Shown piece after piece: positions 1 to 64,000 of a stretch of 64,000 bases of DNA (the first letter of the stretch is position 1; each line of letters begins with the position of its first letter). The translations under genes and the position numbers were made by a program. The notes beneath the pieces were generated by a model. That model did not search any database and was not told the DNA's origin. It was given only the letters and a program-made list of their open reading frames with translations. Origin of the DNA: Lachnospiraceae bacterium AC2028 (lineage in GTDB: Bacteria; Bacillota; Clostridia; Lachnospirales; Lachnospiraceae); the NCBI GenBank assembly GCA_000702685.1, contig JNJD01000009.1:1-64000 (forward strand), written 5' to 3'.

Positions 1-343
<343 letters not shown>

Positions 344-419
344 CCTGTTGTTACCTGGAATGCACGATGATTTCTAGATGGAGTTTGGTTTCGGTTTTGA
401 AGGAGCAGATTGATCATAA

Positions 420-493
420 GGCCCAGTGGCTCAGTTGGTTAGAGCGCCGCCCTGTCACGGCGGAGGTCATCGGTTCAAGTCCGTTCTGGGTCG
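420..493 (+). tRNA. tRNA-Asp (GTC)
   Basis: A full cloverleaf can be folded. The acceptor GGCCCAG pairs with CTGGGTC, the anticodon loop is CTGTCAC, and the T-loop is TTCAAGT. The discriminator base is G, as usual for Asp. CCA is not encoded. One T-stem position appears mismatched (T-T). Confidence 0.93.
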
Positions 494-521
494 TTTGCCG
501 AAACGTTCGGTGTTCCAAAGT

Positions 522-594
522 GCCGATGTGGCTCAATTGGCAGAGCAGCTGATTTGTAATCAGCAGGTTATCGGTTCGATTCCGATCGTCGGCT
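522..594 (+). tRNA. tRNA-Thr (TGT)
   Basis: The acceptor GCCGATG pairs with CGTCGGC. The anticodon stem-loop CTGATTTGTAATCAG places TGT, and the T-loop is TTCGATT. CCA is not encoded. It lies 28 bases after tRNA-Asp, probably in the same transcript. Confidence 0.95.
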
Positions 595-616
595 TTTGAT
601 CTTTAAAAAATAATAT

Positions 617-698
617 GGGTGGATTCCCGAGTGGCCAAAGGGGACAGACTGTAAATCTGCTGCAACTTGCTTCGATGGTTCGAATCCATCTCCACCCA
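617..698 (+). tRNA. tRNA-Tyr (GTA)
   Basis: A class II tRNA of 82 bases with a long variable arm. The acceptor GGGTGGA pairs with TCCACCC, the anticodon region is GACTGTAAATC, and the T-loop is TTCGAAT. The discriminator is A and CCA is not encoded. Confidence 0.95.
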
Positions 699-719
699 CT
701 CCCTACGGGGGACCAATAA

Positions 720-793
720 CGCGGGGTAGAGCAATCCGGAAGCTCGTCGGGCTCATAACCCGGAGGTTGCAGGTTCAAATCCTGTCCCCGCTA
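720..793 (+). tRNA. initiator tRNA-fMet (CAT)
   Basis: The anticodon is CAT in loop CTCATAA, flanked by three consecutive G-C pairs (GGG/CCC), the hallmark of initiator tRNA. The first acceptor position (C1) cannot pair with position 72, which is also an initiator trait. CCA is not encoded. Confidence 0.93.
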
Positions 794-813
794 CGCAGCG
801 GGAAAACCGCTAA

Positions 814-886
<73 letters not shown>

Positions 887-889
887 CAC

Positions 890-916
890 AGAGATCTCAT
901 ATAGAGGTCTCTTTTT
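890..916 (+). terminator. Rho-independent terminator of the rRNA/tRNA operon
   Basis: A 9-bp stem (AGAGATCTC with GAGGTCTCT, one T-G wobble) is followed by a T run. It closes the 23S-tRNA transcript. Confidence 0.88.
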
Positions 917-926
917 TATTTTTGTG

Positions 927-955
927 TTGACAAAGATAATTTTTTCCGATAAGGT
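927..955 (+). promoter_or_regulatory. sigma-A type promoter of the ABC exporter leader
   Basis: A perfect -35 TTGACA (927-932), a 17-base spacer and TAAGGT (950-955) as a fair -10. It lies about 58 bases upstream of the leader ORF and just after the tRNA operon terminator. Confidence 0.7.
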
Positions 956-1012
956 TACTTAAGTCACTGATCAATTAACTCAAACACTAAACTAAGAAAG
1001 GAGGCAATAAAA

Positions 1013-1096
1013 ATGTTTAAGTTCAGAAAACTTGATACACAGCATAATCAGAATATATATAGTTCAAGCCTCCGGAAAGGGATGCAGCGTGCATGA
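1013..1096 (+). CDS. putative leader peptide (27 aa) of the ABC exporter operon
   Basis: A 27-codon ORF begins with an excellent Shine-Dalgarno (AAAGGAGG, 7-8 bases before ATG) and starts MFKFRK. It lies between a promoter and a terminator, 125 bases before an ABC exporter pair. Bases 1069-1078, inside its last third, can pair with the 3' arm of the downstream terminator (1168-1176), so translation could choose between terminator and antiterminator. The B. subtilis bmrBCD operon, which also encodes a heterodimeric ABC exporter, is controlled by ribosome-mediated attenuation through the leader peptide BmrB. That this ORF plays the same part is inferred from position and RNA pairing. The peptides themselves are not recognisably alike. 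Confidence 0.6.
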   Translation: MFKFRKLDTQHNQNIYSSSLRKGMQRA

Positions 1097-1150
1097 GATG
1101 ATCTTCCAAGATCACTTAAGAAATGCATACCGCTCGTATAAGTGTTATCA

Positions 1151-1185
1151 CCTCGGAAGCTGAAATGTTTCCGGGGTATTTTTTT
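1151..1185 (+). terminator. attenuator terminator upstream of the ABC exporter
   Basis: An 8-bp stem, CCTCGGAA (1151-1158) with TTCCGGGG (1169-1176), is followed by a T-rich run. It stands inside the 5' leader, 36 bases before the first ABC gene. Its 3' arm also pairs with 1069-1078 in the leader ORF, and a small hairpin (1099-1104 with 1109-1114) lies between. Confidence 0.8.
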
Positions 1186-1221
1186 ACCCTTTTCGGTTCA
1201 GATAAAAGGATGTGATATTTT

Positions 1222-2976
1222 ATGAGGAATAAAGAAAAGAAAAAACGATCGGGATTCCGGCTCTTCGATCACATAAAGAGCCATCTCTGGCAGTACATCA
1301 TCGGTGTCATCGCGATCATCGGTGTCGTATCGATCGCCATGACCATGCCCGAGATCTCAAGACATATAGTTGATGACGTCATCGTCGGAGGAGAAAGTGA
1401 GCTTCTCATAAAGCTGCTTGCCGCATACCTCATCCTCGGTGCGATGAAGGCACTCTTACAGTACATCAAGGAATACAATTTCGACTCGGTATCGTCCAAG
1501 GTAGTCGTCAGTCTCAGAAGGGATCTGTTCAAGCATATCCAGAGCCTCGACACAAGTTACTTCGACAAGAACAACACCGGCGAGATCATGGCCAGGCTCA
1601 AGGAGGACATCGACAAGGTCTGGGAGGCACTCTCATTCATATCGATGCTCCTGATCGAAGTCTTCCTGCACACCGCATTCATCATAGTGTGCATGGTCAG
1701 GCTCAACGTCTACATGGCGATCATTCCCATCTGCGCGATAATCCTGTGCGGAACGCTCGCGATCAGGATGGACAGAAAGCTCGACAAGGTATTCGGTGAT
1801 ATCTCCGAGGAGAATGCGGTCCTCAACACGACCTGTGAAGAGAACATCGCCGGAGTCCGCACCGTAAAAGCTTTCGCAAAAGAAAAATTTGAGCTCCTCA
1901 AGTTCAGAAAGCACAACGACAGATACAAGGAACTGAACGTTGATCTTTCGAAGGTCTTCGCAAAGTACTATCCGTTCTTCTCATTTGTATCGGGAATAGT
2001 TCCCCTTCTGGTACTCGTGATCGGCGGAATCTTCTATGTGAAGGGAATGTTTGGCGTCACACTCGGCATGATCACCGCATATATCGCATATGCGAACAAC
2101 ATCATCTGGCCGATGGAGATGCTCGGATGGCTCACAAACAGCTTTTCAGAGGCGATCGCTTCGGTCAAAAAGCTGAACAAGATCTACAGCGAGGTATCCA
2201 CCATCAACGATCCCGAAGATCCCGTAACTCCCGACATCATCGAGGGAAGCATAACCTTTGATAAGGTCGGATTCAGCAAGGAGGATGGACACGAGATCCT
2301 TAAGGACGTATCATTTGATGTCCCTGCCGGCAAGACACTCGGAATAATGGGTGCGAGCGGCGCGGGTAAAACATCGATAGTTTCGCTCCTTACAAGACTT
2401 TACGATGTGACAGACGGTGAGATAAGAGTCGACGGAATTCCCATCAAGAACCTGACTCTCAAGCAGCTCCGCGGAAGCATTTCACTCGTAACACAGGATG
2501 TTTTCCTTTTCTCGGACACGATAGCGGAGAACATCAAGATGGGACGAAAGCACCGAATCAGTGACAGAATCATCAGGCTTTCGAGCAGAAAAGCGTGTGC
2601 GAGTGAGTTCATCGACAAAATGGACAAGGGATATGACACCGTCATCGGAGAGAGAGGCGTAGGACTTTCCGGAGGACAGAAGCAGAGAATATCCATCGCG
2701 AGGGCACTTGCGAAGGAGCTTCCGATCCTCATCATGGACGATTCGACATCGGCCCTCGATATGGAGACGGAGCGTGATATCCAGAAGAAATTAAAGGCAC
2801 TCACGGATATGACCAAGATCATAATCGCGCACAGGATCAGTTCCGTGAAGGATGCCGACGAGATCATAGTGCTCGAAGAGGGAAGGATCGCGGAACGCGG
2901 AACCCACGACGAGCTTTTGGCAAGGAAAGGGCTGTACTACGAGACATACGTGTCACAGTACGGGGAGCCCGCATAA
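1222..2976 (+). CDS. heterodimeric ABC multidrug exporter, subunit with degenerate ATPase site
   Basis: A 584-residue half-transporter with six membrane helices (about residues 20-310) and a C-terminal ATPase domain. Walker A GASGAGKT is near residue 377, a canonical LSGGQ near 481, and the H-loop sequence is AHR. Walker B ends IMDDS, so the catalytic glutamate is replaced by aspartate. This is typical of the BmrC-like partner of heterodimeric exporters. The degenerate site would be completed by the unusual LSAGQ of the next gene product. It probably exports drugs or lipids at the plasma membrane; the substrate is unknown. The next gene starts 14 bases downstream. The leader ORF and attenuator upstream suggest antibiotic-responsive expression (inference). 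Confidence 0.9.
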   Translation: MRNKEKKKRSGFRLFDHIKSHLWQYIIGVIAIIGVVSIAMTMPEISRHIVDDVIVGGESELLIKLLAAYLILGAMKALLQYIKEYNFDSVSSKVVVSLRRDLFKHIQSLDTSYFDKNNTGEIMARLKEDIDKVWEALSFISMLLIEVFLHTAFIIVCMVRLNVYMAIIPICAIILCGTLAIRMDRKLDKVFGDISEENAVLNTTCEENIAGVRTVKAFAKEKFELLKFRKHNDRYKELNVDLSKVFAKYYPFFSFVSGIVPLLVLVIGGIFYVKGMFGVTLGMITAYIAYANNIIWPMEMLGWLTNSFSEAIASVKKLNKIYSEVSTINDPEDPVTPDIIEGSITFDKVGFSKEDGHEILKDVSFDVPAGKTLGIMGASGAGKTSIVSLLTRLYDVTDGEIRVDGIPIKNLTLKQLRGSISLVTQDVFLFSDTIAENIKMGRKHRISDRIIRLSSRKACASEFIDKMDKGYDTVIGERGVGLSGGQKQRISIARALAKELPILIMDDSTSALDMETERDIQKKLKALTDMTKIIIAHRISSVKDADEIIVLEEGRIAERGTHDELLARKGLYYETYVSQYGEPA

Positions 2977-2990
2977 AAGGAGGTGAATTT

Positions 2991-4757
2991 ATGGCCGCCA
3001 ATTCGATAAAAGACGACGAAGAGGTGTCGACAGTCAAAAAGTCGGTGACGATAAAAAGACTGCTCAGCTATCTCTTCAGATACAAGAAAACCATCACCGC
3101 CGTGATGTTCATAATGGCATATTGTGTAGGGATAAGCCTTGTAAACCCGCTCATCCTCGAATCGGCCATCGATGATTACATCACGCCGGGAAATATCACG
3201 GGAATGATAGTGCTGGTGCTGATCGCGCTTGCCCTCAATGTCGGCAAGGTCGTGCTGGTCAAGATCAGAATGTACATCATGAGCCGTATGACCAATTCGA
3301 TAATACAGAGCATACGTGAAGAGGCATTCTCACATCTGCAGACACTCGGGTTCAAATTCTTCGACTCGAGACCGACGGGCAAGATCCTTTCGAGAGTGAT
3401 GGGCGATGTCAACTCGCTCAAGCAGGTGCTCCAGAACTTCGTCATCACGCTGCTTCCGGACTTTATCACGGTCATTGCGGTAATGGTCATCATGCTGATC
3501 AAGAATCCGAAGCTCGCACTTGCTTCGATGGTCGGACTTCCGATCCTGATCACCGGACTGCTCGTGATAGAAAATGTCTGCCGCGTAAGATGGCAAATAC
3601 ACAGGAAGAAATCTTCCAACCTGAACGCATTCCTTCACGAGGACATCTCGGGAATAAGGATAATCAAGACATTTGCGGCGGAGGACGAAGCGCTTGAATC
3701 ATTCGATGAGCTGACCAAAGAGCACCGTGACAGCTTCATGGATGCGGTCAGGGTAAACGATGCATTCAACACGGTCGTTGAGATAAGCACCGCGATCAGT
3801 GTCGTATCCATGTACTACATGGCGATCAATGTGCTCGGGGTCGGAGCGGCGGAAGTGGGACTGCTCGTGGCATTTACCAGCTACCTGTCACTTTTCTGGA
3901 TGCCGATCGCAAACCTCGGAAGCTTCTATAACCAGATAATCGCAAATCTTGCGGCTGCGGAGAGAGTATTCGAAGTAATCGACTTAGAGCCCGAGATAAA
4001 AGACGGCGAAGCGGTAGGCGAGATGCCTCAGATCACAGGCAGAGTCAGATTCGAGAATGTCGGATTCTCATACGAGGACGGAGTTCCCGTACTTAAGAAC
4101 GTCAATTTCGACATCACTCCCGGAGAGACGATCGCGCTTGTAGGTCCCACGGGTGCCGGCAAGACTACGGTTGTAAACCTGATATCCAGATTCTATGATG
4201 CACAGAACGGAAAAGTTCTCATCGATGACAGCGATGTAAAGGATGTTACGATCGAAAGCCTAAGAAGCCAGCTCGGTATCATGACCCAGGACAATTTCCT
4301 TTTCACAGGAACGATCCGCGAAAATATCAGATACGGAAAGCTCGATGCTACCGATGAAGAGATCGAGGAAGCCTGTAAGAAGGTCGGAGCACACGACTTC
4401 ATAATGAAGCTTGAAAAGGGCTATGAGACCGAACTCAAGGAAAGAGGAGGCGGACTCAGTGCCGGACAAAAGCAGCTCCTCGCCTTCGCCCGCACGATCC
4501 TTTCCGATCCCAGGATACTCATCCTCGACGAAGCGACCTCATCGATCGACACCAAGTCCGAGATCGCAGTACAGAAAGGCATCGCGACCATACTGAAGGG
4601 AAGGACTTCATTCGTCATAGCACACAGGCTCTCCACCATCAGGAATGCGGACCGCATATTCGTAATTCAAAACGGCGGAATCGCGGAGAGCGGAAAGCAC
4701 GACGAGCTCATGGCGAGGAAAGGGATCTATTACAACCTCAACATGGCCCAGGCGTAA
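2991..4757 (+). CDS. heterodimeric ABC multidrug exporter, catalytic subunit
   Basis: A 588-residue half-transporter, six membrane helices followed by an ATPase domain. Walker A GPTGAGKT is near residue 385, Walker B ILDEATSSID is complete with catalytic Glu near 512, and the H-loop is AHR. The signature reads LSAGQ instead of LSGGQ. With the upstream subunit this gives one consensus site (this Walker A/B with the partner's LSGGQ) and one degenerate site, as in BmrCD and TM287/288. The ribosome site AAGGAGGTG lies before the ATG. A strong terminator follows, so the operon is leader-ABC-ABC. Confidence 0.9.
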   Translation: MAANSIKDDEEVSTVKKSVTIKRLLSYLFRYKKTITAVMFIMAYCVGISLVNPLILESAIDDYITPGNITGMIVLVLIALALNVGKVVLVKIRMYIMSRMTNSIIQSIREEAFSHLQTLGFKFFDSRPTGKILSRVMGDVNSLKQVLQNFVITLLPDFITVIAVMVIMLIKNPKLALASMVGLPILITGLLVIENVCRVRWQIHRKKSSNLNAFLHEDISGIRIIKTFAAEDEALESFDELTKEHRDSFMDAVRVNDAFNTVVEISTAISVVSMYYMAINVLGVGAAEVGLLVAFTSYLSLFWMPIANLGSFYNQIIANLAAAERVFEVIDLEPEIKDGEAVGEMPQITGRVRFENVGFSYEDGVPVLKNVNFDITPGETIALVGPTGAGKTTVVNLISRFYDAQNGKVLIDDSDVKDVTIESLRSQLGIMTQDNFLFTGTIRENIRYGKLDATDEEIEEACKKVGAHDFIMKLEKGYETELKERGGGLSAGQKQLLAFARTILSDPRILILDEATSSIDTKSEIAVQKGIATILKGRTSFVIAHRLSTIRNADRIFVIQNGGIAESGKHDELMARKGIYYNLNMAQA

Positions 4758-4773
4758 TATTTTTTGTCAAAAA

Positions 4774-4798
4774 GAGGCGGTGCCCCCGCCTCTTTTTT
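4774..4798 (+). terminator. terminator of the ABC exporter operon
   Basis: A 7-bp perfect stem (GAGGCGG with CCGCCTC), loop TGCCC, then six T's. Confidence 0.92.
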
Positions 4799-4849
4799 GT
4801 ATGCTTTTTATAAATATATAAAATTAGTAGGTTTATTGCCTCCAAACCC

Positions 4850-4878
4850 TTGAAAAATCTAAATTTCGCTTGTAGAAT
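4850..4878 (+). promoter_or_regulatory. suf operon promoter
   Basis: The -35 TTGAAA (4850-4855), a 17-base spacer and -10 TAGAAT (4873-4878) lie 57 bases before the sufC start. No clear IscR/RRF2-type operator was identified. Confidence 0.65.
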
Positions 4879-4934
4879 ATGGGATAGTTTTCAGCATCAA
4901 AATATATTTGTTCAAATTTAGAAAGGCAACAGAT

Positions 4935-5678
4935 ATGAGCAAACAGATCTTAAACATTGAAAAACTCTGCGTCAGCATCGGCGACAAAGAGATTCTTAAA
5001 GGCCTCGACCTGCAGATAGGCGAAGGCGAGACCCATGTCATCATGGGACCCAACGGTGCGGGTAAATCCACACTGGGCAATACCCTTATGGGTAAGGAAG
5101 AATACGAAGTCACTTCCGGTAAGATCGATTTCTACGGAGAAGACCTCCTCGAGATGAAGACGGACGAAAGAGCCAAGAAGGGTCTCTTCATGACCTTCCA
5201 GAATCCCATCGAAGTACCCGGAGTAAGGCTTTCCGAGTTCGTAAGAAGCTCATGCGAGGCACTCGGCAACAAGATGAGCCTCTGGAACTTCAAGAAGGCC
5301 GCTGCCGAACAGATGAAGGTCCTTAATATGGATACCGCATATCTCGACAGAGAGCTCAATGTCGGTTTTTCCGGCGGCGAGAAGAAGAAAGCAGAGATCT
5401 TCCAGCTTCTCATGCTTAAGCCCAAACTTGCGATCCTCGATGAGACCGATTCCGGACTTGATGTCGATGCGGTGCGCACCGTATCCGAAGGTGTCAAGGC
5501 ATATCAGGAGCAGACCCACGGAGCACTCCTTATAATCACACACTCAACCAAGATCCTCGAATCCCTGGATGTCGACAAGGTTCACGTTATCTACAACGGC
5601 AAAGTTGTTGCGGAAGGCGATGCAAGCCTGATCGATGAGATCAATGAAAACGGATTTGAGAAATATATGAAGGAATGA
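4935..5678 (+). CDS. sufC: Fe-S assembly ATPase SufC
   Basis: SufC is the cytosolic ABC-type ATPase of the SufBCD scaffold that builds Fe-S clusters. The 247-residue protein has Walker A GPNGAGKS near residue 40, an FSGGEKKK signature and Walker B LAILDETDSGLD, all SufC hallmarks. The start is the ATG after GAAAGG; an upstream in-frame TTG would give an unusual MFKFRK extension with no ribosome site. It is first in sufCBDSU, the gene order of Gram-positive bacteria. The next gene begins at the stop codon. Confidence 0.97.
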   Translation: MSKQILNIEKLCVSIGDKEILKGLDLQIGEGETHVIMGPNGAGKSTLGNTLMGKEEYEVTSGKIDFYGEDLLEMKTDERAKKGLFMTFQNPIEVPGVRLSEFVRSSCEALGNKMSLWNFKKAAAEQMKVLNMDTAYLDRELNVGFSGGEKKKAEIFQLLMLKPKLAILDETDSGLDVDAVRTVSEGVKAYQEQTHGALLIITHSTKILESLDVDKVHVIYNGKVVAEGDASLIDEINENGFEKYMKE

Positions 5679-5680
5679 AT

Positions 5681-7090
5681 ATGAGCGAAGAAAAAACATA
5701 TGTAGAGGACGTGAACAGGACTATCTACGATGTGATCGACGATGACAAAGATTCCTTCAAGCTCGAGCAGGGTCTCACCGAAGATATAATCCTTCAGCTG
5801 TCCGAAGAAAAGAAAGATCCGGAATGGATGAGAGACTTCAGGCTTAAATGTCTGAAGCTGTATAACGAAATGACCTTCCCCCAGTGGGGACCCGGCATTG
5901 AAGGGCTGGACATGAACCGCATCTATACCTATGTCCGTCCCAATGCCAAGATGGCCAATTCCTGGGAAGAAGTTCCCGAGGATATCAAGAACACATTCGA
6001 GCGTCTGGGAATCCCCCAGGCCGAGAGAACATCTCTCGCAGGCGTCGGTGCGCAGTATGACTCCGAGCTCGTCTATCACAATATGCAAAAGGAAGTCGAG
6101 GAGCAGGGCGTAATCTACACCGACTTCGAAAGCGCACTTAAGGGTGAATACGCGGATCTTGTCCGTGAGAAGTTCATGACCCTTCTTACTCCCAATGACC
6201 ACAAATACAACGCACTTCACGGCGCAGTATGGAGCGGCGGTTCATTCGTATATGTACCCAAGGGGGTCAAGGTTTCCGTTCCCCTTCAGTCATATTTCAG
6301 ATTTAACGCAAAGGGTGCGGGCCAGTTCGAGCACACACTCATAATCGTTGAAGAAGGTGCGGATCTTCATTTCATCGAAGGATGCTCCGCTCCCAAGTAC
6401 AATGTTGCGAACCTCCACACCGGTGCAGTTGAGCTCTTTGTCGGAAAGAATGCGAGACTCAGATACTCCACCATCGAGAGCTGGTCCAAGAACATGTACA
6501 ACCTCAATTCCAAGAGATCCATCGTTGAGGAAGGCGGAAGAATGGAATGGGTATCCGGTTCTTTCGGATCCCACATTTCCTACCTGTACCCTTCAACCAT
6601 CCTGAAGGGCGACAATTCCACAATGGAATACACCGGAATAGCATTCGGAAGCACGGGACAGGATCTTGATACCGGTATGAAGGTCATCCACATCGGCAAG
6701 AACACTTCATCCGTTGTCAACACCAAGTCCATATCCAAAAACGGCGGCTGCAACACCACCAGGACCTCCGTGCAGGTAATGCCCCAGGCCAAGGGTGCGA
6801 AGTCGGTCGTAAGCTGTGAATCACTTATGCTCGACAGTGAGTCCAGATCGGACACGATCCCTGTAATGGATATCCGCACCGACGATGCAGATGTAGGACA
6901 CGAGGCAACCATAGGAAGCATTTCCGATGAGGCAGTCTTCTACATGATGAGCAGGGGAATGAGCGAAGAGGACGCGAGAGCCCTCATCGTTAGTGGCTTT
7001 GCGGACAACGTATCCAGGGAGCTTCCCATGGAATATGCTGCCGAAATGAACAATCTGATAAGGCTTGAAATGAAAGGGACAATAGGATGA
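5681..7090 (+). CDS. sufB: Fe-S cluster assembly scaffold SufB
   Basis: The 469-residue protein belongs to the SufB/SufD beta-helix family and forms the scaffold with SufC and SufD where the nascent cluster is built. The family core appears in the middle (YVPKGVKV, FEHTLIIVEEGA) and in the C-terminal stretch with GHEATIGSISDEAVFYMMSRG. The chosen ATG has AAGGA seven bases upstream. An ATG two codons earlier overlaps sufC but sits too close to that site. It overlaps sufD by 4 bases (ATGA). Confidence 0.96.
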   Translation: MSEEKTYVEDVNRTIYDVIDDDKDSFKLEQGLTEDIILQLSEEKKDPEWMRDFRLKCLKLYNEMTFPQWGPGIEGLDMNRIYTYVRPNAKMANSWEEVPEDIKNTFERLGIPQAERTSLAGVGAQYDSELVYHNMQKEVEEQGVIYTDFESALKGEYADLVREKFMTLLTPNDHKYNALHGAVWSGGSFVYVPKGVKVSVPLQSYFRFNAKGAGQFEHTLIIVEEGADLHFIEGCSAPKYNVANLHTGAVELFVGKNARLRYSTIESWSKNMYNLNSKRSIVEEGGRMEWVSGSFGSHISYLYPSTILKGDNSTMEYTGIAFGSTGQDLDTGMKVIHIGKNTSSVVNTKSISKNGGCNTTRTSVQVMPQAKGAKSVVSCESLMLDSESRSDTIPVMDIRTDDADVGHEATIGSISDEAVFYMMSRGMSEEDARALIVSGFADNVSRELPMEYAAEMNNLIRLEMKGTIG

Positions 7091-8124
7091 CGGCTGAGAA
7101 GATCAAGATAAACAGCCTCGTTCCCCCTACCTGGAACAGGCTTAAAGTAAATGATATTACGGTAGAGCTTCCCACGGGAAGCTCTGCGGGAATGACCGAT
7201 CAGGGATTAAAAACGAGCGAAGCAAAGCCTGCCGACTGGCAGATGGAGACCGGCTGCGGCGCAGAGCTTTCAGCATTCCTTGAAAAGAACGGCACAACGC
7301 CCGTACTGGTTTCAAATGACGGCGATAAGCTCGTAAGCATTAAGAAGACCTACACCGAAAATGCTGCTGACATTCTCTGCTTTGAGGCAAAGGAAGGACA
7401 GACAGTCAATATCCTCACCGACGTAACCTCCGATGAAAGTACGGAAGGCACTGCGGTTCTTCAGGTTCTCCTGAAGGCGGAAAAAGGTGCGAAGATCAAT
7501 CTCGCACAGGTCGTAAGACCCGGAAAAGGAATGAAGGTCGTAAATGACATAGGTTCCGTTGCGGCTGAGGGCGCACAGATCAACATCGTCCAGGTCTTCA
7601 TGGACGGAAGCGACATAAGTGCAGGCTGCAGGACTGCTCTTGAGGGAGAGGAAGCATCCACCGAGAACCACATCGGTCTCGTAAGGACAAACGGCCAGAC
7701 CCTCGACATGAACTATGTGGCAAAGCATCTTGCGAAAACCACAAAGGCAGATATAAATGTCACCGGCGCTCTTTCGAAGAACGCACAGAAGACCTTTAGA
7801 GGCACCATTGATTTCGTGAAGGGCTGTACGGGAAGTGACGGAAGAGAATCCGAGAACATGCTTCTTCTCGATGACACCATTGTCAACAAGACCGTTCCCC
7901 TCATCCTCTGTACCGAGGAAACCGTTGCGGGAAGCCACGGAGCAACGATCGGAAAACCCGCAGAGGACATCCTCTTCTATATGACGAGCAGGGGCATCCC
8001 CAGGGAAAGAGCCGTTGCGATCCTCGAAAGGGCATCCCTTGAAGCTGCCGCAAACCGGATCGAGGATGAAGAGGCAAAACAGCAGGTGCTTGAAATAATA
8101 GCAGGAAAATACGCAGATGAATGA
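7087..8124 (+). CDS. sufD: Fe-S cluster assembly protein SufD
   Basis: The 345-residue SufB/SufD-family protein is shorter than SufB, as is usual for SufD. The C-terminal family signature SHGATIGKPAEDILFYMTSRGI is visible. It pairs with SufB on SufC and has no enzyme activity of its own. It starts at an ATGA overlap with sufB and ends by overlapping the sufS start by 8 bases, so the whole operon looks translationally coupled. Confidence 0.93.
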   Translation: MTAEKIKINSLVPPTWNRLKVNDITVELPTGSSAGMTDQGLKTSEAKPADWQMETGCGAELSAFLEKNGTTPVLVSNDGDKLVSIKKTYTENAADILCFEAKEGQTVNILTDVTSDESTEGTAVLQVLLKAEKGAKINLAQVVRPGKGMKVVNDIGSVAAEGAQINIVQVFMDGSDISAGCRTALEGEEASTENHIGLVRTNGQTLDMNYVAKHLAKTTKADINVTGALSKNAQKTFRGTIDFVKGCTGSDGRESENMLLLDDTIVNKTVPLILCTEETVAGSHGATIGKPAEDILFYMTSRGIPRERAVAILERASLEAAANRIEDEEAKQQVLEIIAGKYADE

Positions 8125-9352
8125 TACCGAACTTAAGAACAAGGTAAAGGAATACAGAAAGCTCTTCCCTGTTTTAAATCAGGACATCGCATATCTCGAC
8201 AATGCGGCGACCACACAAAAGCCCGCAAGTGTCCTCGATGCCATGAAGAGCTATTACGAGAACGACAATGCAAATCCCCTTCGCGGAGTGTACGATCTCA
8301 GCGAAAGGGCAACCGCAGCTTACGAGAATGCGAGGGTAAAGACTGCGCAGTTCATAAACGCCGCTGCTCCCGAGGAGATAATATTTGTCAGGAATGCAAG
8401 CGAGGCCTTAAACCTCCTTGCATATTCCTGGTGCGAAGACAATCTTTCCGAAGGTGACGAGGTTGTCGTTTCCGTGATGGAGCACCATTCCGATTTCCTT
8501 CCCTGGAAATACATGGCGGAGAAAAAGGGTGCAAAGCTGGTCAAGCTCGAGCCCGACGAAACCGGCGCGGTAACTGACGAAGCACTCGATAAGTGTCTTT
8601 CCGAAAAGACCAGGATCGTAGCTGTCACTCAGGTTTCCAACGTTCTCGGAAGAGTCAATGACATTAAGCATATTGCGCAGAAGGTCCACTCTGCCGGCGC
8701 CCTTATCAGCGTCGACGGAGCACAGAGCGTTCCCCATATGAAGGTCGATGTGCGGGATCTTGACTGCGATTTTCTTTCTTTTTCGGGACATAAGATGTTC
8801 GGACCGATGGGCATCGGAGTCCTCTACGGAAAAAGGCAGCACCTCGAAAAAATGCGTCCCTTCATGTACGGCGGCGAGATGATCGCCATCGTGCACTGGG
8901 ACAGGGTCACATACGCGGAGCTTCCCCACAAGTTCGAAGCCGGCACGGTCAATGTCGGGGGAGCCGTAGGACTTTCGGCCGCAATTGATTTCATAAATCA
9001 GGTCGGATGGGGTATAATAGAAGCTCAGGAAGAGATCCTGACAAAAAGAGCAATTGCCGGCATCAAGAATCTCGACAAGATCCGCATTATCGGATCGCAG
9101 GATGAAGCAGATCACAAGGGAATCGTCACCTTCTGCGTAGAAGATGTGCATCCCCATGACGTTGCGGATATCCTCGGAAGATCGGGAGTATGCATAAGAG
9201 CGGGACATCACTGCGCCCAGCCCCTTATGGACCATCTCGGAGTCAAGTCCACCTGCCGTGCAAGCTTTGCTTTTTACAATACGGAAGAAGAAGTGGACAG
9301 ATTCTTAAATGAGCTGTCCAAAGTAAGAGGACTGCTCGGATATGGACTTTAA
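8117..9352 (+). CDS. sufS: cysteine desulfurase SufS
   Basis: A class V aminotransferase-fold PLP enzyme that takes sulfur from L-cysteine and hands it to SufU. It has 411 residues. The PLP lysine lies in SFSGHKMFGP (about residue 225). The catalytic cysteine is in STCRASFAFYNT near residue 379, following the type II motif RAGHHCAQP. Group II desulfurases work with SufU, whose gene overlaps this one by 11 bases. Confidence 0.97.
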   Translation: MNDTELKNKVKEYRKLFPVLNQDIAYLDNAATTQKPASVLDAMKSYYENDNANPLRGVYDLSERATAAYENARVKTAQFINAAAPEEIIFVRNASEALNLLAYSWCEDNLSEGDEVVVSVMEHHSDFLPWKYMAEKKGAKLVKLEPDETGAVTDEALDKCLSEKTRIVAVTQVSNVLGRVNDIKHIAQKVHSAGALISVDGAQSVPHMKVDVRDLDCDFLSFSGHKMFGPMGIGVLYGKRQHLEKMRPFMYGGEMIAIVHWDRVTYAELPHKFEAGTVNVGGAVGLSAAIDFINQVGWGIIEAQEEILTKRAIAGIKNLDKIRIIGSQDEADHKGIVTFCVEDVHPHDVADILGRSGVCIRAGHHCAQPLMDHLGVKSTCRASFAFYNTEEEVDRFLNELSKVRGLLGYGL

Positions 9353-9773
9353 GACTTTTTATAACGAAGTGGTAACGGATCACAACATGCATCCGCTCCA
9401 CAAGCAACCGGTAGAAAACCCCGATATCGAGATGGAGGGAGTAAACCCTTCGTGCGGGGATGAGATAACCGTCCAGCTCAAGGTAAAAGACGGCGTAATC
9501 ACTGACGGCGGATTCATAGGCGACGGCTGCGCCATATCCCAGGCATCCGCGGACATCATGATCGATATGGTCATCGGACAGCCCGTGGAAGAAGCAACCC
9601 GCCTTGCGAACATTTTCATCAGGATGATCAAGGGCGAAGCTACCCCCGAAGAGATCGAGGAGCTCGGTGAAGCCGGAGCACTCTCCGATATTTCCCATAT
9701 GCCCGCAAGAGTTAAGTGTGCGGTCCTCGGATGGCACACCGTAGATGAGATGATCAAGGGGATGAAAAAGTGA
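9342..9773 (+). CDS. sufU: SufU, zinc-dependent sulfurtransferase
   Basis: A 143-residue IscU-fold protein. Three conserved cysteines are seen in NPSCGDE, GDGCAISQAS and VKCAVLGW (about residues 37, 63 and 125). In SufU these residues, together with an aspartate, bind zinc and accept persulfide from SufS. It is the last suf gene. The following decarboxylase gene begins with GTG across its stop codon, so transcription probably continues into the next cluster. Confidence 0.95.
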   Translation: MDFKTFYNEVVTDHNMHPLHKQPVENPDIEMEGVNPSCGDEITVQLKVKDGVITDGGFIGDGCAISQASADIMIDMVIGQPVEEATRLANIFIRMIKGEATPEEIEELGEAGALSDISHMPARVKCAVLGWHTVDEMIKGMKK

Positions 9774-11200
9774 CCGCCCTTTACGACGAGTTCAAAAAAT
9801 ATTCCGGAGCAGATCTCTACCCCTGCCACATGCCGGGGCATAAAAGACGTGCATTCGGTGCCATGTCCGAAGAGTACGCATCCATCGACTTCACCGAAGT
9901 CGATTCTCTCGATGACCTTCACGATCCCGAAGGCATAATCCTTGAAAGCGAAAAAAATGCAGCCCGCATACTCGGTGCGGATGCATCATATTTTCTCGTT
10001 AACGGAAGTACCGCAGGTATCCTTGCGAGTGTTTCCGCATGCGTAAAAAAGGGCGGAAAGCTCCTTCTGGTAAGGGGAAGCCACAAGTCCGTTTACAACG
10101 CGGTCTATCTGAGGGATATCCGTCCCGCATACATATTCACGGAAGGCCCCGATGAAGATGGAATCTACGGAGCGGCAAATGCTGCGGAGGTTGAGAAAGC
10201 ACTCGGCGAAAATCCCGATGCCGAGGCAGTACTCATCGTATCTCCGACCTATGAAGGAAGAATGTCCGATATAGCGCCGATCGCGGAAGCCGTACATAAG
10301 CATGGGATCCCGCTCATAGTCGATGAGGCACACGGCGCACATCTTTCTTTTACAGATGAGTGCGCATCCGATGCGATCAGATGCGGAGCCGATGTTGTGA
10401 TCCAGTCGATACACAAGACATTGCCCGCGCCCACCCAGACCGCAGTATTGTCCGTAAAGGGTGAACTTGCGGACCGCGAGGAGATACGCAGATTCCTTGC
10501 GATCTACCAGTCCAGCTCACCTTCGTATCCGCTCATGTCCATGATCGACGGATGCATCTCGTATATGGCTGAAAACGGCGCAAAATCCGTACAAAATCTT
10601 CACGATAATTTCGAAAAACTGTTAAAACGCCTCGAAGTATGTGATAAACTGATATGTGGCCCTAAAATAGATGATCTGCGTTCCGGAAGAGCCGATTACG
10701 GCAAACTGATAATCAGTGCGAGAAATACCTGCATCACCGGAAAAGAGATCGCGGACATCCTTAGGGACAGATACCGCATAGAGACCGAGATGGCGGCACC
10801 GGGCTTTGTTCTCGCGATGTTCACGGTCTGCGACGAGGACTTCGGCTATGATAAGATGGCGGACGCCCTTATCGATCTGAACACAAGACTTGAAAAATAC
10901 GGACTTCTTGCCGAGGACGGCGAAAAGCCTGTGGATCCCGGCGAAAAGCTTCCTGCACCCGTGATAAAGATTTCTGTTGCGGATGCTCTGGATTCAAATG
11001 TTGAGACAGTTGATCTTTCGGACGCTGCGGGACGCATCGCCGCATCATATATCTGTCTCTATCCGCCCGGGACTCCGCTGGTCGTGCCCGGAGAAGAGAT
11101 CACATCCGCCCACACAGCCTATATTGACAGATGCATCAAGGCCGGATTCAACATAAAGGGCCTCGAAGGTATCGGAATAAAAACAGTAAAGAATGGCTAA
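9770..11200 (+). CDS. Orn/Lys/Arg decarboxylase-family PLP protein (YaaO-like)
   Basis: A 476-residue fold-type I PLP enzyme. It has HMPGHKR near the N-terminus, DEAHGAHL for cofactor binding and SIHKTLPA with the Schiff-base lysine near residue 215. Its length and place directly before yaaR/holB-type genes match B. subtilis yaaO. The family decarboxylates lysine, ornithine or arginine to polyamines; which substrate is used here cannot be read from sequence. The start is GTG with AAGGGGATG upstream, overlapping the sufU stop. Confidence 0.88.
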   Translation: MTALYDEFKKYSGADLYPCHMPGHKRRAFGAMSEEYASIDFTEVDSLDDLHDPEGIILESEKNAARILGADASYFLVNGSTAGILASVSACVKKGGKLLLVRGSHKSVYNAVYLRDIRPAYIFTEGPDEDGIYGAANAAEVEKALGENPDAEAVLIVSPTYEGRMSDIAPIAEAVHKHGIPLIVDEAHGAHLSFTDECASDAIRCGADVVIQSIHKTLPAPTQTAVLSVKGELADREEIRRFLAIYQSSSPSYPLMSMIDGCISYMAENGAKSVQNLHDNFEKLLKRLEVCDKLICGPKIDDLRSGRADYGKLIISARNTCITGKEIADILRDRYRIETEMAAPGFVLAMFTVCDEDFGYDKMADALIDLNTRLEKYGLLAEDGEKPVDPGEKLPAPVIKISVADALDSNVETVDLSDAAGRIAASYICLYPPGTPLVVPGEEITSAHTAYIDRCIKAGFNIKGLEGIGIKTVKNG

Positions 11201-11783
11201 GATAATATGTCTGCTCGGCAAAAGCTGCAGCGGAAAAGACACAATCTATAAAAAGCTTCTTGCCGATGAAAGCCTGGGACTCGTTCCCTTTGTTACATAT
11301 ACCACAAGGCCCATGAGAGCCGGCGAGCAGGAGGGAAGAGAGTACCACTTCACCGACGAGCAGGGCTTCGAAGCTCTGCAAAAAGAAGGCAGGGTCATTG
11401 AGGACAGGACCTACGATACGGTCTACGGACTCTGGAGATACTTCACGGTGGATGACGGAACCTTTGATAAGAACGGGAAAAACGTCATTGCCGCATCGGG
11501 AACCATTCCCGCATACCTGAAGCTCAGGGATCATTTCGGAGCGGAGAACACCTGCCCGGTCATGATAGAGACCGACGACGGGATCAGGCTTGAAAGAGCC
11601 ATGAGACGTGAAAAGAAACAGGAATCCCCGAGATATAAGGAAATGTGCCGCAGGTTCATCACCGATTCGGAAGATTTCGATGAGGAGAAGATGAAAGCGG
11701 CAGGCGTGGACAACGTCTTTATGAACAACGAAGATCTCGATAAATGCATCCGAGAGGTAAGTGATTTTATCAGGAGTCTTTGA
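11193..11783 (+). CDS. guanylate kinase-like nucleotide kinase
   Basis: A 196-residue P-loop kinase with [11 protein letters not shown] as Walker A. It has the guanylate-kinase GMP-binding motif [19 protein letters not shown] near residues 37-55. The P-loop has Asp where typical Gmk has Gly/Thr (GKDT, not GKGT), so it may be a divergent paralogue rather than the essential gmk. In B. subtilis a thymidylate kinase gene stands in this position. It overlaps the decarboxylase by 8 bases and the next start by one base. Confidence 0.75.
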
Positions 11784-12223
11784 TGGATATCAAAGTCAAT
11801 CAGGTAAATCAAACACAGCAGGTAACGCAGACCCAGCATGTTCAGGAATCCGACGGCAGCTTTAAGTTCATGCTCGCCAGCAATATCGAGGAAGCCGAAC
11901 TTGCGGGACGTCTTAACACGCTCATGGAGCAGATCGACTCCGAGGGCAAGAAACTCGCAAAGCGCAGGGACGTCAAGGATATGCGCCACTACCGCAGCCT
12001 CGTCAAGGATTTCCTCAATGAGATCGTAACGCACTCTCACTCTTTTTCCAGAGAGAACTTCCTCGACAGGAAGGGCCGCCACAGAGTGTACGGAATAATA
12101 AGACTTGTAGATGACAATCTCGACCAGCTCGCTCAGGAGCTGATGAGGGATGAGAAGGATAACCTCGAGATCCTTAACAGGATCGGAGAGATAAAGGGAT
12201 TACTTCTGGATATCTTTACCTGA
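11783..12223 (+). CDS. yaaR: YaaR-like protein (DUF327)
   Basis: A 146-residue, mostly helical and charged protein matching YaaR in length and in its position upstream of holB. The central part ([20 protein letters not shown], then [17 protein letters not shown]) is the typical DUF327 pattern. Its function is unknown. The ATG follows CAGGAG at six bases and overlaps the stop of the kinase gene by one base. Confidence 0.82.
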
Positions 12224-12242
12224 TGTGTATGAGGGGAGAAAC

Positions 12243-13235
12243 ATGCCAAGGCTTAAGGATATAATCGGACAGGATCTGATCAAAAAGCAGATCGTCGAAT
12301 CAATTGAAAAAGACCGCGTTGCGGGCGGATATATCCTTACCGGTGAAAAGGGTTCCGGCAAGGAATTCATCGCCGGCGTTTTTGCTCAGCTTCTCGTATG
12401 CGAAAATAGAGGAAGCGACGTATGCGGAGAGTGCCACTCCTGCAAGCAGGCCGAGGCTCACGTACATCCCGATATCAGGTACGTCATCCATGAAAAGCCC
12501 ACTTCCATCAGCGTCGATGAAGTCAGGGACCAGATCTGCAATGACATCTACACCAAGCCCTACCAGGCAGACCGCAAGGTTTATATAGTCGGTGATGCGG
12601 ACAAGCTTACCGCTCAGGCACAGAATGCACTTTTAAAGAGCCTCGAGGAAGCGCCCGCATATGTAACGATCATATTGCTCGCAGCCAACGAGAATATGCT
12701 GCTCCCGACCGTCAGATCCAGATGCATCACCTGGGAACTCAAGCCCGTACCCGATGAAACTCTGAAAAAGTATCTGATGAGCGAGCTGCACGTTCCCGAT
12801 TACCGTGCCGATGTTGCGATAGCTTTCGCGCAGGGCAATCTCGGAAAAGCAAGGGATATGGCGGCAAGCGACGATTTCAGCGCGATGCAGGCTGCGGCAC
12901 AGTCCGTGGTCAAGAATGCGCGCGACGATTCGATCGCCGATATGATCGCACTTGTCAGAAGTCTTTCGGAGTACAAGGTCGATGCCGGGGAATTCCTTGA
13001 CATGATAACCGTCTGGTACAGGGACGTGCTGATGTTCAAGGCTACGGGAGAGACCGACAGCCTTATCTATAAGGATGAACTTTCCATAATCAGGAAGGTT
13101 GCGCGCCGCAGCAGCTACGAAGGAATAGAGGAAGTGCTCGGTGCGATAAACAGAGCCAAGGAAAGGCTCAGGGCAAATGTCAGCTTCGAGATAGCTATGG
13201 AGCTGCTTTTCGCTGTCATACAGGAAAACGGGTGA
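12243..13235 (+). CDS. holB: DNA polymerase III subunit delta'
   Basis: A clamp-loader subunit of 330 residues. It has a P-loop-like GEKGSGKEF, a four-cysteine zinc module (CENRGSDVCGECHSC) and the clamp-loader motif NALLKSLEEAP. The start ATG follows GAGGGGA; an upstream in-frame GTG lacks a ribosome site. It lies in the conserved yaaR-holB-ricT-yabB-rsmI order of Firmicutes. Confidence 0.93.
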   Translation: MPRLKDIIGQDLIKKQIVESIEKDRVAGGYILTGEKGSGKEFIAGVFAQLLVCENRGSDVCGECHSCKQAEAHVHPDIRYVIHEKPTSISVDEVRDQICNDIYTKPYQADRKVYIVGDADKLTAQAQNALLKSLEEAPAYVTIILLAANENMLLPTVRSRCITWELKPVPDETLKKYLMSELHVPDYRADVAIAFAQGNLGKARDMAASDDFSAMQAAAQSVVKNARDDSIADMIALVRSLSEYKVDAGEFLDMITVWYRDVLMFKATGETDSLIYKDELSIIRKVARRSSYEGIEEVLGAINRAKERLRANVSFEIAMELLFAVIQENG

Positions 13236-13265
13236 TCCCCGTAAAAAATATTTTGGGAGACTTAA

Positions 13266-14573
13266 ATGAAGGTTGTAGCAGTCAGATTCAAATCGGGCGG
13301 AAAGAGTTATTTCTTCGATCCCGGTGATATCGAACTTGTAAAGGATGACCACTGCGTTGTCGAGACCGTAAAGGGAATAGAGTACGCACAGGTCGTCAGC
13401 GATATACGCGATGTGGATGATGCCAGGATCACGGTCCCTCTGAGAAAGGTTCTCAGAAAGGCTACCGAGGCGGACACCAAGCAGGTTTCGGACAATGTCG
13501 AGAAGGAAAAGAATGCTTACCGTATCGCCCAGGAGAAGATCCTCGAGCACGGACTCGACATGAAGCTCACCGATGTTGAGTATGCATTCGACAACAGCAA
13601 GATAGTTTTCTTTTTCGTTGCGGAGCAGCGTGTTGACTTCAGGGATCTCGTCAAGGATCTTGCCGCAGTGTTCAGGACCAGGATCGAGCTCAGACAGATC
13701 GGTGTAAGGGATGAAGCAAGGAGCCTCGGAGGCTTCGGATCGTGCGGAAGACCCCTGTGCTGCTCGGAATTTTTAAGCGATTTCGTTCCCGTATCCATCA
13801 AGATGGCGAAGGAACAGAACCTTTCCCTCAATCCCACCAAGATAAGCGGTGTCTGCGGAAGACTTATGTGCTGCCTCAAGTACGAGGAGGAAGCTTACGA
13901 AGAGCTCAACTCCACAATGCCCGCACTCGGCGACTATGTTGCGACGAATGACGGAATGAGAGGCGAGGTCAGCGGAATCAACGTCCTCAGACAGATCGCG
14001 AAGGTTCTCGTAGAGATCGGGGATGACAAGGAACTCAGGGATTATCCCGCAGGTGACATCACCGTTCTCAGACGTAAGAAGGGCAAGAGGAACGGCTCCC
14101 ACATAGGCATTGCGGCGGAGGATTCCCCCGAGATGCTGGCTCTTCTCGAGGATGAAGCAAGGGAAAAGAGAGAAGAAAGCAGAAATAACGGAAATAATAA
14201 GGACCGCGGCAACGGAAATAACGGCGGTGACCGCGGCGGTAATGGTGGAAACCGTAACGGAAACGGCGGTAATAACGGCGATCGTGGCAACGGAAATGCC
14301 GGCGGCAAAAATGACAGAAGTGACAGAAATAACGACAAGGGTTCTGACACAAATGTCATTAACGAAAACCGCGATAAGCAAAACGGTGAGAACGGCCAAG
14401 GCGGCAACGGCCAGGGCGGCGACCGGGGCGGTAACAATGGCGGCGGCCAGAACGGTGGCAACCGCAAGAATCACAGAAATCACAGGAACCGCGACAAGCA
14501 CAGGAACAACAATAACGGCGGCGGCCAAAATGGCGGAAACCAGGGCGGCAACGGCGCCGGCAGCGAAGGCTGA
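13266..14573 (+). CDS. ricT: RicT/YaaT (PSP1 domain) with long Asn/Gly-rich tail
   Basis: Residues 1 to about 275 form the PSP1/YaaT domain, with cysteine clusters GSCGRPLCCSEF and GVCGRLMCCLKY. In B. subtilis, RicT with RicA and RicF binds Fe-S clusters and steers RNase Y maturation of mRNAs. From about residue 300 to the end (435) the protein becomes low-complexity, built of GGN, NGG and DRG units ending HRNHRNRDKHRNNN. B. subtilis YaaT (about 275 residues) has no such tail. The tail resembles RNA-binding RGG-like disordered regions (inference). Confidence 0.88.
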   Translation: MKVVAVRFKSGGKSYFFDPGDIELVKDDHCVVETVKGIEYAQVVSDIRDVDDARITVPLRKVLRKATEADTKQVSDNVEKEKNAYRIAQEKILEHGLDMKLTDVEYAFDNSKIVFFFVAEQRVDFRDLVKDLAAVFRTRIELRQIGVRDEARSLGGFGSCGRPLCCSEFLSDFVPVSIKMAKEQNLSLNPTKISGVCGRLMCCLKYEEEAYEELNSTMPALGDYVATNDGMRGEVSGINVLRQIAKVLVEIGDDKELRDYPAGDITVLRRKKGKRNGSHIGIAAEDSPEMLALLEDEAREKREESRNNGNNKDRGNGNNGGDRGGNGGNRNGNGGNNGDRGNGNAGGKNDRSDRNNDKGSDTNVINENRDKQNGENGQGGNGQGGDRGGNNGGGQNGGNRKNHRNHRNRDKHRNNNNGGGQNGGNQGGNGAGSEG

Positions 14574-14594
14574 AAAAATTCGGAAACAGCGTAA

Positions 14595-15335
14595 ATGGAG
14601 CAGGTTAGTCTTAAAAATTCAGAACGTATCGACGACCTGCTGAGAGCGGGACTTCGCCTGATCCAGGATCCCGAGAGATTCTGTTTCGGTATGGACGCGG
14701 TTCTTCTCAGCCACTTCGCAACCTGTCCGGACGGCGGAACGCTTCTCGATCTCGGAACGGGCACCGGAATAATTCCGATACTCATGTCAGCTTTGACAAA
14801 GGCATCGCATCTTACCGGACTTGAGATCCAGGAAGAAAGTGCCGACATGGCTGACAGAAGTGTCAGTTTAAACGGGATAGGTGACCGCGTTTCAATAGTC
14901 AAGGGAGATATTAAAGAGGCAGGCGGGATCTTTCCCCGTGCCTCTTTTGATTGTATAACCTGTAATCCCCCTTATCTTCAGGGAGACCACGGGATAGTAA
15001 ATCCGGTGGATGCCAAGGCAATAGCAAGGCACGAAGTTCTCTGCACGCTTGAAGATGTAGTCTCCGCAGCGGAGCAGCTTCTTAAGCCGAACGGGCACTT
15101 CTTTATGGTGCACAGGCCCTTCAGGCTTTCGGAGATCATGTGCATGATGCACGACCACAACCTCGAACCCAAGAGGATGAGACTTGTCTATCCGATGGCG
15201 GACAGGGAGCCGAACATGGTCCTCATCGAGGGGATAAGGGGCGCAAAAATGCGCATCACGGTGGAAAAACCGCTGATACTCCAGAACCCCGACGGAAGCT
15301 ACACGGAAGAAGTTAAGGAACTCTATGGTTTCTGA
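14595..15335 (+). CDS. tRNA1(Val) A37 N6-methyltransferase (YabB/TrmN6-like)
   Basis: A 246-residue SAM-dependent methyltransferase. Motif I is LDLGTGTGIIPI (about residues 50-61), and the catalytic NPPY lies near residue 124. B. subtilis yabB occupies the same position between ricT/yabA and rsmI. No yabA gene is seen between. It starts 21 bases after ricT. Confidence 0.86.
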   Translation: MEQVSLKNSERIDDLLRAGLRLIQDPERFCFGMDAVLLSHFATCPDGGTLLDLGTGTGIIPILMSALTKASHLTGLEIQEESADMADRSVSLNGIGDRVSIVKGDIKEAGGIFPRASFDCITCNPPYLQGDHGIVNPVDAKAIARHEVLCTLEDVVSAAEQLLKPNGHFFMVHRPFRLSEIMCMMHDHNLEPKRMRLVYPMADREPNMVLIEGIRGAKMRITVEKPLILQNPDGSYTEEVKELYGF

Positions 15336-15371
15336 TGAAATTCATAGATCTATACCGACGAAATTTACAAT

Positions 15372-16226
15372 ATGGACGGAATACTTTATCTTTGCGCAAC
15401 TCCAATAGGCAATTTAAGCGACATGTCCCCGAGGATCAGGGAATGTCTTGAGAGTGTTGACCTTATCGCGGCCGAGGATACGAGAAATTCCATCAAGCTT
15501 CTCAATCATTTCGATATCCATACTCCGATGACCAGCTATCACGAATACAACAAGATCGACAAGGCGATGTCGCTGATAGCCACTCTTCGTGAGGGTAAGA
15601 ACATAGCTCTGATAACAGATGCGGGAACCCCCGCGATATCGGATCCCGGCGAGGATCTTGTCAGGATGTGCGCCGAAGCGGGGATCACCGTAACATCCCT
15701 CCCCGGTCCCTGCGCATGCATCACGGCACTTACTCTTTCCGGGCTTAACACAAGACGCTTTGTCTTCGAGGGCTTCATTCCCCGCGATAAGAAGGAGAGG
15801 GCTCAGGTCCTCAAGAGCCTTGAAAGCGAGACCAGGACCATGATCGTCTACGAAGCTCCCCATCACCTCAAGGGAACCCTGGATGATTTGGCAAAAGCCT
15901 TAAACGGCGGAGAAAACAGGAAGATTGCCCTCTGCAGGGAGCTTACCAAGAAATTCGAAGAGATCGACCGCACAACGATAAAAGCTGCGATCGCAAAATA
16001 CGAGACCGAAGAACCCAGGGGCGAATACGTCCTTGTCATCGAGGGGCGTGACGCGGGCGAGATCAAGGCGGAGGAGGAAGCCCGCTGGGAAGAGATCTCC
16101 GTGACCGAGCATGTGAAGATGTACGAAGACAAGGGCATGGACCGCAAGGAAGCCATGAAGGCGGCCGCGAAGGACCGCGGAGTCGGAAAGCGCGATATCT
16201 ACGCGGCGCTGGAAAAGGAATCCTGA
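15372..16226 (+). CDS. rsmI: 16S rRNA 2'-O-methyltransferase RsmI
   Basis: A 284-residue tetrapyrrole-methylase-fold enzyme that methylates the ribose of C1402 in 16S rRNA. It begins LYLCATPIGNLSDMSPR, and has AEDTRNS, LITDAGTPAISDPG and SLPGPCA, all RsmI landmarks. It closes the yaa-type cluster; a terminator follows. Confidence 0.95.
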   Translation: MDGILYLCATPIGNLSDMSPRIRECLESVDLIAAEDTRNSIKLLNHFDIHTPMTSYHEYNKIDKAMSLIATLREGKNIALITDAGTPAISDPGEDLVRMCAEAGITVTSLPGPCACITALTLSGLNTRRFVFEGFIPRDKKERAQVLKSLESETRTMIVYEAPHHLKGTLDDLAKALNGGENRKIALCRELTKKFEEIDRTTIKAAIAKYETEEPRGEYVLVIEGRDAGEIKAEEEARWEEISVTEHVKMYEDKGMDRKEAMKAAAKDRGVGKRDIYAALEKES

Positions 16227-16297
16227 AATTTTTATATATTAAGGAATGCGTTTTCGTTGCTTTTTTACCGCGTAAGTGCTAATCTTTTACAGGATTT

Positions 16298-16315
16298 GGG
16301 CTAAAAAGCCCTTTT
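16298..16315 (+). terminator. terminator after rsmI
   Basis: A short 5-bp stem GGGCT/AGCCC with an AAAA loop, followed by TTTT. Confidence 0.6.
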
Positions 16316-16347
16316 AGTATTTAATCAATTTAAGTGAGGTTTTTAAA

Positions 16348-17688
16348 ATGGCTGAATCAACTACCAAACAGGGTGGATGGCGCACAAATAAGTGGTGCCG
16401 CGCCGCAATCCCCGCACTTCTCCTTCACTGCAGTATCGGTACCGTTTACTGCTGGTCGGTATTTTCACAGGAGATCGCAGACTACATCCAGTACGAGAAG
16501 AGCGCCGTAGAATGGGCATTTTCATTCGCAATCTTCTTTCTCGGCATGAGCGCCGCATTCCTCGGAAATGTCGTTGAGAAGGACATTCACAAGTCTTCAC
16601 TCATCGCCACCATCTGCTTCTCGGTAGGTATGGCTCTTACCGGCGTATTCATCAGATACGGCGGAACCCATCCACACAGCCCCGTTGCCCTCATCGGAAT
16701 CTATGTAAGCTACGGATTCATCATGGGTGTAGGCCTCGGAACCGGATATCTTTCCCCCGTTAAGACCCTTATGCTCTGGTTCAAGGACAACAAGGGACTC
16801 GCTACCGGACTTGCGGTTGCAGGTTTCGGACTTGCCAAGGCTATCGCAAGCCCCATCATGACAAGAATCCTTGCATCCAGCGAAAACGGCGTCTGGAAGA
16901 TGTTCATCATCCTCGCTTGCGTATATGCGGTAATGATGTTCTGCGGACATCTCATTCTTGCTAAGCCCGCCGACTGGCACGAGCCCGCCGCAGGCGAAAA
17001 GAAACCCGGCATCATGGAGACCCTCAAGACCAAGCCCATTACCAACTACATCGGTATCTGGCTTATGTTCTACATCAACATCACCTGCGGACTTGCGATC
17101 ATCTCCCAGGAGAAGGCGATCGTCAAGTGCCTCGGCCTTGTTGCTTATGCAGGTCTCATCTCTTCCATCTCATCGATCTTCAATGCGGGCGGCAGACTCG
17201 GATTCAGCGCATGGGCTGATTTCCAAAAGGACAGAAACACCATCTACAAGATCATATTCAGCCTTTCGATCATATTCACCGCACTTGTTGCATTTACAAG
17301 CGGTATCAAGAACGGCGAGGGCAAGGTCGTACTCATCGCACTTGTTCTCATCCTTATCTTCGTTGTAAATGCAGGATACGGCGGAGGCTTCTCCAACGTT
17401 CCCACACTCCTTTCCGACCACTACGGAATGGGCAGCATCTCTGCGATCCACGGAATCACCCTTTCAGCATGGGCATTCGCAGGACTTTCGGGCAACCAGC
17501 TTGCAACCTTCATCGTTAACCACACCGGCGAGTTCATCACCAAGAACATTAACGGCGCTGATGTAAAGCTCAATCCCGCAGGATACCAGAACGTTCTCTA
17601 CGTTACCGGCGCTCTCTACATTCTGGCACTTGTTCTCTGCATCGTGCTTGTCAAGCCCTCCAACACCAAGGGAGAAAAGAAGGCGTAA
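16348..17688 (+). CDS. OFA-family (oxalate/formate antiporter-like) MFS transporter
   Basis: A 446-residue major-facilitator protein with about 12 membrane helices. The N-terminus has HCSIGTVYCWSVFSQEI, and the middle has YGFIMGVGLGTGYLSP, both typical of OxlT-like carriers. The substrate is probably a small carboxylate, but this is not shown by sequence. The gene for a small DUF6472 protein begins at the base after its stop codon. Confidence 0.88.
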   Translation: MAESTTKQGGWRTNKWCRAAIPALLLHCSIGTVYCWSVFSQEIADYIQYEKSAVEWAFSFAIFFLGMSAAFLGNVVEKDIHKSSLIATICFSVGMALTGVFIRYGGTHPHSPVALIGIYVSYGFIMGVGLGTGYLSPVKTLMLWFKDNKGLATGLAVAGFGLAKAIASPIMTRILASSENGVWKMFIILACVYAVMMFCGHLILAKPADWHEPAAGEKKPGIMETLKTKPITNYIGIWLMFYINITCGLAIISQEKAIVKCLGLVAYAGLISSISSIFNAGGRLGFSAWADFQKDRNTIYKIIFSLSIIFTALVAFTSGIKNGEGKVVLIALVLILIFVVNAGYGGGFSNVPTLLSDHYGMGSISAIHGITLSAWAFAGLSGNQLATFIVNHTGEFITKNINGADVKLNPAGYQNVLYVTGALYILALVLCIVLVKPSNTKGEKKA

Positions 17689-17862
17689 ATGTATTCATGT
17701 GACACCTGTGTCAATTACGTATATGACGAGGATGACGAATCCTATGACTGCATGGTCTCGATGGACGAAGACGATGCCTACAGGATAAGCGTCAACCCCC
17801 ATGCGGAATGCCCGTATTACAGGAATGACGACGAATACGCGGTAGTAAGACATCAGATGTAA
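17689..17862 (+). CDS. DUF6472-type small cysteine-rich protein (57 aa)
   Basis: A very acidic 57-residue protein that begins MYSCDTCVNYVYDEDDE and continues with a lone Cys (YDCMV), then ECPYYR and VVRHQM at the end. The CxxC plus two further cysteines may bind a metal. The layout matches the small family that often accompanies OFA transporters in Clostridia (from memory). No ribosome site is needed: the ATG directly follows the transporter stop, so re-initiation is likely. Function unknown. Confidence 0.75.
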   Translation: MYSCDTCVNYVYDEDDESYDCMVSMDEDDAYRISVNPHAECPYYRNDDEYAVVRHQM

Positions 17863-17880
17863 GACCTAAAAGCATATCAA

Positions 17881-17909
17881 ACGGACAGGGAAATCCCCTG
17901 TCCGTTTTT
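17881..17909 (+). terminator. terminator after the OFA/DUF6472 pair
   Basis: A perfect 10-bp stem, ACGGACAGGG with CCCTGTCCGT, loop of five bases, then TTTTT. Confidence 0.93.
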
Positions 17910-17991
17910 GCGTCCCGGAAAAGAAAGAAAAAATCAGCAAAAATCGGCTTAAAAATATCTAAATCCTGTAGAGAATACGGCGCTTAAATGG

Positions 17992-17997
17992 TATAAT
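17992..17997 (+). promoter_or_regulatory. -10 box upstream of fapA-like gene
   Basis: A perfect TATAAT lies 44 bases before the start codon. No good -35 is seen at 17 bases (TAGAGA), so an activator may be used. Confidence 0.5.
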
Positions 17998-18040
17998 CTT
18001 TAGTAACTGTGTGAGTTTTCTTCTGCCTCGGGAGACAGAT

Positions 18041-20302
18041 ATGGCTGATGCAAGTACGCTCTATACTCCGGACCAGCGTTTTGAGATCCAGGAGGGCAAA
18101 AAGAAAGGCCTGAATACGAGCGTTTACGAAGATCCGAAGTTCCTTGCGATCCAGATGAGAGAGATACGTCTGGCGCTTGAGAAGGGTCTTGATGTTAGTG
18201 CGCTCAGAAATCCCGAGCTCGACTGGCTCCAGATGGGTGAGATCCGAATAGGTCTCGAGGAGAAGCTCGACATATCACTTTACGCAAAGCCGGAGATCAA
18301 CTTCCACGCAATGCGCCAGATCCGCAAGGGACTCGAGAGCGGTGTGGATGTTTCCGATTTCCTGAAGTATCCGCCCCTTGTCTCCAGACAGATCCGCAAG
18401 TCCAGACGCGACGGCGTGGATATCATGAAATACATAGAAGAGGGATACAGGGACGACCAGCTCGAACAGATCCGTATTTCCCTCACCAGGAAGATACCCA
18501 TTGAAAAGTACTTAAAGCTCGAATTCAGGGCACCCTCCATCGAGGAGTTCAGAAAAGGCCTTGAGCTCGGCATAGATATAACTCCCTACGTCAACGAAGC
18601 CTATGAATGGCGTCAGATGAGGGAGATAAGACTCGGCCTCGAAAAGCAGATAGATATAAGCAAATATTCCAATCCTCTTTTCCTTGCGCCGCAGATGAAG
18701 GAGATAAGGCTCGGACTCGAAGCCGGTCACGATGTAAGCTCCTATGCACAGCTCAGATTCTCCGCCGCCGATATGAAGGCAAAGCGCGAAGCGCTTGATG
18801 CGGAAGTCAACAAAGCGGCCGAGATTTCCTCTTCTTCCGAGACCATCGATTTCGAAAAGCTCGGCAAGCTCATCGAGGAAGACATAGAGACCGCAGAGGT
18901 CGGAAGACCTTTCAAGATAGTTCTTTCGCCCGACGGCATGGAAGCATATCTGTCCATAAGCGATATGAACCACAGACCCACGGAGGAAGAAGTCCTCGCC
19001 GAAGTATGGGCCTGCAAGATCCGCAAGGGAATCCTCCGCAACGAGGTCAAGAAAGCGACCGACGGCACTTACGAGGATGATACCGTACTCATCGCGGTCG
19101 GCAAGAATGCGCAGAACGGCAAGGACGGCTGGTACGAATATTTCTTCAAGACCGATGTCAGCAGAAAGCCCAAGCTCCTTCCCGACGGTTCCGTCGATTA
19201 CCAGGATGTCGAATGGTATGACGCGGTCAAGAAAGGTGACAGGATCGCCCTTTACCATAAGGCGGAGGACGGAATAGACGGATACGACGTAGAGGGCAAC
19301 ATCCTCAAGTCCACAAGAGGTAAGGAGCAGACGATCCTTTCCGGCAACGGATTCATAATGGACAAGGACAGATGCACCTACACCGCCAAGTACGACGGAA
19401 TGGTAAGGCTTGACGGCGACAGGCTTGAAGTATCCGAGATGCTCGAAGTCGAAGATGTCACCAGCGCATCCGGCAACGTTGTCTTTGAAGGAAGCATCAG
19501 GGTCAAGGGCAATGTCGGAGCCGGCACTCTCGTCAAGGCGGGCAAGGACATAATCGTCGACGGATTTGTCGAAGGCGCAACGCTCGAAGCGCAGGGCGAC
19601 ATCATCCTGAGAAAGGGAATGAACGGCTCCGGCAAGGGCAAGATCCACACCAAGGGCAGCGTCACCGCCAAGTTCATGGAAGGTGCGGACGTATATGCCG
19701 GCGGTCCGATACATATAGATTATTCGATGAACTCGGTTCTTTACTCCGAGGAGACGGTCGAAGCCAAGCTCCGCACCGGAACCATCGTCGGAGGCGTGTG
19801 CACCGGAGTCAAGGGTGTCATCGCCCAGAGCATCGGATCGCGTGCATCGAAACAGACGATAATCAGAGCCGGTTCTTCATCCGCTCTCATGAAACTCAAT
19901 AATGACATATACCGTCAGCTGACGAGTGCACAGGAAGAGGTCAGGATCCTCGACAATGTGCGCAGGGAGATGGAAAGCAAGGTCACTCTCGATCAGCTTG
20001 CCGGACAGCCCGTGTACGAGAAGGTCCAGAACGCACTCTTTTCCAAGGGAAAAGAGATCGAAGAGCTTACCGCCAGGCAGGAAGAGGTAAGATCGAAGCT
20101 CATTGAACTGTCCCGTGCGACGATACTCGCCAAGGGTACCATTTACGACGGAGTAAAGGTTCAGCTCGGCGGTGCCAACTGGAGCAGCGAGAAGGAATTG
20201 ACGGACGTAACACTTCGCAAGGTAAGGAAAGGTTCCGAGGAGAAGGTATTTGCTTATCACAACAGCAAGGACCCTGCGGATCCGGATGCGATCATTGAAT
20301 AG
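18041..20302 (+). CDS. FapA/DUF342-family protein with N-terminal 26-residue repeats
   Basis: A 753-residue protein. Residues 1 to about 255 consist of some ten tandem copies of a 26-residue unit of the form QMxEIRLGLExGxDVSxYxxPxF. The rest is the DUF342 (FapA) region, including a beta-helix-like stretch GNVVFEGSIRVKGNVGAGTLVKAGKDI and a C-terminal coiled coil (about 630-710). FapA homologues are linked to flagellar assembly or polymer surfaces in some genomes, but no flagellar gene is near. The ATG has CGGGAGA at six bases; a GTG ten codons earlier lacks a site. The next gene, 17 bases on, is an HD-GYP protein. Confidence 0.85.
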   Translation: MADASTLYTPDQRFEIQEGKKKGLNTSVYEDPKFLAIQMREIRLALEKGLDVSALRNPELDWLQMGEIRIGLEEKLDISLYAKPEINFHAMRQIRKGLESGVDVSDFLKYPPLVSRQIRKSRRDGVDIMKYIEEGYRDDQLEQIRISLTRKIPIEKYLKLEFRAPSIEEFRKGLELGIDITPYVNEAYEWRQMREIRLGLEKQIDISKYSNPLFLAPQMKEIRLGLEAGHDVSSYAQLRFSAADMKAKREALDAEVNKAAEISSSSETIDFEKLGKLIEEDIETAEVGRPFKIVLSPDGMEAYLSISDMNHRPTEEEVLAEVWACKIRKGILRNEVKKATDGTYEDDTVLIAVGKNAQNGKDGWYEYFFKTDVSRKPKLLPDGSVDYQDVEWYDAVKKGDRIALYHKAEDGIDGYDVEGNILKSTRGKEQTILSGNGFIMDKDRCTYTAKYDGMVRLDGDRLEVSEMLEVEDVTSASGNVVFEGSIRVKGNVGAGTLVKAGKDIIVDGFVEGATLEAQGDIILRKGMNGSGKGKIHTKGSVTAKFMEGADVYAGGPIHIDYSMNSVLYSEETVEAKLRTGTIVGGVCTGVKGVIAQSIGSRASKQTIIRAGSSSALMKLNNDIYRQLTSAQEEVRILDNVRREMESKVTLDQLAGQPVYEKVQNALFSKGKEIEELTARQEEVRSKLIELSRATILAKGTIYDGVKVQLGGANWSSEKELTDVTLRKVRKGSEEKVFAYHNSKDPADPDAIIE

Positions 20303-20319
20303 AACATAGGAGAAAGCCT

Positions 20320-21432
20320 ATGGCGGCAAAGATACTAATCATTACCGGAAAACTTGTTGAACGCGAAGAACTCTCTGATATCTTCAGGGAAGGCTATGAG
20401 GTGCTGCTCGCTTCCAACGGCGAAGAGGCGAGGAAGATGCTTGTCGAGCACGGTACCGACCTCGGATGCGTCTTCATCCGTGAGGATCTTCCCGGCATAA
20501 GCGGCGATGCGCTCATCAAGGCATCTGCGGAGAGCGGTCTCATCAGAAAGGTTCCCTTCATCGTCATTGAGGGAGAGGATGATCCGGAGACCCCGAAGGA
20601 ATGGTTCGAGATGGGCGTGATGGACTTTGCCAAGAAACCCTTCAGAGCCAAGGCGATAAGAAGGAGAGTCGAGAATCTCTCCAGGATAACAAGACGCCAG
20701 AATGTATCGAGCTCCAAGCTCGGCGCCCAGGACGAAACACTCAAGAAACAGTTCAGGCTTCTGACCCTGCAGTCCGAGGAACTTAAAAAGAGCCGTAACC
20801 TGCTCCTTGAATCCCTCGGTTCCATAGTCGAGTACAGAAACCTTGATTATTCGAAGCATATTGAGCATGTAAAGACCTTCACCCTTATCCTCGGAAACAG
20901 GATGATGGAGGATTATCCGGATCTCGGACTTACCAAAGAGAAAATAGAGATCTACGCAACTGCGAGCATGCTCCACGATATCGGCAAGATCTGCCTTCCC
21001 GACAACATAATCCTCAAGCCCGGAAGACTTACGCCCGAGGAGATCGAGCTCATGAGATCCCATACGACCAAGGGATGCGAGATGCTCGAAGGGATCAAGC
21101 AGTACATCGGAAAAGAATATCTGGCCGCGGCCTTTGATATCTGCAGGTACCACCACGAAAGATATGACGGAAACGGATATCCCGACGGAATAAGCGGCGA
21201 TTCGATCCCTCTTTCCGCACAGATCGTAGGTATAGCGGATATATATGACGGACTTGTGAGCGAGAGAGTTTACAAGAAAGCCACCGAAAAGAGCAAAGCA
21301 TTCGAAATGATCTCGGCGGGGGAATGCGGCGTCTTTGCTCCCAGAGTAATGGAAGCCTTCAGAAAGTGTCGTGAGAAGTTTGAAGAGATAGCTGACCAGA
21401 CAGGTATGGAATTTACAGAAGACGATAAGTGA
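20320..21432 (+). CDS. HD-GYP domain protein with degenerate receiver
   Basis: A 370-residue protein: receiver-like domain (1-120), linker helix, HD-GYP domain (about 165-360). The HD pair is in MLHDIGKICLPD, and the GYP signature region is HHERYDGNGYPDGI. HD-GYP enzymes usually hydrolyse cyclic di-GMP. In the receiver the acidic pair is replaced (IITGK), and the expected phospho-Asp aligns with Arg in VFIREDLPG, while the Lys (KKPF) is kept. It probably does not accept phosphate. It follows fapA by 17 bases and ends 8 bases before the sugar kinase start. Confidence 0.85.
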   Translation: MAAKILIITGKLVEREELSDIFREGYEVLLASNGEEARKMLVEHGTDLGCVFIREDLPGISGDALIKASAESGLIRKVPFIVIEGEDDPETPKEWFEMGVMDFAKKPFRAKAIRRRVENLSRITRRQNVSSSKLGAQDETLKKQFRLLTLQSEELKKSRNLLLESLGSIVEYRNLDYSKHIEHVKTFTLILGNRMMEDYPDLGLTKEKIEIYATASMLHDIGKICLPDNIILKPGRLTPEEIELMRSHTTKGCEMLEGIKQYIGKEYLAAAFDICRYHHERYDGNGYPDGISGDSIPLSAQIVGIADIYDGLVSERVYKKATEKSKAFEMISAGECGVFAPRVMEAFRKCREKFEEIADQTGMEFTEDDK

Positions 21433-21440
21433 GGTTAAAA

Positions 21441-23033
21441 ATGGCAGACGCAAAAAGCATCATCTCAGAAGGTAAAGCGATCCTCGGAATAGAATTCGGT
21501 TCTACCAGGATCAAGAGTGTACTTACCGCCCCCAACCACGAGATCATCGGAACGGGCATCTATGACTGGGAAAATTCCCTCGTAGACGGCATCTGGACAT
21601 ACCCTATGGAGCAGATCATTGCGGGTATGAAGGGAAGCTACGCATCACTTGTATCTGACGTTAAGTCCAAATACGGATGCGAAATCGTTAATCTTGCAGG
21701 CATCGGCATAAGTGCGATGATGCACGGATACCTTCCTTTTGATCGGGACGGAAAGCAGCTCGCGGAGTTCCGTACCTGGAGAAACACCATGACCGCAGAG
21801 GCAGCAGGCGTACTCTCCAAGGAGTTCAACTTTAACATTCCCCAGAGATGGAGCATCGCTCATCTCTATCAGGCAATTCTATCCGGTGAGGACCACGTGC
21901 CTCAGATCGCATTCCTCACCACACTCGCAGGATATATCCACTTCAGACTTACCGGTGAAAAGAATATGGGTGTCGGCGAAGCATCCGGCATGTTCCCCAT
22001 CGATCCCGCAACCTGTGATTACGACAAGGCGATGATCGACAAGTTCGATGCCCTTATCTCCGGAAAGGGATTCGGATGGAAGATCGAAGACATCCTTCCC
22101 AAGGTTCTTAAGGCAGGCGAGAAGGCAGGAACTCTTACAGCCGACGGCGCGGCACTCCTCGATGACAGCGGAAAGCTTCAGGCGGGTGCGGTATTTGCTC
22201 CCTGTGAGGGTGATGCCGGAACCGGAATGTGCGCAACCAACGCCGTTGCTCCCGGAACAGGCAATATCTCCGCGGGAACCTCCGTTTTCTCAATGGTCGT
22301 TCTCGAGAAGAACCTCTCCAAGCCTCACGAGGAGATCGACGTGGTCACCACTCCCGACGGACTTCCCGTTGCGATGGTACACTGCAACAACTGCTCATCC
22401 GACATCAACGCATGGGTCAAGCTCTTTGCCGACTTTGCGAAGGTCATGGGACTTGATGTGAACGTAGGCGATATCTACACCAAGCTCTTCACCGATGCTT
22501 ACAAAAACGGCGCGAAGGACTGCGCGGGCGTTACATCCATCAACTACTTCTCCGGCGAGCCCGTTACCGGCCTCGTAAACGGACGTCCCATGGTTGTAAG
22601 AACTCCCGATGCCGATTTCTCAATAGCAAACTTCATGCGCAGCAACATCTACAGCGCATTTGCAACACTTAAGTACGGCAACGACATTCTTTCGAGAGAA
22701 GAGAACATCACCGTCAAGAACATGATGGCACAGGGCGGACTTTTCAAGACTCCCCTCGCTGCACAGCAGATGCTCTCCGACGCACTGAACTGCCCCGTCA
22801 CCGTTCCCGAGACCGCAAGCGAAGGCGGAGCATGGGGAATGGCGGTCCTTGCGGCATACAGCCTGCAGAAGGAAGACGGCGAGAGTCTCGGCGACTATCT
22901 CGAAAAGAAAGTCTTCGCGGGCCAGAAGAGCAGCACGCTTAATCCCGATGCCGAAGGCGTAAAGGGATTTGATAAATACATGGAAGATTACAAGAAGGCC
23001 CTTAAGGCCGAGAAGATTGTAGCGGACGAGTGA
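21441..23033 (+). CDS. FGGY-family carbohydrate kinase (ribulokinase/xylulokinase type)
   Basis: A 530-residue two-domain sugar kinase. The N-terminus has [13 protein letters not shown] (phosphate 1 loop), and the C-terminal half has [28 protein letters not shown] (adenosine/phosphate 2 region). With araD next to it, the likely substrate is L-ribulose or a related pentulose, giving the 5-phosphate. It is a divergent member, not close to E. coli AraB. The start is ATG with GTGAGG; the operon continues to rpe. Confidence 0.8.
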
Positions 23034-23049
23034 TCCGCGGGGAGTAAGG

Positions 23050-23748
23050 ATGTTAGAAGAATTAAAAAAGATTGTTTGCGAAGCGAACCTGATGCTTCCG
23101 AAGCACGGACTCGTAACCTTCACCTGGGGCAATGTAAGCCAGATCGATCACGAGAAGGGACTCATAGTAATCAAGCCCAGCGGCGTTCCCTATGAGACGA
23201 TGAAGCCCTCCGACATGGTGGTCGTCGACCTCGAAGGAAATGTTGTGGAGGGTGACCTCAATCCCTCATCCGACATGCCGACCCATGTTGAGCTCTACAA
23301 GGCATTCCCCGAGATAGGCGGTGTTGTCCACACCCACTCATCATATGCGACGAGCTGGGCACAGGCGGGACTCGACATTCCCTGCTACGGAACCACCCAT
23401 GCGGATTACATCTACGGAAGCGTACCGTGCCTCCGAGTTCTCACCGCAGCGGAGATCGATGAAGCGTATGAAAAGAATACGGGAGTTCTGATCACCGACT
23501 ACTTTAAGAATTCCGGCAGGGAGATCATGGCCGTTCCCGCAGTCCTTTGCAAGAACCACGGTCCCTTCACCTGGGGCAAGGATGCGAACGATGCGGTCCA
23601 CAATGCGGTAGTACTCGAAGAGGTTGCCAAGATGGCATACAGGGCAAGACTCATCAATCCCGAGATCCAGCCCGCACCTCAGGAGCTTCAGGACAAGCAC
23701 TACTTAAGAAAGCACGGACCGAACGCTTACTACGGCCAGAAGAAATAA
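23050..23748 (+). CDS. araD: L-ribulose-5-phosphate 4-epimerase
   Basis: A class II aldolase-fold protein of 232 residues. The zinc-binding histidines are in [15 protein letters not shown] and further on [12 protein letters not shown], both AraD landmarks. It converts L-ribulose 5-phosphate to D-xylulose 5-phosphate, which the transketolase and epimerase genes downstream would use. It starts 16 bases after the kinase gene. Confidence 0.92.
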
Positions 23749-23757
23749 TGTGAAACG

Positions 23758-23791
23758 GTAACTTCCGAAACCCGAGGGCCGGAGAAGTTAC
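23758..23791 (+). promoter_or_regulatory. intercistronic hairpin between araD and tktN
   Basis: GTAACTTC (23758-23765) pairs with GAAGTTAC (23784-23791), with inner CCG/CGG and CCC/GGG pairing. There is no T run, so it is more likely an mRNA stability or processing element than a terminator. Confidence 0.5.
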
Positions 23792-23829
23792 GGATAAATA
23801 TCAGCAGGCTAACTGCAAAAGGAGAAAAA

Positions 23830-24657
23830 ATGGATAATCTTCAGCTCAAGAAATATGCCAACGAAGTTCGTAAAGGCATAATCACCTCAACACATTCGGC
23901 AAAGGCCGGACATCCCGGCGGATCTCTTTCCGCAGCAGATGTATTCACATTTCTTTACTTTGAAGAGATGAACATCGATCCCAAGGATCCCGAGAAGGCA
24001 GACAGGGACAGATTCGTTCTTTCCAAGGGACACACCGCTCCCGGACTCTATGCCGCACTCGCTAACAGAGGATACTTCCCTGTTGATGATCTTAAGACAC
24101 TCAGAAAACTCGGTTCCTATCTTCAGGGACATCCCAATATGCACATCCCCGGAGTCGATATGGCTTCCGGTTCACTCGGACAGGGAATCAGCGCAGCAGT
24201 AGGTATGGCACTCGGCGCTAAGCTTGACGGCAAGGATTACAGAGTCTACACTCTCCTCGGAGACGGCGAGATCCAGGAAGGCCAGGTATGGGAAGCTGCT
24301 ATGTTCGCAGGCTTCCGCAAGCTCGACAATCTCGTAGTCATCGTAGACAACAACGGACTTCAGATCGACGGACCCGTTGATAAGGTATGCTCACCCTATC
24401 CCATCGCCGACAAGTTCAAGGCATTCAACTTCAACGTAGTTGAGACCGATGCTCACGACTTCGACCAGATCCGCGCAGCATTCAAGAACGCAAGAGAGAC
24501 CAAGGGCATGCCCACCTGTATCGTCCTTCATTCCGTAAAGGGTAAGGGAGTTTCCTTCATGGAGAACAACGCTGACTGGCACGGCAAGGCACCCAACGAC
24601 GAAGAGTACGCAAAGGCAATGGAAGATCTTGCCAAGATCGACGCAGAACTCGCTTAA
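23830..24657 (+). CDS. transketolase, N-terminal subunit
   Basis: A 275-residue protein equal to the thiamine-pyrophosphate-binding half of transketolase. It shows HSAKAGHPGGSLSAAD, SKGHTAPGLYAAL and the TPP motif GDGEIQEGQVWEAAMFAG with VDNNGLQIDG. The enzyme is split, as in many Firmicutes and archaea, and acts with the next gene product to link pentose and hexose phosphates. It has an AAAGGAG site. Confidence 0.94.
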   Translation: MDNLQLKKYANEVRKGIITSTHSAKAGHPGGSLSAADVFTFLYFEEMNIDPKDPEKADRDRFVLSKGHTAPGLYAALANRGYFPVDDLKTLRKLGSYLQGHPNMHIPGVDMASGSLGQGISAAVGMALGAKLDGKDYRVYTLLGDGEIQEGQVWEAAMFAGFRKLDNLVVIVDNNGLQIDGPVDKVCSPYPIADKFKAFNFNVVETDAHDFDQIRAAFKNARETKGMPTCIVLHSVKGKGVSFMENNADWHGKAPNDEEYAKAMEDLAKIDAELA

Positions 24658-24714
24658 CCCTTAAGTCACTAACATAAATACATCAAATGCCGAATACGGC
24701 GTGAAAGGATAATC

Positions 24715-25653
24715 ATGGCAGACGTTAAAAAGATAGCAACCAGAGAGAGCTACGGAAATGCTCTCAAAGATCTTGCGGAAGAGTTTCCGCAGCTTGTAGT
24801 TCTTGATGCCGACCTCGCAGGTGCGACCAAGACCGGTATCTTCAAGAAAGCATATCCTGACAGACATATCGACTGCGGTATCGCAGAATCCAATATGATG
24901 GGCATCGCAGCAGGACTTTCCCTTACCGGCAAGATCCCCTTCGCAAGCTCATTCGCAATGTTCGCAGCAGGAAGAGCATTCGAGCAGGTAAGAAACTCCA
25001 TCGGATATCCCCATCTCAATGTTAAGATCGGTGCTACCCATGCAGGACTTACCGTAGGTGAGGACGGAGCTTCCCACCAGTGCAACGAGGACATCGCTCT
25101 TATGAGAACCATTCCCGGAATGGTAGTTATGTGTCCCTCCGATGATATCGAGGCTAAGGCAGCCGTAAGAGCGGCTCTCGAGCATGTAGGCCCCGTTTAC
25201 ATCAGATTCGGACGTGCGGCTGTTCCCGTTATCAATGACAGACCCGATTACAAGTTCGAGATCGGCAAGGGACAGATCGTAAGAGAAGGCAAGGACGTTA
25301 CCATCGTAGCAACCGGTATCATGGTTGATTCCGCACTCCAGGCTGCAGAGAAGCTCGCAGCTGACGGAATCGATGCGGAGGTCATCAACATCTGCACCAT
25401 CAAGCCTCTCGATAAGGACATCATCGTAAACAGCGCCAAGAAGACCGGCAAGGTTGTCACCTGCGAAGAGCACTCAGTCATCGGCGGTCTCGGTTCCGCA
25501 GTATGTGACGCGCTTGCAGAGGAGTATCCCGTTAAGGTTAAGAAGATCGGTATGCAGGACGTATTCGGCGAGTCCGGATCCGCATCAGACCTCCTCAAGA
25601 AGTACGAACTCGACGGCGACGGAGTTTATAAGCAGGTCAAGGAGTTTGTATAA
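24715..25653 (+). CDS. transketolase, C-terminal subunit
   Basis: A 312-residue protein with the pyrimidine-binding and C-terminal domains of transketolase. It has DADLAGATKTGIFKKAYPDRH, CGIAESNMMGIAAGLS and HAGLTVGEDGASHQ. It complements the N-terminal subunit encoded upstream. The stop is followed at once by the rpe start (TAAATG). Confidence 0.94.
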   Translation: MADVKKIATRESYGNALKDLAEEFPQLVVLDADLAGATKTGIFKKAYPDRHIDCGIAESNMMGIAAGLSLTGKIPFASSFAMFAAGRAFEQVRNSIGYPHLNVKIGATHAGLTVGEDGASHQCNEDIALMRTIPGMVVMCPSDDIEAKAAVRAALEHVGPVYIRFGRAAVPVINDRPDYKFEIGKGQIVREGKDVTIVATGIMVDSALQAAEKLAADGIDAEVINICTIKPLDKDIIVNSAKKTGKVVTCEEHSVIGGLGSAVCDALAEEYPVKVKKIGMQDVFGESGSASDLLKKYELDGDGVYKQVKEFV

Positions 25654-26331
25654 ATGAAAAATATTCTTGCCCCCTCAATACTTGCTGCAGACTTCAATCA
25701 TCTGGGAAAACAGATAGCGGAAGTCCGTGAAGGGGGCGCACCATATCTTCATTTCGATGTTATGGACGGGATCTTTGTCCCGTCCATATCCTTCGGGATG
25801 CCTGTCATGAAGTCGATCCGTAAGGAAACGGACCTCTTTATAGATGCACATCTCATGATAGAAAAGCCCGGCAGATACATCGAAGAATTCGCAAAAAGCG
25901 GTGCGGACGGCATCACATTCCATGTCGAAGCCGATCCCGAGCACGCTGCGGACATAATCAGACAGATCCACGATACAAAAGCACTTACGGGTAAAGCATT
26001 GCGCGCCGGAATTTCCGTTAAGCCAAATACGCCGATAAGTGCTATACTTCCCTATGCGGCCGATGTCGACATGATCCTCGTCATGACTGTCGAGCCCGGA
26101 TTCGGCGGACAGAAGCTGATCCCCGAGACCGTGGATAAGGTCAGGGCGCTCAGGGCGTTCATCGATGCCGAGGGACTTGATACCGATATCGAAGTCGACG
26201 GCGGCATAACCGCGGACAATATCGCGGATATCAACAAAGCCGGAGCAAATGTCATTGTCGCAGGCTCAGCGGTATTCAATGACGATCCTCTCGGAAGTAC
26301 GAAGAAGCTCCTTTCCCTTATCGGAGCATAG
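25654..26331 (+). CDS. rpe: ribulose-phosphate 3-epimerase
   Basis: A TIM-barrel enzyme of 225 residues. Landmarks are APSILAADF, HFDVMDGIFVPSISFG, HLMIEKP, MTVEPGFGGQ and EVDGGI, which together hold the metal ligands and phosphate site. It interconverts D-ribulose 5-phosphate and D-xylulose 5-phosphate and ends the pentose operon. Confidence 0.96.
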   Translation: MKNILAPSILAADFNHLGKQIAEVREGGAPYLHFDVMDGIFVPSISFGMPVMKSIRKETDLFIDAHLMIEKPGRYIEEFAKSGADGITFHVEADPEHAADIIRQIHDTKALTGKALRAGISVKPNTPISAILPYAADVDMILVMTVEPGFGGQKLIPETVDKVRALRAFIDAEGLDTDIEVDGGITADNIADINKAGANVIVAGSAVFNDDPLGSTKKLLSLIGA

Positions 26332-26399
26332 CGGCAAAAGTCATATCAGACGACGTCAGCTGAAAATATTGAATTTTTTGAAAGGTTTGGTTTTAAGCA

Positions 26400-27806
26400 A
26401 TGGGTGGTTTTTTCGGAGTAGCTGCTAAAGAAAACTGTGTGTTCGATCTCTTTTTCGGAACGGACTATCATTCACACCTCGGAACCCGCAGGGGCGGACT
26501 TGTCGTATACGGAGCGGACGGATTCAACCGTGCGATCCACAATATCGAGAACTCACCCTTCAGGACCAAGTTCGATAAGGAAGTCCAGGAGATGGACGGA
26601 TATATGGGAATCGGTTCGATCTCCGATTACGAGCCCCAGCCCCTTATCATCCACTCCCACCACGGAACCTACGCTCTGGTCACCGTATCCAAGGTCAACA
26701 ATTCCGATGAACTTGCAAAGCAGCTTATAGACCGCGGCCTTTCGCATTTTATGGAGATGAGCTCCGGTGAGATCAATGCGACCGAGCTTATCGCAGCACT
26801 CATCAATACCAAAGAAAACCTTATCGACGGCATCGACTATGCCCTTTCCGCAGTTGACGGAAGCGTATCGCTTCTCATGCTCACACCGAAGGGCATCTAT
26901 GCCGCAAGGGATAAGCAGGGAAGAACTCCCGTAGTCATCGGAAGAAAGGACGGAGCGTTCTGCCTTTCATTCGAAAACTTCGCATACAAGAACCTCGGCT
27001 ACAGCGATTACAAGGAGCTCGGCCCCGGTGAGATCGTATGTGTGACCGACTCCAACTGCGTAACCCTCAAAGCACCCGGGGACAACATGAAGATCTGTAC
27101 CTTCCTCTGGGTCTACTACGGATATCCTTCAAGCTCATACGAGGGAACCAGCGTAGAGAAGATGCGTTACGACAACGGTGCCGCAATGGCAACCCGCGAT
27201 GACGTCAAGGCAGACATCGTTGCAGGTGTACCCGATTCCGGAACCGCACATGCAGTGGGATATGCGAACAAGTCGGGAATCCCCTTCTCAAGACCTTTCA
27301 TCAAGTACACACCGACCTGGCCCAGGTCGTTCATGCCCACCATGCAGAGCAAGCGTGACCTCATCGCGAAGATGAAGCTGCTCGCAGTCGAGGAGCTCAT
27401 CAAGGGCAGAAGCATCATCCTCATCGACGACTCCATCGTCAGAGGAACCCAGCTCAGGGAGACCACCGAATTCCTTTACAAGTCGGGAGCGAAGGAAGTC
27501 CACGTAAGACCCGCATGTCCTCCCCTTGTTTACGGATGTAAGTATCTGAACTTCTCCAGATCCAAGTCCGAGATGGACCTCATCACCAGAAGAGTCATTG
27601 AAAGACTCGAGGGCGGCAACGTTACCGAGGAAGTCCTCAGGCAGTATGCCGATCCCGATTCCGAGAAGTATGCACAGATGCTCGAGGAGATCAGGAAGGA
27701 AATGAACTTCACATCCCTCAGATATGCGCGTCTCGATGACATGCTCGATGCAACGGGCCTTCCTCACGAGAAGCTCTGCACTTATTGCTGGGACGGAAAA
27801 GAATGA
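26400..27806 (+). CDS. PurF-like protein lacking the glutaminase nucleophile
   Basis: A 468-residue homologue of glutamine PRPP amidotransferase. The PRPP loop IILIDDSIVRGTQ is intact. Probable Fe-S ligands of B. subtilis-type PurF are kept: Cys in KICTFLW, Cys in VYGCKYL and the C-terminal CTYC. The protein begins MGGFFGVA, whereas active PurF begins with Cys after processing (MC). So glutamine hydrolysis should be impossible unless another residue serves. It could use ammonia or be regulatory (inference). The ribosome site is weak (AAAGG about 14 bases upstream). Confidence 0.85.
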   Translation: MGGFFGVAAKENCVFDLFFGTDYHSHLGTRRGGLVVYGADGFNRAIHNIENSPFRTKFDKEVQEMDGYMGIGSISDYEPQPLIIHSHHGTYALVTVSKVNNSDELAKQLIDRGLSHFMEMSSGEINATELIAALINTKENLIDGIDYALSAVDGSVSLLMLTPKGIYAARDKQGRTPVVIGRKDGAFCLSFENFAYKNLGYSDYKELGPGEIVCVTDSNCVTLKAPGDNMKICTFLWVYYGYPSSSYEGTSVEKMRYDNGAAMATRDDVKADIVAGVPDSGTAHAVGYANKSGIPFSRPFIKYTPTWPRSFMPTMQSKRDLIAKMKLLAVEELIKGRSIILIDDSIVRGTQLRETTEFLYKSGAKEVHVRPACPPLVYGCKYLNFSRSKSEMDLITRRVIERLEGGNVTEEVLRQYADPDSEKYAQMLEEIRKEMNFTSLRYARLDDMLDATGLPHEKLCTYCWDGKE

Positions 27807-27813
27807 TCTAAAA

Positions 27814-27850
27814 GAAAGAGAGCTTCGCGGGTCTTCCGGGGAGCTCTTTC
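27814..27850 (+). promoter_or_regulatory. hairpin between the PurF-like gene and next gene
   Basis: GAAAGAG-AGCT pairs with AGCTCTTTC with a small bulge and a GC-rich loop of about 17 bases. It has no T run. A weak terminator or stability hairpin. Confidence 0.35.
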
Positions 27851-27868
27851 AAAATCGGGGGAGTATGT

Positions 27869-28417
27869 ATGTACCTGAACAAACTCAAGATTGAATCCAC
27901 AAAAGCATTATGCAATATCCTTATCGGGGTCAGCAGCATTTTCTGGTTCCTGATGCTCCTGTTTTTCATCTATTCGTTCACGACTGTTCCGGAGTACGGG
28001 ATCATGGCACTGATCGCAGGGGGAATCTGCGTTGTTTTCCTCGGCGGCATCGCATCGATACTTACTTTCCCGCCTATCATCCTCAAGGGAAGGATGTACC
28101 GTGCTGAGAAATACAACCGGATCTTCGAAGAGGACTATGACGGAATGGTTCCCTATTCTGCACTGGAAAAGCTCACCGGCTTTACCGGTTCGAAAGTAAG
28201 GAACGATATCCGCGTTCTCGTTAAGAGGAACATCCTCCGCAACGTTACATTCGGATGGCAGGGTGCGATGGTGATCATGAAGCCCGAGACACAGGGCGAT
28301 TTCATTCATGTTGACTGCCCGCACTGCGGAGCGCCCATACCGATGAGAGTCGGCGGCGGTGCAAGATGCGAACATTGCGGAACCTATTTAAGATCGGAGT
28401 CTGAGTATGTACATTAA
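27869..28417 (+). CDS. membrane protein with cytosolic helical domain and zinc ribbon (copy 1)
   Basis: A 182-residue protein not assigned to a named family. Two membrane helices (about 18-40 and 48-70) are followed by a domain of winged-helix-like spacing (DGMVPYSALEKLTGFTGSKVRNDIRVLVKR) and a C-terminal zinc ribbon CPHCGAPIPMRVGGGARCEHC. It overlaps the next gene, which encodes the same architecture. The ribosome site is GGGGGAG. It may sense or regulate at the membrane (inference). Confidence 0.7.
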   Translation: MYLNKLKIESTKALCNILIGVSSIFWFLMLLFFIYSFTTVPEYGIMALIAGGICVVFLGGIASILTFPPIILKGRMYRAEKYNRIFEEDYDGMVPYSALEKLTGFTGSKVRNDIRVLVKRNILRNVTFGWQGAMVIMKPETQGDFIHVDCPHCGAPIPMRVGGGARCEHCGTYLRSESEYVH

Positions 28418-28949
28418 TATGTCAAAGCTTTATGTCCAGATGGCTATCTGGTCGGTTATCTGTGTTCCCGCAGCTACGTCAATATTCGTCTTTATCGGAA
28501 CAATGTGCGAATACGGTGATGCGGGTACCGTTCCCATCTTCCTGATATTTACCGCAGCGGCGCTTGCACTGGTGCTCAATTATATCAAAACGATGGTATA
28601 TATCGGACGTATGAAGGCACTCGATGATGTATGCCGCTCCGATGACGACGGATCCGTTCCCATGAGCCAGATCGCGGAATATATGCATACGACCAAAGAG
28701 AAGGTCATGCGTCTCAAGAACTACGGTGAGAAAAAGAAGATCCTCATCAACCTCGTCTACGATGCACAGGGAGACAGACTCATCCTCACCGACAGATACA
28801 ACCCCGCAAATGCCGCTAAGGACAAACCTTTCGTCGGAATGGCATGTCCCGGATGCAACGCAAGCCTCAAGATCAGGGCAACCACCACAGGCATCTGCCC
28901 TTACTGCGGCCGCAGCGTTACCGCACCGAATATAATAATAGGCCAATAA
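28407..28949 (+). CDS. membrane protein with cytosolic helical domain and zinc ribbon (copy 2)
   Basis: A 180-residue paralogue of the preceding protein. It has two membrane helices (about 8-33 and 43-65), the motif DDGSVPMSQIAEYMHTTKEKV and a C-terminal ribbon CPGCNASLKIRATTTGICPYC. The DGxVPxSxI...KV...KKxIL pattern is shared with copy 1, although overall similarity is low. The 11-base overlap suggests coupled synthesis of a hetero-complex. A terminator follows and an ABC transporter operon lies downstream. Confidence 0.7.
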   Translation: MYINMSKLYVQMAIWSVICVPAATSIFVFIGTMCEYGDAGTVPIFLIFTAAALALVLNYIKTMVYIGRMKALDDVCRSDDDGSVPMSQIAEYMHTTKEKVMRLKNYGEKKKILINLVYDAQGDRLILTDRYNPANAAKDKPFVGMACPGCNASLKIRATTTGICPYCGRSVTAPNIIIGQ

Positions 28950-28954
28950 ATCAT

Positions 28955-28986
28955 AAAAACAGCTGCTCGAAAGAGCAGCTGTTTTT
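28955..28986 (+). terminator. terminator after the zinc-ribbon pair
   Basis: A perfect 14-bp stem AAAAACAGCTGCTC with GAGCAGCTGTTTTT and a GAAA loop. The symmetric A/T flanks would allow function in both directions. Confidence 0.93.
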
Positions 28987-28989
28987 ATG

Positions 28990-29028
28990 TTGACAAGTAA
29001 ATATAATTATGATATCAATATGATATCA
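28990..29028 (+). promoter_or_regulatory. promoter/operator region of the ABC-2 type transporter
   Basis: A TTGACA -35 (28990-28995) is followed by two copies of ATGATATCA exactly 11 bases apart (29009-29017 and 29020-29028). Each contains the palindrome GATATC. One helical turn of spacing suggests a dimeric regulator site over the promoter. The -10 is not clear. Confidence 0.45.
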
Positions 29029-29062
29029 GATATAAACAACCCGACCTGAAAGGACGGAAAAC

Positions 29063-29791
29063 ATGGGAAACACAGTACTTGAGATCAAAAACTACACCAA
29101 ATCATACGGCGGCGGCAAGATCGCTGCGGACAACGTATCCCTCACCGTGGAAGCCGGCGACATCTTCGGATTCATCGGACATAACGGAGCGGGTAAGTCC
29201 ACAACCATCCGCGCTGTGGTAGGCGTCCTTGATTTCACCGAAGGCGAGATCTTCATCGACGGTCATTCAGTCAAGACCGAGCCCATAGAGTGCAAGAAGG
29301 TCACCGCATACATCCCCGATAATCCGGACCTTTACGAGAATCTCACCGGCATTCAGTACCTGAACTTCGTGGCAGATGTCTTCGGTATCGGTGCTAAGGA
29401 CAGAGAGGATCTGATCAAGAAGTACGCGGATGCATTCGAGATAACCGATTCGCTCGGCGACCTCATCAGCTCCTACTCACACGGTATGAAGCAGAAGGTC
29501 GCGATCATCGGAGCACTGATCCACAGCCCCAAGCTCCTGGTACTCGACGAGCCCTTCGTCGGACTAGATCCCAAGGCAGCCTTCAAGCTCAAGGAGATCA
29601 TGCACGAGATGTGCGAAAACGGAACCGCGATATTCTTCTCAACCCACGTACTCGATGTTGCCGAGAAGCTCTGCAACAAGGTTGCGATCATAAAGCAGGG
29701 CAGGATCATCGATGTCGGCACCATGGAGGAACTTACGGAAGGCCACTCACTCGAGGAGGTATTCCTGGAGGCGGACAATGAAGAAAAATAA
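29063..29791 (+). CDS. ABC transporter ATP-binding protein
   Basis: A 242-residue ATPase with Walker A GHNGAGKST, a weak signature SYSHGMKQK and Walker B LLVLDEPFVGLDP. The non-classical signature and length fit the ABC-2 (drug/lantibiotic export) group. It overlaps the permease gene by 14 bases. The substrate is unknown. Confidence 0.9.
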   Translation: MGNTVLEIKNYTKSYGGGKIAADNVSLTVEAGDIFGFIGHNGAGKSTTIRAVVGVLDFTEGEIFIDGHSVKTEPIECKKVTAYIPDNPDLYENLTGIQYLNFVADVFGIGAKDREDLIKKYADAFEITDSLGDLISSYSHGMKQKVAIIGALIHSPKLLVLDEPFVGLDPKAAFKLKEIMHEMCENGTAIFFSTHVLDVAEKLCNKVAIIKQGRIIDVGTMEELTEGHSLEEVFLEADNEEK

Positions 29792-31379
29792 CATTCTTCT
29801 TAAAACCCTGTTAATGTCGACAAGTTCGTTCAACATTTTCAGGTATACAACTGATAAAAAGAAAAAAGGTAAGATCGTCGGCGCCTTCTTCGGTCTCCTT
29901 ATCCTCTATGCAATGCTCATGTTCTACTTCATAGCGGCATGCGTCGGATACGGCAAGATCGGCCTCATCGATTCGGCACCGGTTTTGTGCGCACTCTCCA
30001 TCAGCGCCATGGCATTTATCTTCACCTTCTTCAAGACGAACGGTTATCTGTTCAACTTCAAGGAATATGACATGCTCATGGCACTGCCCTTCGAGGCGAA
30101 GACCGTTGCTTCATGCAAGTTCCTTTACATGTATATAAAGAGCCTCGGATGGTATATGAGCATATCGCTCTCCATGATGATAGGATACGGAATATACGCA
30201 AAACCCGGGATCATCACCTACATCCTCTGGATCGTGCTTTCGCTCTTCCTTCCCATAATCCCGATGCTCGCAGCGTCGTTCCTCGGATTCATCATCGCAA
30301 GGATCAGCGCCGGATTCAGGAGGACCAATATCGTTCAGACAATCCTTTCGGTAGCCCTCGTGCTCTTCGCATTCTCCATACGTTTCATCATGGAGGACCT
30401 GTTTAGGAACAATAAGGTGGAAGAAGTCCTCACCGATATGAGCGGCGTAACGGATAACATGGCGGGTTATTACCTTCCCGCAAAGTGGTTCGCGAATGCG
30501 ATAACAGGATCCGGAATCTCGGATGCACTGCTCCTTGTAGGATCATCGGTCATCCTTTTCACCGTAGTCTTTATGATCGTCGGAAGATCCTACAGGAATA
30601 TCAATTCATCCCTTAAGAATCATGCCGCATCGAAGAACTACAGCATGACTGCCCAGAAGACCAAGAGCGTGCTGAACTCCATAGCCTTCAAGGAGCTTAA
30701 GAGAATGACCGGCTCCACAGCATATATGGTAAACGGCGGAATGGGCCAGATCCTCTGCACCATAGCCGGAATCCTCGTACTGATCGTCGGATTCGACAAC
30801 GCGGTCACAATGATCACACAGAATGCTCCCTTCGACCATGCGATAATAAGGCCCGCGATACCGTTCATCATATATTTCTTCATAGGAATGGTTGCCACCA
30901 CTGCATGTTCTCCTTCCCTTGAAGGCAAGAACTACTGGATCGTAAAGAGCCTTCCCATCAGCACCGAGACACTGTATAAGGGCAAGATGCTCTTCAATAT
31001 GTACATCACGGTTCCCTTTATGACATTCGGGATCCTGTGCCTGTGCATATCGGCGAGGGTACCGGTGCTCGAAACGATCCTTTACATCATCCTCGGCTTC
31101 GCGCTCTGCGCATTCTCCACAGCCTGGGGCTGCGTATGCGGCGTAAAGCACTTGAAGCTCGACTGGGAAAATGAGATCGAAGTCATCAAGCAGAGTGCAG
31201 CCGTTGCAATATATATGTTCCCCAATATGATCGTTACCATGGGACTTATCGTCCTGGTAGTCGTACTCGGAATGCATATGTCCCACAATCTGATAGCGGT
31301 CATACTCATAGCGATCGCATCCGCACTCGCAGCACTCAGCTACTTAAGGGTGATGGCGCTTGCGAAAAAGAATAAGTAA
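29778..31379 (+). CDS. ABC-2 type transporter permease
   Basis: A 533-residue membrane protein with about 12 hydrophobic segments in two groups (about 25-290 and 350-530). The start is the ATG at GGAGGCGGACA-ATG within the ATPase gene; longer reading-frame starts lie deep in that gene. It works with the preceding ATPase. It has no substrate-binding protein, so export is likelier than import. Confidence 0.85.
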   Translation: MKKNNILLKTLLMSTSSFNIFRYTTDKKKKGKIVGAFFGLLILYAMLMFYFIAACVGYGKIGLIDSAPVLCALSISAMAFIFTFFKTNGYLFNFKEYDMLMALPFEAKTVASCKFLYMYIKSLGWYMSISLSMMIGYGIYAKPGIITYILWIVLSLFLPIIPMLAASFLGFIIARISAGFRRTNIVQTILSVALVLFAFSIRFIMEDLFRNNKVEEVLTDMSGVTDNMAGYYLPAKWFANAITGSGISDALLLVGSSVILFTVVFMIVGRSYRNINSSLKNHAASKNYSMTAQKTKSVLNSIAFKELKRMTGSTAYMVNGGMGQILCTIAGILVLIVGFDNAVTMITQNAPFDHAIIRPAIPFIIYFFIGMVATTACSPSLEGKNYWIVKSLPISTETLYKGKMLFNMYITVPFMTFGILCLCISARVPVLETILYIILGFALCAFSTAWGCVCGVKHLKLDWENEIEVIKQSAAVAIYMFPNMIVTMGLIVLVVVLGMHMSHNLIAVILIAIASALAALSYLRVMALAKKNK

Positions 31380-31407
31380 CCAATGTACACACATAGGAGG
31401 CAGTACA

Positions 31408-32427
31408 ATGAATAATCAGGTTCAGGAAAAGATCATTAAAGGTCATAAGACCGGAGGCTTAGTCCTCTTTCTTACCATCGTGGCATATATTGCCGCAGGT
31501 CCCGTGCTCGGCATGTGCGCAAGCGCAGGCCTCTGGCCCGTCTCGGTTCTCTGCGGACTGTATCTCGGCCTCGGCTGGATCTTCTGGCTCGGCCTTAAGG
31601 TTTTAAAGCCCAATGAGGCACTCGTTCTTACTCTCTTCGGTAAGTATGTGGGAACCTTAAAGGGCGACGGATTCTTTTTCGTCAATCCCTTCTGCACAGC
31701 TTTTAACCCCGCAGCAGGCACCAAGCTCGGACAGAGCGGCGATGTAAAGCCCTCATCATCACCTCTTACCGTAAGTGCATCCGGCACCACCGTTTCATCT
31801 GCCGAGCTTATGAGCAAGAAGATCTCCCTCAAGGTAATGACCCTTTCCAACAGCAAGCAGAAGGTCAATGACGTTCTCGGTAATCCCGTTGAAGTCGCAG
31901 TCGCTGTCATGTGGAGAGTCAAGGATACCGCCAAGGCAGTATTCGAGGTTGATAACTTCAAAGAGTATCTTTCACTTCAGTGCGATACCGCAGTCCGTAA
32001 CGTAGTAAAGATCTATCCCTACGACGTAACCGACAACGTAGACACCACCGGTGACGGCGAAGCAGATGACGGAAGCCTCAGAGGTTCGACCGAGCTCGTT
32101 GCAAGCCGTATCAAGGACGAGATCCAGAGCAAGGTAGAGAGTGCCGGACTTGAGATCGTTGATGCACGTATCACCTACCTCGCATACGCTCCCGAGATCG
32201 CAGCCGCAATGCTCCAGAGACAGCAGGCAGCAGCAGTCGTCGATGCAAGAAAGCTCATCGTAGACGGTGCGGTCGGCATGGTCGAGCTCGCACTTGAGCG
32301 TCTCAATGAAAAGAACACCGTTGTGCTGGATGAAGAAAGAAAGGCTGCCATGGTATCCAACCTGCTCGTAGTACTTTGCGGAAACCATGATGCACAGCCC
32401 GTGGTTAATTCAGGGAGTCTTTACTAA
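31408..32427 (+). CDS. SPFH/Band 7 domain membrane protein
   Basis: A 339-residue protein with two N-terminal membrane helices (about 14-65) followed by a Band 7/SPFH domain ([16 protein letters not shown] ... [23 protein letters not shown]) and a helix rich in Ala, Gln and Glu ([20 protein letters not shown]). SPFH proteins form large rings in membranes and organise microdomains. It has an AGGAGG site. The next gene starts at TAATG and encodes a small ribbon-helix-helix protein, a pairing typical of this SPFH subtype. Confidence 0.88.
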
Positions 32428-32636
32428 TGGCTGAAAAGAAGCAGGTCCCACTCAGACTGTCGGAAAAACTGTATAACGCCCTTGCAGAATGGGCCGAGGA
32501 TGACTTCCGCTCCGTGAACGGACAGATCGAGTATCTGCTCACGGAGTGTGTGAAGCAGCGCAAGAAGAACGGCAAGTACGTCGGCCGGGACATCGATGCA
32601 CCGCTTGATATCGTTATCGAGGATAAAAAAGGATGA
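32427..32636 (+). CDS. small Arc-type ribbon-helix-helix protein
   Basis: A 69-residue protein, [39 protein letters not shown], a standard Arc/MetJ-type ribbon-helix-helix fold in which the first strand carries Gln/Pro/Arg. It is coupled by one-base overlap to the SPFH gene and by ATGA to the next. It may be a repressor of this operon or an SPFH partner; no toxin gene is adjacent. Confidence 0.8.
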
Positions 32637-33112
32637 TCAATAAACCTTATCTGACCATGAAGCATGTCATTCCGGAGATCATCGCACTGGTTCTCGCGGT
32701 GCTGAACCTCGTATTCGTGATCATTTTTATAAATGTTACGCATACCGATCTCCTTGCCGAGATACAAAGTGAAGGATATGACAGCTTCGGTTCGCTTGCC
32801 GCGCTTCTGGTGATGGCGATCATATTCATCCTCGGAACGCTGACCGGCATTGCCGCCAATCACTTCATGCCGAGCGGTTTGTACAGACTGCCGTTCAGGG
32901 TCAATCCGGAGAAGTACAATGAAGTAATGTACTTCGTAACCCTGGGAACGGCCGTTAATCTGCTGGAGATATCCATGTGGGTATGCTTCTTCAGCGTCAT
33001 ATGGGCACTCGGGGTGGGCCCTTTGCAGGTTCCTTCCGTGATACTCCTGCTCGTGATCGCAATTCCGACATCCTTAATCTTTACCGCACTCGCATACCGG
33101 CACAACAAATAA
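32633..33112 (+). CDS. DUF1648-like integral membrane protein
   Basis: A 159-residue protein with four predicted membrane helices (about 10-33, 48-70, 98-122, 128-152). The motif [13 protein letters not shown] between helices 2 and 3 is reminiscent of DUF1648/SdpI-like proteins, but assignment is tentative. It ends the SPFH-RHH-membrane operon just before a strong terminator. Confidence 0.7.
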
Positions 33113-33125
33113 ACAGCTCTTACCG

Positions 33126-33156
33126 CACCCGGGAATCCCTCCCGGGTGTTTTTATG
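33126..33156 (+). terminator. terminator, left copy of a 31-bp direct repeat
   Basis: The stem CACCCGGGA pairs with TCCCGGGTG (9 bp), followed by five T's. The 31 bases 33126-33156 recur identically at 35203-35233. Confidence 0.92.
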
Positions 33157-33170
33157 CCTGAATCGGGTGC

Positions 33171-33256
33171 TTGTCTTGTGAATAAGACAAAAACAGGCCA
33201 ATATTGTCTTGCACACAAGACAAAAATAAGGTAATATTGTCTTGCAGACAAGACAA
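33171..33256 (+). repeat. three palindromic operators at exact 33-bp spacing
   Basis: The inverted repeat TTGTCTTG-N4-CAAGACAA occurs at 33171-33190 (one mismatch in the right arm), 33204-33223 and 33237-33256. The starts are exactly 33 bases apart, about three helical turns. The third copy runs straight into TATACT (33257-33262), a likely -10 of the ATPase gene, so a bound protein should block transcription. No regulator gene adjoins. Confidence 0.85.
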
Positions 33257-33281
33257 TATACTCTTTCGAACGGAGGATTAT

Positions 33282-34547
33282 ATGAACAGAGACATTCTGA
33301 AACAGGTAATAATTGATCAAAAAGAAGAATATCTGAGCAATCCGATGATCAGACGGGATGTTGTGTTGGAAGAGAACATAAATTACTGTTTTGTCGGAAT
33401 AAGGCGAACCGGAAAATCATATATGATGTATCAGCAGATCCGAAATCTGACTGATTCAGGGATCTCTCTCAATGAGATTCTTTATGTGAATTTTGAAGAT
33501 GAGCGTTTATTGGAAGTCAGTGCTGAAGATCTGAACGTGATCCTTGAGATAGGACTTGAAATGTCCGGAGAAGGTAAAAAGCCTTATGTATTTCTGGATG
33601 AGATCCAGAATGTCTCAGGATGGGAGAAGTTTGTCAGACGACTCGCTGATATGAAATACAGGGTAAATATTACCGGAAGCAACAGTAAGATGCTGAGTCA
33701 TGAGATTGCATCCACTCTGGGTGGACGTTTTATGGTTGTTCAGGTATTCCCATATAATTTCACAGAGTATCTGAATGCACTGGGCAGAAACAAAGATTAT
33801 CATCAGGTTCTGAGCACTTTGGACAAAGCAGATATCAGCAAATGCTACGAGCAATATGTTAAATACGGTGCATTCCCCGAACTGGTTGATATTCAGAAAA
33901 AGCGGGATTATCTGAACAATATATATCAGACCATCTATATAGGAGACATCCTGGCAAGAAACAATATATCCAACGATTTTGCCGTCAGACTGATCCTGAA
34001 AAAAATCGCAGAATCTGTAATGAAGCCGATATCATACAGCAGACTGACCAATATTCTGAAAAGCTCGGGAACCGCGATCGGAAAACAGACCGTTATCAAC
34101 TATGTCGGATATATGATGGACTCCTATCTGCTTTTTGCTGTACAGAATTATGCGGCAAAGCTTGTTGAAAAGGAAACATCTCCCAAATACTATTTTATGG
34201 ACACCGGACTATTAGGACTTCTTACGATGGATTCCGATACCGCTCAGCTGGAGAATCTGGTAGCCATAGAATTGATCAGACGCTTCGGTGCCGGAAATGT
34301 TTACTATTTCGAAAGCAATGTAGAGATTGACTTCTATGTTCCGGAGGAAAAACTGGCAATACAGGTCAGCTACAGCATTTCGAATGATGTGAGTACAAAA
34401 GAAAGAGAATTGAATGCATTCGATAAGCTTCAGAATTTCCTTCCGGGGACAAGATTTCTTATGATCACCAACAGCGAAGAAACCGAGATTGAATATAACA
34501 ACATTCACGTGGATGTTGTTCCTGCATGGAAGTGGCTGATGAAGTGA
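33282..34547 (+). CDS. ATP-binding protein with DUF4143 (AAA ATPase)
   Basis: A 421-residue protein. The AAA domain has Walker A GIRRTGKSYMM near residue 40, Walker B KPYVFLDEIQNV near 107 and ITGSNSKML as sensor 1. The C-terminal DUF4143 region (about 200-400) resembles a nuclease-like fold with YYFESNVEIDFYVPEEKLAIQV. The family is common in gut bacteria and archaea but lacks a settled function. The ATG has CGGAGG. The gene is more AT-rich than its left neighbours and lies between copies of the same terminator, suggesting insertion. Confidence 0.9.
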   Translation: MNRDILKQVIIDQKEEYLSNPMIRRDVVLEENINYCFVGIRRTGKSYMMYQQIRNLTDSGISLNEILYVNFEDERLLEVSAEDLNVILEIGLEMSGEGKKPYVFLDEIQNVSGWEKFVRRLADMKYRVNITGSNSKMLSHEIASTLGGRFMVVQVFPYNFTEYLNALGRNKDYHQVLSTLDKADISKCYEQYVKYGAFPELVDIQKKRDYLNNIYQTIYIGDILARNNISNDFAVRLILKKIAESVMKPISYSRLTNILKSSGTAIGKQTVINYVGYMMDSYLLFAVQNYAAKLVEKETSPKYYFMDTGLLGLLTMDSDTAQLENLVAIELIRRFGAGNVYYFESNVEIDFYVPEEKLAIQVSYSISNDVSTKERELNAFDKLQNFLPGTRFLMITNSEETEIEYNNIHVDVVPAWKWLMK

Positions 34548-34563
34548 AAGGTATTATTCCGGT

Positions 34564-34710
34564 TTGAATCGGAATGAATTCTGTGATTGGCTTGATATTC
34601 CTTATCGTACATTGCAGGAGTGGGAGCGGGGAGGAAGAGTGATGCCTAAATATGTTTTGAACCTGATAGCATATAAAGTTCGAATGGAGAAGGCTGCAGG
34701 CCGGATCTGA
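34564..34710 (+). pseudogene. truncated helix-turn-helix gene
   Basis: The frame reads NRNEFCDWLDIPYRTLQEWE followed by RVMPKYVLNLIAYKVRMEK and a stop. This is the core of a small XRE-type protein seen in many Clostridia. The first helix is missing: the frame is open only from 34543, and the only nearby start is a TTG at 34564 without a ribosome site. Probably a 5'-truncated remnant. Confidence 0.65.
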
Positions 34711-34734
34711 AGACCACATGGCAATTTCCGCTGT

Positions 34735-34780
34735 TTGACAATCAATAACCGGAATGATACAATGCAACTGAAAATCAGTT
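34735..34780 (+). promoter_or_regulatory. hicB promoter with adjoining palindrome
   Basis: TTGACA (34735-34740), 17-base spacer, TACAAT (34758-34763): a near-consensus promoter. Immediately downstream AACTGA-AAA-TCAGTT (34766-34780) is a perfect palindrome at about +1, a likely self-repression site for the RHH domain of HicB (inference). Confidence 0.72.
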
Positions 34781-34838
34781 ACAGGTATCAGATCAAAATG
34801 ATCATCGAGTTTTTGAGAGAGGTTGGTGAGATATAACC

Positions 34839-35183
34839 ATGGATTCCTTAATGGAGTATAAGGGCTATCACGCAAAGATCGATTTTGATAATGACGATGA
34901 CATCTTTGTGGGGAGGGTTATAGGAATAAACGATTCCATTGGTTTTCACGGTAAATCAGTGCGTGAATTGACATTGGCTTTTCATGACGCTGTAGATAAC
35001 TACCTGGAGTATTGTAAACAGGCCGGTAAAGTTCCCGAAAAAGAATACAAAGGTTCGTTCAATGTGCGTATTAAGCCCGAACAACACAAGAAGATAGCTC
35101 TTCATGCTGCTAATGAGGGAATTACGATAAATCAATTCGTATCCCGTGCTATAGATGATGAACTGGAGCTATTGGAAGGATAA
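34839..35183 (+). CDS. orphan HicB-family antitoxin
   Basis: A 114-residue protein with a HicB RNase-H-like N-domain (YKGYHAKIDFDNDDDIFVGRV ... FHDAVDNYLEYC) and a C-terminal ribbon-helix-helix (FNVRIKPEQHKKIALHAANE). HicB normally neutralises the HicA mRNase. No hicA-like ORF with its typical dsRBD-like motif is present within 300 bases on either side, so this is an orphan or has lost its toxin. Confidence 0.88.
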   Translation: MDSLMEYKGYHAKIDFDNDDDIFVGRVIGINDSIGFHGKSVRELTLAFHDAVDNYLEYCKQAGKVPEKEYKGSFNVRIKPEQHKKIALHAANEGITINQFVSRAIDDELELLEG

Positions 35184-35202
35184 ATAAGTATAAGAATTAT
35201 TC

Positions 35203-35233
35203 CACCCGGGAATCCCTCCCGGGTGTTTTTATG
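35203..35233 (+). terminator. terminator, right copy of a 31-bp direct repeat
   Basis: Identical over 31 bases to 33126-33156, including stem, loop and T run. It terminates hicB transcription. Confidence 0.92.
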
Positions 35234-35279
35234 TTTTTAGAGAGCAATTATGTGACTTCCCGCCCCGTGCATACGTCTG

Positions 35280-35312
35280 TATAATTGTAAGGAGAGGGCG
35301 GATCGTCCGCCC
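35280..35312 (+). promoter_or_regulatory. -10 box and 5'-UTR hairpin of the lipoprotein gene
   Basis: TATAAT at 35280-35285 with no good -35. A perfect 7-bp hairpin (GGGCGGA/TCCGCCC, 35296-35312) ends where the ribosome site GGGAG begins, so it could mask or present it. Confidence 0.5.
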
Positions 35313-35323
35313 GGGAGAACATT

Positions 35324-36163
35324 ATGAAGAAAATAATCCTGATGATCGCAGCACTCCTGCTTATGACCGGATGCGGAAAACCGCATGAATATACCCTCAC
35401 GGAAGAGGAATACGAAAGGCTCATTACTCTTGACGGCCCGATGTTCAGATACGGCCGTCACAGTAACGATCTTGTTTTCGGACAGGACGATTATTGGGAG
35501 GGAAGCGGTTTTACCGTTTACTATGACGGCACCATAGAAGGGTACACATCCTACAACCTCTCCGGAGCGTTCACATCATCCGCAACCCTGGAAAAGGAAG
35601 ACTATATCACCATATACGAGTTCTGCAGAAACTGGATGCAGAGCGATATGAACGGAGCATACGACTATGGCGGATGCGAACAGGATTCCTACAGCTTCGA
35701 CTTCTATGATGAGGAGGGCGAGCGGCACAGCCTCTACTACACGGACAATATCGATGACGATAAGCTGCAGGAGATCGTAGGTATCTACAATAAATACGAT
35801 ATTAAGATTGAGGTGAATCTGGTATTCAACGTCTTTCAATACCTTGCCGATCCGGGCACTCCGGACCTGTTTGTCACAGAATACAACGAGGCCAAAAACA
35901 CCGGCTATAAATACGAATGCAGGTACGACGGTACTATGTTATTCGGCGGTGAGCAATGTGAGGACCTGGACTGGTATGTCTATATCCGCCCCGCTGATTC
36001 TGCGGAAAGTAAGGAGCCGTTCATACTGCAGACATTGCCCGAAACAAGCCTTGAAGAGTATGAAGTAAAGAAGGGAGACGTGATATTCGTTTATCCCGAG
36101 TATCACGGAGAAGGCGAACCTCCGGAAACCCATATGTGGGGCTACTACTTCCAACTGTATTGA
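35324..36163 (+). CDS. putative lipoprotein, function unknown
   Basis: A 279-residue secreted protein. The signal peptide MKKIILMIAALLLMTGCG has a lipobox (LMTGC), with Cys17 as the lipidated residue. The mature part is acidic, with many Tyr and Asp, and has no recognised domain. It has its own terminator downstream, so it is probably a single-gene unit. Confidence 0.82.
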   Translation: MKKIILMIAALLLMTGCGKPHEYTLTEEEYERLITLDGPMFRYGRHSNDLVFGQDDYWEGSGFTVYYDGTIEGYTSYNLSGAFTSSATLEKEDYITIYEFCRNWMQSDMNGAYDYGGCEQDSYSFDFYDEEGERHSLYYTDNIDDDKLQEIVGIYNKYDIKIEVNLVFNVFQYLADPGTPDLFVTEYNEAKNTGYKYECRYDGTMLFGGEQCEDLDWYVYIRPADSAESKEPFILQTLPETSLEEYEVKKGDVIFVYPEYHGEGEPPETHMWGYYFQLY

Positions 36164-36205
36164 CAGAAACCGTACCTGTAAAAGAAAACCTTTGGAATAA
36201 AGCGG

Positions 36206-36232
36206 AAACGGCGGACTTGGTCCGTCGTTTTT
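36206..36232 (+). terminator. terminator after the lipoprotein gene
   Basis: An 11-bp stem AAACGGCGGAC with GTCCGTCGTTT (one G-T pair), loop TTG, then T's. Confidence 0.85.
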
Positions 36233-36243
36233 GCATTTCACCC

Positions 36244-36272
36244 ACCGATTTTCGCCACTTACCGATAATCGC
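36244..36272 (+). promoter_or_regulatory. direct repeat upstream of LytTR gene
   Basis: ACCGATTTTCGC (36244-36255) and ACCGATAATCGC (36261-36272) are direct repeats 17 bases apart. LytTR proteins bind imperfect direct repeats, so this may be the autoregulatory site of the next gene (inference). Confidence 0.4.
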
Positions 36273-36350
36273 AAGACAAAAGCCGGGGCATGTTGTATCA
36301 TCACATCATCAAAAGGATGCATCCCTTAGAGATAAGAAAGGAGAGCGGGA

Positions 36351-36788
36351 ATGAAAGTAAGCGTTGATATTTCCCCCGAATACAAGGAACCCTATGCCGT
36401 GATCCATACGGACAAGGTAACGGAGGAGATACAGAGAATGATCGACATCTTTTCGGTAAGTGAAGCTCCCATAACAGCCCTGCAGAACGAAGAGGACATC
36501 GTAGTCCTGCAGTCTAAGGAAATATATATGGTCAGAGTCGAGGACGGCGATACCGTGATCTACGGGGAAAAGAATAAATACCGTTCGAAGAAGAGACTCT
36601 ATGAGCTGGGCGCCCAGCTCGGATCACAGTTCATGCAGATATCCAAGACCACGCTCGTAAACCTGTCCTTTATGGACAGCATCGAGGCAGGATTCAGCGG
36701 AACACTGCTCCTGAAGCTTAAGAACGGATGCAGTGATTACGTATCCAGGACATATCTGCCGAAGTTTAAGAAATATCTCGGATTATAG
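36351..36788 (+). CDS. LytTR-type DNA-binding regulator without receiver
   Basis: A 145-residue protein. The LytTR domain covers about residues 45-145 (EDIVVLQSKEIYMVRVEDGD ... FMQISKTTLVNLSFM). The N-terminal 45 residues are not a receiver. This arrangement, followed directly by a DUF3021 membrane protein, is a known Firmicute pair in which the membrane protein is thought to control the regulator. The ribosome site is AGGAGAG. A second pair lies at 46.8-47.7 kb. Confidence 0.9.
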   Translation: MKVSVDISPEYKEPYAVIHTDKVTEEIQRMIDIFSVSEAPITALQNEEDIVVLQSKEIYMVRVEDGDTVIYGEKNKYRSKKRLYELGAQLGSQFMQISKTTLVNLSFMDSIEAGFSGTLLLKLKNGCSDYVSRTYLPKFKKYLGL

Positions 36789-36799
36789 GAGGAAAGAAT

Positions 36800-37234
36800 A
36801 TGAATAACACAGTTAAGGATCTCTTAAAGAGCATCGTCATCAGCATAGGAATGGCACTTTCGATCTTCAGTTTTGTATGCGTGATCTTCGACATCGGATA
36901 CGGCGGAAACTTCAGCCTTGAAAACTACCGCCTCACCAAGATGGTCATCGGCTGTATCATCGTAGGTCTCGGTTTCGGAGTTCCCAGCCTCGTCTACAGG
37001 AATGAATCCCTTCCCATGCCGGTCAGGGTTCTCGTCCATATGGGCATCGGCTGCGTAGTTTATACCATCGTAGGCTTTGCGGTAGGCTGGATCGGCGGAA
37101 GCGCCACTCTCGGACAGGGCATCGCCATTGCAGCAGTTCAGCTTCTCGTCGCTTTCATCATCTGGTTCTGCTTCATGAGATTCTACAGATCCGAGGCTAA
37201 GAAGATGAACGACCGTATCCAGCAGATGAAATAA
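36800..37234 (+). CDS. DUF3021 membrane protein
   Basis: A 144-residue protein with four membrane helices (about 10-32, 48-68, 78-98, 108-130) in the usual DUF3021 layout and a charged C-terminal tail. Paired with LytTR upstream (11-base gap, AGGAGGAAAG site). The probable role is membrane-bound control of the LytTR protein (family knowledge plus inference). Confidence 0.85.
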   Translation: MNNTVKDLLKSIVISIGMALSIFSFVCVIFDIGYGGNFSLENYRLTKMVIGCIIVGLGFGVPSLVYRNESLPMPVRVLVHMGIGCVVYTIVGFAVGWIGGSATLGQGIAIAAVQLLVAFIIWFCFMRFYRSEAKKMNDRIQQMK

Positions 37235-37258
37235 GTCATCCGGGTCGTATTTGTAGAT

Positions 37259-37286
37259 TTGCAAAGGCCCTTAATAGCGATATAAT
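37259..37286 (+). promoter_or_regulatory. promoter of the GNAT remnant unit
   Basis: TTGCAA (37259-37264), 16-base spacer, TATAAT (37281-37286). The sequence TTAATAGCGATATAATATAA is shared with the promoter of the intact copy at about 60.07 kb. Confidence 0.65.
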
Positions 37287-37321
37287 ATAAATGTAGTAGT
37301 TTTCGTAAAAGGAAAAAAGGA

Positions 37322-37431
37322 AATTCCCCGTTGTGAAAAACAGCGGGGAATTAAGCCTGTACATATACTTTCTTTTCCCGGAGATAGGAAAGAGATTTAG
37401 ATTCCGGCTATGCCGGGGAAAGAGAGCGATT
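37322..37431 (+). promoter_or_regulatory. conserved structured leader RNA, copy A
   Basis: A 13-bp hairpin (37322-37334 with 37340-37352) is followed by ATTAAG-like spacing and a block at 37363-37393 identical to copy B at 60151-60181. Then comes ATTCCGG-N-TATGCCGGG, which can pair either locally or with the CTTTTCCCGG segment before it. The structure ends at the ribosome site. Hairpin 1 differs in sequence but keeps its pairing in copy B. Confidence 0.7.
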
Positions 37432-37750
37432 ATGATTTGCGTCACGATTGATGAATTGGTTCCCTGTCTTAAAGACGCTGTAACAGGAGAAACCGTAGAA
37501 ACAGAAGTTATTCGCATAAAGCGAAAATCATTCCTTTCAAAATTCAATAAAAAGACCGGATGGTATGTAAATTGGATTGATTTGCTGGAAAAGAATGAGA
37601 TTTATGCACTCGTTCTCAAGGGAACTGTGGATATCCAGGGGTTAGTCGCTGTAGAAAACAACCCTGATTATAAAGCAGCTTATATTTGATGAAGCTGCAA
37701 AGCGTATTCAGGAGGTGTATGACTATGAATGGACAGATGAAGAACTATAA
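37432..37750 (+). pseudogene. internally deleted GNAT-like gene (paralogue of 60.2 kb gene)
   Basis: The first 85 codons (MICVTIDELVPCLKDAVTGE...) match the start of the intact gene at 60220. The frame then ends in TGA at 37687. In another frame, from 37685, the sequence reads FDEAAKRIQEVYDYEWTDEEL, which resembles the C-terminal end of the intact protein. So the acetyl-CoA-binding middle of about 80 codons has been lost, with a frameshift at the junction. The leader and promoter remain intact. Confidence 0.75.
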
Positions 37751-37904
37751 GAATTACAAAGAATCCCTGAATCGCATGCAGGAGCCAACAGTTCCCAAAG
37801 CAAAGATTGATATGCGGGGAGCGATTAAGTATGCTCAGGAAAAAGGGATTCCGGTAGAAGAATTATCAAGAGATGAAAAGAATCGTTTTATACAATATCT
37901 TTGA
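37725..37904 (+). CDS. small protein partner of the GNAT unit, copy A (59 aa)
   Basis: A 59-residue basic protein. Its second half, KIDMRGAIKYAQEKGIPVEE followed by LSRDEKNRFIQYL, matches in pattern the small protein after the intact GNAT gene (LDLPALSQYIVESGKTFEELSEEEVSKFVF). The ATG follows GGAGGTG at seven bases and overlaps the end of the GNAT remnant. It may be functional although its partner is broken. Its role is unknown; the tight pairing suggests an antidote or co-factor (inference). Confidence 0.6.
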   Translation: MNGQMKNYKNYKESLNRMQEPTVPKAKIDMRGAIKYAQEKGIPVEELSRDEKNRFIQYL

Positions 37905-38020
37905 ATATTTGCAAAAAGCAGTGTTTTATACCACCGGTATAATGGACAACTTAAATTAAGTATGTTATAGTTCATAAAAGATTTGAAAAAATATGGGTTC
38001 ACCCAAGAAAGGATAAGAAG

Positions 38021-38155
38021 ATGCGGATAAGAATATCTGTACAGTATCAGTATACAGAACATTACTATGCAGTGCCTACTACACGTAAGCAGGGCTGTGA
38101 ATCCGCGTATCTGCCTCAAGATAAAAAGCATCGGAAATATCCTAAGTCATATTAA
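38021..38155 (+). CDS. small hypothetical ORF (44 aa)
   Basis: ATG preceded by AAAGGATAAG. The 44-residue basic, Tyr-rich product begins MRIRISVQYQYTEHYYAVPT. No family is recognised. It lies in AT-rich accessory DNA and a strong terminator follows 30 bases later, which is the main support for transcription. Confidence 0.35.
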   Translation: MRIRISVQYQYTEHYYAVPTTRKQGCESAYLPQDKKHRKYPKSY

Positions 38156-38185
38156 GCCGGAACTCCGGATATGATCTGATTACCG

Positions 38186-38229
38186 ATACCGCTTATCTTG
38201 TGCGAGGATACGAGATGAGCGGTATTTTT
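38186..38229 (+). terminator. terminator
   Basis: A 13-bp stem ATACCGCTTATCT with AGATGAGCGGTAT and a loop of about 14 bases, then TTTTT. Confidence 0.85.
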
Positions 38230-38253
38230 GTATGTATCAACAGGAGGTAATAT

Positions 38254-38502
38254 ATGGACTGTAATATACCAATGATAGATATGACCGGAACCGGAAAAAA
38301 TATAACAAGACTCAGAATGGCGTGCGGCATGACCGTCAAGGACCTGCAGAACATCTTCGGGTTCGCCACGCCCCAGGCCATCTACAAATGGCAGCACGGA
38401 GCTGCGATCCCCACGATTGACAACCTCATCGTCCTTTCCGCCACCTTCGGCGTACGGATCGATGACATCATAGTTGTTGAAAACAGGCGTGCGGTATCAT
38501 GA
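38254..38502 (+). CDS. small XRE-family helix-turn-helix regulator
   Basis: An 82-residue protein. The helix-turn-helix runs about residues 15-70: NITRLRMACGMTVKDLQNIFGFATPQAIYKWQ. It is a complete single-domain cro/C1-like fold. The start has a perfect AGGAGG. No obvious partner gene is present; targets are unknown. Confidence 0.85.
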   Translation: MDCNIPMIDMTGTGKNITRLRMACGMTVKDLQNIFGFATPQAIYKWQHGAAIPTIDNLIVLSATFGVRIDDIIVVENRRAVS

Positions 38503-38616
38503 GTATCCGCTTCGCAAAAGAAAAAACAGAAATGTTTGTCTGAAAAGGATTGAGTCATTCAATCCTTTTTTGATATTATACAGATGGTACAAATTACCGA
38601 TAATGAGGGAAAAACT

Positions 38617-38961
38617 ATGGCCTTGGTCAAAGCTCAGTGTACAAAATGCGGTGCGATACTGGATGTGGATGAAAAGAACGACGCGGATATCTGCCCTTCC
38701 TGCGGCGCTCCCTATATCGTGGAAAACGCAATACATCTGTATAAGACCAATAACTCCGGCGTAAATCCCGTCTTTGATACAAACCCGGCCATGCCTCCGA
38801 AGGCTGAAGCGGAGCCCGTATCAACAGAGCAGTTCAAAACCGTTGTAAAGGATCCGGAAGCTGAAAAGCAAAAAGATCTGAAGCTGTTTCTTGGTGTAAT
38901 GATCCCGGTAGTGATTGTGGCGATGATTGCGATTATAATTCTTTTAAAAGCATATTATTGA
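38617..38961 (+). CDS. zinc-ribbon protein with C-terminal membrane helix
   Basis: A 114-residue protein. An N-terminal zinc ribbon (CTKCGAILDVDEKNDADICPSC) is followed by a Pro/Glu-rich linker and one C-terminal membrane helix (about 90-112). Topology would place the ribbon in the cytosol as a tail-anchored protein. The start with GAGGG is preferred over an upstream in-frame ATG at 38584 that has no site. Function unknown. Confidence 0.72.
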   Translation: MALVKAQCTKCGAILDVDEKNDADICPSCGAPYIVENAIHLYKTNNSGVNPVFDTNPAMPPKAEAEPVSTEQFKTVVKDPEAEKQKDLKLFLGVMIPVVIVAMIAIIILLKAYY

Positions 38962-38992
38962 TGACCTAAATACATATTTGTTGGGGATGTTG

Positions 38993-39020
38993 GCCCGGGA
39001 GCTGAGACTTCCGGGCTTTT
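38993..39020 (+). terminator. terminator after the zinc-ribbon gene
   Basis: A 9-bp stem GCCCGGGAG with CTTCCGGGC, then TTTT. Confidence 0.85.
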
Positions 39021-39204
39021 GTTTATATAGCGAAAAATCAAGAATTCTAACATAATATATACAGTTATTCTAATTGAATAAGGAGATATTCCTGTCGCTG
39101 CCGTGATCGACTTCTTCCTTAATTGGGGAAGCCCCGCCGGAGCCTTCGATCAAAAAGAAAACGGACCGCAGGACCAAATGATCTGAATTTACGGAGGAAA
39201 CGGT

Positions 39205-39396
39205 ATGTTATATCTATTCGGCCTTGCAATGCTTGCTCTGGGACTGGTGATGACAGTCATTCCCAAGCAGTGTACCAAAGAGGAATTCCGTGATCAGCCC
39301 GAAATCGTAAAGAAGACCCGCAGATCCGGAATCATCTTTATGTGCTGCGGCGTGGTCGTGATAGTGCTGTCATATGTGCTTGGCAGCTTCGGATAA
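39205..39396 (+). CDS. small two-helix membrane protein (63 aa)
   Basis: A 63-residue protein: helix 1 about residues 3-20, a charged loop (KQCTKEEFRDQPEIVKKTRR), helix 2 about 42-60. The ribosome site CGGAGG is strong and a terminator follows directly, so it is a monocistronic small gene. No family recognised. Confidence 0.65.
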   Translation: MLYLFGLAMLALGLVMTVIPKQCTKEEFRDQPEIVKKTRRSGIIFMCCGVVVIVLSYVLGSFG

Positions 39397-39420
39397 AATA
39401 ATATCGATATACAATACGAT

Positions 39421-39449
39421 GCCCGGAAGCTCATGCTTCCGGGCTTTTT
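39421..39449 (+). terminator. terminator after the small membrane protein
   Basis: A perfect 10-bp stem GCCCGGAAGC/GCTTCCGGGC with loop TCAT, then five T's. Confidence 0.93.
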
Positions 39450-39517
39450 GAATGTCTGTGGGGCATATTTGTGTATGAAGAAGCTTATGATTAATGGAGA
39501 AATATAATAGGGTAGAG

Positions 39518-39554
39518 TATAATAGAAATGAAAGCTAATAACCTTCATTTCTAT
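39518..39554 (+). promoter_or_regulatory. -10 box and 11-bp inverted repeat before the helicase gene
   Basis: TATAAT (39518-39523) is joined to a perfect inverted repeat ATAGAAATGAA / TTCATTTCTAT (39522-39532 and 39544-39554). It overlaps the expected transcription start, so it is either an operator or a 5'-end hairpin. The sequence around it resembles the leader at 43.17 kb. Confidence 0.6.
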
Positions 39555-39573
39555 ATTTAAGAGGGAAAAGAGC

Positions 39574-42549
39574 ATGATCGAGGATCTTCGTAGAGGATTT
39601 GAAACGGCGTTTATTGACGGATCTGTTGTTTCTTCTGAATCTTTCAGACCTCAATTTGTTTCCAACAATTACAAAGAGGGTAAAAAAGTACTTTCATCTA
39701 TAGAGGATGAGCTTTTAGCGTGCGATGAATTCAAGATCAGCGTTGCCTTTATTACTCTTAGTGGAATCACTCCGCTTCTCCAGACACTTAAAGAACTGGA
39801 AAGGAAAAACATCCCCGGAAAAATCCTTACTACTAATTATCTGAATTTCAGTGAACCTAAGGCTCTGGAAAAGCTTCATTCATTAAAGAATGTTGAAATA
39901 AAGATGTTTGATTCTGAAAACTCCGGTGAAGGTTTTCATACAAAAGGATATATCTTCAGAAAAGAAGAGATATATAGAATTATAATCGGCAGTTCCAATA
40001 TGACCGGTAATGCACTCAAGCATAATTATGAGTGGAACACCAAGATAGTATCAACAACAGAAGGCGAAATCTCAAAAAACATAATAGAAGAATTTGATCG
40101 TTTATGGGCATCAAGATATTCGGAAAACTACGAAGAATTCATTTCTGAATATCGCGAGAGATATCGCATCATAAAACATCAAAGAGAAATTGCGAAAAGC
40201 GAAGAGCTTGTTTCTCTGGATAATTTCAAACTGCAACCTAACAGTATGCAGGTAGGTTTTATTGCGAATCTGAGAAGGATTATAGAAACCGGAGAGAACA
40301 GGGCATTACTGATCTCGGCAACCGGAACGGGAAAAACATATGCCTCCGCATTCGCAATGAGAGAACTTGGCTTCAAAAGAGTTCTGTTTCTGGTTCATCG
40401 CGGACAACTTGCACGTCAGTCCAAGAAATCATATGAAAAAGTATTCAGTAAATCCGTATCTATGGGCTTGGTCGGAGCCGGATATAGCGATTATGATGCA
40501 GATTACATATTTGCTACTGTTCAGACACTGAGCCGTGATGAACATCTGCTTCAGTATGCATCAGATCATTTTGATGCCATATGCCTTGATGAGGCACATC
40601 ACGTTCCGGCGGATACTTATCAGAAAGTAATGAAGCATTTCACGCCCAAATTATGGCTGGGAATGACCGCAACTCCAGATAAGAGGGATGATAACATAGA
40701 GGGAAGAAACATATACGAACTCTTTGATTATCAGATAGCCTATGAAATCAGACTTCAGCAGGCAATGGAAGAGAATCTCCTTTGCCCTTTCCATTATTTT
40801 GGAATAACTGACCTTTCGATAATAGGTGACGATAAAAACCGTGATTTCAGTGTTCTGACATGTGATGAGAGAGTAAAGCACATTGTAGAACAGGCAAATT
40901 ATTATGGATATAGCGGGGATAGGGTTAAAGGACTTATCTTTTGTAGCAGTATAAAAGAATCTGAAGTATTATCTGAGAAATTGAATCATACAGTTAATCC
41001 TGCAACCGGAAGATTCTATAGAACGATTGCATTGAATGGAAGTGCATCTGAGGAAGAGAGAACCCAGGCGTTTGAACGGTTGGTGGCAGATGATAAAGAA
41101 ATGGATTCGCAGCAGGAAATCTCAAATCATTTGGATTATATACTGTCTGTAGAAATCTTGAATGAAGGCGTAGATATTATAGAGGTCAATCAGGTAATCA
41201 TGCTTCGCCCTACGCAGTCACCGATTGTGTTTATTCAGCAACTTGGAAGAGGGCTTCGTAAAGCGGACGGAAAAGAATATGTTGTCATTCTCGATTTCAT
41301 CGGTAACTACAATAATAACTTTATGATTCCTATCGCTCTTTCGGGTGATCGGACGTATAACAAAGACAATATAAGAAGATTTGTGCTGGAAGGTGGACGT
41401 GTTATTCCCGGCGTATCCACGATACATTTTGATGAGATAAGCAGAAAGAGAATATTTGCGTCTGTTGATAATGCAAATTTCAGTGATGTAAAGCTTATAC
41501 GTGAGAACTACACAAATCTCAAGAATAAACTTGGAAGAATTCCCGCACTTAAAGATTTCGATCTCTATGGAGAGATGGATGTCCTCAGAATTTTCGATAA
41601 TAACAGTCTTGGATCATATTATAAATTCCTTGTGAAATATGAACCCGAGTATAAAATTCATTTGTCTGAGGATGAAGAAAAAGTAATAGAGTTTATTTCT
41701 AAAAAGCTTGCAAGCGGCAAAAGAATACAGGAACTTCAATTGTTCAGAAGGCTTATTGCATATGCTCAGGGTTTCTCACGAATAGGGCTTTTTAAAGGCC
41801 TTGCGGAAGATCTGAAATCATACAATAAGACTATGAGTGATGATCAGAGAGACAACATTGCCAATGTGATGACAAATGCTTTCCCGTCCGGTTCGAATAA
41901 AAAGACTTACGAACAATGCGTCTTTATTGAGAAAGATGCGGATGACTATATACCGTCTAAATCATTCATGGAAATGCTCTCAAATGAGGATTTCCGTATG
42001 GTTTTATCTGAGTTGATAGATTTTGGAATAAGCAGATACGAAAGAGATTATAGTAATTGCTATAAAGATACGGATTTTGTTTTGTATCAGAAATATACTT
42101 ATGAAGATGTTTGCAGATTGCTGAACTGGGAAAGCAATGAAGTCCCTTTAAACATTGGTGGATACAAATTTGATAAGAAGACCAAGACTTTCCCTGTCTT
42201 TATCAATTATGACAAATCTGATGATATAAGTGATACCACAAAGTATGAAGATCATTTTGTTAGTAATCGGCTGCTGATAGCGATTTCCAAATCCGGAAGA
42301 AGCATGGACTCGGAAGATGTACAGAATTTCCTCAGAGCAAAGGAAAGAGGAATTCGTGTTGAATTGTTTGTGCGTAAGAACAAGGATGATAAGATCTCCA
42401 AAGAGTTTTATTATCTTGGTTCAATGAGCGCAAGCGGACGAGCTGAAGAGTTCACCATGGCTAATACGGATAAATCAGCTGTAGAGATCGAGTGGGTATT
42501 GGATCAGCCAGTAAGGGATGATATATACGAATATATTGTAAGCGCATAA
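39574..42549 (+). CDS. PLD-nuclease/superfamily 2 helicase with DUF3427
   Basis: A 991-residue multidomain protein. The N-terminal phospholipase-D-like domain has GFHTKGYIF (H122, K124) and SSNMTG; it is a candidate nuclease. The SF2 helicase follows: Walker A SATGTGKT near 249, DEAH near 338, GMTATP, and motif VI QQLGRGLRKADG near 552. DUF3427 fills the C-terminal third. A NUDIX gene follows by 16 bases. This PLD-DEAH-DUF3427 type is found in defence-like settings, so foreign-DNA restriction is plausible but not shown. Confidence 0.9.
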   Translation: MIEDLRRGFETAFIDGSVVSSESFRPQFVSNNYKEGKKVLSSIEDELLACDEFKISVAFITLSGITPLLQTLKELERKNIPGKILTTNYLNFSEPKALEKLHSLKNVEIKMFDSENSGEGFHTKGYIFRKEEIYRIIIGSSNMTGNALKHNYEWNTKIVSTTEGEISKNIIEEFDRLWASRYSENYEEFISEYRERYRIIKHQREIAKSEELVSLDNFKLQPNSMQVGFIANLRRIIETGENRALLISATGTGKTYASAFAMRELGFKRVLFLVHRGQLARQSKKSYEKVFSKSVSMGLVGAGYSDYDADYIFATVQTLSRDEHLLQYASDHFDAICLDEAHHVPADTYQKVMKHFTPKLWLGMTATPDKRDDNIEGRNIYELFDYQIAYEIRLQQAMEENLLCPFHYFGITDLSIIGDDKNRDFSVLTCDERVKHIVEQANYYGYSGDRVKGLIFCSSIKESEVLSEKLNHTVNPATGRFYRTIALNGSASEEERTQAFERLVADDKEMDSQQEISNHLDYILSVEILNEGVDIIEVNQVIMLRPTQSPIVFIQQLGRGLRKADGKEYVVILDFIGNYNNNFMIPIALSGDRTYNKDNIRRFVLEGGRVIPGVSTIHFDEISRKRIFASVDNANFSDVKLIRENYTNLKNKLGRIPALKDFDLYGEMDVLRIFDNNSLGSYYKFLVKYEPEYKIHLSEDEEKVIEFISKKLASGKRIQELQLFRRLIAYAQGFSRIGLFKGLAEDLKSYNKTMSDDQRDNIANVMTNAFPSGSNKKTYEQCVFIEKDADDYIPSKSFMEMLSNEDFRMVLSELIDFGISRYERDYSNCYKDTDFVLYQKYTYEDVCRLLNWESNEVPLNIGGYKFDKKTKTFPVFINYDKSDDISDTTKYEDHFVSNRLLIAISKSGRSMDSEDVQNFLRAKERGIRVELFVRKNKDDKISKEFYYLGSMSASGRAEEFTMANTDKSAVEIEWVLDQPVRDDIYEYIVSA

Positions 42550-42565
42550 TTGTTTTGGAGTAGTA

Positions 42566-43156
42566 ATGGAGATTTATTGTGTAGAACAAATATCCGAAGC
42601 TGACTTCGGATGTGAGGAAACGGATCATAAGGAGCCTATGGCTCTTTTGAAGCTCAGATCTAAGTCGAGTCTTTCGGAAGAGAAGTACATAGAAGTACCT
42701 GAATCTCTTCTGACTGATCAGGGGATTTCTGAAGGCAAGAAGGTTATTCTGACTGAAAACGGAAGTGTTTTGAAATATGTAAGAGTCGTTGCTGCGGTCA
42801 TCAAAGACGGTGATAAGATATTTGCCACGGCCAGAGGATATGGAGAATTCAAAGGCTGGTGGGAATTTCCGGGTGGCAAAATCGAAATGGGGGAGACTCC
42901 TCAGCAGGCACTTGCGAGAGAGATCCGGGAGGAACTAACTGCTGAGATCAAAGTCGGAGACCTTATCAAGACTCTCGAATATGATTATCCAAAGTTCCAT
43001 CTGTCCATGGATTGCTTCTGGGCTGAAATTGTAAGCGGAGAACTTGTCCTGAAGGAGGCTGAATCCGCAAGATGGCTTACAAAGGCTGAATTTGATACGG
43101 TCAAGTGGCTTCCCGCTGACGAAGAACTTGTCGAGAAGATCAAAGAGATTCTTTAG
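42566..43156 (+). CDS. NUDIX hydrolase (MutT/8-oxo-dGTPase-like) with N-terminal extension
   Basis: A 196-residue protein. The NUDIX domain (about 70-196) shows FPGGKIEMGETPQQALAREI with REEL, the complete catalytic box, and FATARGYGEFKGWWEFPGG typical of MutT-like proteins. About 65 N-terminal residues form an extra acidic domain. It probably hydrolyses a modified nucleoside triphosphate. Its position after the helicase gene suggests one transcription unit. Confidence 0.85.
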   Translation: MEIYCVEQISEADFGCEETDHKEPMALLKLRSKSSLSEEKYIEVPESLLTDQGISEGKKVILTENGSVLKYVRVVAAVIKDGDKIFATARGYGEFKGWWEFPGGKIEMGETPQQALAREIREELTAEIKVGDLIKTLEYDYPKFHLSMDCFWAEIVSGELVLKEAESARWLTKAEFDTVKWLPADEELVEKIKEIL

Positions 43157-43165
43157 AAATAATGG

Positions 43166-43176
43166 TATAATATAAT
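43166..43176 (+). promoter_or_regulatory. overlapping TATAAT boxes
   Basis: TATAAT at 43166-43171 and again at 43171-43176. The following ATAGAAAT-CTATATATAAGAGG resembles the helicase leader with its hairpin deleted. It probably starts transcription of the next gene. Confidence 0.5.
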
Positions 43177-43203
43177 AGAAATCTATATATAAGAGGCGCT
43201 GTT

Positions 43204-43491
43204 ATGAAAGCATTAAGTATTTTCTTTTCAAGACATAAATTCTTAAATTTCATTGTCTGTATCGTAGCGTTCTGGGGACTTGCGCTATGCATCGATCTTT
43301 TCCGTGTGGATGCATACGATATGAAGCCTTTGTGCTGCATGGAGACGGGCAATGATCATTACATCGGATTGGGATATTCATTCGATATTGCAGATAATCC
43401 CGGATCCGGAGAGCAGGAATATGCTGTTTATATATTCGGCAATCTTGTGAAATCTACATTTACCAATGAGATTGAAGTGTCAGGTCAATAA
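43204..43491 (+). CDS. small membrane-anchored hypothetical protein (95 aa)
   Basis: One N-terminal membrane helix (about residues 13-30) is followed by an exported domain with CC and a Gly/Tyr-rich strand pattern. The lone-helix topology is predicted by eye. No family is recognised. The ribosome site is weak (AAGAGG 10 bases before ATG). SurE begins 12 bases downstream. Confidence 0.6.
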   Translation: MKALSIFFSRHKFLNFIVCIVAFWGLALCIDLFRVDAYDMKPLCCMETGNDHYIGLGYSFDIADNPGSGEQEYAVYIFGNLVKSTFTNEIEVSGQ

Positions 43492-43503
43492 GGGAATCCC
43501 CAT

Positions 43504-44223
43504 ATGAGAATTCTGCTTACCAATGATGACGGAATAAATGCCGAAGGATTAGAGCGACTCGCAAGAGTCGCTACTTCGTTTGGAGAAGTATGGATTGTGG
43601 CGCCTGCTACGGAGAGAAGTGCGGCGAGCCATAGTATTACGCTCAGACACCCCATAGATGTATATCCGGTAAACGATTATCCCGTTGAGGGAGTTAAGGC
43701 TTTCTCCTGTTCGGGAATGCCGGCGGATTGTGTCAGAGTGGGAAGCTTAAGCGTTATGCCCGAAAAGCCCGATGTTGTTATGTCCGGCATCAATAAAGGA
43801 TACAACATGGCTTCCGATATCCAGTATTCGGCAACTGCGGGAGCGGCATTCGAAGCTGCGTTCCAGGGCTATCACTCCATCGCGGTATCCGAGGGCTTCA
43901 AAGGAAATCATGAAGTAACGGATAAATATCTGTACGAAGTTCTTTCCAAAATAATAAATGTTCCTGTTCCCGAGGGACATATCCACAATGTTAATTTCCC
44001 TGAGTGCCCGCTATCCGAGTGCAAGGGAGTTCTTTACGACAGAACCGTATCTCCTTATATGTTCTATAAGGATCATTACGATGAGATAGAAAAGCTTGAA
44101 AACGGCGGAATCCGTTATATGGTCCATGGTGTAGAGACAGGATATGCCGACGAAGGCAGCGATTTCAAGGCACTTCTTGATGGCTATGTATCCGTTGGAA
44201 TTGTCAATAATATTGGATATTAG
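43504..44223 (+). CDS. surE: 5'/3'-nucleotidase SurE
   Basis: A 239-residue metal-dependent phosphatase. Landmarks: ILLTNDDGINAEGL (metal-binding DD), APATERSAASHSITL, MSGINKGYNMASDIQYSATAGAA. SurE dephosphorylates nucleoside 5'- and 3'-monophosphates. Its GC-richer codons resemble the backbone, so it may be native DNA between two accessory genes. Confidence 0.94.
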   Translation: MRILLTNDDGINAEGLERLARVATSFGEVWIVAPATERSAASHSITLRHPIDVYPVNDYPVEGVKAFSCSGMPADCVRVGSLSVMPEKPDVVMSGINKGYNMASDIQYSATAGAAFEAAFQGYHSIAVSEGFKGNHEVTDKYLYEVLSKIINVPVPEGHIHNVNFPECPLSECKGVLYDRTVSPYMFYKDHYDEIEKLENGGIRYMVHGVETGYADEGSDFKALLDGYVSVGIVNNIGY

Positions 44224-44253
44224 TATTATATTTTTCTCTGTGTGGGATAAACA

Positions 44254-46737
44254 ATGAGATTAAGTGAATTATTATCGTATGAAAATAATAGAGAACTTAT
44301 TATCGAAATTAAAGAGAATAAGAATAATATTATTCCTTTTATTGGAGCAGGAATATCACGAGGATGTGGTCTGTATTCGTGGAGTGAATTACTTGAAAAA
44401 CTAGCATCTTCTTATTTTTCTGAAATTGAAATAGAAGACTTAAAAAAACTGAACTCACTGAAATTTGCTGATAAAATCATTGAAAAAGCCGGAAACACTT
44501 CAATGGTCATGCGAAAAATCAGAAGTATATTCAATTCTGCATCAATCCATTATACGGAAATACCATATATTCTCTTAGAAGAGTTTTCTCCATTGTTGGT
44601 AACAACAAATTACGATAATATTCTTGAAACGGTTTCTGGTAATTGTCAAAAAGGAAAAATAACCCCATTATTACCCTGCTTACAAGGACAGGTAAATGAT
44701 GCTATACAATTAAATGAGAGAAAACTGTTGAAGATTCATGGTTCAATTGAAGAACCCTCTTCCTTTGTGTTTTCTTCTGAACAGTACGAATTGTCATATG
44801 AAGAAGATGGATTGATTGCTCGCTATCTCAAAAGGATATTTGAAGGAAAAAGGGTATTGTTCGTTGGATGCAGTATTGAGGAAGACAAAACTATCGAAGT
44901 GCTGAAAACGTGCATAGAGCAAAATGATAATCTTGTTCATTATGCTATTTTGCCTAGACCGACTGAAAACAACAAGTTTATCGAACGCAATATACAATTG
45001 ACCAAGTTGGGCATCCAACCAATATACTTTCCTGAAAATGAGTATGATGATGTTGGAAAGCTGTTAAACTTTTTGTCGGATAACAATCAGTTTATATGCT
45101 TCATAAAAATGTATCTAAATGAGATTATAGGAAGCACATATGATGATTCGGATGAAGATATAAAATATTATTTTGATATTTTGATTTCTATTGTTAATCG
45201 AGCCTATTATGAAACTGCTATAGTATTTGACGATGTGCTGGATATTGATTGTAAAATATTCAACATAAATAAAATTGTACAATCATCTTCGGTATCGTAT
45301 ATATCTGAAAACGCAAATTATAGTTTGATGGATATATGCCTGTTTGGATTTGAATCGTATTTGGGTTTGGGCGTTATAAGAGATAAAGATAAAATATTTA
45401 CATATTTTAGAGACGTCCTTTCTTCTGAAATGTTGATTGAAACGGAAATTGTTGACTTTCTACAAAAGGATCTTTTTTCTCACAAACAAATTACAGGAGT
45501 GTATGATGCCTCGAGACTACTGAAACTGTCCGATGAGCAAATTAATAAATTAGCAGAAAAACAAATTGGAATCATACAATACAAAGGAGATATGAACTAT
45601 GATATTGCGGATGAATATCATTTGGCGGAAAGAATAATAAATTATTGTTCTGGCAGATTAACATTTGAAAACCGTTTACAATTGCTTAATCGATTGGGAG
45701 CGTTAAGTTATCACTTTAACAATTGTGAAAATGGAAGAAAATATTTGCTTGAATGCGCCGATATGATATCCCGAATGGGCGAATTGAATGATAGTCGAAA
45801 GCTGTTTTTGTCGATGGTATATAATAATCTTACCATAGTTGAGTCACAATTGAACTCGGATCTAAATTCGGTTTTAAACTATAATCAATATGATATAACT
45901 CTCAAAAGGGAAGCTGGTGCGGCCAAGAGCAGTTTGGCTCAATCTATTGGATTAAGAGCAACAGTTTTAAAAGAAATGAATCCATTTCAAGCACTTGATT
46001 TATATATAGAAAGTAGCAGGCTCAAAGAAGAGGATTATGAAGAATTTAAGGGTGATAATAGACTTTTATCTTGGATGCTTACCGCTTTTAATATTGGACT
46101 TGTGGCTAAGGATTTAAATATTTATGATGAAGCTCTGCGAATAATATCTAAAGCCAACATTCCGCGATTACAGTATTATGATAAAAGCAGCAAAGATTAT
46201 GGAAGTTCAATAAATGTAGAGTGTGAATTGGAATTGTTATTGGGCAGGACTGTTTCTAATACAGATCTTGTAAATGCTATTCAGAGCAGGGTAGACTTCC
46301 CTAAAGGACTAATAGAGACACAGGAACATACGTGGTATGTGTGTGCATTATATTTTTATCGTCAAAAGAAGTATTGCGAGTCGATTAAATATATAAATAA
46401 AGCGATGTATCTGATAGACTCTGGGAACACAAGCAACGACTTGCGTCAACGAGTTAGACTTTCCATATTATTAGCAAAGGCAAAATTCAAACTGAAAAAT
46501 ACAGATACTAGTAATAAATCGGAAATAGAGCAGTTATTGTGTGATTCATGTGAATTGATTAAATCAAATTACGGGAATAATAGCATATATTTGATGGAAC
46601 TTTACGGTACTTTGGCCGATATGATAGATGCATCATATGCGGAGGATTATAATAGATTATATGCATTATACTGTGATTCCATACTCGAAGCCAGAGAGAA
46701 ATTATCTAGGTACGATTTTTGCCTTCCGACATGCTGA
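44254..46737 (+). CDS. SIR2-like domain protein, probable NAD-dependent defence effector
   Basis: An 827-residue protein. The SIR2 domain (about 20-260) has FIGAGISRGCGLYSW near 29-43, TTNYDNIL, KIHGS with the catalytic His near 161, and VLFVGCSIEED. The C-terminal 550 residues are mostly helical with hydrophobic spacing reminiscent of TPR-like repeats. SIR2-helical-repeat proteins are often NADases that act in abortive infection (Thoeris ThsA, DSR families). The target and trigger here are unknown. The gene is strikingly AT-rich in codon choice, unlike surE before it, so horizontal gain is likely. Confidence 0.85.
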   Translation: MRLSELLSYENNRELIIEIKENKNNIIPFIGAGISRGCGLYSWSELLEKLASSYFSEIEIEDLKKLNSLKFADKIIEKAGNTSMVMRKIRSIFNSASIHYTEIPYILLEEFSPLLVTTNYDNILETVSGNCQKGKITPLLPCLQGQVNDAIQLNERKLLKIHGSIEEPSSFVFSSEQYELSYEEDGLIARYLKRIFEGKRVLFVGCSIEEDKTIEVLKTCIEQNDNLVHYAILPRPTENNKFIERNIQLTKLGIQPIYFPENEYDDVGKLLNFLSDNNQFICFIKMYLNEIIGSTYDDSDEDIKYYFDILISIVNRAYYETAIVFDDVLDIDCKIFNINKIVQSSSVSYISENANYSLMDICLFGFESYLGLGVIRDKDKIFTYFRDVLSSEMLIETEIVDFLQKDLFSHKQITGVYDASRLLKLSDEQINKLAEKQIGIIQYKGDMNYDIADEYHLAERIINYCSGRLTFENRLQLLNRLGALSYHFNNCENGRKYLLECADMISRMGELNDSRKLFLSMVYNNLTIVESQLNSDLNSVLNYNQYDITLKREAGAAKSSLAQSIGLRATVLKEMNPFQALDLYIESSRLKEEDYEEFKGDNRLLSWMLTAFNIGLVAKDLNIYDEALRIISKANIPRLQYYDKSSKDYGSSINVECELELLLGRTVSNTDLVNAIQSRVDFPKGLIETQEHTWYVCALYFYRQKKYCESIKYINKAMYLIDSGNTSNDLRQRVRLSILLAKAKFKLKNTDTSNKSEIEQLLCDSCELIKSNYGNNSIYLMELYGTLADMIDASYAEDYNRLYALYCDSILEAREKLSRYDFCLPTC

Positions 46738-46754
46738 TGAGATTCTAGAATTAT

Positions 46755-47183
46755 TTACGAATTCTCTTTATTTTTCGTCTGGATCTCTTTAATCACTTCA
46801 TCCTGTTCTTTGGTCTCTTTGAATACCCTGTAATAATAGAAAGCCGCACCGATGATGTAGGGGATGGTGAACGATCTGAAGAATTCGAACCATCCTCTCG
46901 GTGAAACAGGCTCGATAATTAAGCTGGCGATGAAGATGACCAGGAAGCAGAGTCCGAGAGCAATGACGTACTGGATTATGATCATTGAAAGAGGACTGAA
47001 CGCATCGAAAAGCTTGTGGATCGACAGTACGAACACAGCGATATTGCAGAAGATGAACATTATCACGACATTTACGTTATTGGTCTGGTAACCGAAGATC
47101 ATGTTTATAATGGCGCCGATGACCGAGACTATCGTGTAGGAACAGCACAGTTCCAGAAGATAAGACTTTATGAAATCTTTCAT
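46755..47183 (-). CDS. DUF3021 membrane protein
   Basis: A 142-residue protein with four membrane helices and a charged Lys/Glu tail, similar in layout to the DUF3021 protein at 36.8 kb. The start overlaps the LytTR gene stop by 4 bases. It probably regulates the upstream LytTR partner. Confidence 0.85.
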   Translation of the reverse strand: MKDFIKSYLLELCCSYTIVSVIGAIINMIFGYQTNNVNVVIMFIFCNIAVFVLSIHKLFDAFSPLSMIIIQYVIALGLCFLVIFIASLIIEPVSPRGWFEFFRSFTIPYIIGAAFYYYRVFKETKEQDEVIKEIQTKNKENS

Positions 47184-47653
47184 CTCGACATCCTCCTCAT
47201 TTTCTGTAAGTAATCATTGAAGCTCTTCTTATAACTTCTGTTGATGCATATCCTCTCGCCGTTATCGAAGGATGCATATACCTTCATATTCACATCCGGC
47301 TTTAATTGTCTGATCTTGTATATATTGATCAGATTTGATTTCGAAACCCTTACGAACCCGTAATTCCATAACATATCTTCGCAGGAGGCCAGTGTGTTCA
47401 TCAGTCTGTACACTCCGTCCGATGTATATGCGAAGAGTTTTCTGTCTATATGGTCGAGATAATAGATCTCTTTGGGGTCGAGTATTATCTCTTCGCCGTC
47501 ATCGAGATCTTCATCCGCGGGACGACCGCTGAGTGTGGGACGCTCCGAATTGACTGTATCTATGATCTGTTTGATCACGGGACGCATATTCGAATAATAT
47601 ACGTCCACGTGTTCATCGGTCGCCTTCTTATCTTCATACAGGTTCAGTTTCAT
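47180..47653 (-). CDS. LytTR-type DNA-binding regulator without receiver
   Basis: A 157-residue protein. The LytTR domain lies in about residues 55-157 (IILDPKEIYYLDHIDRKLFAY ... GFVRVSKSNLINIYKI). The N-terminal 50 residues are not a receiver. It is second in an operon with a hydrolase and DUF3021 gene. The direct repeats with 21-base phasing at 48690-48721 sit before the operon and are a candidate binding site. Confidence 0.88.
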   Translation of the reverse strand: MKLNLYEDKKATDEHVDVYYSNMRPVIKQIIDTVNSERPTLSGRPADEDLDDGEEIILDPKEIYYLDHIDRKLFAYTSDGVYRLMNTLASCEDMLWNYGFVRVSKSNLINIYKIRQLKPDVNMKVYASFDNGERICINRSYKKSFNDYLQKMRRMSR

Positions 47654-47662
47654 TCTTTTCCC

Positions 47663-48613
47663 TTAGTTCAATACAGTGTCAAGAAATGACATTACGCTTT
47701 CTTCGTATTCTGCGGGATAGTCGATGCATCCCTCGATATGTGCGCTGTCGAAATGAACTATCTCCTTTTCCTCACATGCTATATTAGCATAAATCTGCTC
47801 AACCTGGTCGGGAAGACATACGGAATCCTGATCGGAGACTATTACGAGGGCGGGAATTTCAATATTTGATGCAAGAGCGATGGTATCTCCGTCGTCATAG
47901 TCGATACCGTATCTGATGCCCATCATGAGCTTGCTGGTTCCGACGAAATACTTTGCGGTGAAGGACTCGGTATCTCCGTCTCCGAACATTTCCTTAAGGA
48001 TAAGCTCCATTCCGGGAACGGGGCACTCGAGGATGACTGCATCGGCTGCTTCTGTGGTTCCGGGAGTTACATTTGCTGCATAGAGAGCGGTGGTCTGTCC
48101 GCCCATGGACTGTCCGTGAACGATGACGGTGTCATATCCGAGCTCTGTTCTTGCCTTTACTACCATTGCCTTTACGTCCAGCTGCTCATTGATTCCGAAG
48201 GTGACTTTCTCGTCGGGATTTACTCCGCTTCCTCTCTGGTCGATCGCAATTACGTCATATCCGTTTGCGAAGTACTTCTCTGCTACGGGTGCTACGCAGT
48301 ATCTGTCTCCGCCTGCGCCGTGTACGAGAATGACGCATTTATCGTTTCCGAATCCGTAATATGTTCCGGGCACTTCGTTTCCGTCTTCCGCTGTAGCGGT
48401 TATGTCTGTTCCTTCATAAGCTGCAAGGAAAGCTTCGGTATCATATCCCCAGACTTCAAGCTGCTTTAAGCTGTTATCGTGTGTATCTTTATCCGAATTC
48501 TGTAAGAGGATCTGCTTTGCAATGTAACTTCCGAGGAATAACGATCCGCCTGCTGCGAGTACGATGATCACTGTGAGTGTGATGATGAGTGCCTTTACGA
48601 TTTTCTTTTTCAT
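47663..48613 (-). CDS. alpha/beta hydrolase with N-terminal membrane anchor
   Basis: A 316-residue protein. An N-terminal helix (about 8-28) anchors it; the catalytic part lies outside. The oxyanion strand is ILVHGAGGDRYC, the nucleophile elbow is VHGQSMGGQT, and the late DSAHIEGC carries the likely catalytic His. Its substrate is unknown. It has a perfect AGGAGG and is the first gene of the leftward hydrolase-LytTR-DUF3021 operon. Confidence 0.88.
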   Translation of the reverse strand: MKKKIVKALIITLTVIIVLAAGGSLFLGSYIAKQILLQNSDKDTHDNSLKQLEVWGYDTEAFLAAYEGTDITATAEDGNEVPGTYYGFGNDKCVILVHGAGGDRYCVAPVAEKYFANGYDVIAIDQRGSGVNPDEKVTFGINEQLDVKAMVVKARTELGYDTVIVHGQSMGGQTTALYAANVTPGTTEAADAVILECPVPGMELILKEMFGDGDTESFTAKYFVGTSKLMMGIRYGIDYDDGDTIALASNIEIPALVIVSDQDSVCLPDQVEQIYANIACEEKEIVHFDSAHIEGCIDYPAEYEESVMSFLDTVLN

Positions 48614-48689
48614 AATGTGTGTTCCTCCTGCGAACTGTTTGATGATGTGACTGTATCACCGCGAAAAAGAGCGTGTGGGGAAATCCGTA

Positions 48690-48758
48690 CAAGTTGCATT
48701 TTGGGATGTTCAAGATGCATTTTTTTCAATTCACCACGCAAAATATGCAATTCGCCAC
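48690..48758. promoter_or_regulatory. two pairs of 21-bp-phased direct repeats between divergent LytTR operons
   Basis: Pair 1 on the plus strand is CAAGTTGCATT / CAAGATGCATT at 48690 and 48711. Pair 2 is CAATTCACCAC / CAATTCGCCAC at 48727 and 48748. Both have starts exactly 21 bases apart, two helical turns. Pair 2 ends 6 bases before a weak -35 (TACACA, 48765-48770) with TATAGT -10 (48788-48793) for the rightward operon. Pair 1 is placed likewise for the leftward one. Direct repeats near a weak -35 are typical of LytTR activation. Confidence 0.7.
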
Positions 48759-48825
48759 AGATTTTACACAGGGGATTTGGCGCAGTGTATAGTGTGATCA
48801 TCAGATTATGGATAGGAGGATCACT

Positions 48826-50820
48826 ATGAAAAGATTTAAGGGAATGGCTGCACTGCTCATTGCTGTGTCCGTCGTTCTGTCAGGCTGTGCCGGCATTGAA
48901 CTGCCGGAAGAGACAGCTGAAAAAGAAACAGTAGAACTGCCTCCCGCAAGGGCTCAGGATGACTTCTTCAGATATGTCAACGAAGAAACTCTCGCAAATG
49001 CGGAATTTGAATACGGCGCAATGGCAGCCGGAGCCAGCTTTGATTCCAAGCTTGTTGAAAACGAGGTCAAGGATATCATAAGGGAGATTGCGGCCGGAAG
49101 CGGTTATGAACCCGGAACCGAGGAATATGTCATTAAGAAGGCATATGATCTTTACTCTTCCTATGATTTTGAAAATTCCGAAGTTCCTAAGGAGCTCGAT
49201 GATCTCTTCCATGAGATAGATTCGATCTCATCGATGGAAGAATTCTTCGAGATGGATGCAAGGCTTCAGAGGGATTACGGAGTCGGAAATATCCTGCATC
49301 TTACGGTCGATACCGACTATTTTTCTTCGGGAGATAAGATCCTGGTCTTCGGACAGTATTCGGCGGTCTTTGATGCGGATTTTGAAACCCTCGATGAGAC
49401 ATACGGCCCGCTCAACTCGCTCAAGGAAACCGGCTCGCTCATCCTTCAGCAGATGGGACATGACGAGAAGGAAGCCGATGAGATCGGAACTCAGGTCGGA
49501 TATATCGCAATGGATATCTACAATGCGACGGATATGGACCAGATCGGCGTAGCAATGCCCATGGAATTCTTCAGGCAGATGACACCTGCCGATATCAAAG
49601 CCATCCTTACCAATGTGGATCTTGATGATTATGTGAAGGCGCTGGGCGTTAATACCGCGAAAGTCGACAGATACGGAATCTACGATCCCGGGCAGCTTGA
49701 GGCTGTAAATGCTATATTGACCGATGAGAATCTCGATGCCCTCAAATGCTGGCAGATGATGTCACTTGCCCAGAAGTACAGAAGATTCATCGCGTACGGA
49801 TACGAGAAACTGGAGAACTACAGGAATATCGATTACAAATCCGATGAAGAGCTTGTACTTGATGAGATATACAACACTTACTACGGACTGACCGATCCCA
49901 TCTATGTGGAAAAGTACTATTCCGAGGAAATGGATGAAGCACTTATCACCATGTGCGACGATATCAGGGAAGGTTACCGCGATCTGATCGGAAGCGCAAG
50001 CTGGCTCAGCGATGCTACGAGAAAGGGACTTCTTGAAAAGCTCGATAATATCGTCTATGTAACGGGAGCGGATCTTGAGAGGAATGACCCCGCAGATCTT
50101 AATGCATTGAAGGGTAATGACTATTTTGAATTCTATCTTTCCGTTACAAGGCACGATATGGCCGACCTGATGGATGATATCGGAAAGCCCGGAGACAGAA
50201 AAGCGGTCGGCATGCCGATGCAGATGCTCAATGCGTGCTACGATCCTTCACTAAATAACATCACCATTACCGTTGCCATAATGATCGATCCCTTCTTCAG
50301 TATGGACAACGATTACTACACCAATCTCGGCGGACTCGGTGCGGTCATCGCCCACGAGATGGGGCATGCATTCGACAGCGACTGCATAGTATTTAACGAG
50401 AAGGGTGTTTACGATCCTTCATGGATCGCTTCTTCCGATATGGATGCTCTTGTTGCAAGGAACGAAACGGCCAAGGCATATTTCGAGAACAATTTCACCG
50501 TCTTCGGAGTTTACCATGTGGACGGAGACCAGACCCTTGGGGAAAACTATGCCGATCTCGGAGGAATGGAGTGTGTAACTTCCCTTGCGCATACACAGGC
50601 AGACAGAGAAAAGGTCTTTACGAGTTACGCAAGGATCTGGAGTGAAAAGAGAGCGGATTCCGCGCTTATGGATCAGCTTGAATATGATGCGCACAGCCCC
50701 TCGATCATCAGAACCAATGCCATACTTTCCTCACTTGACGTATTCTACGAAACATATGATGTGAAAGAGGGAGACGGAATGTACATAGCTCCCGAAGACC
50801 GCATCTCGAGATGGCATTAA
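48826..50820 (+). CDS. M13-family metallopeptidase lipoprotein
   Basis: A 664-residue zinc endopeptidase of the neprilysin/PepO family. The signal peptide ends in a lipobox (VVLSGC, Cys near 22). Zinc ligands are in VIAHEMGHAFD (about residues 507-517) and ENYADLGGM (Glu near 573). It has an M13-type PARAQDDFFRYVN N-terminus. It precedes an ABC transporter and a LytTR two-component system, so it may process a peptide signal (inference). AGGAGG site. Confidence 0.92.
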   Translation: MKRFKGMAALLIAVSVVLSGCAGIELPEETAEKETVELPPARAQDDFFRYVNEETLANAEFEYGAMAAGASFDSKLVENEVKDIIREIAAGSGYEPGTEEYVIKKAYDLYSSYDFENSEVPKELDDLFHEIDSISSMEEFFEMDARLQRDYGVGNILHLTVDTDYFSSGDKILVFGQYSAVFDADFETLDETYGPLNSLKETGSLILQQMGHDEKEADEIGTQVGYIAMDIYNATDMDQIGVAMPMEFFRQMTPADIKAILTNVDLDDYVKALGVNTAKVDRYGIYDPGQLEAVNAILTDENLDALKCWQMMSLAQKYRRFIAYGYEKLENYRNIDYKSDEELVLDEIYNTYYGLTDPIYVEKYYSEEMDEALITMCDDIREGYRDLIGSASWLSDATRKGLLEKLDNIVYVTGADLERNDPADLNALKGNDYFEFYLSVTRHDMADLMDDIGKPGDRKAVGMPMQMLNACYDPSLNNITITVAIMIDPFFSMDNDYYTNLGGLGAVIAHEMGHAFDSDCIVFNEKGVYDPSWIASSDMDALVARNETAKAYFENNFTVFGVYHVDGDQTLGENYADLGGMECVTSLAHTQADREKVFTSYARIWSEKRADSALMDQLEYDAHSPSIIRTNAILSSLDVFYETYDVKEGDGMYIAPEDRISRWH

Positions 50821-50834
50821 GGGAGGCAGGAAAA

Positions 50835-53303
50835 ATGGGAATTATAATCAAAACAACATTAAAGAATATATTCGGTAAACCCTTAAGGTCACTGCTCGTT
50901 ATCTTTTCGATCTTCGTATGTGCTTTCTCGGCACTGTTCTGCTTCGATCTTTCCGGAAGTATGAAGGGACTGATGATCGGACTGTTCAGTGAAGTATACG
51001 GAGATACCGATCTTACGGCATATATGTCGGTGCTGGATCCGGAGAAGCTTCCGGAGGATTTTCCGGAATGCGAAATGATGTCCATGGAGTATTTCACGGA
51101 TACCATCTATAAGGACATTCCCGGTGAATACGCTTATGTAACGACCGAAAACTATTATATTTTTGCGGTTGATACCATAGCGGCTCACAGATTCGGATTC
51201 CTTGATGTAACGATCCTTCCGAAATACCATGCGATCATCACCGATCAGCTTGCGGCAGCTATAGGATATGAATACGGAGACACTCTCACCGTTCATGATA
51301 AAGCGGGTGAAGAGGTGATACTTGCCATTGATGACGTGGTACCGGCGGATGCGAAGAACTTTCTCTTCAGCGGTAAGGATGTCGTGGTAAGTGCCGAGAC
51401 CGCTGAGGTGCTTTCATGCGGCAAGCCTGTCGGCGGAAGACTTATGATCGATATCATCGATGATTCGCAGATCGATGCCGCAGAGCAGATGCTCTGGGAT
51501 ACCTTCGGCAAGGACAATTGCATGCGCTTTGCGATGACCGATGAGATGACCGAGATGCTCGATGAGCTTTTCGGATTCCTCTTCATACTGTTCGCGGTTG
51601 CGTTCCTCCTCGTTGTGTTCATCACATTCTCGATCTGTGAAAGGATCGTTGCGGACAGAATGTCATTCATCGGAACTCTCCGAAGCCTGGGACTCAGCTC
51701 CAGAATGACTGCATTCATTCTGCTTCTTGAAAATGTTACATATGCGATCCTCGGAAGCCTGCCCGGAATCCTTCTGTATATGAGTATCAGAGGACCTATG
51801 TATGATGTCCTTCTCTATGTTGAAAGCGGTGACGGAGCTGCTCTTGAACTTACACCTCCCGGTCTTTCACCTTTCCTTGTTGCATCGATAGTTATCGTAG
51901 CGATACTAATCGAGTGCCTGATCCCTCTTAAGGCAGTTCTCAAGGCTCTTAAGACATCCATCAGGGACATCATCTTCGATAACAGGGATACCGCTTACAG
52001 ATTCAGCAGAACTACTCTTATCGCCGGCGGCGTACTTGCGGTTCTTGCCCTTGCACTTTTTATCTTCGGAAAGGGTCTTTTCGGAACAGGTATATGTCTG
52101 ATCGCTGCGGTCATTGCACTGTCATTCCTTTTCCCGCTCATACTTAAAGGCGTGACTCATGTGATCACCCTTATCGCGGAGAAGTTCGACAGAGGCAGGC
52201 TCGCTCTTTCCGCAAGGGAAGCGATCTCAAGAAAAAGTACCGTGGCAAGCGGTGTGCTGTGTGCGACATCCGCAACCATGTGTGTGATCATATATATCAT
52301 CGCAACTTCGATGATGGACTACAGCAACGCGGATACTTATGACTGTGATGTTCTGGTCACCGTATCCGGTCAGGCTAAGAAGCTTTCGTTCGTTCCTTAC
52401 CTGGACGGTGTTACCGATACCGAATTCCTCTATGAGAATGTCGGATACATCTACCTTGAGGACGAAGAAAAGGAAAAGGCGGCACAGTTCTACGGAATGC
52501 CCGACGGAGGCTTCGGACATTACTCCGGTATATCCGGACTTCCCGAGAGCATCGAGGATGGTACCGTATATATTGAAAACGGCTGGGCCAAGAGAAACGG
52601 ATATGCGGTCGGTGATACTCTTACCGTTACCGTCGATCCCACCGGAGTGTTCCCCATAAGGAAGGAATATACGGTCGGCGGATTGTTCAAGATCAATGCG
52701 ATGGAGTCGCTTAAGAATGACTTCGTTGTATCCCTGGATGAGTACAAGAGCATCTTCCATGATACTCCGGGATATATGCTGGTTCAGGCTGACGATCCCG
52801 ATGCTGTAAAGGATCTGATCAAGACATATGCGGTCGGATCCGCAAGTGATGTAAAGACCCGTCAGGAACTTGTCGAGCAGTCCGAGAAGGATAATGCACA
52901 GTCCAACCGTGTATATTTCATAGTCATAGCCGTAGCGCTCATCATGACCTGCATCGGTATGACAACGAACCAGATCATCGGATTCGAAGGAAGAAAGAAG
53001 GAATGCGCGGTAATGATCTCGACTTCGATGAGCAAAAAGACTCTTGCGGGTATTCTTTTCCGTGAGATGTTCATTACATCGGTAACTTCCGCGACTGTCG
53101 GATGCGTATTCGGAACGATACTGTGCGTAGTAATAAGGAGAGCCGTAAATCTTGCGGATATGCTGAATATGCCTGTTGAGATCAATGCTTCGGCTGTCTT
53201 CGGTTTCTGGGCGTTAATGTGCCTGATCTTCGCACTCACGGTACTGTTCCCCATCAAGAACATGAGAAAGATGAAACTGTCCGAGCAGCTTAAGTATGAA
53301 TAA
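50835..53303 (+). CDS. ABC transporter permease (FtsX/MacB-like)
   Basis: An 822-residue permease. It has an N-terminal helix and large extracytoplasmic domain, FtsX-like bundles near residues 250-370 and 730-815, and central helices. The motif IFGKPLRSLLVIFSIF at the start and late LFPIKNMRKMKLSEQLKYE fit large antimicrobial-peptide-resistance permeases. The ATG follows GGGAGG; the ATPase gene follows after 16 bases. Possibly peptide sensing or detoxification. Confidence 0.85.
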   Translation: MGIIIKTTLKNIFGKPLRSLLVIFSIFVCAFSALFCFDLSGSMKGLMIGLFSEVYGDTDLTAYMSVLDPEKLPEDFPECEMMSMEYFTDTIYKDIPGEYAYVTTENYYIFAVDTIAAHRFGFLDVTILPKYHAIITDQLAAAIGYEYGDTLTVHDKAGEEVILAIDDVVPADAKNFLFSGKDVVVSAETAEVLSCGKPVGGRLMIDIIDDSQIDAAEQMLWDTFGKDNCMRFAMTDEMTEMLDELFGFLFILFAVAFLLVVFITFSICERIVADRMSFIGTLRSLGLSSRMTAFILLLENVTYAILGSLPGILLYMSIRGPMYDVLLYVESGDGAALELTPPGLSPFLVASIVIVAILIECLIPLKAVLKALKTSIRDIIFDNRDTAYRFSRTTLIAGGVLAVLALALFIFGKGLFGTGICLIAAVIALSFLFPLILKGVTHVITLIAEKFDRGRLALSAREAISRKSTVASGVLCATSATMCVIIYIIATSMMDYSNADTYDCDVLVTVSGQAKKLSFVPYLDGVTDTEFLYENVGYIYLEDEEKEKAAQFYGMPDGGFGHYSGISGLPESIEDGTVYIENGWAKRNGYAVGDTLTVTVDPTGVFPIRKEYTVGGLFKINAMESLKNDFVVSLDEYKSIFHDTPGYMLVQADDPDAVKDLIKTYAVGSASDVKTRQELVEQSEKDNAQSNRVYFIVIAVALIMTCIGMTTNQIIGFEGRKKECAVMISTSMSKKTLAGILFREMFITSVTSATVGCVFGTILCVVIRRAVNLADMLNMPVEINASAVFGFWALMCLIFALTVLFPIKNMRKMKLSEQLKYE

Positions 53304-53319
53304 TAAGGGAGATGAATAT

Positions 53320-53994
53320 ATGAATACCGTAATTGAAGTAAACAGCGTAAGTAAGACATTTGGTAAAGGCACCAATCTGAATAAGGTTCTCGATGAAGCA
53401 AGCATGTATGTGAGCGAGGGTGAGTTCGTATCCCTCATGGGCGCATCGGGATCCGGTAAATCAACCCTTCTGTACCTCATCGGAGGACTCGACAGGGATT
53501 TCGAGGGCAAGATCAATCTCTGCGGAGAGGATATCGGGGCTCTCAAGGATTCGAAGCTTTCCAAGCTCAGACTCGACAAGCTCGGATTCGTTTTCCAGTT
53601 CTATAACCTCGTAATGAACCTTAACGTAGAGGACAATATCATGCTTCCCGAGACCGTTAACGGCAGGAAAAAGAGTGAGCTTAAAAAGCAGCTCGATGAG
53701 ATCCTCGATATCACCGGACTTACCGAGAAGAGAAAGGCAATGCCCAACACTCTTTCCGGCGGCCAGCAGCAGAGAGTTGCGATCGCAAGGGCACTTCTCG
53801 GAAATCCCGCAGTCATCCTTGCCGACGAGCCCACCGGTAACCTTGATTCGAAGTCTACCGTAGAGATCATGGAGCTTTTCAAGAAGCTCAATCAGGAGAA
53901 GGGCATGACCATTCTTCAGGTAACCCACTCCGAAAAGTGCGCTTCCTACGGAACCAGGGTCATCACTCTTGATAATGGTAAGACTGTCGGATAA
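53320..53994 (+). CDS. ABC transporter ATP-binding protein (MacB/LolD type)
   Basis: A 224-residue ATPase with Walker [25 protein letters not shown] and Walker [15 protein letters not shown], the standard MacB/LolD/BceA set. It energises the FtsX-like permease just before it. The response regulator gene follows after 16 bases. Confidence 0.94.
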
Positions 53995-54010
53995 GTGATA
54001 GAATAACTAC

Positions 54011-54721
54011 ATGCGTATAGCTATTGTAGATGACGAAAGTATATTCAGAAGACAGATAGACGAAACGATCACCTCGCTCTACGGAAAGGGCGAGGTGAGC
54101 TGTTTTCACTATTCCGACGGAAAAGCGATCATAGACAGTTTCAAAACGGGGTTCGCTCTTGATGCCGTATTCCTCGATATCGAGATGAAGGGAATGGACG
54201 GTATGGAGACGGCCCGCGTCATCAGGACATATTCTAAGGATATCCCTATTATTTTCATGACAAGCCATACGGAAATGGCTATGGACGGCTATGAGGTCAG
54301 TGCGTTCAGATTTCTGGGCAAGCCCGTGGACAGGGAGAAGCTCAGGGAGACGCTCAAGGATCTCGAGAACAAGATCAAGGTTGAAGAGAAGATAGTTCTT
54401 AAAGTGGACGGAGAAGAAGTCATTCATCCGGTCTCTTCGCTTGTGTATATTGAAGCTGCAAATAATTCGACGAGATTTGTTTTCACCGGAGAAACCTGTG
54501 AGATAAGGATGAAGTTCGCGGAAGCAATGAAGCTTGTGGATGAGGTTTCGAAGGATTTCTTCAAATGCCACAGATCGTATTATATCGATCTTGCACGTGT
54601 TTCGAAGCTGGGTACATCGGAAGTGTTCATGGATAACGGTGATACGCTTCCGGTTTCGAGAAGTGTGGCCGCGGAGGTTAAGCAACGGCTTTTTGAATTC
54701 ATACGGAGGACGGGAAGATGA
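54011..54721 (+). CDS. LytTR response regulator (AgrA/LytR-like)
   Basis: A 236-residue protein. The receiver domain (1-120) has acidic IVDDE, phospho-acceptor in VFLDIEMKGMDG, and Lys in GKPVDR. The LytTR DNA-binding domain covers about 135-232 (VSSLVYIEAANNSTRF ... FFKCHRSYYIDL). It overlaps the kinase gene by 4 bases. It probably controls the M13-ABC operon, for which direct repeats lie upstream of 48826. Confidence 0.93.
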   Translation: MRIAIVDDESIFRRQIDETITSLYGKGEVSCFHYSDGKAIIDSFKTGFALDAVFLDIEMKGMDGMETARVIRTYSKDIPIIFMTSHTEMAMDGYEVSAFRFLGKPVDREKLRETLKDLENKIKVEEKIVLKVDGEEVIHPVSSLVYIEAANNSTRFVFTGETCEIRMKFAEAMKLVDEVSKDFFKCHRSYYIDLARVSKLGTSEVFMDNGDTLPVSRSVAAEVKQRLFEFIRRTGR

Positions 54722-56061
54722 TGAATATTATCATGACAATGCTTCCCGCGATGATGTATGCTCCGCTCAATGTTTATTTCATTGCGGAGGTTTTAAGGTA
54801 CAAGATAAGAAAACCCCGCCGAACGTATATCGTTGCGGTCATTATGGGTGCGATCATAGGATTTCTGCTGTGCTGTGTATCGGTGGAACAAACTGATGAA
54901 ACCATCACTCTGTCCGATGTTGCGATCGCGCTGTCTTCGCTTTTCCTGATGATCTATGTCGGGATCCATATGGTCGAGAAGAAGTGGAAGAGAATATTCA
55001 TAGTGTTCATGTCCATGGATATACTTACGGATCTGAATTCGCTTCTCAGCGGTCTTAAGGAAATGATCTTTGCGTCAAATGACGATTCCGGAATATACGT
55101 GTCCCTGCGGTATACCATCTACACCATTCCCGCGATCCTTTTCGAGTACCTTATGTTCTACCTTATAGCGAGGATGCGTAAGAAGAAGGACGATTCACCC
55201 CTGCCGCTTTCTCTTATACTGGGACTGTTCCTGATACTGAACATTTTCGCCGCATTCATTCCGGTTGTGGATTTTCAGAGACAGCCTTACATTACCAACA
55301 GTCCTGTATATTTTGTTTTCATGATGTCGGCGCTGGCCTTTGTCACGATGATCTTCTATATAAGAGCGGCGAGGAAAGAGAGGAATGACCTTATCGAGAT
55401 GAACCGTGTGAACGGTGAACTGGTAGAGTCCGAGGCAAGATATTTCGAAGCAAGCGTTGAGGCGAACAAGAAGATACGTGCGATGAAGCACGATATGAAG
55501 AACAATATGCAGGTGCTGCAGCTTCTGCTCGAAAAGGGCGACTACGGGAAGATGAAGGAATACCTCGGAGAGATGACCCGGCAGATAGAAAGTGCGGATG
55601 TGAGTGCGCACACGGGTGATACGATCGCGGATGCGATACTCGCCGATAAAAAGAGCAAGGCGGAAAGCGCGGGAATAACGCTGAATGTTTCGGGTGTGAT
55701 CACGGATGTCGATTTTTCGCCCGTGGATATGTGCAAGATACTTGCGAACATTCTTGATAATGCGATCGAAGCGGTCTCCGATGAAAGGTTCGTGGATCTG
55801 GATCCTTCATACAAGGTGATAGAACTGAGCTTTAAAAAGACTGAGAAATTCTTTATGATATCAATGGTAAATCCCTGCATCGATGCCCCCGTTTATGTCG
55901 GAGACACCATCATCTCCTCCAAGGCGAATAAATTCGAGCATGGGTTTGGGCTTAAGAATGCCAGGGAAGCTGCGGAGAAATACGGCGGGGACATGTCGGT
56001 GGAATGCCTGCCCAAGCCTTACGGCCATGAGTTCGTAACGGAATTCGTATTTCCCATATAA
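54718..56061 (+). CDS. GHKL-type sensor histidine kinase (AgrC-like)
   Basis: A 447-residue membrane kinase. About seven N-terminal membrane helices (1-215) are followed by a coiled dimerisation helix with the phospho-histidine in IRAMKHDMKNNMQVLQLLL and the GHKL ATP-binding domain (ILDNAIEAV, HGFGLKNAREAAEKYGG). The layout matches peptide-pheromone sensors of the AgrC type. The M13 peptidase upstream may make or destroy such a signal (inference). Confidence 0.92.
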   Translation: MMNIIMTMLPAMMYAPLNVYFIAEVLRYKIRKPRRTYIVAVIMGAIIGFLLCCVSVEQTDETITLSDVAIALSSLFLMIYVGIHMVEKKWKRIFIVFMSMDILTDLNSLLSGLKEMIFASNDDSGIYVSLRYTIYTIPAILFEYLMFYLIARMRKKKDDSPLPLSLILGLFLILNIFAAFIPVVDFQRQPYITNSPVYFVFMMSALAFVTMIFYIRAARKERNDLIEMNRVNGELVESEARYFEASVEANKKIRAMKHDMKNNMQVLQLLLEKGDYGKMKEYLGEMTRQIESADVSAHTGDTIADAILADKKSKAESAGITLNVSGVITDVDFSPVDMCKILANILDNAIEAVSDERFVDLDPSYKVIELSFKKTEKFFMISMVNPCIDAPVYVGDTIISSKANKFEHGFGLKNAREAAEKYGGDMSVECLPKPYGHEFVTEFVFPI

Positions 56062-56104
56062 TAAGAAAAGTGACCGGTCTGCGCCCCGGAAAGGTGCGGA
56101 CAGG

Positions 56105-56782
56105 TCACTCGAAAAGGTCCATGAGGAAGGAGTTGGCGTCCAGCCACTTCTTCCTTTTTTTGTAATCGGGCATGCGGACTTCGACCTCCGCCCAGAATTC
56201 CTTGGAATGATCCATATGGAGCCTGTGGCAGAGTTCGTGGACAATTACATAATCGATTGCACCCGGCGGACACATCATAAGTCTCCAGGAAAGGGAGATC
56301 GTTCCGTCGGGCGAGCATGATCCCCAGCTCTTTTTGGCGCCGGATATCCTTGTTCTTCTGAACGGGATGCCGGTGCTTTCGCTTATAAGGGCAAGCTTTG
56401 AGGGAAGATATTCCTTCGCTTTCTTTTTGAGCCATTTGACGTACTCGTCTTCGCCGGATCCTTCAGGGAAGACTATCACGCCGTCCGCCATGGTAATGCG
56501 GGATCTGCCTCCGATGTGAACGGTGAGGTTTTCCCCGAGGTAGGGAACAAGGCCGCCTTCTTCTACCTTTATATCTTCATGCGCTTCCGCGAAAGCGACG
56601 GCCTGTGTGTAGTGGATGCGTATCCAGCGTCTGTGGTCATTCAGGAATCTGAGAATGTCGCTTTCCGGCGCACGAAGAGGCACGCTCACAATAAGAGTCC
56701 CGTCTTTATCGAAGGTCATCGAAAGACGGGATGTTTTCTTGTATTCGACCTTTACCGGGATGCCGGCGAATTTTTCTTCCAT
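56105..56782 (-). CDS. YgjP-like M48-type metallopeptidase (DUF45)
   Basis: A 225-residue protein. The zinc motif is VIVHELCHRLHMDHSKEFW, near residues 178-196, and the upstream GSCSPDGTISLSWRLMMCPP is typical of YgjP/SprT-like enzymes. It has been linked to SprT-like proteolysis in other bacteria, but the role is uncertain. Its ATG overlaps the stop of the preceding YcxB-like gene by one base (TAATG). Confidence 0.88.
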   Translation of the reverse strand: MEEKFAGIPVKVEYKKTSRLSMTFDKDGTLIVSVPLRAPESDILRFLNDHRRWIRIHYTQAVAFAEAHEDIKVEEGGLVPYLGENLTVHIGGRSRITMADGVIVFPEGSGEDEYVKWLKKKAKEYLPSKLALISESTGIPFRRTRISGAKKSWGSCSPDGTISLSWRLMMCPPGAIDYVIVHELCHRLHMDHSKEFWAEVEVRMPDYKKRKKWLDANSFLMDLFE

Positions 56783-57315
56783 TATTTGTTGAGCTGAAGT
56801 CCGGTCTTTGCGAGGATCATGTTCATGAACTCATCCTTCTGCGAGCCGAGGCAGCGGAAGGGGATGAGCAGTGCCTGGATCGAACTGAATGCAAGGTATG
56901 CATGCTCTTCGTCCGTACGGATATGTTCGATATCCTTCCACTCGATCTTTTTGGTGGTGGAGGGAGTGTATTCCATGATGCATTCTTCGGTAAAATCTAT
57001 CGTTGCTTCTGTTTCGTACGGGAGCTTCCCACTCTTTTTCATGTTTTCGATCCTTTTGCGGATCCTCTTTTTCAATCTGTTGTCATAGGACAAGATCAGG
57101 TATGCATAAAAGGCTGTCACGGCTGCAATCTCGACCACGGTAAGAATGGGGCCCGCATCCAGAGTGCAGATGAAGATGATAAGTCCGATCAATAGGATGA
57201 GATGAAGTATTTTTCCGAATAATATGGAATCCCTGCCTGTTTTTGAACTGAACTGGTGGGATATGTTAAAAGCGATATAATCTTCGTCGTTCAGGTTTAC
57301 CGTTACTCTCATCAT
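56782..57315 (-). CDS. YcxB-like membrane protein
   Basis: A 177-residue protein with two adjacent membrane helices (about 34-52 and 56-75), a basic loop and a C-terminal beta-rich domain (TIDFTEECIMEYTPSTTKKIEWKD) in the YcxB pattern. It overlaps both neighbours by one base. Function unknown. Confidence 0.75.
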   Translation of the reverse strand: MMRVTVNLNDEDYIAFNISHQFSSKTGRDSILFGKILHLILLIGLIIFICTLDAGPILTVVEIAAVTAFYAYLILSYDNRLKKRIRKRIENMKKSGKLPYETEATIDFTEECIMEYTPSTTKKIEWKDIEHIRTDEEHAYLAFSSIQALLIPFRCLGSQKDEFMNMILAKTGLQLNK

Positions 57316-57791
57316 TAATCCTCTGACTGCAACTGTCCGTTAAGCTCGTCGAAGCTGATCGTAAGTGAGGACAGGGTGTCCTTGACGATGAGGTTGATGA
57401 CGGGAGCGCCTTCGGGGCCTTCCTGGGAATAGTTGAGGCGGGTTGAGCCTTCGCTGTTTATGGTGGCGTTGACGGGAAGATCGATATTGACCTTGCCGAG
57501 AACTGCGGTGATATCAACGTTCATCACATCGTGGGTGGGCATGGGAACGATGATATCGGCAATGCTCGATGTAACGGTGATGTATGCGTTCTGGACATCG
57601 GGCTTGATCTCGACGGTATCCTTCTGGAGCATGAGAGCTTCCATGAAGTTATGATCATTGGGGTGCTTATCCAGCTTCTCAGCGTTCTTGCGGCTGATCG
57701 CGAAAACTGCCGCAACATTTGCGAAGAATGCACATCCGGCAAGTGCGCAGATGCCGGTAAATATTGTTTTAACAGGATTCTTTTTGCTCAT
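57315..57791 (-). CDS. membrane-anchored hypothetical protein
   Basis: A 158-residue protein with one N-terminal membrane helix (about 10-32) and an exported beta-rich domain. The repeated pattern ITVTSSIADIIVPMP ... AVLGKVNIDLP is reminiscent of the adhesin-like DUF4097 or LiaF C-terminal folds. It is first of the leftward three-gene unit with a perfect GGAGGTGA site, and lies divergent to the sigma factor gene. Confidence 0.6.
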   Translation of the reverse strand: MSKKNPVKTIFTGICALAGCAFFANVAAVFAISRKNAEKLDKHPNDHNFMEALMLQKDTVEIKPDVQNAYITVTSSIADIIVPMPTHDVMNVDITAVLGKVNIDLPVNATINSEGSTRLNYSQEGPEGAPVINLIVKDTLSSLTISFDELNGQLQSED

Positions 57792-57909
57792 ATGTCACCT
57801 CCGTCAGGGGTTTTACTTGCTGCATATCTCAATAATACACTATGGAGTTTGACAACAAAACGAAAAAATATAAAATTTTTTCCGTAGCACAAAACCTTTT
57901 TCGCGTCCC

Positions 57910-57934
57910 GAACGTATTATATGTGTAAGACGTC
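57910..57934 (+). promoter_or_regulatory. ECF-type promoter upstream of the sigma factor gene
   Basis: GAAC (57910-57913), a 17-base spacer and CGTC (57931-57934) match the common ECF -35/-10 pattern. It lies 19 bases before the sigma factor start, suggesting autoregulation. Confidence 0.6.
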
Positions 57935-57952
57935 TTTCGCGGAGCACTTCAG

Positions 57953-58429
57953 ATGACATTGGATTTTGACAATATATATACGAAATATTCGGACAGACTC
58001 TATGCCGCGGCGTTCAATATATGCCGTCAGAAGCAGGATGCGGAGGACGCGGTCCAGGATGCGCTGATAAGGCTGTATCACACGGACAGGGAATTCGAAT
58101 CCGAGGAACATTTAAAGGCCTGGCTTTTGAGAGTTACGATCAACGCCGCAAAGAGCACGAAAAGATTATTCTGGAACAGGAACAGAACATCCTATGAAGA
58201 ATATATGGACTCACTTTCATTCGAGGAACCGTCTGACAGAACACTTATGGATGAAGTCCTGGCACTTCCGGAAAAGTACCGAATAGTCATTCACCTCTTC
58301 TATTACGAGGAATACAAGATCAAAGAGATCGCGGATATATTGAAAGTCTCTGAAAACACCGTAAAAACAAGATTATTAAACGGCCGCAGGATATTAAAGA
58401 CTAAGCTGGAGGGATGGGAAGATGAGTAA
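57953..58429 (+). CDS. ECF-type RNA polymerase sigma factor
   Basis: A 158-residue sigma-70 family protein. Region 2 (NICRQKQDAEDAVQDALIRLY) and region 4 (EYKIKEIADILKVSENTVKTRLLNGR) are clear; it lacks regions 1 and 3. It overlaps the next gene by 8 bases, which encodes a membrane protein that is probably its anti-sigma factor. Confidence 0.94.
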   Translation: MTLDFDNIYTKYSDRLYAAAFNICRQKQDAEDAVQDALIRLYHTDREFESEEHLKAWLLRVTINAAKSTKRLFWNRNRTSYEEYMDSLSFEEPSDRTLMDEVLALPEKYRIVIHLFYYEEYKIKEIADILKVSENTVKTRLLNGRRILKTKLEGWEDE

Positions 58430-59144
58430 TAAGGACAGATATCAGAATGCTTTCGGTAAATTACATCTCTCCGAGGATTTCCGGGAAAAATGCAAGAGCC
58501 CGGAAGAAAGCGGAAAGGGTAAGATAATGAATTTCAGAGCTATTCACGGAATAAGCCGCGCTGCAGCAGCTGCGGTAACCATATGCACCATAGCACTCGG
58601 AAGCGCAGGCGTATGCTACGCGAATGATATCGGGGGCATCCGTACGACGGTTCAGATGTGGATGAACGGAAGCAGACAGGAAGTCGAAGTCATCCGGAGC
58701 GAAGAAGGAATCTATACCGTATATGATGAGGACGGTAAAGAGATCATGGGCTTTGGCGGTGTAAGCATTGATGAGGACGGGAACGAGACGCCCATAGGTG
58801 CGGAGGAGTTTTTCGACTATCTGAACAATGAATGCTCCCTTGATCTCACCGATGACGGAAGATACATCTTCAGCTACAAGAATATTACCGATGATGTTAC
58901 CGACCTGATCGGTGAGGATGGAAGTCTTTATGTCCACGTTGAAGATCCCGCAAATCCCTATACCTACTTCAATATCACAAACATCAAGAATGGCGGATTT
59001 TCCGTTGAGAACGCTAAGAGCGGTTTGTCGGGAAAGGCCTACTATGAAGCGGGTTCGGTAGATCTTGCCATCGAAGGTGATGAGGATACCTCAAATCTTG
59101 ATTTTGAAAGCACCACTTATACTACCGTAATAACCGAAGACTGA
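58422..59144 (+). CDS. membrane protein, probable anti-sigma factor
   Basis: A 240-residue protein. The N-terminal 40 residues are cytosolic and charged (KDRYQNAFGKLHLSEDFREK, short anti-sigma-like helix), a single membrane helix follows (about 48-66), and the rest is an acidic extracellular domain with no known fold. The overlap with the sigma gene and the topology indicate anti-sigma function; the signal is not known. Confidence 0.75.
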   Translation: MSNKDRYQNAFGKLHLSEDFREKCKSPEESGKGKIMNFRAIHGISRAAAAAVTICTIALGSAGVCYANDIGGIRTTVQMWMNGSRQEVEVIRSEEGIYTVYDEDGKEIMGFGGVSIDEDGNETPIGAEEFFDYLNNECSLDLTDDGRYIFSYKNITDDVTDLIGEDGSLYVHVEDPANPYTYFNITNIKNGGFSVENAKSGLSGKAYYEAGSVDLAIEGDEDTSNLDFESTTYTTVITED

Positions 59145-59151
59145 CTCCCCT

Positions 59152-59190
59152 AAAAAAGCCGGTGGCTGCCAAGGCAGTCATCGGCTTTTT
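59152..59190 (+). terminator. terminator of the sigma/anti-sigma operon
   Basis: AAAAAGCCGGTG pairs with CATCGGCTTTTT around an inner GCTGCC/GGCAGT. A run of T's follows. Confidence 0.87.
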
Positions 59191-59230
59191 CTTATTGTTG
59201 TAGGTGGCTTGCCACAGGCGCCGGGCGCAT

Positions 59231-59830
59231 TTACAGACTGATATCTACTGCTTCTCCGCCCTCTGCGGGTGCGACCTCGGGGATCTCGATATCGGGAAGA
59301 GGCCCGGTGTATTCGGAATTGTCCGCAACCTCCCCGGGGTCGGGATATTCCTTCTTTTCCTCGTCGTCCCAGAGGGAATCGTGGTCTTCGTGCTCTTTCT
59401 CCAGCTGTCTGGCCATGGCCTGCATATTCTTGGCCATGGTGTACATCTTCTCGTCGTACTCTGCCAGCTTCTTTTCATCGGAGAGGGGAACTGTGTCACC
59501 ATTGGCCAGTCTGCGGAAGACGGTCATGATCTTACCCATGTTCTCCATCTCTTCCTTCATGGCATCGCCCTGCTGTTTGGAGACTTCCATGTTCCATATG
59601 GCAGCATGCTGTTCCGCTATCGAATCGAGAACGGCCTGGTTTTCCCTGAAAGCTTCATCGGTGGCTTTTATGGACAGCTCGAGCGATGCGGCCTGATCGG
59701 AGAATTTGCTGTCTCCGGTGACGCGGTATGCGCTTTCCGCTTTTTCTTTCTGCTTGTGAAGATCCCTTATCTGATCGACGAGTTCGCGTCTGTTCTGATA
59801 GTATGTGGGTCTGACTTCACTGATCTTCAT
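59231..59830 (-). CDS. coiled-coil cytosolic hypothetical protein
   Basis: A 199-residue acidic protein beginning MKISEVRPTYYQNRREL, strongly helical with likely coiled coil from about 10 to 150, and a Pro/Glu/Asp-rich disordered tail. The start is fixed by AGGAGG eight bases upstream; a longer frame exists but has no site. No function is recognised. It reads toward the sigma operon and the intergenic terminator there may serve both. Confidence 0.7.
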   Translation of the reverse strand: MKISEVRPTYYQNRRELVDQIRDLHKQKEKAESAYRVTGDSKFSDQAASLELSIKATDEAFRENQAVLDSIAEQHAAIWNMEVSKQQGDAMKEEMENMGKIMTVFRRLANGDTVPLSDEKKLAEYDEKMYTMAKNMQAMARQLEKEHEDHDSLWDDEEKKEYPDPGEVADNSEYTGPLPDIEIPEVAPAEGGEAVDISL

Positions 59831-59868
59831 GCCGATACCTCCTTGCCTGCTGCGAATGAACCCGCGGA

Positions 59869-59888
59869 TCCCGGATTCCGTTCCGGGA
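59869..59888. promoter_or_regulatory. perfect inverted repeat upstream of the coiled-coil gene
   Basis: TCCCGGA-TTCCGT-TCCGGGA, 7-bp arms, 39 bases before the leftward start codon. It could be an operator or a leader hairpin. Confidence 0.4.
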
Positions 59889-59939
59889 GATGATACTTCA
59901 TATTGTTTATCGGCATCCGGCTGCGGAAAGTTTAGGGTC

Positions 59940-60023
59940 GGATTGTTCCTTGTCACCAAAGGTGGATACGGATGGCTTGCCATAAATATGTTCAAAGACA
60001 TGATAACCGGATTCAGAGGGTAG
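59940..60023 (+). pseudogene. C-terminal remnant of a small membrane-protein gene (copy 1)
   Basis: The frame encodes GLFLVTKGGYGWLAINMFKD followed by MITGFRG and a stop. The same ending (YIVTRGGYGWLALNMFRDML) occurs at 61.4 kb. The N-terminal half found there is missing here, so only the 3' end remains. It lies 5' of the GNAT leader promoter. Confidence 0.6.
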
Positions 60024-60054
60024 GAATTAAATAGGCTGAGTCTAAATCACAAAT

Positions 60055-60082
60055 ATACAAAGACCGTTAATAGCGATATAAT
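60055..60082 (+). promoter_or_regulatory. promoter of the intact GNAT unit
   Basis: ATACAA (60055-60060, weak -35), 16-base spacer, TATAAT (60077-60082). The block GTTAATAGCGATATAAT is nearly the same as in copy A at 37.27 kb. Confidence 0.6.
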
Positions 60083-60114
60083 ATAAACAGAGGATAGTTG
60101 TTTTCGGAGGAATC

Positions 60115-60219
60115 ACCTCGATGTTTATAACATCGGGGTATTAAGACTATATATACTTTCTTTTCCCGGAGATAGGAAAGAATTTTAATTCCGGTTATGC
60201 CGGGAAAGGAAAGGTTAAT
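60115..60219 (+). promoter_or_regulatory. conserved structured leader RNA, copy B
   Basis: Hairpin 1 is an 11-bp stem (60115-60125 with 60129-60139, loop TAT) whose sequence differs from copy A, though both stay paired. The 60151-60181 block is identical to 37363-37393. CTTTTCCCGG (60160-60169) can pair with CCGGGAAAGG (60200-60209), next to the ribosome site. TTCCGG/CCGGGAA is the alternative local pairing. Confidence 0.72.
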
Positions 60220-60765
60220 ATGATTTGTATTGATATTGACGAACTGACTCATTGCCTTCGGAATCTAAAAACAGGAGAACTTATAGATACCGAGATCAGA
60301 GCTCTCTTTTCTAAAGAGGATCTGAAGTGCTATACCAAAAGAGATTGGTATGTGAATTGGAGTAAATTACTTCAAAGCGGGCATGAGATTTATGGGCTTT
60401 ATGTAAAAGGGGATAAAGCCGTTCAGGGGCTTGTTGCATTAAAGGCTATGCCCGAGTTGAAATCTGTCTATATAGCATGGATGGTTGCTTCTCCGCACAA
60501 TAATAGGGAAAAGACAGATAATCCTGTCTATTCCGGTGTCGGTGGTCATTTGTTTGCTTTGGCTATTCAAAGATCTTTGGAGTGTGGTTTTGGAGGTCAT
60601 ATATATGGTTATGCCAAAAACGAAGCAGCTAAAGACAGATTCATAAATAATCATGGTGCAGTATATATAGGAGTGTTGCATCCTTTTCACATTGAAATCT
60701 CGGGTATAGCAGCTCGGAAAATTTGGAGGGAATACAATTATGACTTCTTTAAAGAGAAAACTTGA
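60220..60765 (+). CDS. GNAT-fold acetyltransferase-like protein
   Basis: A 181-residue protein beginning MICIDIDELTHCLRNLKTGE. The middle has LKSVYIAWMVASPHN as the central strand, and GVGGHLFALAIQRSLECGFGGH is the acetyl-CoA pyrophosphate loop and following helix of GNAT enzymes; NEAAKDRFINNHGA follows. No substrate can be named. It overlaps the small ORF by 26 bases and follows the structured leader. A broken copy lies at 37.4 kb. A toxin-like GNAT role is possible but not supported by a known family. Confidence 0.78.
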   Translation: MICIDIDELTHCLRNLKTGELIDTEIRALFSKEDLKCYTKRDWYVNWSKLLQSGHEIYGLYVKGDKAVQGLVALKAMPELKSVYIAWMVASPHNNREKTDNPVYSGVGGHLFALAIQRSLECGFGGHIYGYAKNEAAKDRFINNHGAVYIGVLHPFHIEISGIAARKIWREYNYDFFKEKT

Positions 60766-60928
60766 AAAGAACAAAAAAAGACTCTCCAAAAAGAACGGTC
60801 CTGTTACCGGCCGGCATCTTCCCAGGGGAGTAAAACTTGATTTGCCTGCGTTGAGCCAATATATAGTTGAATCCGGTAAAACATTTGAAGAGTTATCGGA
60901 AGAAGAGGTATCAAAGTTTGTTTTTTGA
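60740..60928 (+). CDS. small protein partner of the GNAT unit, copy B (62 aa)
   Basis: A 62-residue, very basic N-terminus (KRKLEKNKKRLSKKNGP) followed by LDLPALSQYIVESGKTFEEL and SEEEVSKFVF. The second half shares the pattern of the copy A partner at 37.7 kb. GGAGGG lies nine bases before ATG. It overlaps the GNAT gene, so the two are probably made together. Role unknown; could be an antidote or a targeting factor. Confidence 0.6.
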   Translation: MTSLKRKLEKNKKRLSKKNGPVTGRHLPRGVKLDLPALSQYIVESGKTFEELSEEEVSKFVF

Positions 60929-61089
60929 AACATCTTTTCCGGATTTATGATGGAACATTATGTTCAAACTATCAATGGTATTATCCCCTGCATCAGGAAG
61001 ATGCCGCCGGAAACGGCGTGTGTAGAATCCGCGAGCATGTAAATGCCCTTTTGAGGAATCCGGTCCCGGTTTTACACCATATTTCTTTA

Positions 61090-61113
61090 AGCAATTGAAC
61101 GAATTCAATTGCT
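61090..61113. repeat. perfect inverted repeat in an otherwise empty stretch
   Basis: AGCAATTGA-N6-TCAATTGCT with 9-bp arms. It lies in 60929-61158, where no convincing gene is seen. Possibly an operator or a remnant of an element end. Confidence 0.4.
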
Positions 61114-61158
61114 GGTGGATTTATGTGTGTAAAGCCTTCAATAGCAAATCTTAGAAGT

Positions 61159-61189
61159 CTGTACACACATATAGTGTACAGGCTTTTTT
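61159..61189 (+). terminator. terminator before the small membrane-protein gene
   Basis: A perfect 8-bp stem CTGTACAC/GTGTACAG with loop ACATATA, then six T's after GC. It precedes the ribosome site of the next gene by about 10 bases, so it could act as an attenuator. Confidence 0.82.
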
Positions 61190-61210
61190 GATTTCAAAAA
61201 GGAGGCAAAA

Positions 61211-61423
61211 ATGAACAAAACAACATTTTATATAGACGATCGCAGATACCAAGTCAGAAAAGACAGAGAGGGATATGATTTAGTTGAATTAATATGATTT
61301 ATCGCACCCGTGATCGTCCACTTGATTCTTCTCGGCTTCGGAATGTATATTGTTACAAGAGGCGGATACGGATGGCTTGCTCTTAATATGTTCCGGGACA
61401 TGCTATCCGGGTCGGTGCCTTGA
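61211..61423 (+). pseudogene. small membrane-protein gene with in-frame TGA (copy 2)
   Basis: With AGGAGG before the ATG, the frame reads 28 codons (MNKTTFYIDDRRYQVRKDRE...VELI), a TGA at 61295-61297, then 41 more codons in the same frame (FIAPVIVHLILLGFG, a membrane helix, then TRGGYGWLALNMFRDML). The second half matches the remnant at 59940. The TGA probably replaced TGG; a recoding event cannot be excluded from sequence. Confidence 0.7.
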
Positions 61424-61448
61424 ATTTTATTCTGAGAGGGGAATCACA

Positions 61449-61970
61449 ATGAAAAAGAACGTTTTGAAGACCGCGGTGCTGATGATGCTCTGCCTTGTGC
61501 TCATTATGGGCTGCGGCAACCGCTACGGTGATAAGGTATACACCTGCAGTTCCAAGAATATGATGGGATTTAAAGGCGTATATGCCGACGGAAATACCGT
61601 GACCCTGCTGTTTGAAACGGATGATGCAAGTACCGGGTCGCCGGATATCAAGATAAGCAGGATGTTCGATCTGAGATCCGATGACGAATTTTTTCTTATA
61701 TCCAAAGATTACGATTTTGCTGTTATCGATACGGAAGAGCTGACAGAGGATTTCGTGAACGGAACCATTACTTTTAATCTCACCGGGTTTACTCCGGAGG
61801 AGATAGAGAGCATACAATTTACATGTGACGGTGACAGATATTCCATAGATATAATTAAGGGTGAGATCGAAGCACTGGTAAATTATGATGATGGAATCGA
61901 TCTGTGCATGCAGGTCTATGAATCGGGCAAGTGGAGTGAAATCCAGTCACTGAGCAACATGCTCAAGTAA
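61449..61970 (+). CDS. putative lipoprotein, function unknown
   Basis: A 173-residue secreted protein. The signal peptide is MKKNVLKTAVLMMLCLVLIM with a lipobox LIMGC (Cys near 22). The mature part is mostly beta-rich with no recognised domain. The start is chosen at the signal peptide, with GAGAGGGGA before it. It is followed by the NUDIX gene after 85 bases. Confidence 0.75.
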   Translation: MKKNVLKTAVLMMLCLVLIMGCGNRYGDKVYTCSSKNMMGFKGVYADGNTVTLLFETDDASTGSPDIKISRMFDLRSDDEFFLISKDYDFAVIDTEELTEDFVNGTITFNLTGFTPEEIESIQFTCDGDRYSIDIIKGEIEALVNYDDGIDLCMQVYESGKWSEIQSLSNMLK

Positions 61971-62055
61971 GAAGCGGCCCGGCAAGGTGAGAAGCGGTCC
62001 GGCCATATAAGAAGTGACCGGCAATGCCGAATGAGGCGGACTGATAAGGAGTGTA

Positions 62056-62583
62056 ATGAAAGAAATCTGGGATCTGTATGACCGTGAAGGAAATAAGACG
62101 GGAGAGACCTTTGAAAGAGGCTTCGGGAATTATAAGAACATCCCCGAGGGAAGATATCACCTGGTAGTGGATATACTTGTGCTTCACGAGGACGGAACAT
62201 ACCTGCTCACTAAGAGGAGCGATATCAAGGATGTGTATCCGGGATACTGGGAAGCGAGTGCGGGAGGCTCTGCCGTAAGCGGGGAGGATCCTCTGCAGGC
62301 GGCTCACAGAGAGCTTTTCGAAGAGACGGGGCTTAAGCCGGATTCGATGGAGCTTGTGAACATTCTCTATAAGGATACGAGCAGGTCACTCTTTTATTCG
62401 TATGTGGCGAATGTCAGCTGCGATAAGAACAGTGTCGTTCTCCAGGAAGGCGAGACGGTTGATTATAAGTGGGTAGGCAGGGAAGAATTCATTGAATATC
62501 TGGATTCCGACACTGCGATCCGGTCACATAATCAGCGCTATGAGAATTACATCAATGAAAAGGTCAGGAACGCTGAAGCTTGA
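62056..62583 (+). CDS. NUDIX hydrolase (Idi-like layout)
   Basis: A 175-residue protein. The NUDIX box is GGSAVSGEDPLQAAHRELFEETGL (about residues 73-96), with the REXXEE core shown as RELFEE. The N-terminus EIWDLYDREGNKTG resembles the isopentenyl-diphosphate isomerase-like NUDIX group (YfcD type). The actual substrate is unknown. The next gene starts at TTGA over its stop codon. Confidence 0.85.
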   Translation: MKEIWDLYDREGNKTGETFERGFGNYKNIPEGRYHLVVDILVLHEDGTYLLTKRSDIKDVYPGYWEASAGGSAVSGEDPLQAAHRELFEETGLKPDSMELVNILYKDTSRSLFYSYVANVSCDKNSVVLQEGETVDYKWVGREEFIEYLDSDTAIRSHNQRYENYINEKVRNAEA

Positions 62584-63083
62584 GTTTTAAGAAGGCATAT
62601 CTGTTCATAACCGAATATATCCTTCTTTTTGCACTGGCTTCGTGCATCGGATGGCTCTATGAGATGATATGTGTATGGATTCTCTACGGATACTATTTCG
62701 ACAGAGGCGTACTGCATCTTCCGATGTGCCCGATCTACGGAGTCGGTATCCTGCTTCTTATGCTTGTGCTGAAAAGAGTAAACCACACCGCGGGAATATT
62801 CCTCGGAAGCTTCATCATAGCAACGGGTGTGGAACTCGGGGCCTCGTATCTTCTTGAGTACGGATTTCACAGGATACTGTGGTCGTATGAGGGATGGCCG
62901 CTTTCGTTTCAGGACCGCATCTCGCTTGTGAGCAGCATCATCTTCGGTCTTATGGCGACATTCTTCATCAAGGTTATTAAGCCTCCGATAGATAAGCTTT
63001 TCAGATCGGATCACGCGGACTTTGCGGCTGCGGTCGTTGTGCTCCTGTTCATCGCTGCGGCAGCGTGGGAATACATACATTGA
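62580..63083 (+). CDS. CmpB-like membrane protein (putative ABC permease family)
   Basis: A 167-residue protein with about five membrane helices. The conserved start FALASCIGWLYEMICV and the LPMCPIYGVG motif are typical of the PF06541-type family found widely in Firmicutes. No ATPase partner is near, so the ABC label is only a family name. The start is TTG overlapping the NUDIX stop (TTGA). Confidence 0.75.
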   Translation: MSFKKAYLFITEYILLFALASCIGWLYEMICVWILYGYYFDRGVLHLPMCPIYGVGILLLMLVLKRVNHTAGIFLGSFIIATGVELGASYLLEYGFHRILWSYEGWPLSFQDRISLVSSIIFGLMATFFIKVIKPPIDKLFRSDHADFAAAVVVLLFIAAAAWEYIH

Positions 63084-63092
63084 TATTTATTT

Positions 63093-63121
63093 GGGCGTCG
63101 CCAATATGGTGACGCCCTTTT
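63093..63121 (+). terminator. terminator before the MATE gene
   Basis: GGGCGTC pairs with GACGCCC over inner CCA/TGG, followed by TTTT. Confidence 0.85.
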
Positions 63122-63212
63122 CATAACAAAAAATGATAGGTTTTTAAGCAAAATAAATGATGAATCTTCCAAATGAAAAGAATAGTATATCAACTGATTC
63201 GAGGTTTGATAT

Positions 63213-64000
63213 ATGTTTAGTGACAAAATTAAAAAGCATAAGTCGGGCATGATGCTCATGACGGAGGGGAATCCGGTATCGCTGATCCTCCTTTTTTCCG
63301 TGCCCATGCTGATAGGTAATCTTTTCCAGCAGGTTTATAACCTGGTGGATTCCGTTATAGTCGGCCGGTATGTCGGTGCGGATGCGCTGGCTGCGATAGG
63401 TGCGACAACTTCGGTGACCTTTCTCTTTTTCGCGCTGTGCAACGGAATCGGAACGGGCGGAGGCATCATCACTTCGCAGCATTTCGGAAGGAAGGATGAG
63501 TCCGCCGTTAAGAGCTGCATAGTAAATACCGGATACATCATGATCGCATTTCCCCTTGTGGTCGGTATCATCGCTTTCTTTTTGACGGAGCCGGTGCTGA
63601 AACTGCTGGATACTCCCGCGGAGATCATGGCGGATGCGGTCGGGTATATGAAGATCATGTGCATCGGCATCGTGTTCGTATCGCTCTATAACTATGCTTC
63701 GTCGATGCTCAGGGCACTGGGGGATTCGAAGACGCCCCTCTTTTTCCTGATCTTTTCGTGTCTTCTGAATACCGGGCTGGATTTCCTTTTCGTGTGCGGA
63801 TTTAACATGAGCGTGCGCGGCGCGGGTATCGCGACGGTTATTTCACAGTTTGTATCAGGGATCACATGTCTCGGATATGCGATGCTGAAGAATCCGTATT
63901 TTAAGTTCTCCAAAGAGGATCTGAAGTTCAATAAGGATATAACGCTGAGTGTCATCAAGCTGGGGATCCCGCTTTCACTGCAGTTTTCACTTATCGCGAT
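63213..64000 (+). CDS. MATE-family efflux transporter (partial, runs off the window)
   Basis: The frame is open from ATG 63213 to the last base (262 full codons). It begins MFSDKIKKHKSGMMLMTEGN and continues PMLIGNLFQQVYNLVDSVIVGRYVG, the classical MATE start (about 7 membrane helices present). A full protein would be about 450 residues. It probably exports drugs with Na+ or H+ coupling. Confidence 0.9.
   Translation, partial: MFSDKIKKHKSGMMLMTEGNPVSLILLFSVPMLIGNLFQQVYNLVDSVIVGRYVGADALAAIGATTSVTFLFFALCNGIGTGGGIITSQHFGRKDESAVKSCIVNTGYIMIAFPLVVGIIAFFLTEPVLKLLDTPAEIMADAVGYMKIMCIGIVFVSLYNYASSMLRALGDSKTPLFFLIFSCLLNTGLDFLFVCGFNMSVRGAGIATVISQFVSGITCLGYAMLKNPYFKFSKEDLKFNKDITLSVIKLGIPLSLQFSLIA

What the first reader, a model, noticed from the sequence alone, without database searches (positions are those of the whole stretch)
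37322..37431. Conserved, covarying leader RNA shared by two GNAT units (copy A)
Two loci 22.8 kb apart share a promoter core, a hairpin, a 31-base identical block and a final pairing that involves the ribosome site. In copy A hairpin 1 is 13 bp (37322-37352); in copy B it has other bases but is still fully paired, so the pairing is kept while the sequence changes. That is the mark of a functional RNA. The block can pair in two exclusive ways near the start codon. I know no riboswitch with this pattern.
Basis: partly seen in the sequence, partly recalled or inferred. Interest (0 to 1): 0.82.

Follow-up and report, generated by a model that had tools for sequence, protein, structure and literature searches.

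The report
RNA leader shared by toxin-antitoxin operons
A conserved RNA leader that appears to hide the ribosome-binding site sits in front of several unrelated toxin-antitoxin-like gene pairs in one group of rumen bacteria, which suggests these pairs are controlled at translation rather than, as is usual, by a DNA-binding antitoxin.

Summary
Copies A (37293-37431) and B (60089-60219) share a sigma-70-like promoter, hairpin 1, a 31-base identical block, and a 14-bp pairing of that block with the Shine-Dalgarno (SD) strand. In 31 genomes of the genus a pattern found copy C, before another GNAT-like/small-protein pair, and a covariance model found copy D, before a ParE/RelE-type toxin (PF05016) with a small partner. 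So the leader is not tied to the GNAT-like gene but shared by unrelated toxin-antitoxin-like operons. The promoter motif led to four leaders of a second, similar type, three of them before hicBA. Searches outside the genus (395 family genomes, viral contigs, one pattern over genome contigs, Rfam) gave nothing convincing. The three leader-bearing HicB lack the C-terminal DNA-binding-like tail that the ten leaderless HicB examined carry.

Best reading: an SD-occluding leader controlling toxin-antitoxin operons at translation, in place of transcriptional autorepression. The opening signal is unknown; in type 1 a start codon in hairpin 1 lies exactly 99 nt (in frame) before the gene in 4 of 4, a hint of ribosome gating as in E. 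coli toiL-topAI. Covariation is real but modest, Pfam does not confirm 'GNAT', and copy A's gene is truncated.

The parts
37259..37286 (+). Promoter of copy A (TTGCAA, 16-17 nt, AATAGCGA-TATAAT)
   Evidence: motif TTGCAAAN7AATRRCGATATAATG matches all 8 leaders with 0-3 mismatches
37293..37431 (+). Leader RNA copy A (type 1); 5' end inferred as about 7 nt after the -10 box
37318..37358 (+). Basal helix AGG/CCT (37318-37320 with 37356-37358) around hairpin 1
37322..37352 (+). Hairpin 1, 13 bp
37333..37335 (+). GTG at the hairpin-1 apex, 99 nt before the main start, in frame and open into the gene
37368..37381 (+). Anti-SD strand CTTTCTTTTCCCGG, invariant in copies A-D
37413..37426 (+). SD strand CCGGGGAAAGAGAG, pairs 14/14 with the anti-SD strand
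37404..37416 (+). Possible hairpin 3 CCGGC-TAT-GCCGG, exclusive with the SD stem
   Evidence: read from the sequence
37432..37689 (+). Truncated GNAT-like gene (85 codons; internal deletion, C-terminal part out of frame)
37725..37904 (+). Small partner protein, 59 aa, SD-like AGGAGGTG at 37710
60054..60082 (+). Promoter of copy B
60089..60219 (+). Leader RNA copy B (type 1); 5' end inferred
60111..60142 (+). Hairpin 1 of copy B, one bulged C
60121..60144 (+). Possible upstream ORF MFITSGY* (ATG 99 nt before the main start; GGAGG upstream)
60156..60169 (+). Anti-SD strand of copy B
60200..60213 (+). SD strand CCGGGAAAGGAAAG of copy B
60220..60765 (+). Full-length GNAT-like gene, 181 aa
60740..60928 (+). 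Small partner protein, 62 aa, overlapping the gene end

Best explanation
It is a cis-acting translational leader of toxin-antitoxin-like operons. The mRNA starts about 120-155 nt before the first gene and folds a variable hairpin 1; the invariant block then pairs with the SD strand, so the first gene is translated poorly by default. The block can instead pair locally, and hairpin 3 can form, which leaves the SD free. The same promoter-plus-leader cassette is attached to different toxin families, and in the hicBA case to antitoxins without a DNA-binding-like tail, so it probably replaces the usual transcriptional autorepression. Most likely trigger for type 1: ribosomes that start in hairpin 1 and slow down over the block, so that translation stress (including the toxins' own activity) opens the operon. 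Shown by computation: conservation, predicted SD occlusion, gene context, restriction to one genus in what was searched. Inferred: repression in vivo, the switch, the trigger, and that types 1 and 2 are one family.
For: Model R1 (built from A, B, C, which match by construction) finds D at E 5.9e-12; the other 7 of 11 matches in 31 genus genomes have E 0.05-0.87 and look like chance. D precedes ParE_toxin PF05016, 33.6 bits. The promoter pattern gives 18 matches (reversed control: 1); 10 of 18 lie at toxin-antitoxin-like units or relics of them (contexts), including hicBA leaders E, G, H. SD unpaired probability is 0.00-0.11 in A-D against 0.40-0.55 with shuffled upstream parts. Combined z over 8 leaders is -5.1 (5' part) and -8.2 (SD part). 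Type 2 basal helix: 3 of 5 pairs change on both sides. Leader-bearing HicB are 69-101 aa against 128-147 aa in 10 leaderless hicAB. In type 1, ATG/GTG at exactly -99 in 4 of 4; 0 of 5000 shuffle sets have a common offset. A modelled ribosome over the block raises SD openness to at most 0.52 (A), 0.74 (C) and 0.98 (D).
Against: No expression or probing data. The type 1 SD stem has no two-sided changes, and SD purines are expected anyway. For the uORF trigger: B's uORF stops after 7 codons and opens the SD to at most 0.21 in the model; in type 2 the modelled ribosome hardly changes it; the -99 frame is absent in type 2. SD occlusion in type 2 E and H is no better than with shuffled upstream parts, F and G are borderline (0.10, 0.085). 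The 5' part alone is not significant in C, F, G and H (z +0.54, -0.78, -0.11, -1.14), nor the SD part in C and E (-1.51, -1.61), and related sequences are not independent. The type 2 hairpin-1 stem is only 70% paired on the alignment. In type 2 the first gene is the antitoxin, in type 1 the toxin-like gene. Only 3 of 22 hicA matches and 3 of 4 GNAT-like genes in the genus have the leader.
Confidence: 0.6

Rival explanations
1. Autogenous control by a protein of the operon: the antitoxin, the toxin or their complex binds hairpin 1 or the block and stabilises or melts the SD stem, as ribosomal-protein leaders do.
For: The leaders travel with toxin-antitoxin-like operons; leader-bearing HicB lack the DNA-binding-like tail, so another feedback route would be needed. 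HicA is an RNA-acting toxin (recalled).
Against: The same type 1 block is kept before unrelated proteins (GNAT-like and ParE/RelE-like), which would have to recognise the same RNA. The partners of A-D match no family above its cut-off.
Confidence: 0.2
2. Type I-like control laid over a protein toxin-antitoxin pair: a standby site upstream of an occluded SD, possibly targeted by an antisense RNA, as in tisB and timP.
For: Conserved 5' segment TAGTWGTT (type 1) or GGATTATTTTGGC (type 2), a 5' structure and an occluded SD resemble the tisB description (PMC7708055, abstract).
Against: No antisense gene was identified. The scans show one weak (9 of 12) minus-strand promoter-like match downstream of each leader (38078 and 60975); over both strands the A region has 6 matches against a shuffle mean of 2.9, the B region 3 against 4.3, so this is not excluded. 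Pseudoknots were not modelled.
Confidence: 0.15
3. Promoter and leader are passengers: the module was copied as a unit between toxin-antitoxin loci and the RNA has little regulatory effect.
For: Few copies, one genus, shared promoter; two relics keep the promoter but have lost the leader (L054, L073).
Against: The type 1 core stays 71-87% identical among A, B and C while the genes behind it are 56-62% identical; hairpin 1 (A-B) and the type 2 basal helix change bases but keep pairing.
Confidence: 0.1
4. A metabolite riboswitch of an undescribed class.
For: Exclusive pairings around the SD and an invariant block; no Rfam family matches.
Against: The context is toxin-antitoxin-like genes of different families, not a pathway; the invariant block is explained in part by pairing; none of the 8 leaders precedes a transporter or biosynthetic gene.
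Confidence: 0.06

Closest known systems
toiL leader of topAI-yjhQ in Escherichia coli (PMC12121999; abstract, sections 7 and 8, and part 1 of 2 of section 11 read)
   Same: A toxin-antitoxin operon whose first gene has its ribosome-binding site occluded by leader pairing; an upstream start codon (139 nt before the gene there, 99 nt in type 1 here); published model of translation stress opening the leader.
   Different: toiL is an 8-codon ORF with a conserved peptide, and its own sequence pairs with the ribosome-binding site. Here peptide and uORF length vary, and the leader is shared by several toxin families. No sequence relation was tested.
tisB and timP type I toxin mRNAs (PMC7708055: abstract; PMC11228461: abstract and start of the introduction)
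   Same: Structured 5' leader, sequestered ribosome-binding site, importance of far-upstream elements.
   Different: Those use an antisense RNA antitoxin; here the partner appears to be a small protein, and no antisense RNA was identified.
axe-txe two-codon minigene (PMC8708949, abstract seen)
   Same: A tiny ORF upstream influences translation of a type II toxin.
   Different: It is inside the operon; a conserved SD-occluding leader is not described in the abstract.
ToxI-like structured RNAs upstream of toxN in Clostridiales (PMC8040213, passages found by term)
   Same: A structured RNA directly upstream of a toxin gene in related bacteria.
   Different: ToxI is an RNA antitoxin of type III systems; here there is a protein partner and an SD-pairing block. 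No sequence comparison was made.
Type II toxin-antitoxin autorepression (PMC7730913, search listing with start of abstract)
   Same: Controls the same kind of operon.
   Different: It works by protein binding at a DNA operator; here an RNA leader may take that place, at least for three hicBA units.

Membership tests
Rfam families (any) | Score at or above a family gathering threshold | tested here: not met
   No match in A or B at gathering score; all weak matches far below. C-H not scanned
SD-occluding translational leader | SD strand paired in the predicted fold | tested here: met
   A-D; local SD stems also in E-H, but weaker against shuffles
SD-occluding translational leader | Pairing supported by compensatory changes in the SD stem | tested here: not met
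   Type 1: 0 of 14 pairs with two-sided change; type 2 SD stem: 1 of 7
Transcription attenuator | Terminator hairpin with U run in the leader | tested here: not met
   No terminator-like site inside leader A or B; C-H not scanned
toiL-type uORF attenuator | Start codon upstream of the occluded SD | tested here: met
   ATG/GTG in the hairpin-1 region in A-H; at -99 in A-D
toiL-type uORF attenuator | Conserved uORF peptide | tested here: not met
   Peptides and lengths differ
toiL-type uORF attenuator | Ribosome on the uORF frees the SD | tested here: inconclusive
   Model: yes for A, C, D; not for B or type 2
Type II toxin-antitoxin operon | Recognised toxin family beside a small partner | tested here: met
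   Met for D (ParE_toxin) and E, G, H (HicA); not met for the GNAT-like units A-C and pair F, which match no family above its cut-off
GNAT acetyltransferase | Pfam or solved-structure match | tested here: inconclusive

The most novel reading that the evidence does not exclude
A portable promoter-plus-RNA cassette serves as a common regulator for unrelated toxin-antitoxin operons whose antitoxins cannot bind DNA. By letting ribosomes in an upstream frame unmask the SD, it makes expression respond to translation damage, including damage done by the toxins themselves.
Probability: 0.25. Interest if true: 0.82.

Novelty: new variant of a known kind. Interest (0 to 1): 0.62.

Why it matters
Type II toxin-antitoxin operons are usually described as controlled by the antitoxin at the operator. 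A leader RNA shared by GNAT-like, ParE/RelE-like and HicBA operons would be a second, interchangeable control layer, and would suggest where to look in other genomes: operons whose antitoxin lacks a DNA-binding domain. Whether toxin-antitoxin expression senses translation directly could then be tested with a simple reporter.

Tried and rejected
Leader peptide as a general mechanism: lengths and frames are not conserved in type 2, and ribosome placement opens the SD only in A, C and D; kept only as the likeliest trigger for type 1. In-frame N-terminal extension of the gene: stops in B and C, and leaderless relatives start at or near the main ATG.

Copies outside the genus. R2 (family, 396 genomes with the window's own, strict filters): 24 matches in 22 genomes; 2 are A and B; the best of the other 22 has E 6.6e-5; I opened 14 of the 22 and none lay before a toxin-antitoxin-like unit, 8 were not opened. 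R3 (family): 3 matches (E 0.03-0.10), all opened, none convincing. R3 (genus): its 4 training leaders and 6 weak matches (E 0.19-0.81), all 6 opened. Viral contigs: five scans; over the 16 loci from the last two, R3 gave 4 matches (best E 0.015, L125, not opened) and R2 none. Genome contigs pattern scan: 2 records, one is copy C, the other (Saprospiraceae, L032) was not opened. The structure prediction had not returned at the last poll.

Literature: the paper search; no title or start of abstract in those listings announces such a leader. Most subscription papers and all bioRxiv preprints are not held.

Full report
What is in the sequence. Copy A (window 37293-37431) and copy B (60089-60219) were confirmed. 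Both follow a sigma-70-like promoter and share the core CTTTCTTTTCCCGGAGATAGGAAAGA, found only twice in the window and in the 2.77-Mb genome at up to 3 mismatches. The identical run is 31 nt. Both fold with a 14-bp stem between CTTTCTTTTCCCGG and the purine strand that holds the SD. In the 200 nt upstream of the promoter region A and B are 38% identical, and the first 255 nt of the genes are 56% identical, while the core is 87% identical.

More copies. Copy C was found by pattern in G001 among 193 genomes; the 29,623-base contig is that of rumen MAG RGIG8171. A model built from A, B and C was run over 31 genomes of the genus. Beside its three training copies it returned a fourth copy, D, in G018 at E 5.9e-12; the other 7 of 11 matches (E 0.05-0.87) were all opened and look like chance. 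In D the anti-SD block is again invariant, the SD strand pairs 14 of 14, and hairpin 1 has different bases. In C 13 of 14 pair.

Gene context. C precedes a full-length GNAT-like gene and a 60-aa partner. D precedes an 89-aa protein that matches ParE_toxin PF05016 (33.6 bits, cut-off 23) and, below its cut-off, RelE_StbE (22 bits, cut-off 27.9), followed by a small protein (71 aa as scanned) without a family. So the leader is not a GNAT leader but a leader of two-gene toxin-antitoxin-like units. Copy A's GNAT-like gene is cut to 85 codons by an internal deletion, with the C-terminal part out of frame; its 59-aa partner and the leader look intact. The four proteins of A and B match nothing in PADLOC and no Pfam or NCBIfam family above its cut-off.

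Second type. The promoter pattern TTGCAAAN7AATRRCGATATAATG (up to 3 mismatches) gave 18 matches in 12 of 31 genus genomes, against 1 for the reversed control. Of these 18, 8 are the leaders A-H, 2 are relics (L059, the same place as L054: second gene of the F pair; L073: what looks like a hicB remnant), and 8 lie elsewhere. By mismatches, 5 of 5 matches with 0-1 (4 leaders, 1 relic), 3 of 5 with 2 (2 leaders, 1 relic) and 2 of 8 with 3 (2 leaders) are at toxin-antitoxin-like units; the contexts were read by eye. E, G and H precede hicB-hicA; F precedes an unrecognised pair. Type 2 leaders share GGATTATTTTGGC, a basal helix around hairpin 1, and CCTTTCC...GGAAAGG over the SD. On alignment A9 the basal helix has two-sided changes in 3 of 5 pairs; the hairpin-1 stem there has none and is 70% paired. 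That types 1 and 2 are one family is my inference from promoter and layout; no model joins them.

Distribution. GNAT-like relatives occur in 22 of 396 family genomes, the window's own included. Of the 21 others I read the upstream stretch in 17 and saw no leader; the other 4 are a match at a contig start and three partial matches. None of the 21 is among the matches of R2 in the family scan, if that scan drew the same 396 genomes. In the genus, 3 of 4 GNAT-like genes have the leader. HicA matches number 22 in 16 of 31 genus genomes, 21 of them over the cut-off, and R3 finds the type 2 leader at 3 of the 22 loci.

A contrast in the antitoxins. Of 13 hicA loci whose gene order I examined (of 22), the 3 with leader are hicB-first with HicB of 69, 72 and 86-101 aa (the last depending on the start chosen). 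The 10 without leader are hicA-first with HicB of 128-147 aa and a C-terminal tail of the form VKKTLSIPAWLNEAA...FSQVLQEAL. I read that tail as ribbon-helix-helix (recalled); of 6 such proteins scanned, 4 have a weak, sub-threshold CcdA match there. The small partners of A-D have no DNA-binding family match above its cut-off.

Structure evidence. SD unpaired probability is 0.00, 0.04, 0.11 and 0.00 in A-D, against shuffled means of 0.40-0.55 (fraction of 200 shuffles as low: 0, 0.010, 0.030, 0). In E-H it is 0.30, 0.12, 0.34 and 0.36, against 0.31, 0.31, 0.61 and 0.34 (fractions 0.535, 0.100, 0.085, 0.465), so the case for type 2 rests on its local stems rather than on this test. Combined z is -5.1 for the 5' part and -8.2 for the SD part; alone, C, F, G and H are not significant in the 5' part and C and E not in the SD part, and the sequences are related. 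Copy C as a whole folds no better than its shuffles (z -0.80). Opening the SD costs 10.6-17.2 kcal/mol in type 1 and 6.4-10.3 in type 2. The type 1 SD stem has 4 pairs that vary on one side and none on both.

A hint of ribosome gating. In A-D an ATG or GTG lies in hairpin 1 at exactly -99, in frame, although indels differ; 0 of 5000 shuffle sets have any common offset between -75 and -130. The four are related sequences and the test was made after seeing the pattern, so this is not a true probability. The frame runs into the gene in A and D, stops just before it in C, and stops after 7 codons in B. A modelled ribosome over the block raises SD openness to at most 0.52, 0.74 and 0.98 in A, C and D, but to 0.21 in B, and hardly changes it in type 2. 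I therefore rate the trigger as unproven.

Comparison. The nearest published mechanism found is toiL-topAI-yjhQ: leader pairing is proposed to hide the topAI ribosome-binding site, and ribosomes stalled in toiL to open it. tisB and timP (abstracts) show occluded toxin ribosome-binding sites with far-upstream elements. A survey of human microbiomes reports structured RNAs upstream of toxN, read there as possible ToxI (passages). No title or start of abstract listed announces one leader shared by several type II families.

Verdict. A real, conserved leader of toxin-antitoxin-like operons with a predicted SD-occluding fold, found so far in 6 of 31 genomes of one rumen Lachnospiraceae genus (types 1 and 2 together): a new variant of a known kind. 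Function in vivo is inferred.

Noticed in passing
34839-35183: HicB-family protein (PF05534, 74.9 bits); by eye I saw no HicA beside it in the ORF list, neighbours were not scanned.
   Followed up: partly
33171-33236: Two tandem inverted-repeat units (TTGTCTTG...CAAGACAA-like) just before an AAA_14/DUF4143 ATPase gene, possibly an operator.
   Followed up: no
33126-33156 and 35203-35233: Identical 31-nt terminator-like hairpin CACCCGGGAATCCCTCCCGGGTG with T run, 2.1 kb apart.
   Followed up: no
39574-42549: 991-aa protein with PLD, ResIII helicase and DUF3427 domains, 1.7 kb after the copy A unit; looks defence- or repair-related.
   Followed up: partly
37432-37689: GNAT-like gene of copy A has lost its central part, including the YxGVGxHL motif, while its partner stays open, as in relics of toxin-antitoxin units.
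   Followed up: partly
L073 (G007) and L054 (G018): Relics: the shared promoter remains before what looks like a hicB remnant and before the second gene of the F pair, with the leader lost.
   Followed up: partly
L005-L014, L016-L018, L020, L021, L027, L029, L030: In 18 of 18 GNAT-like relatives examined a small ORF (45-110 aa, permissive criterion) overlaps or follows the gene end: an unrecognised two-gene unit across Lachnospiraceae.
   Followed up: partly
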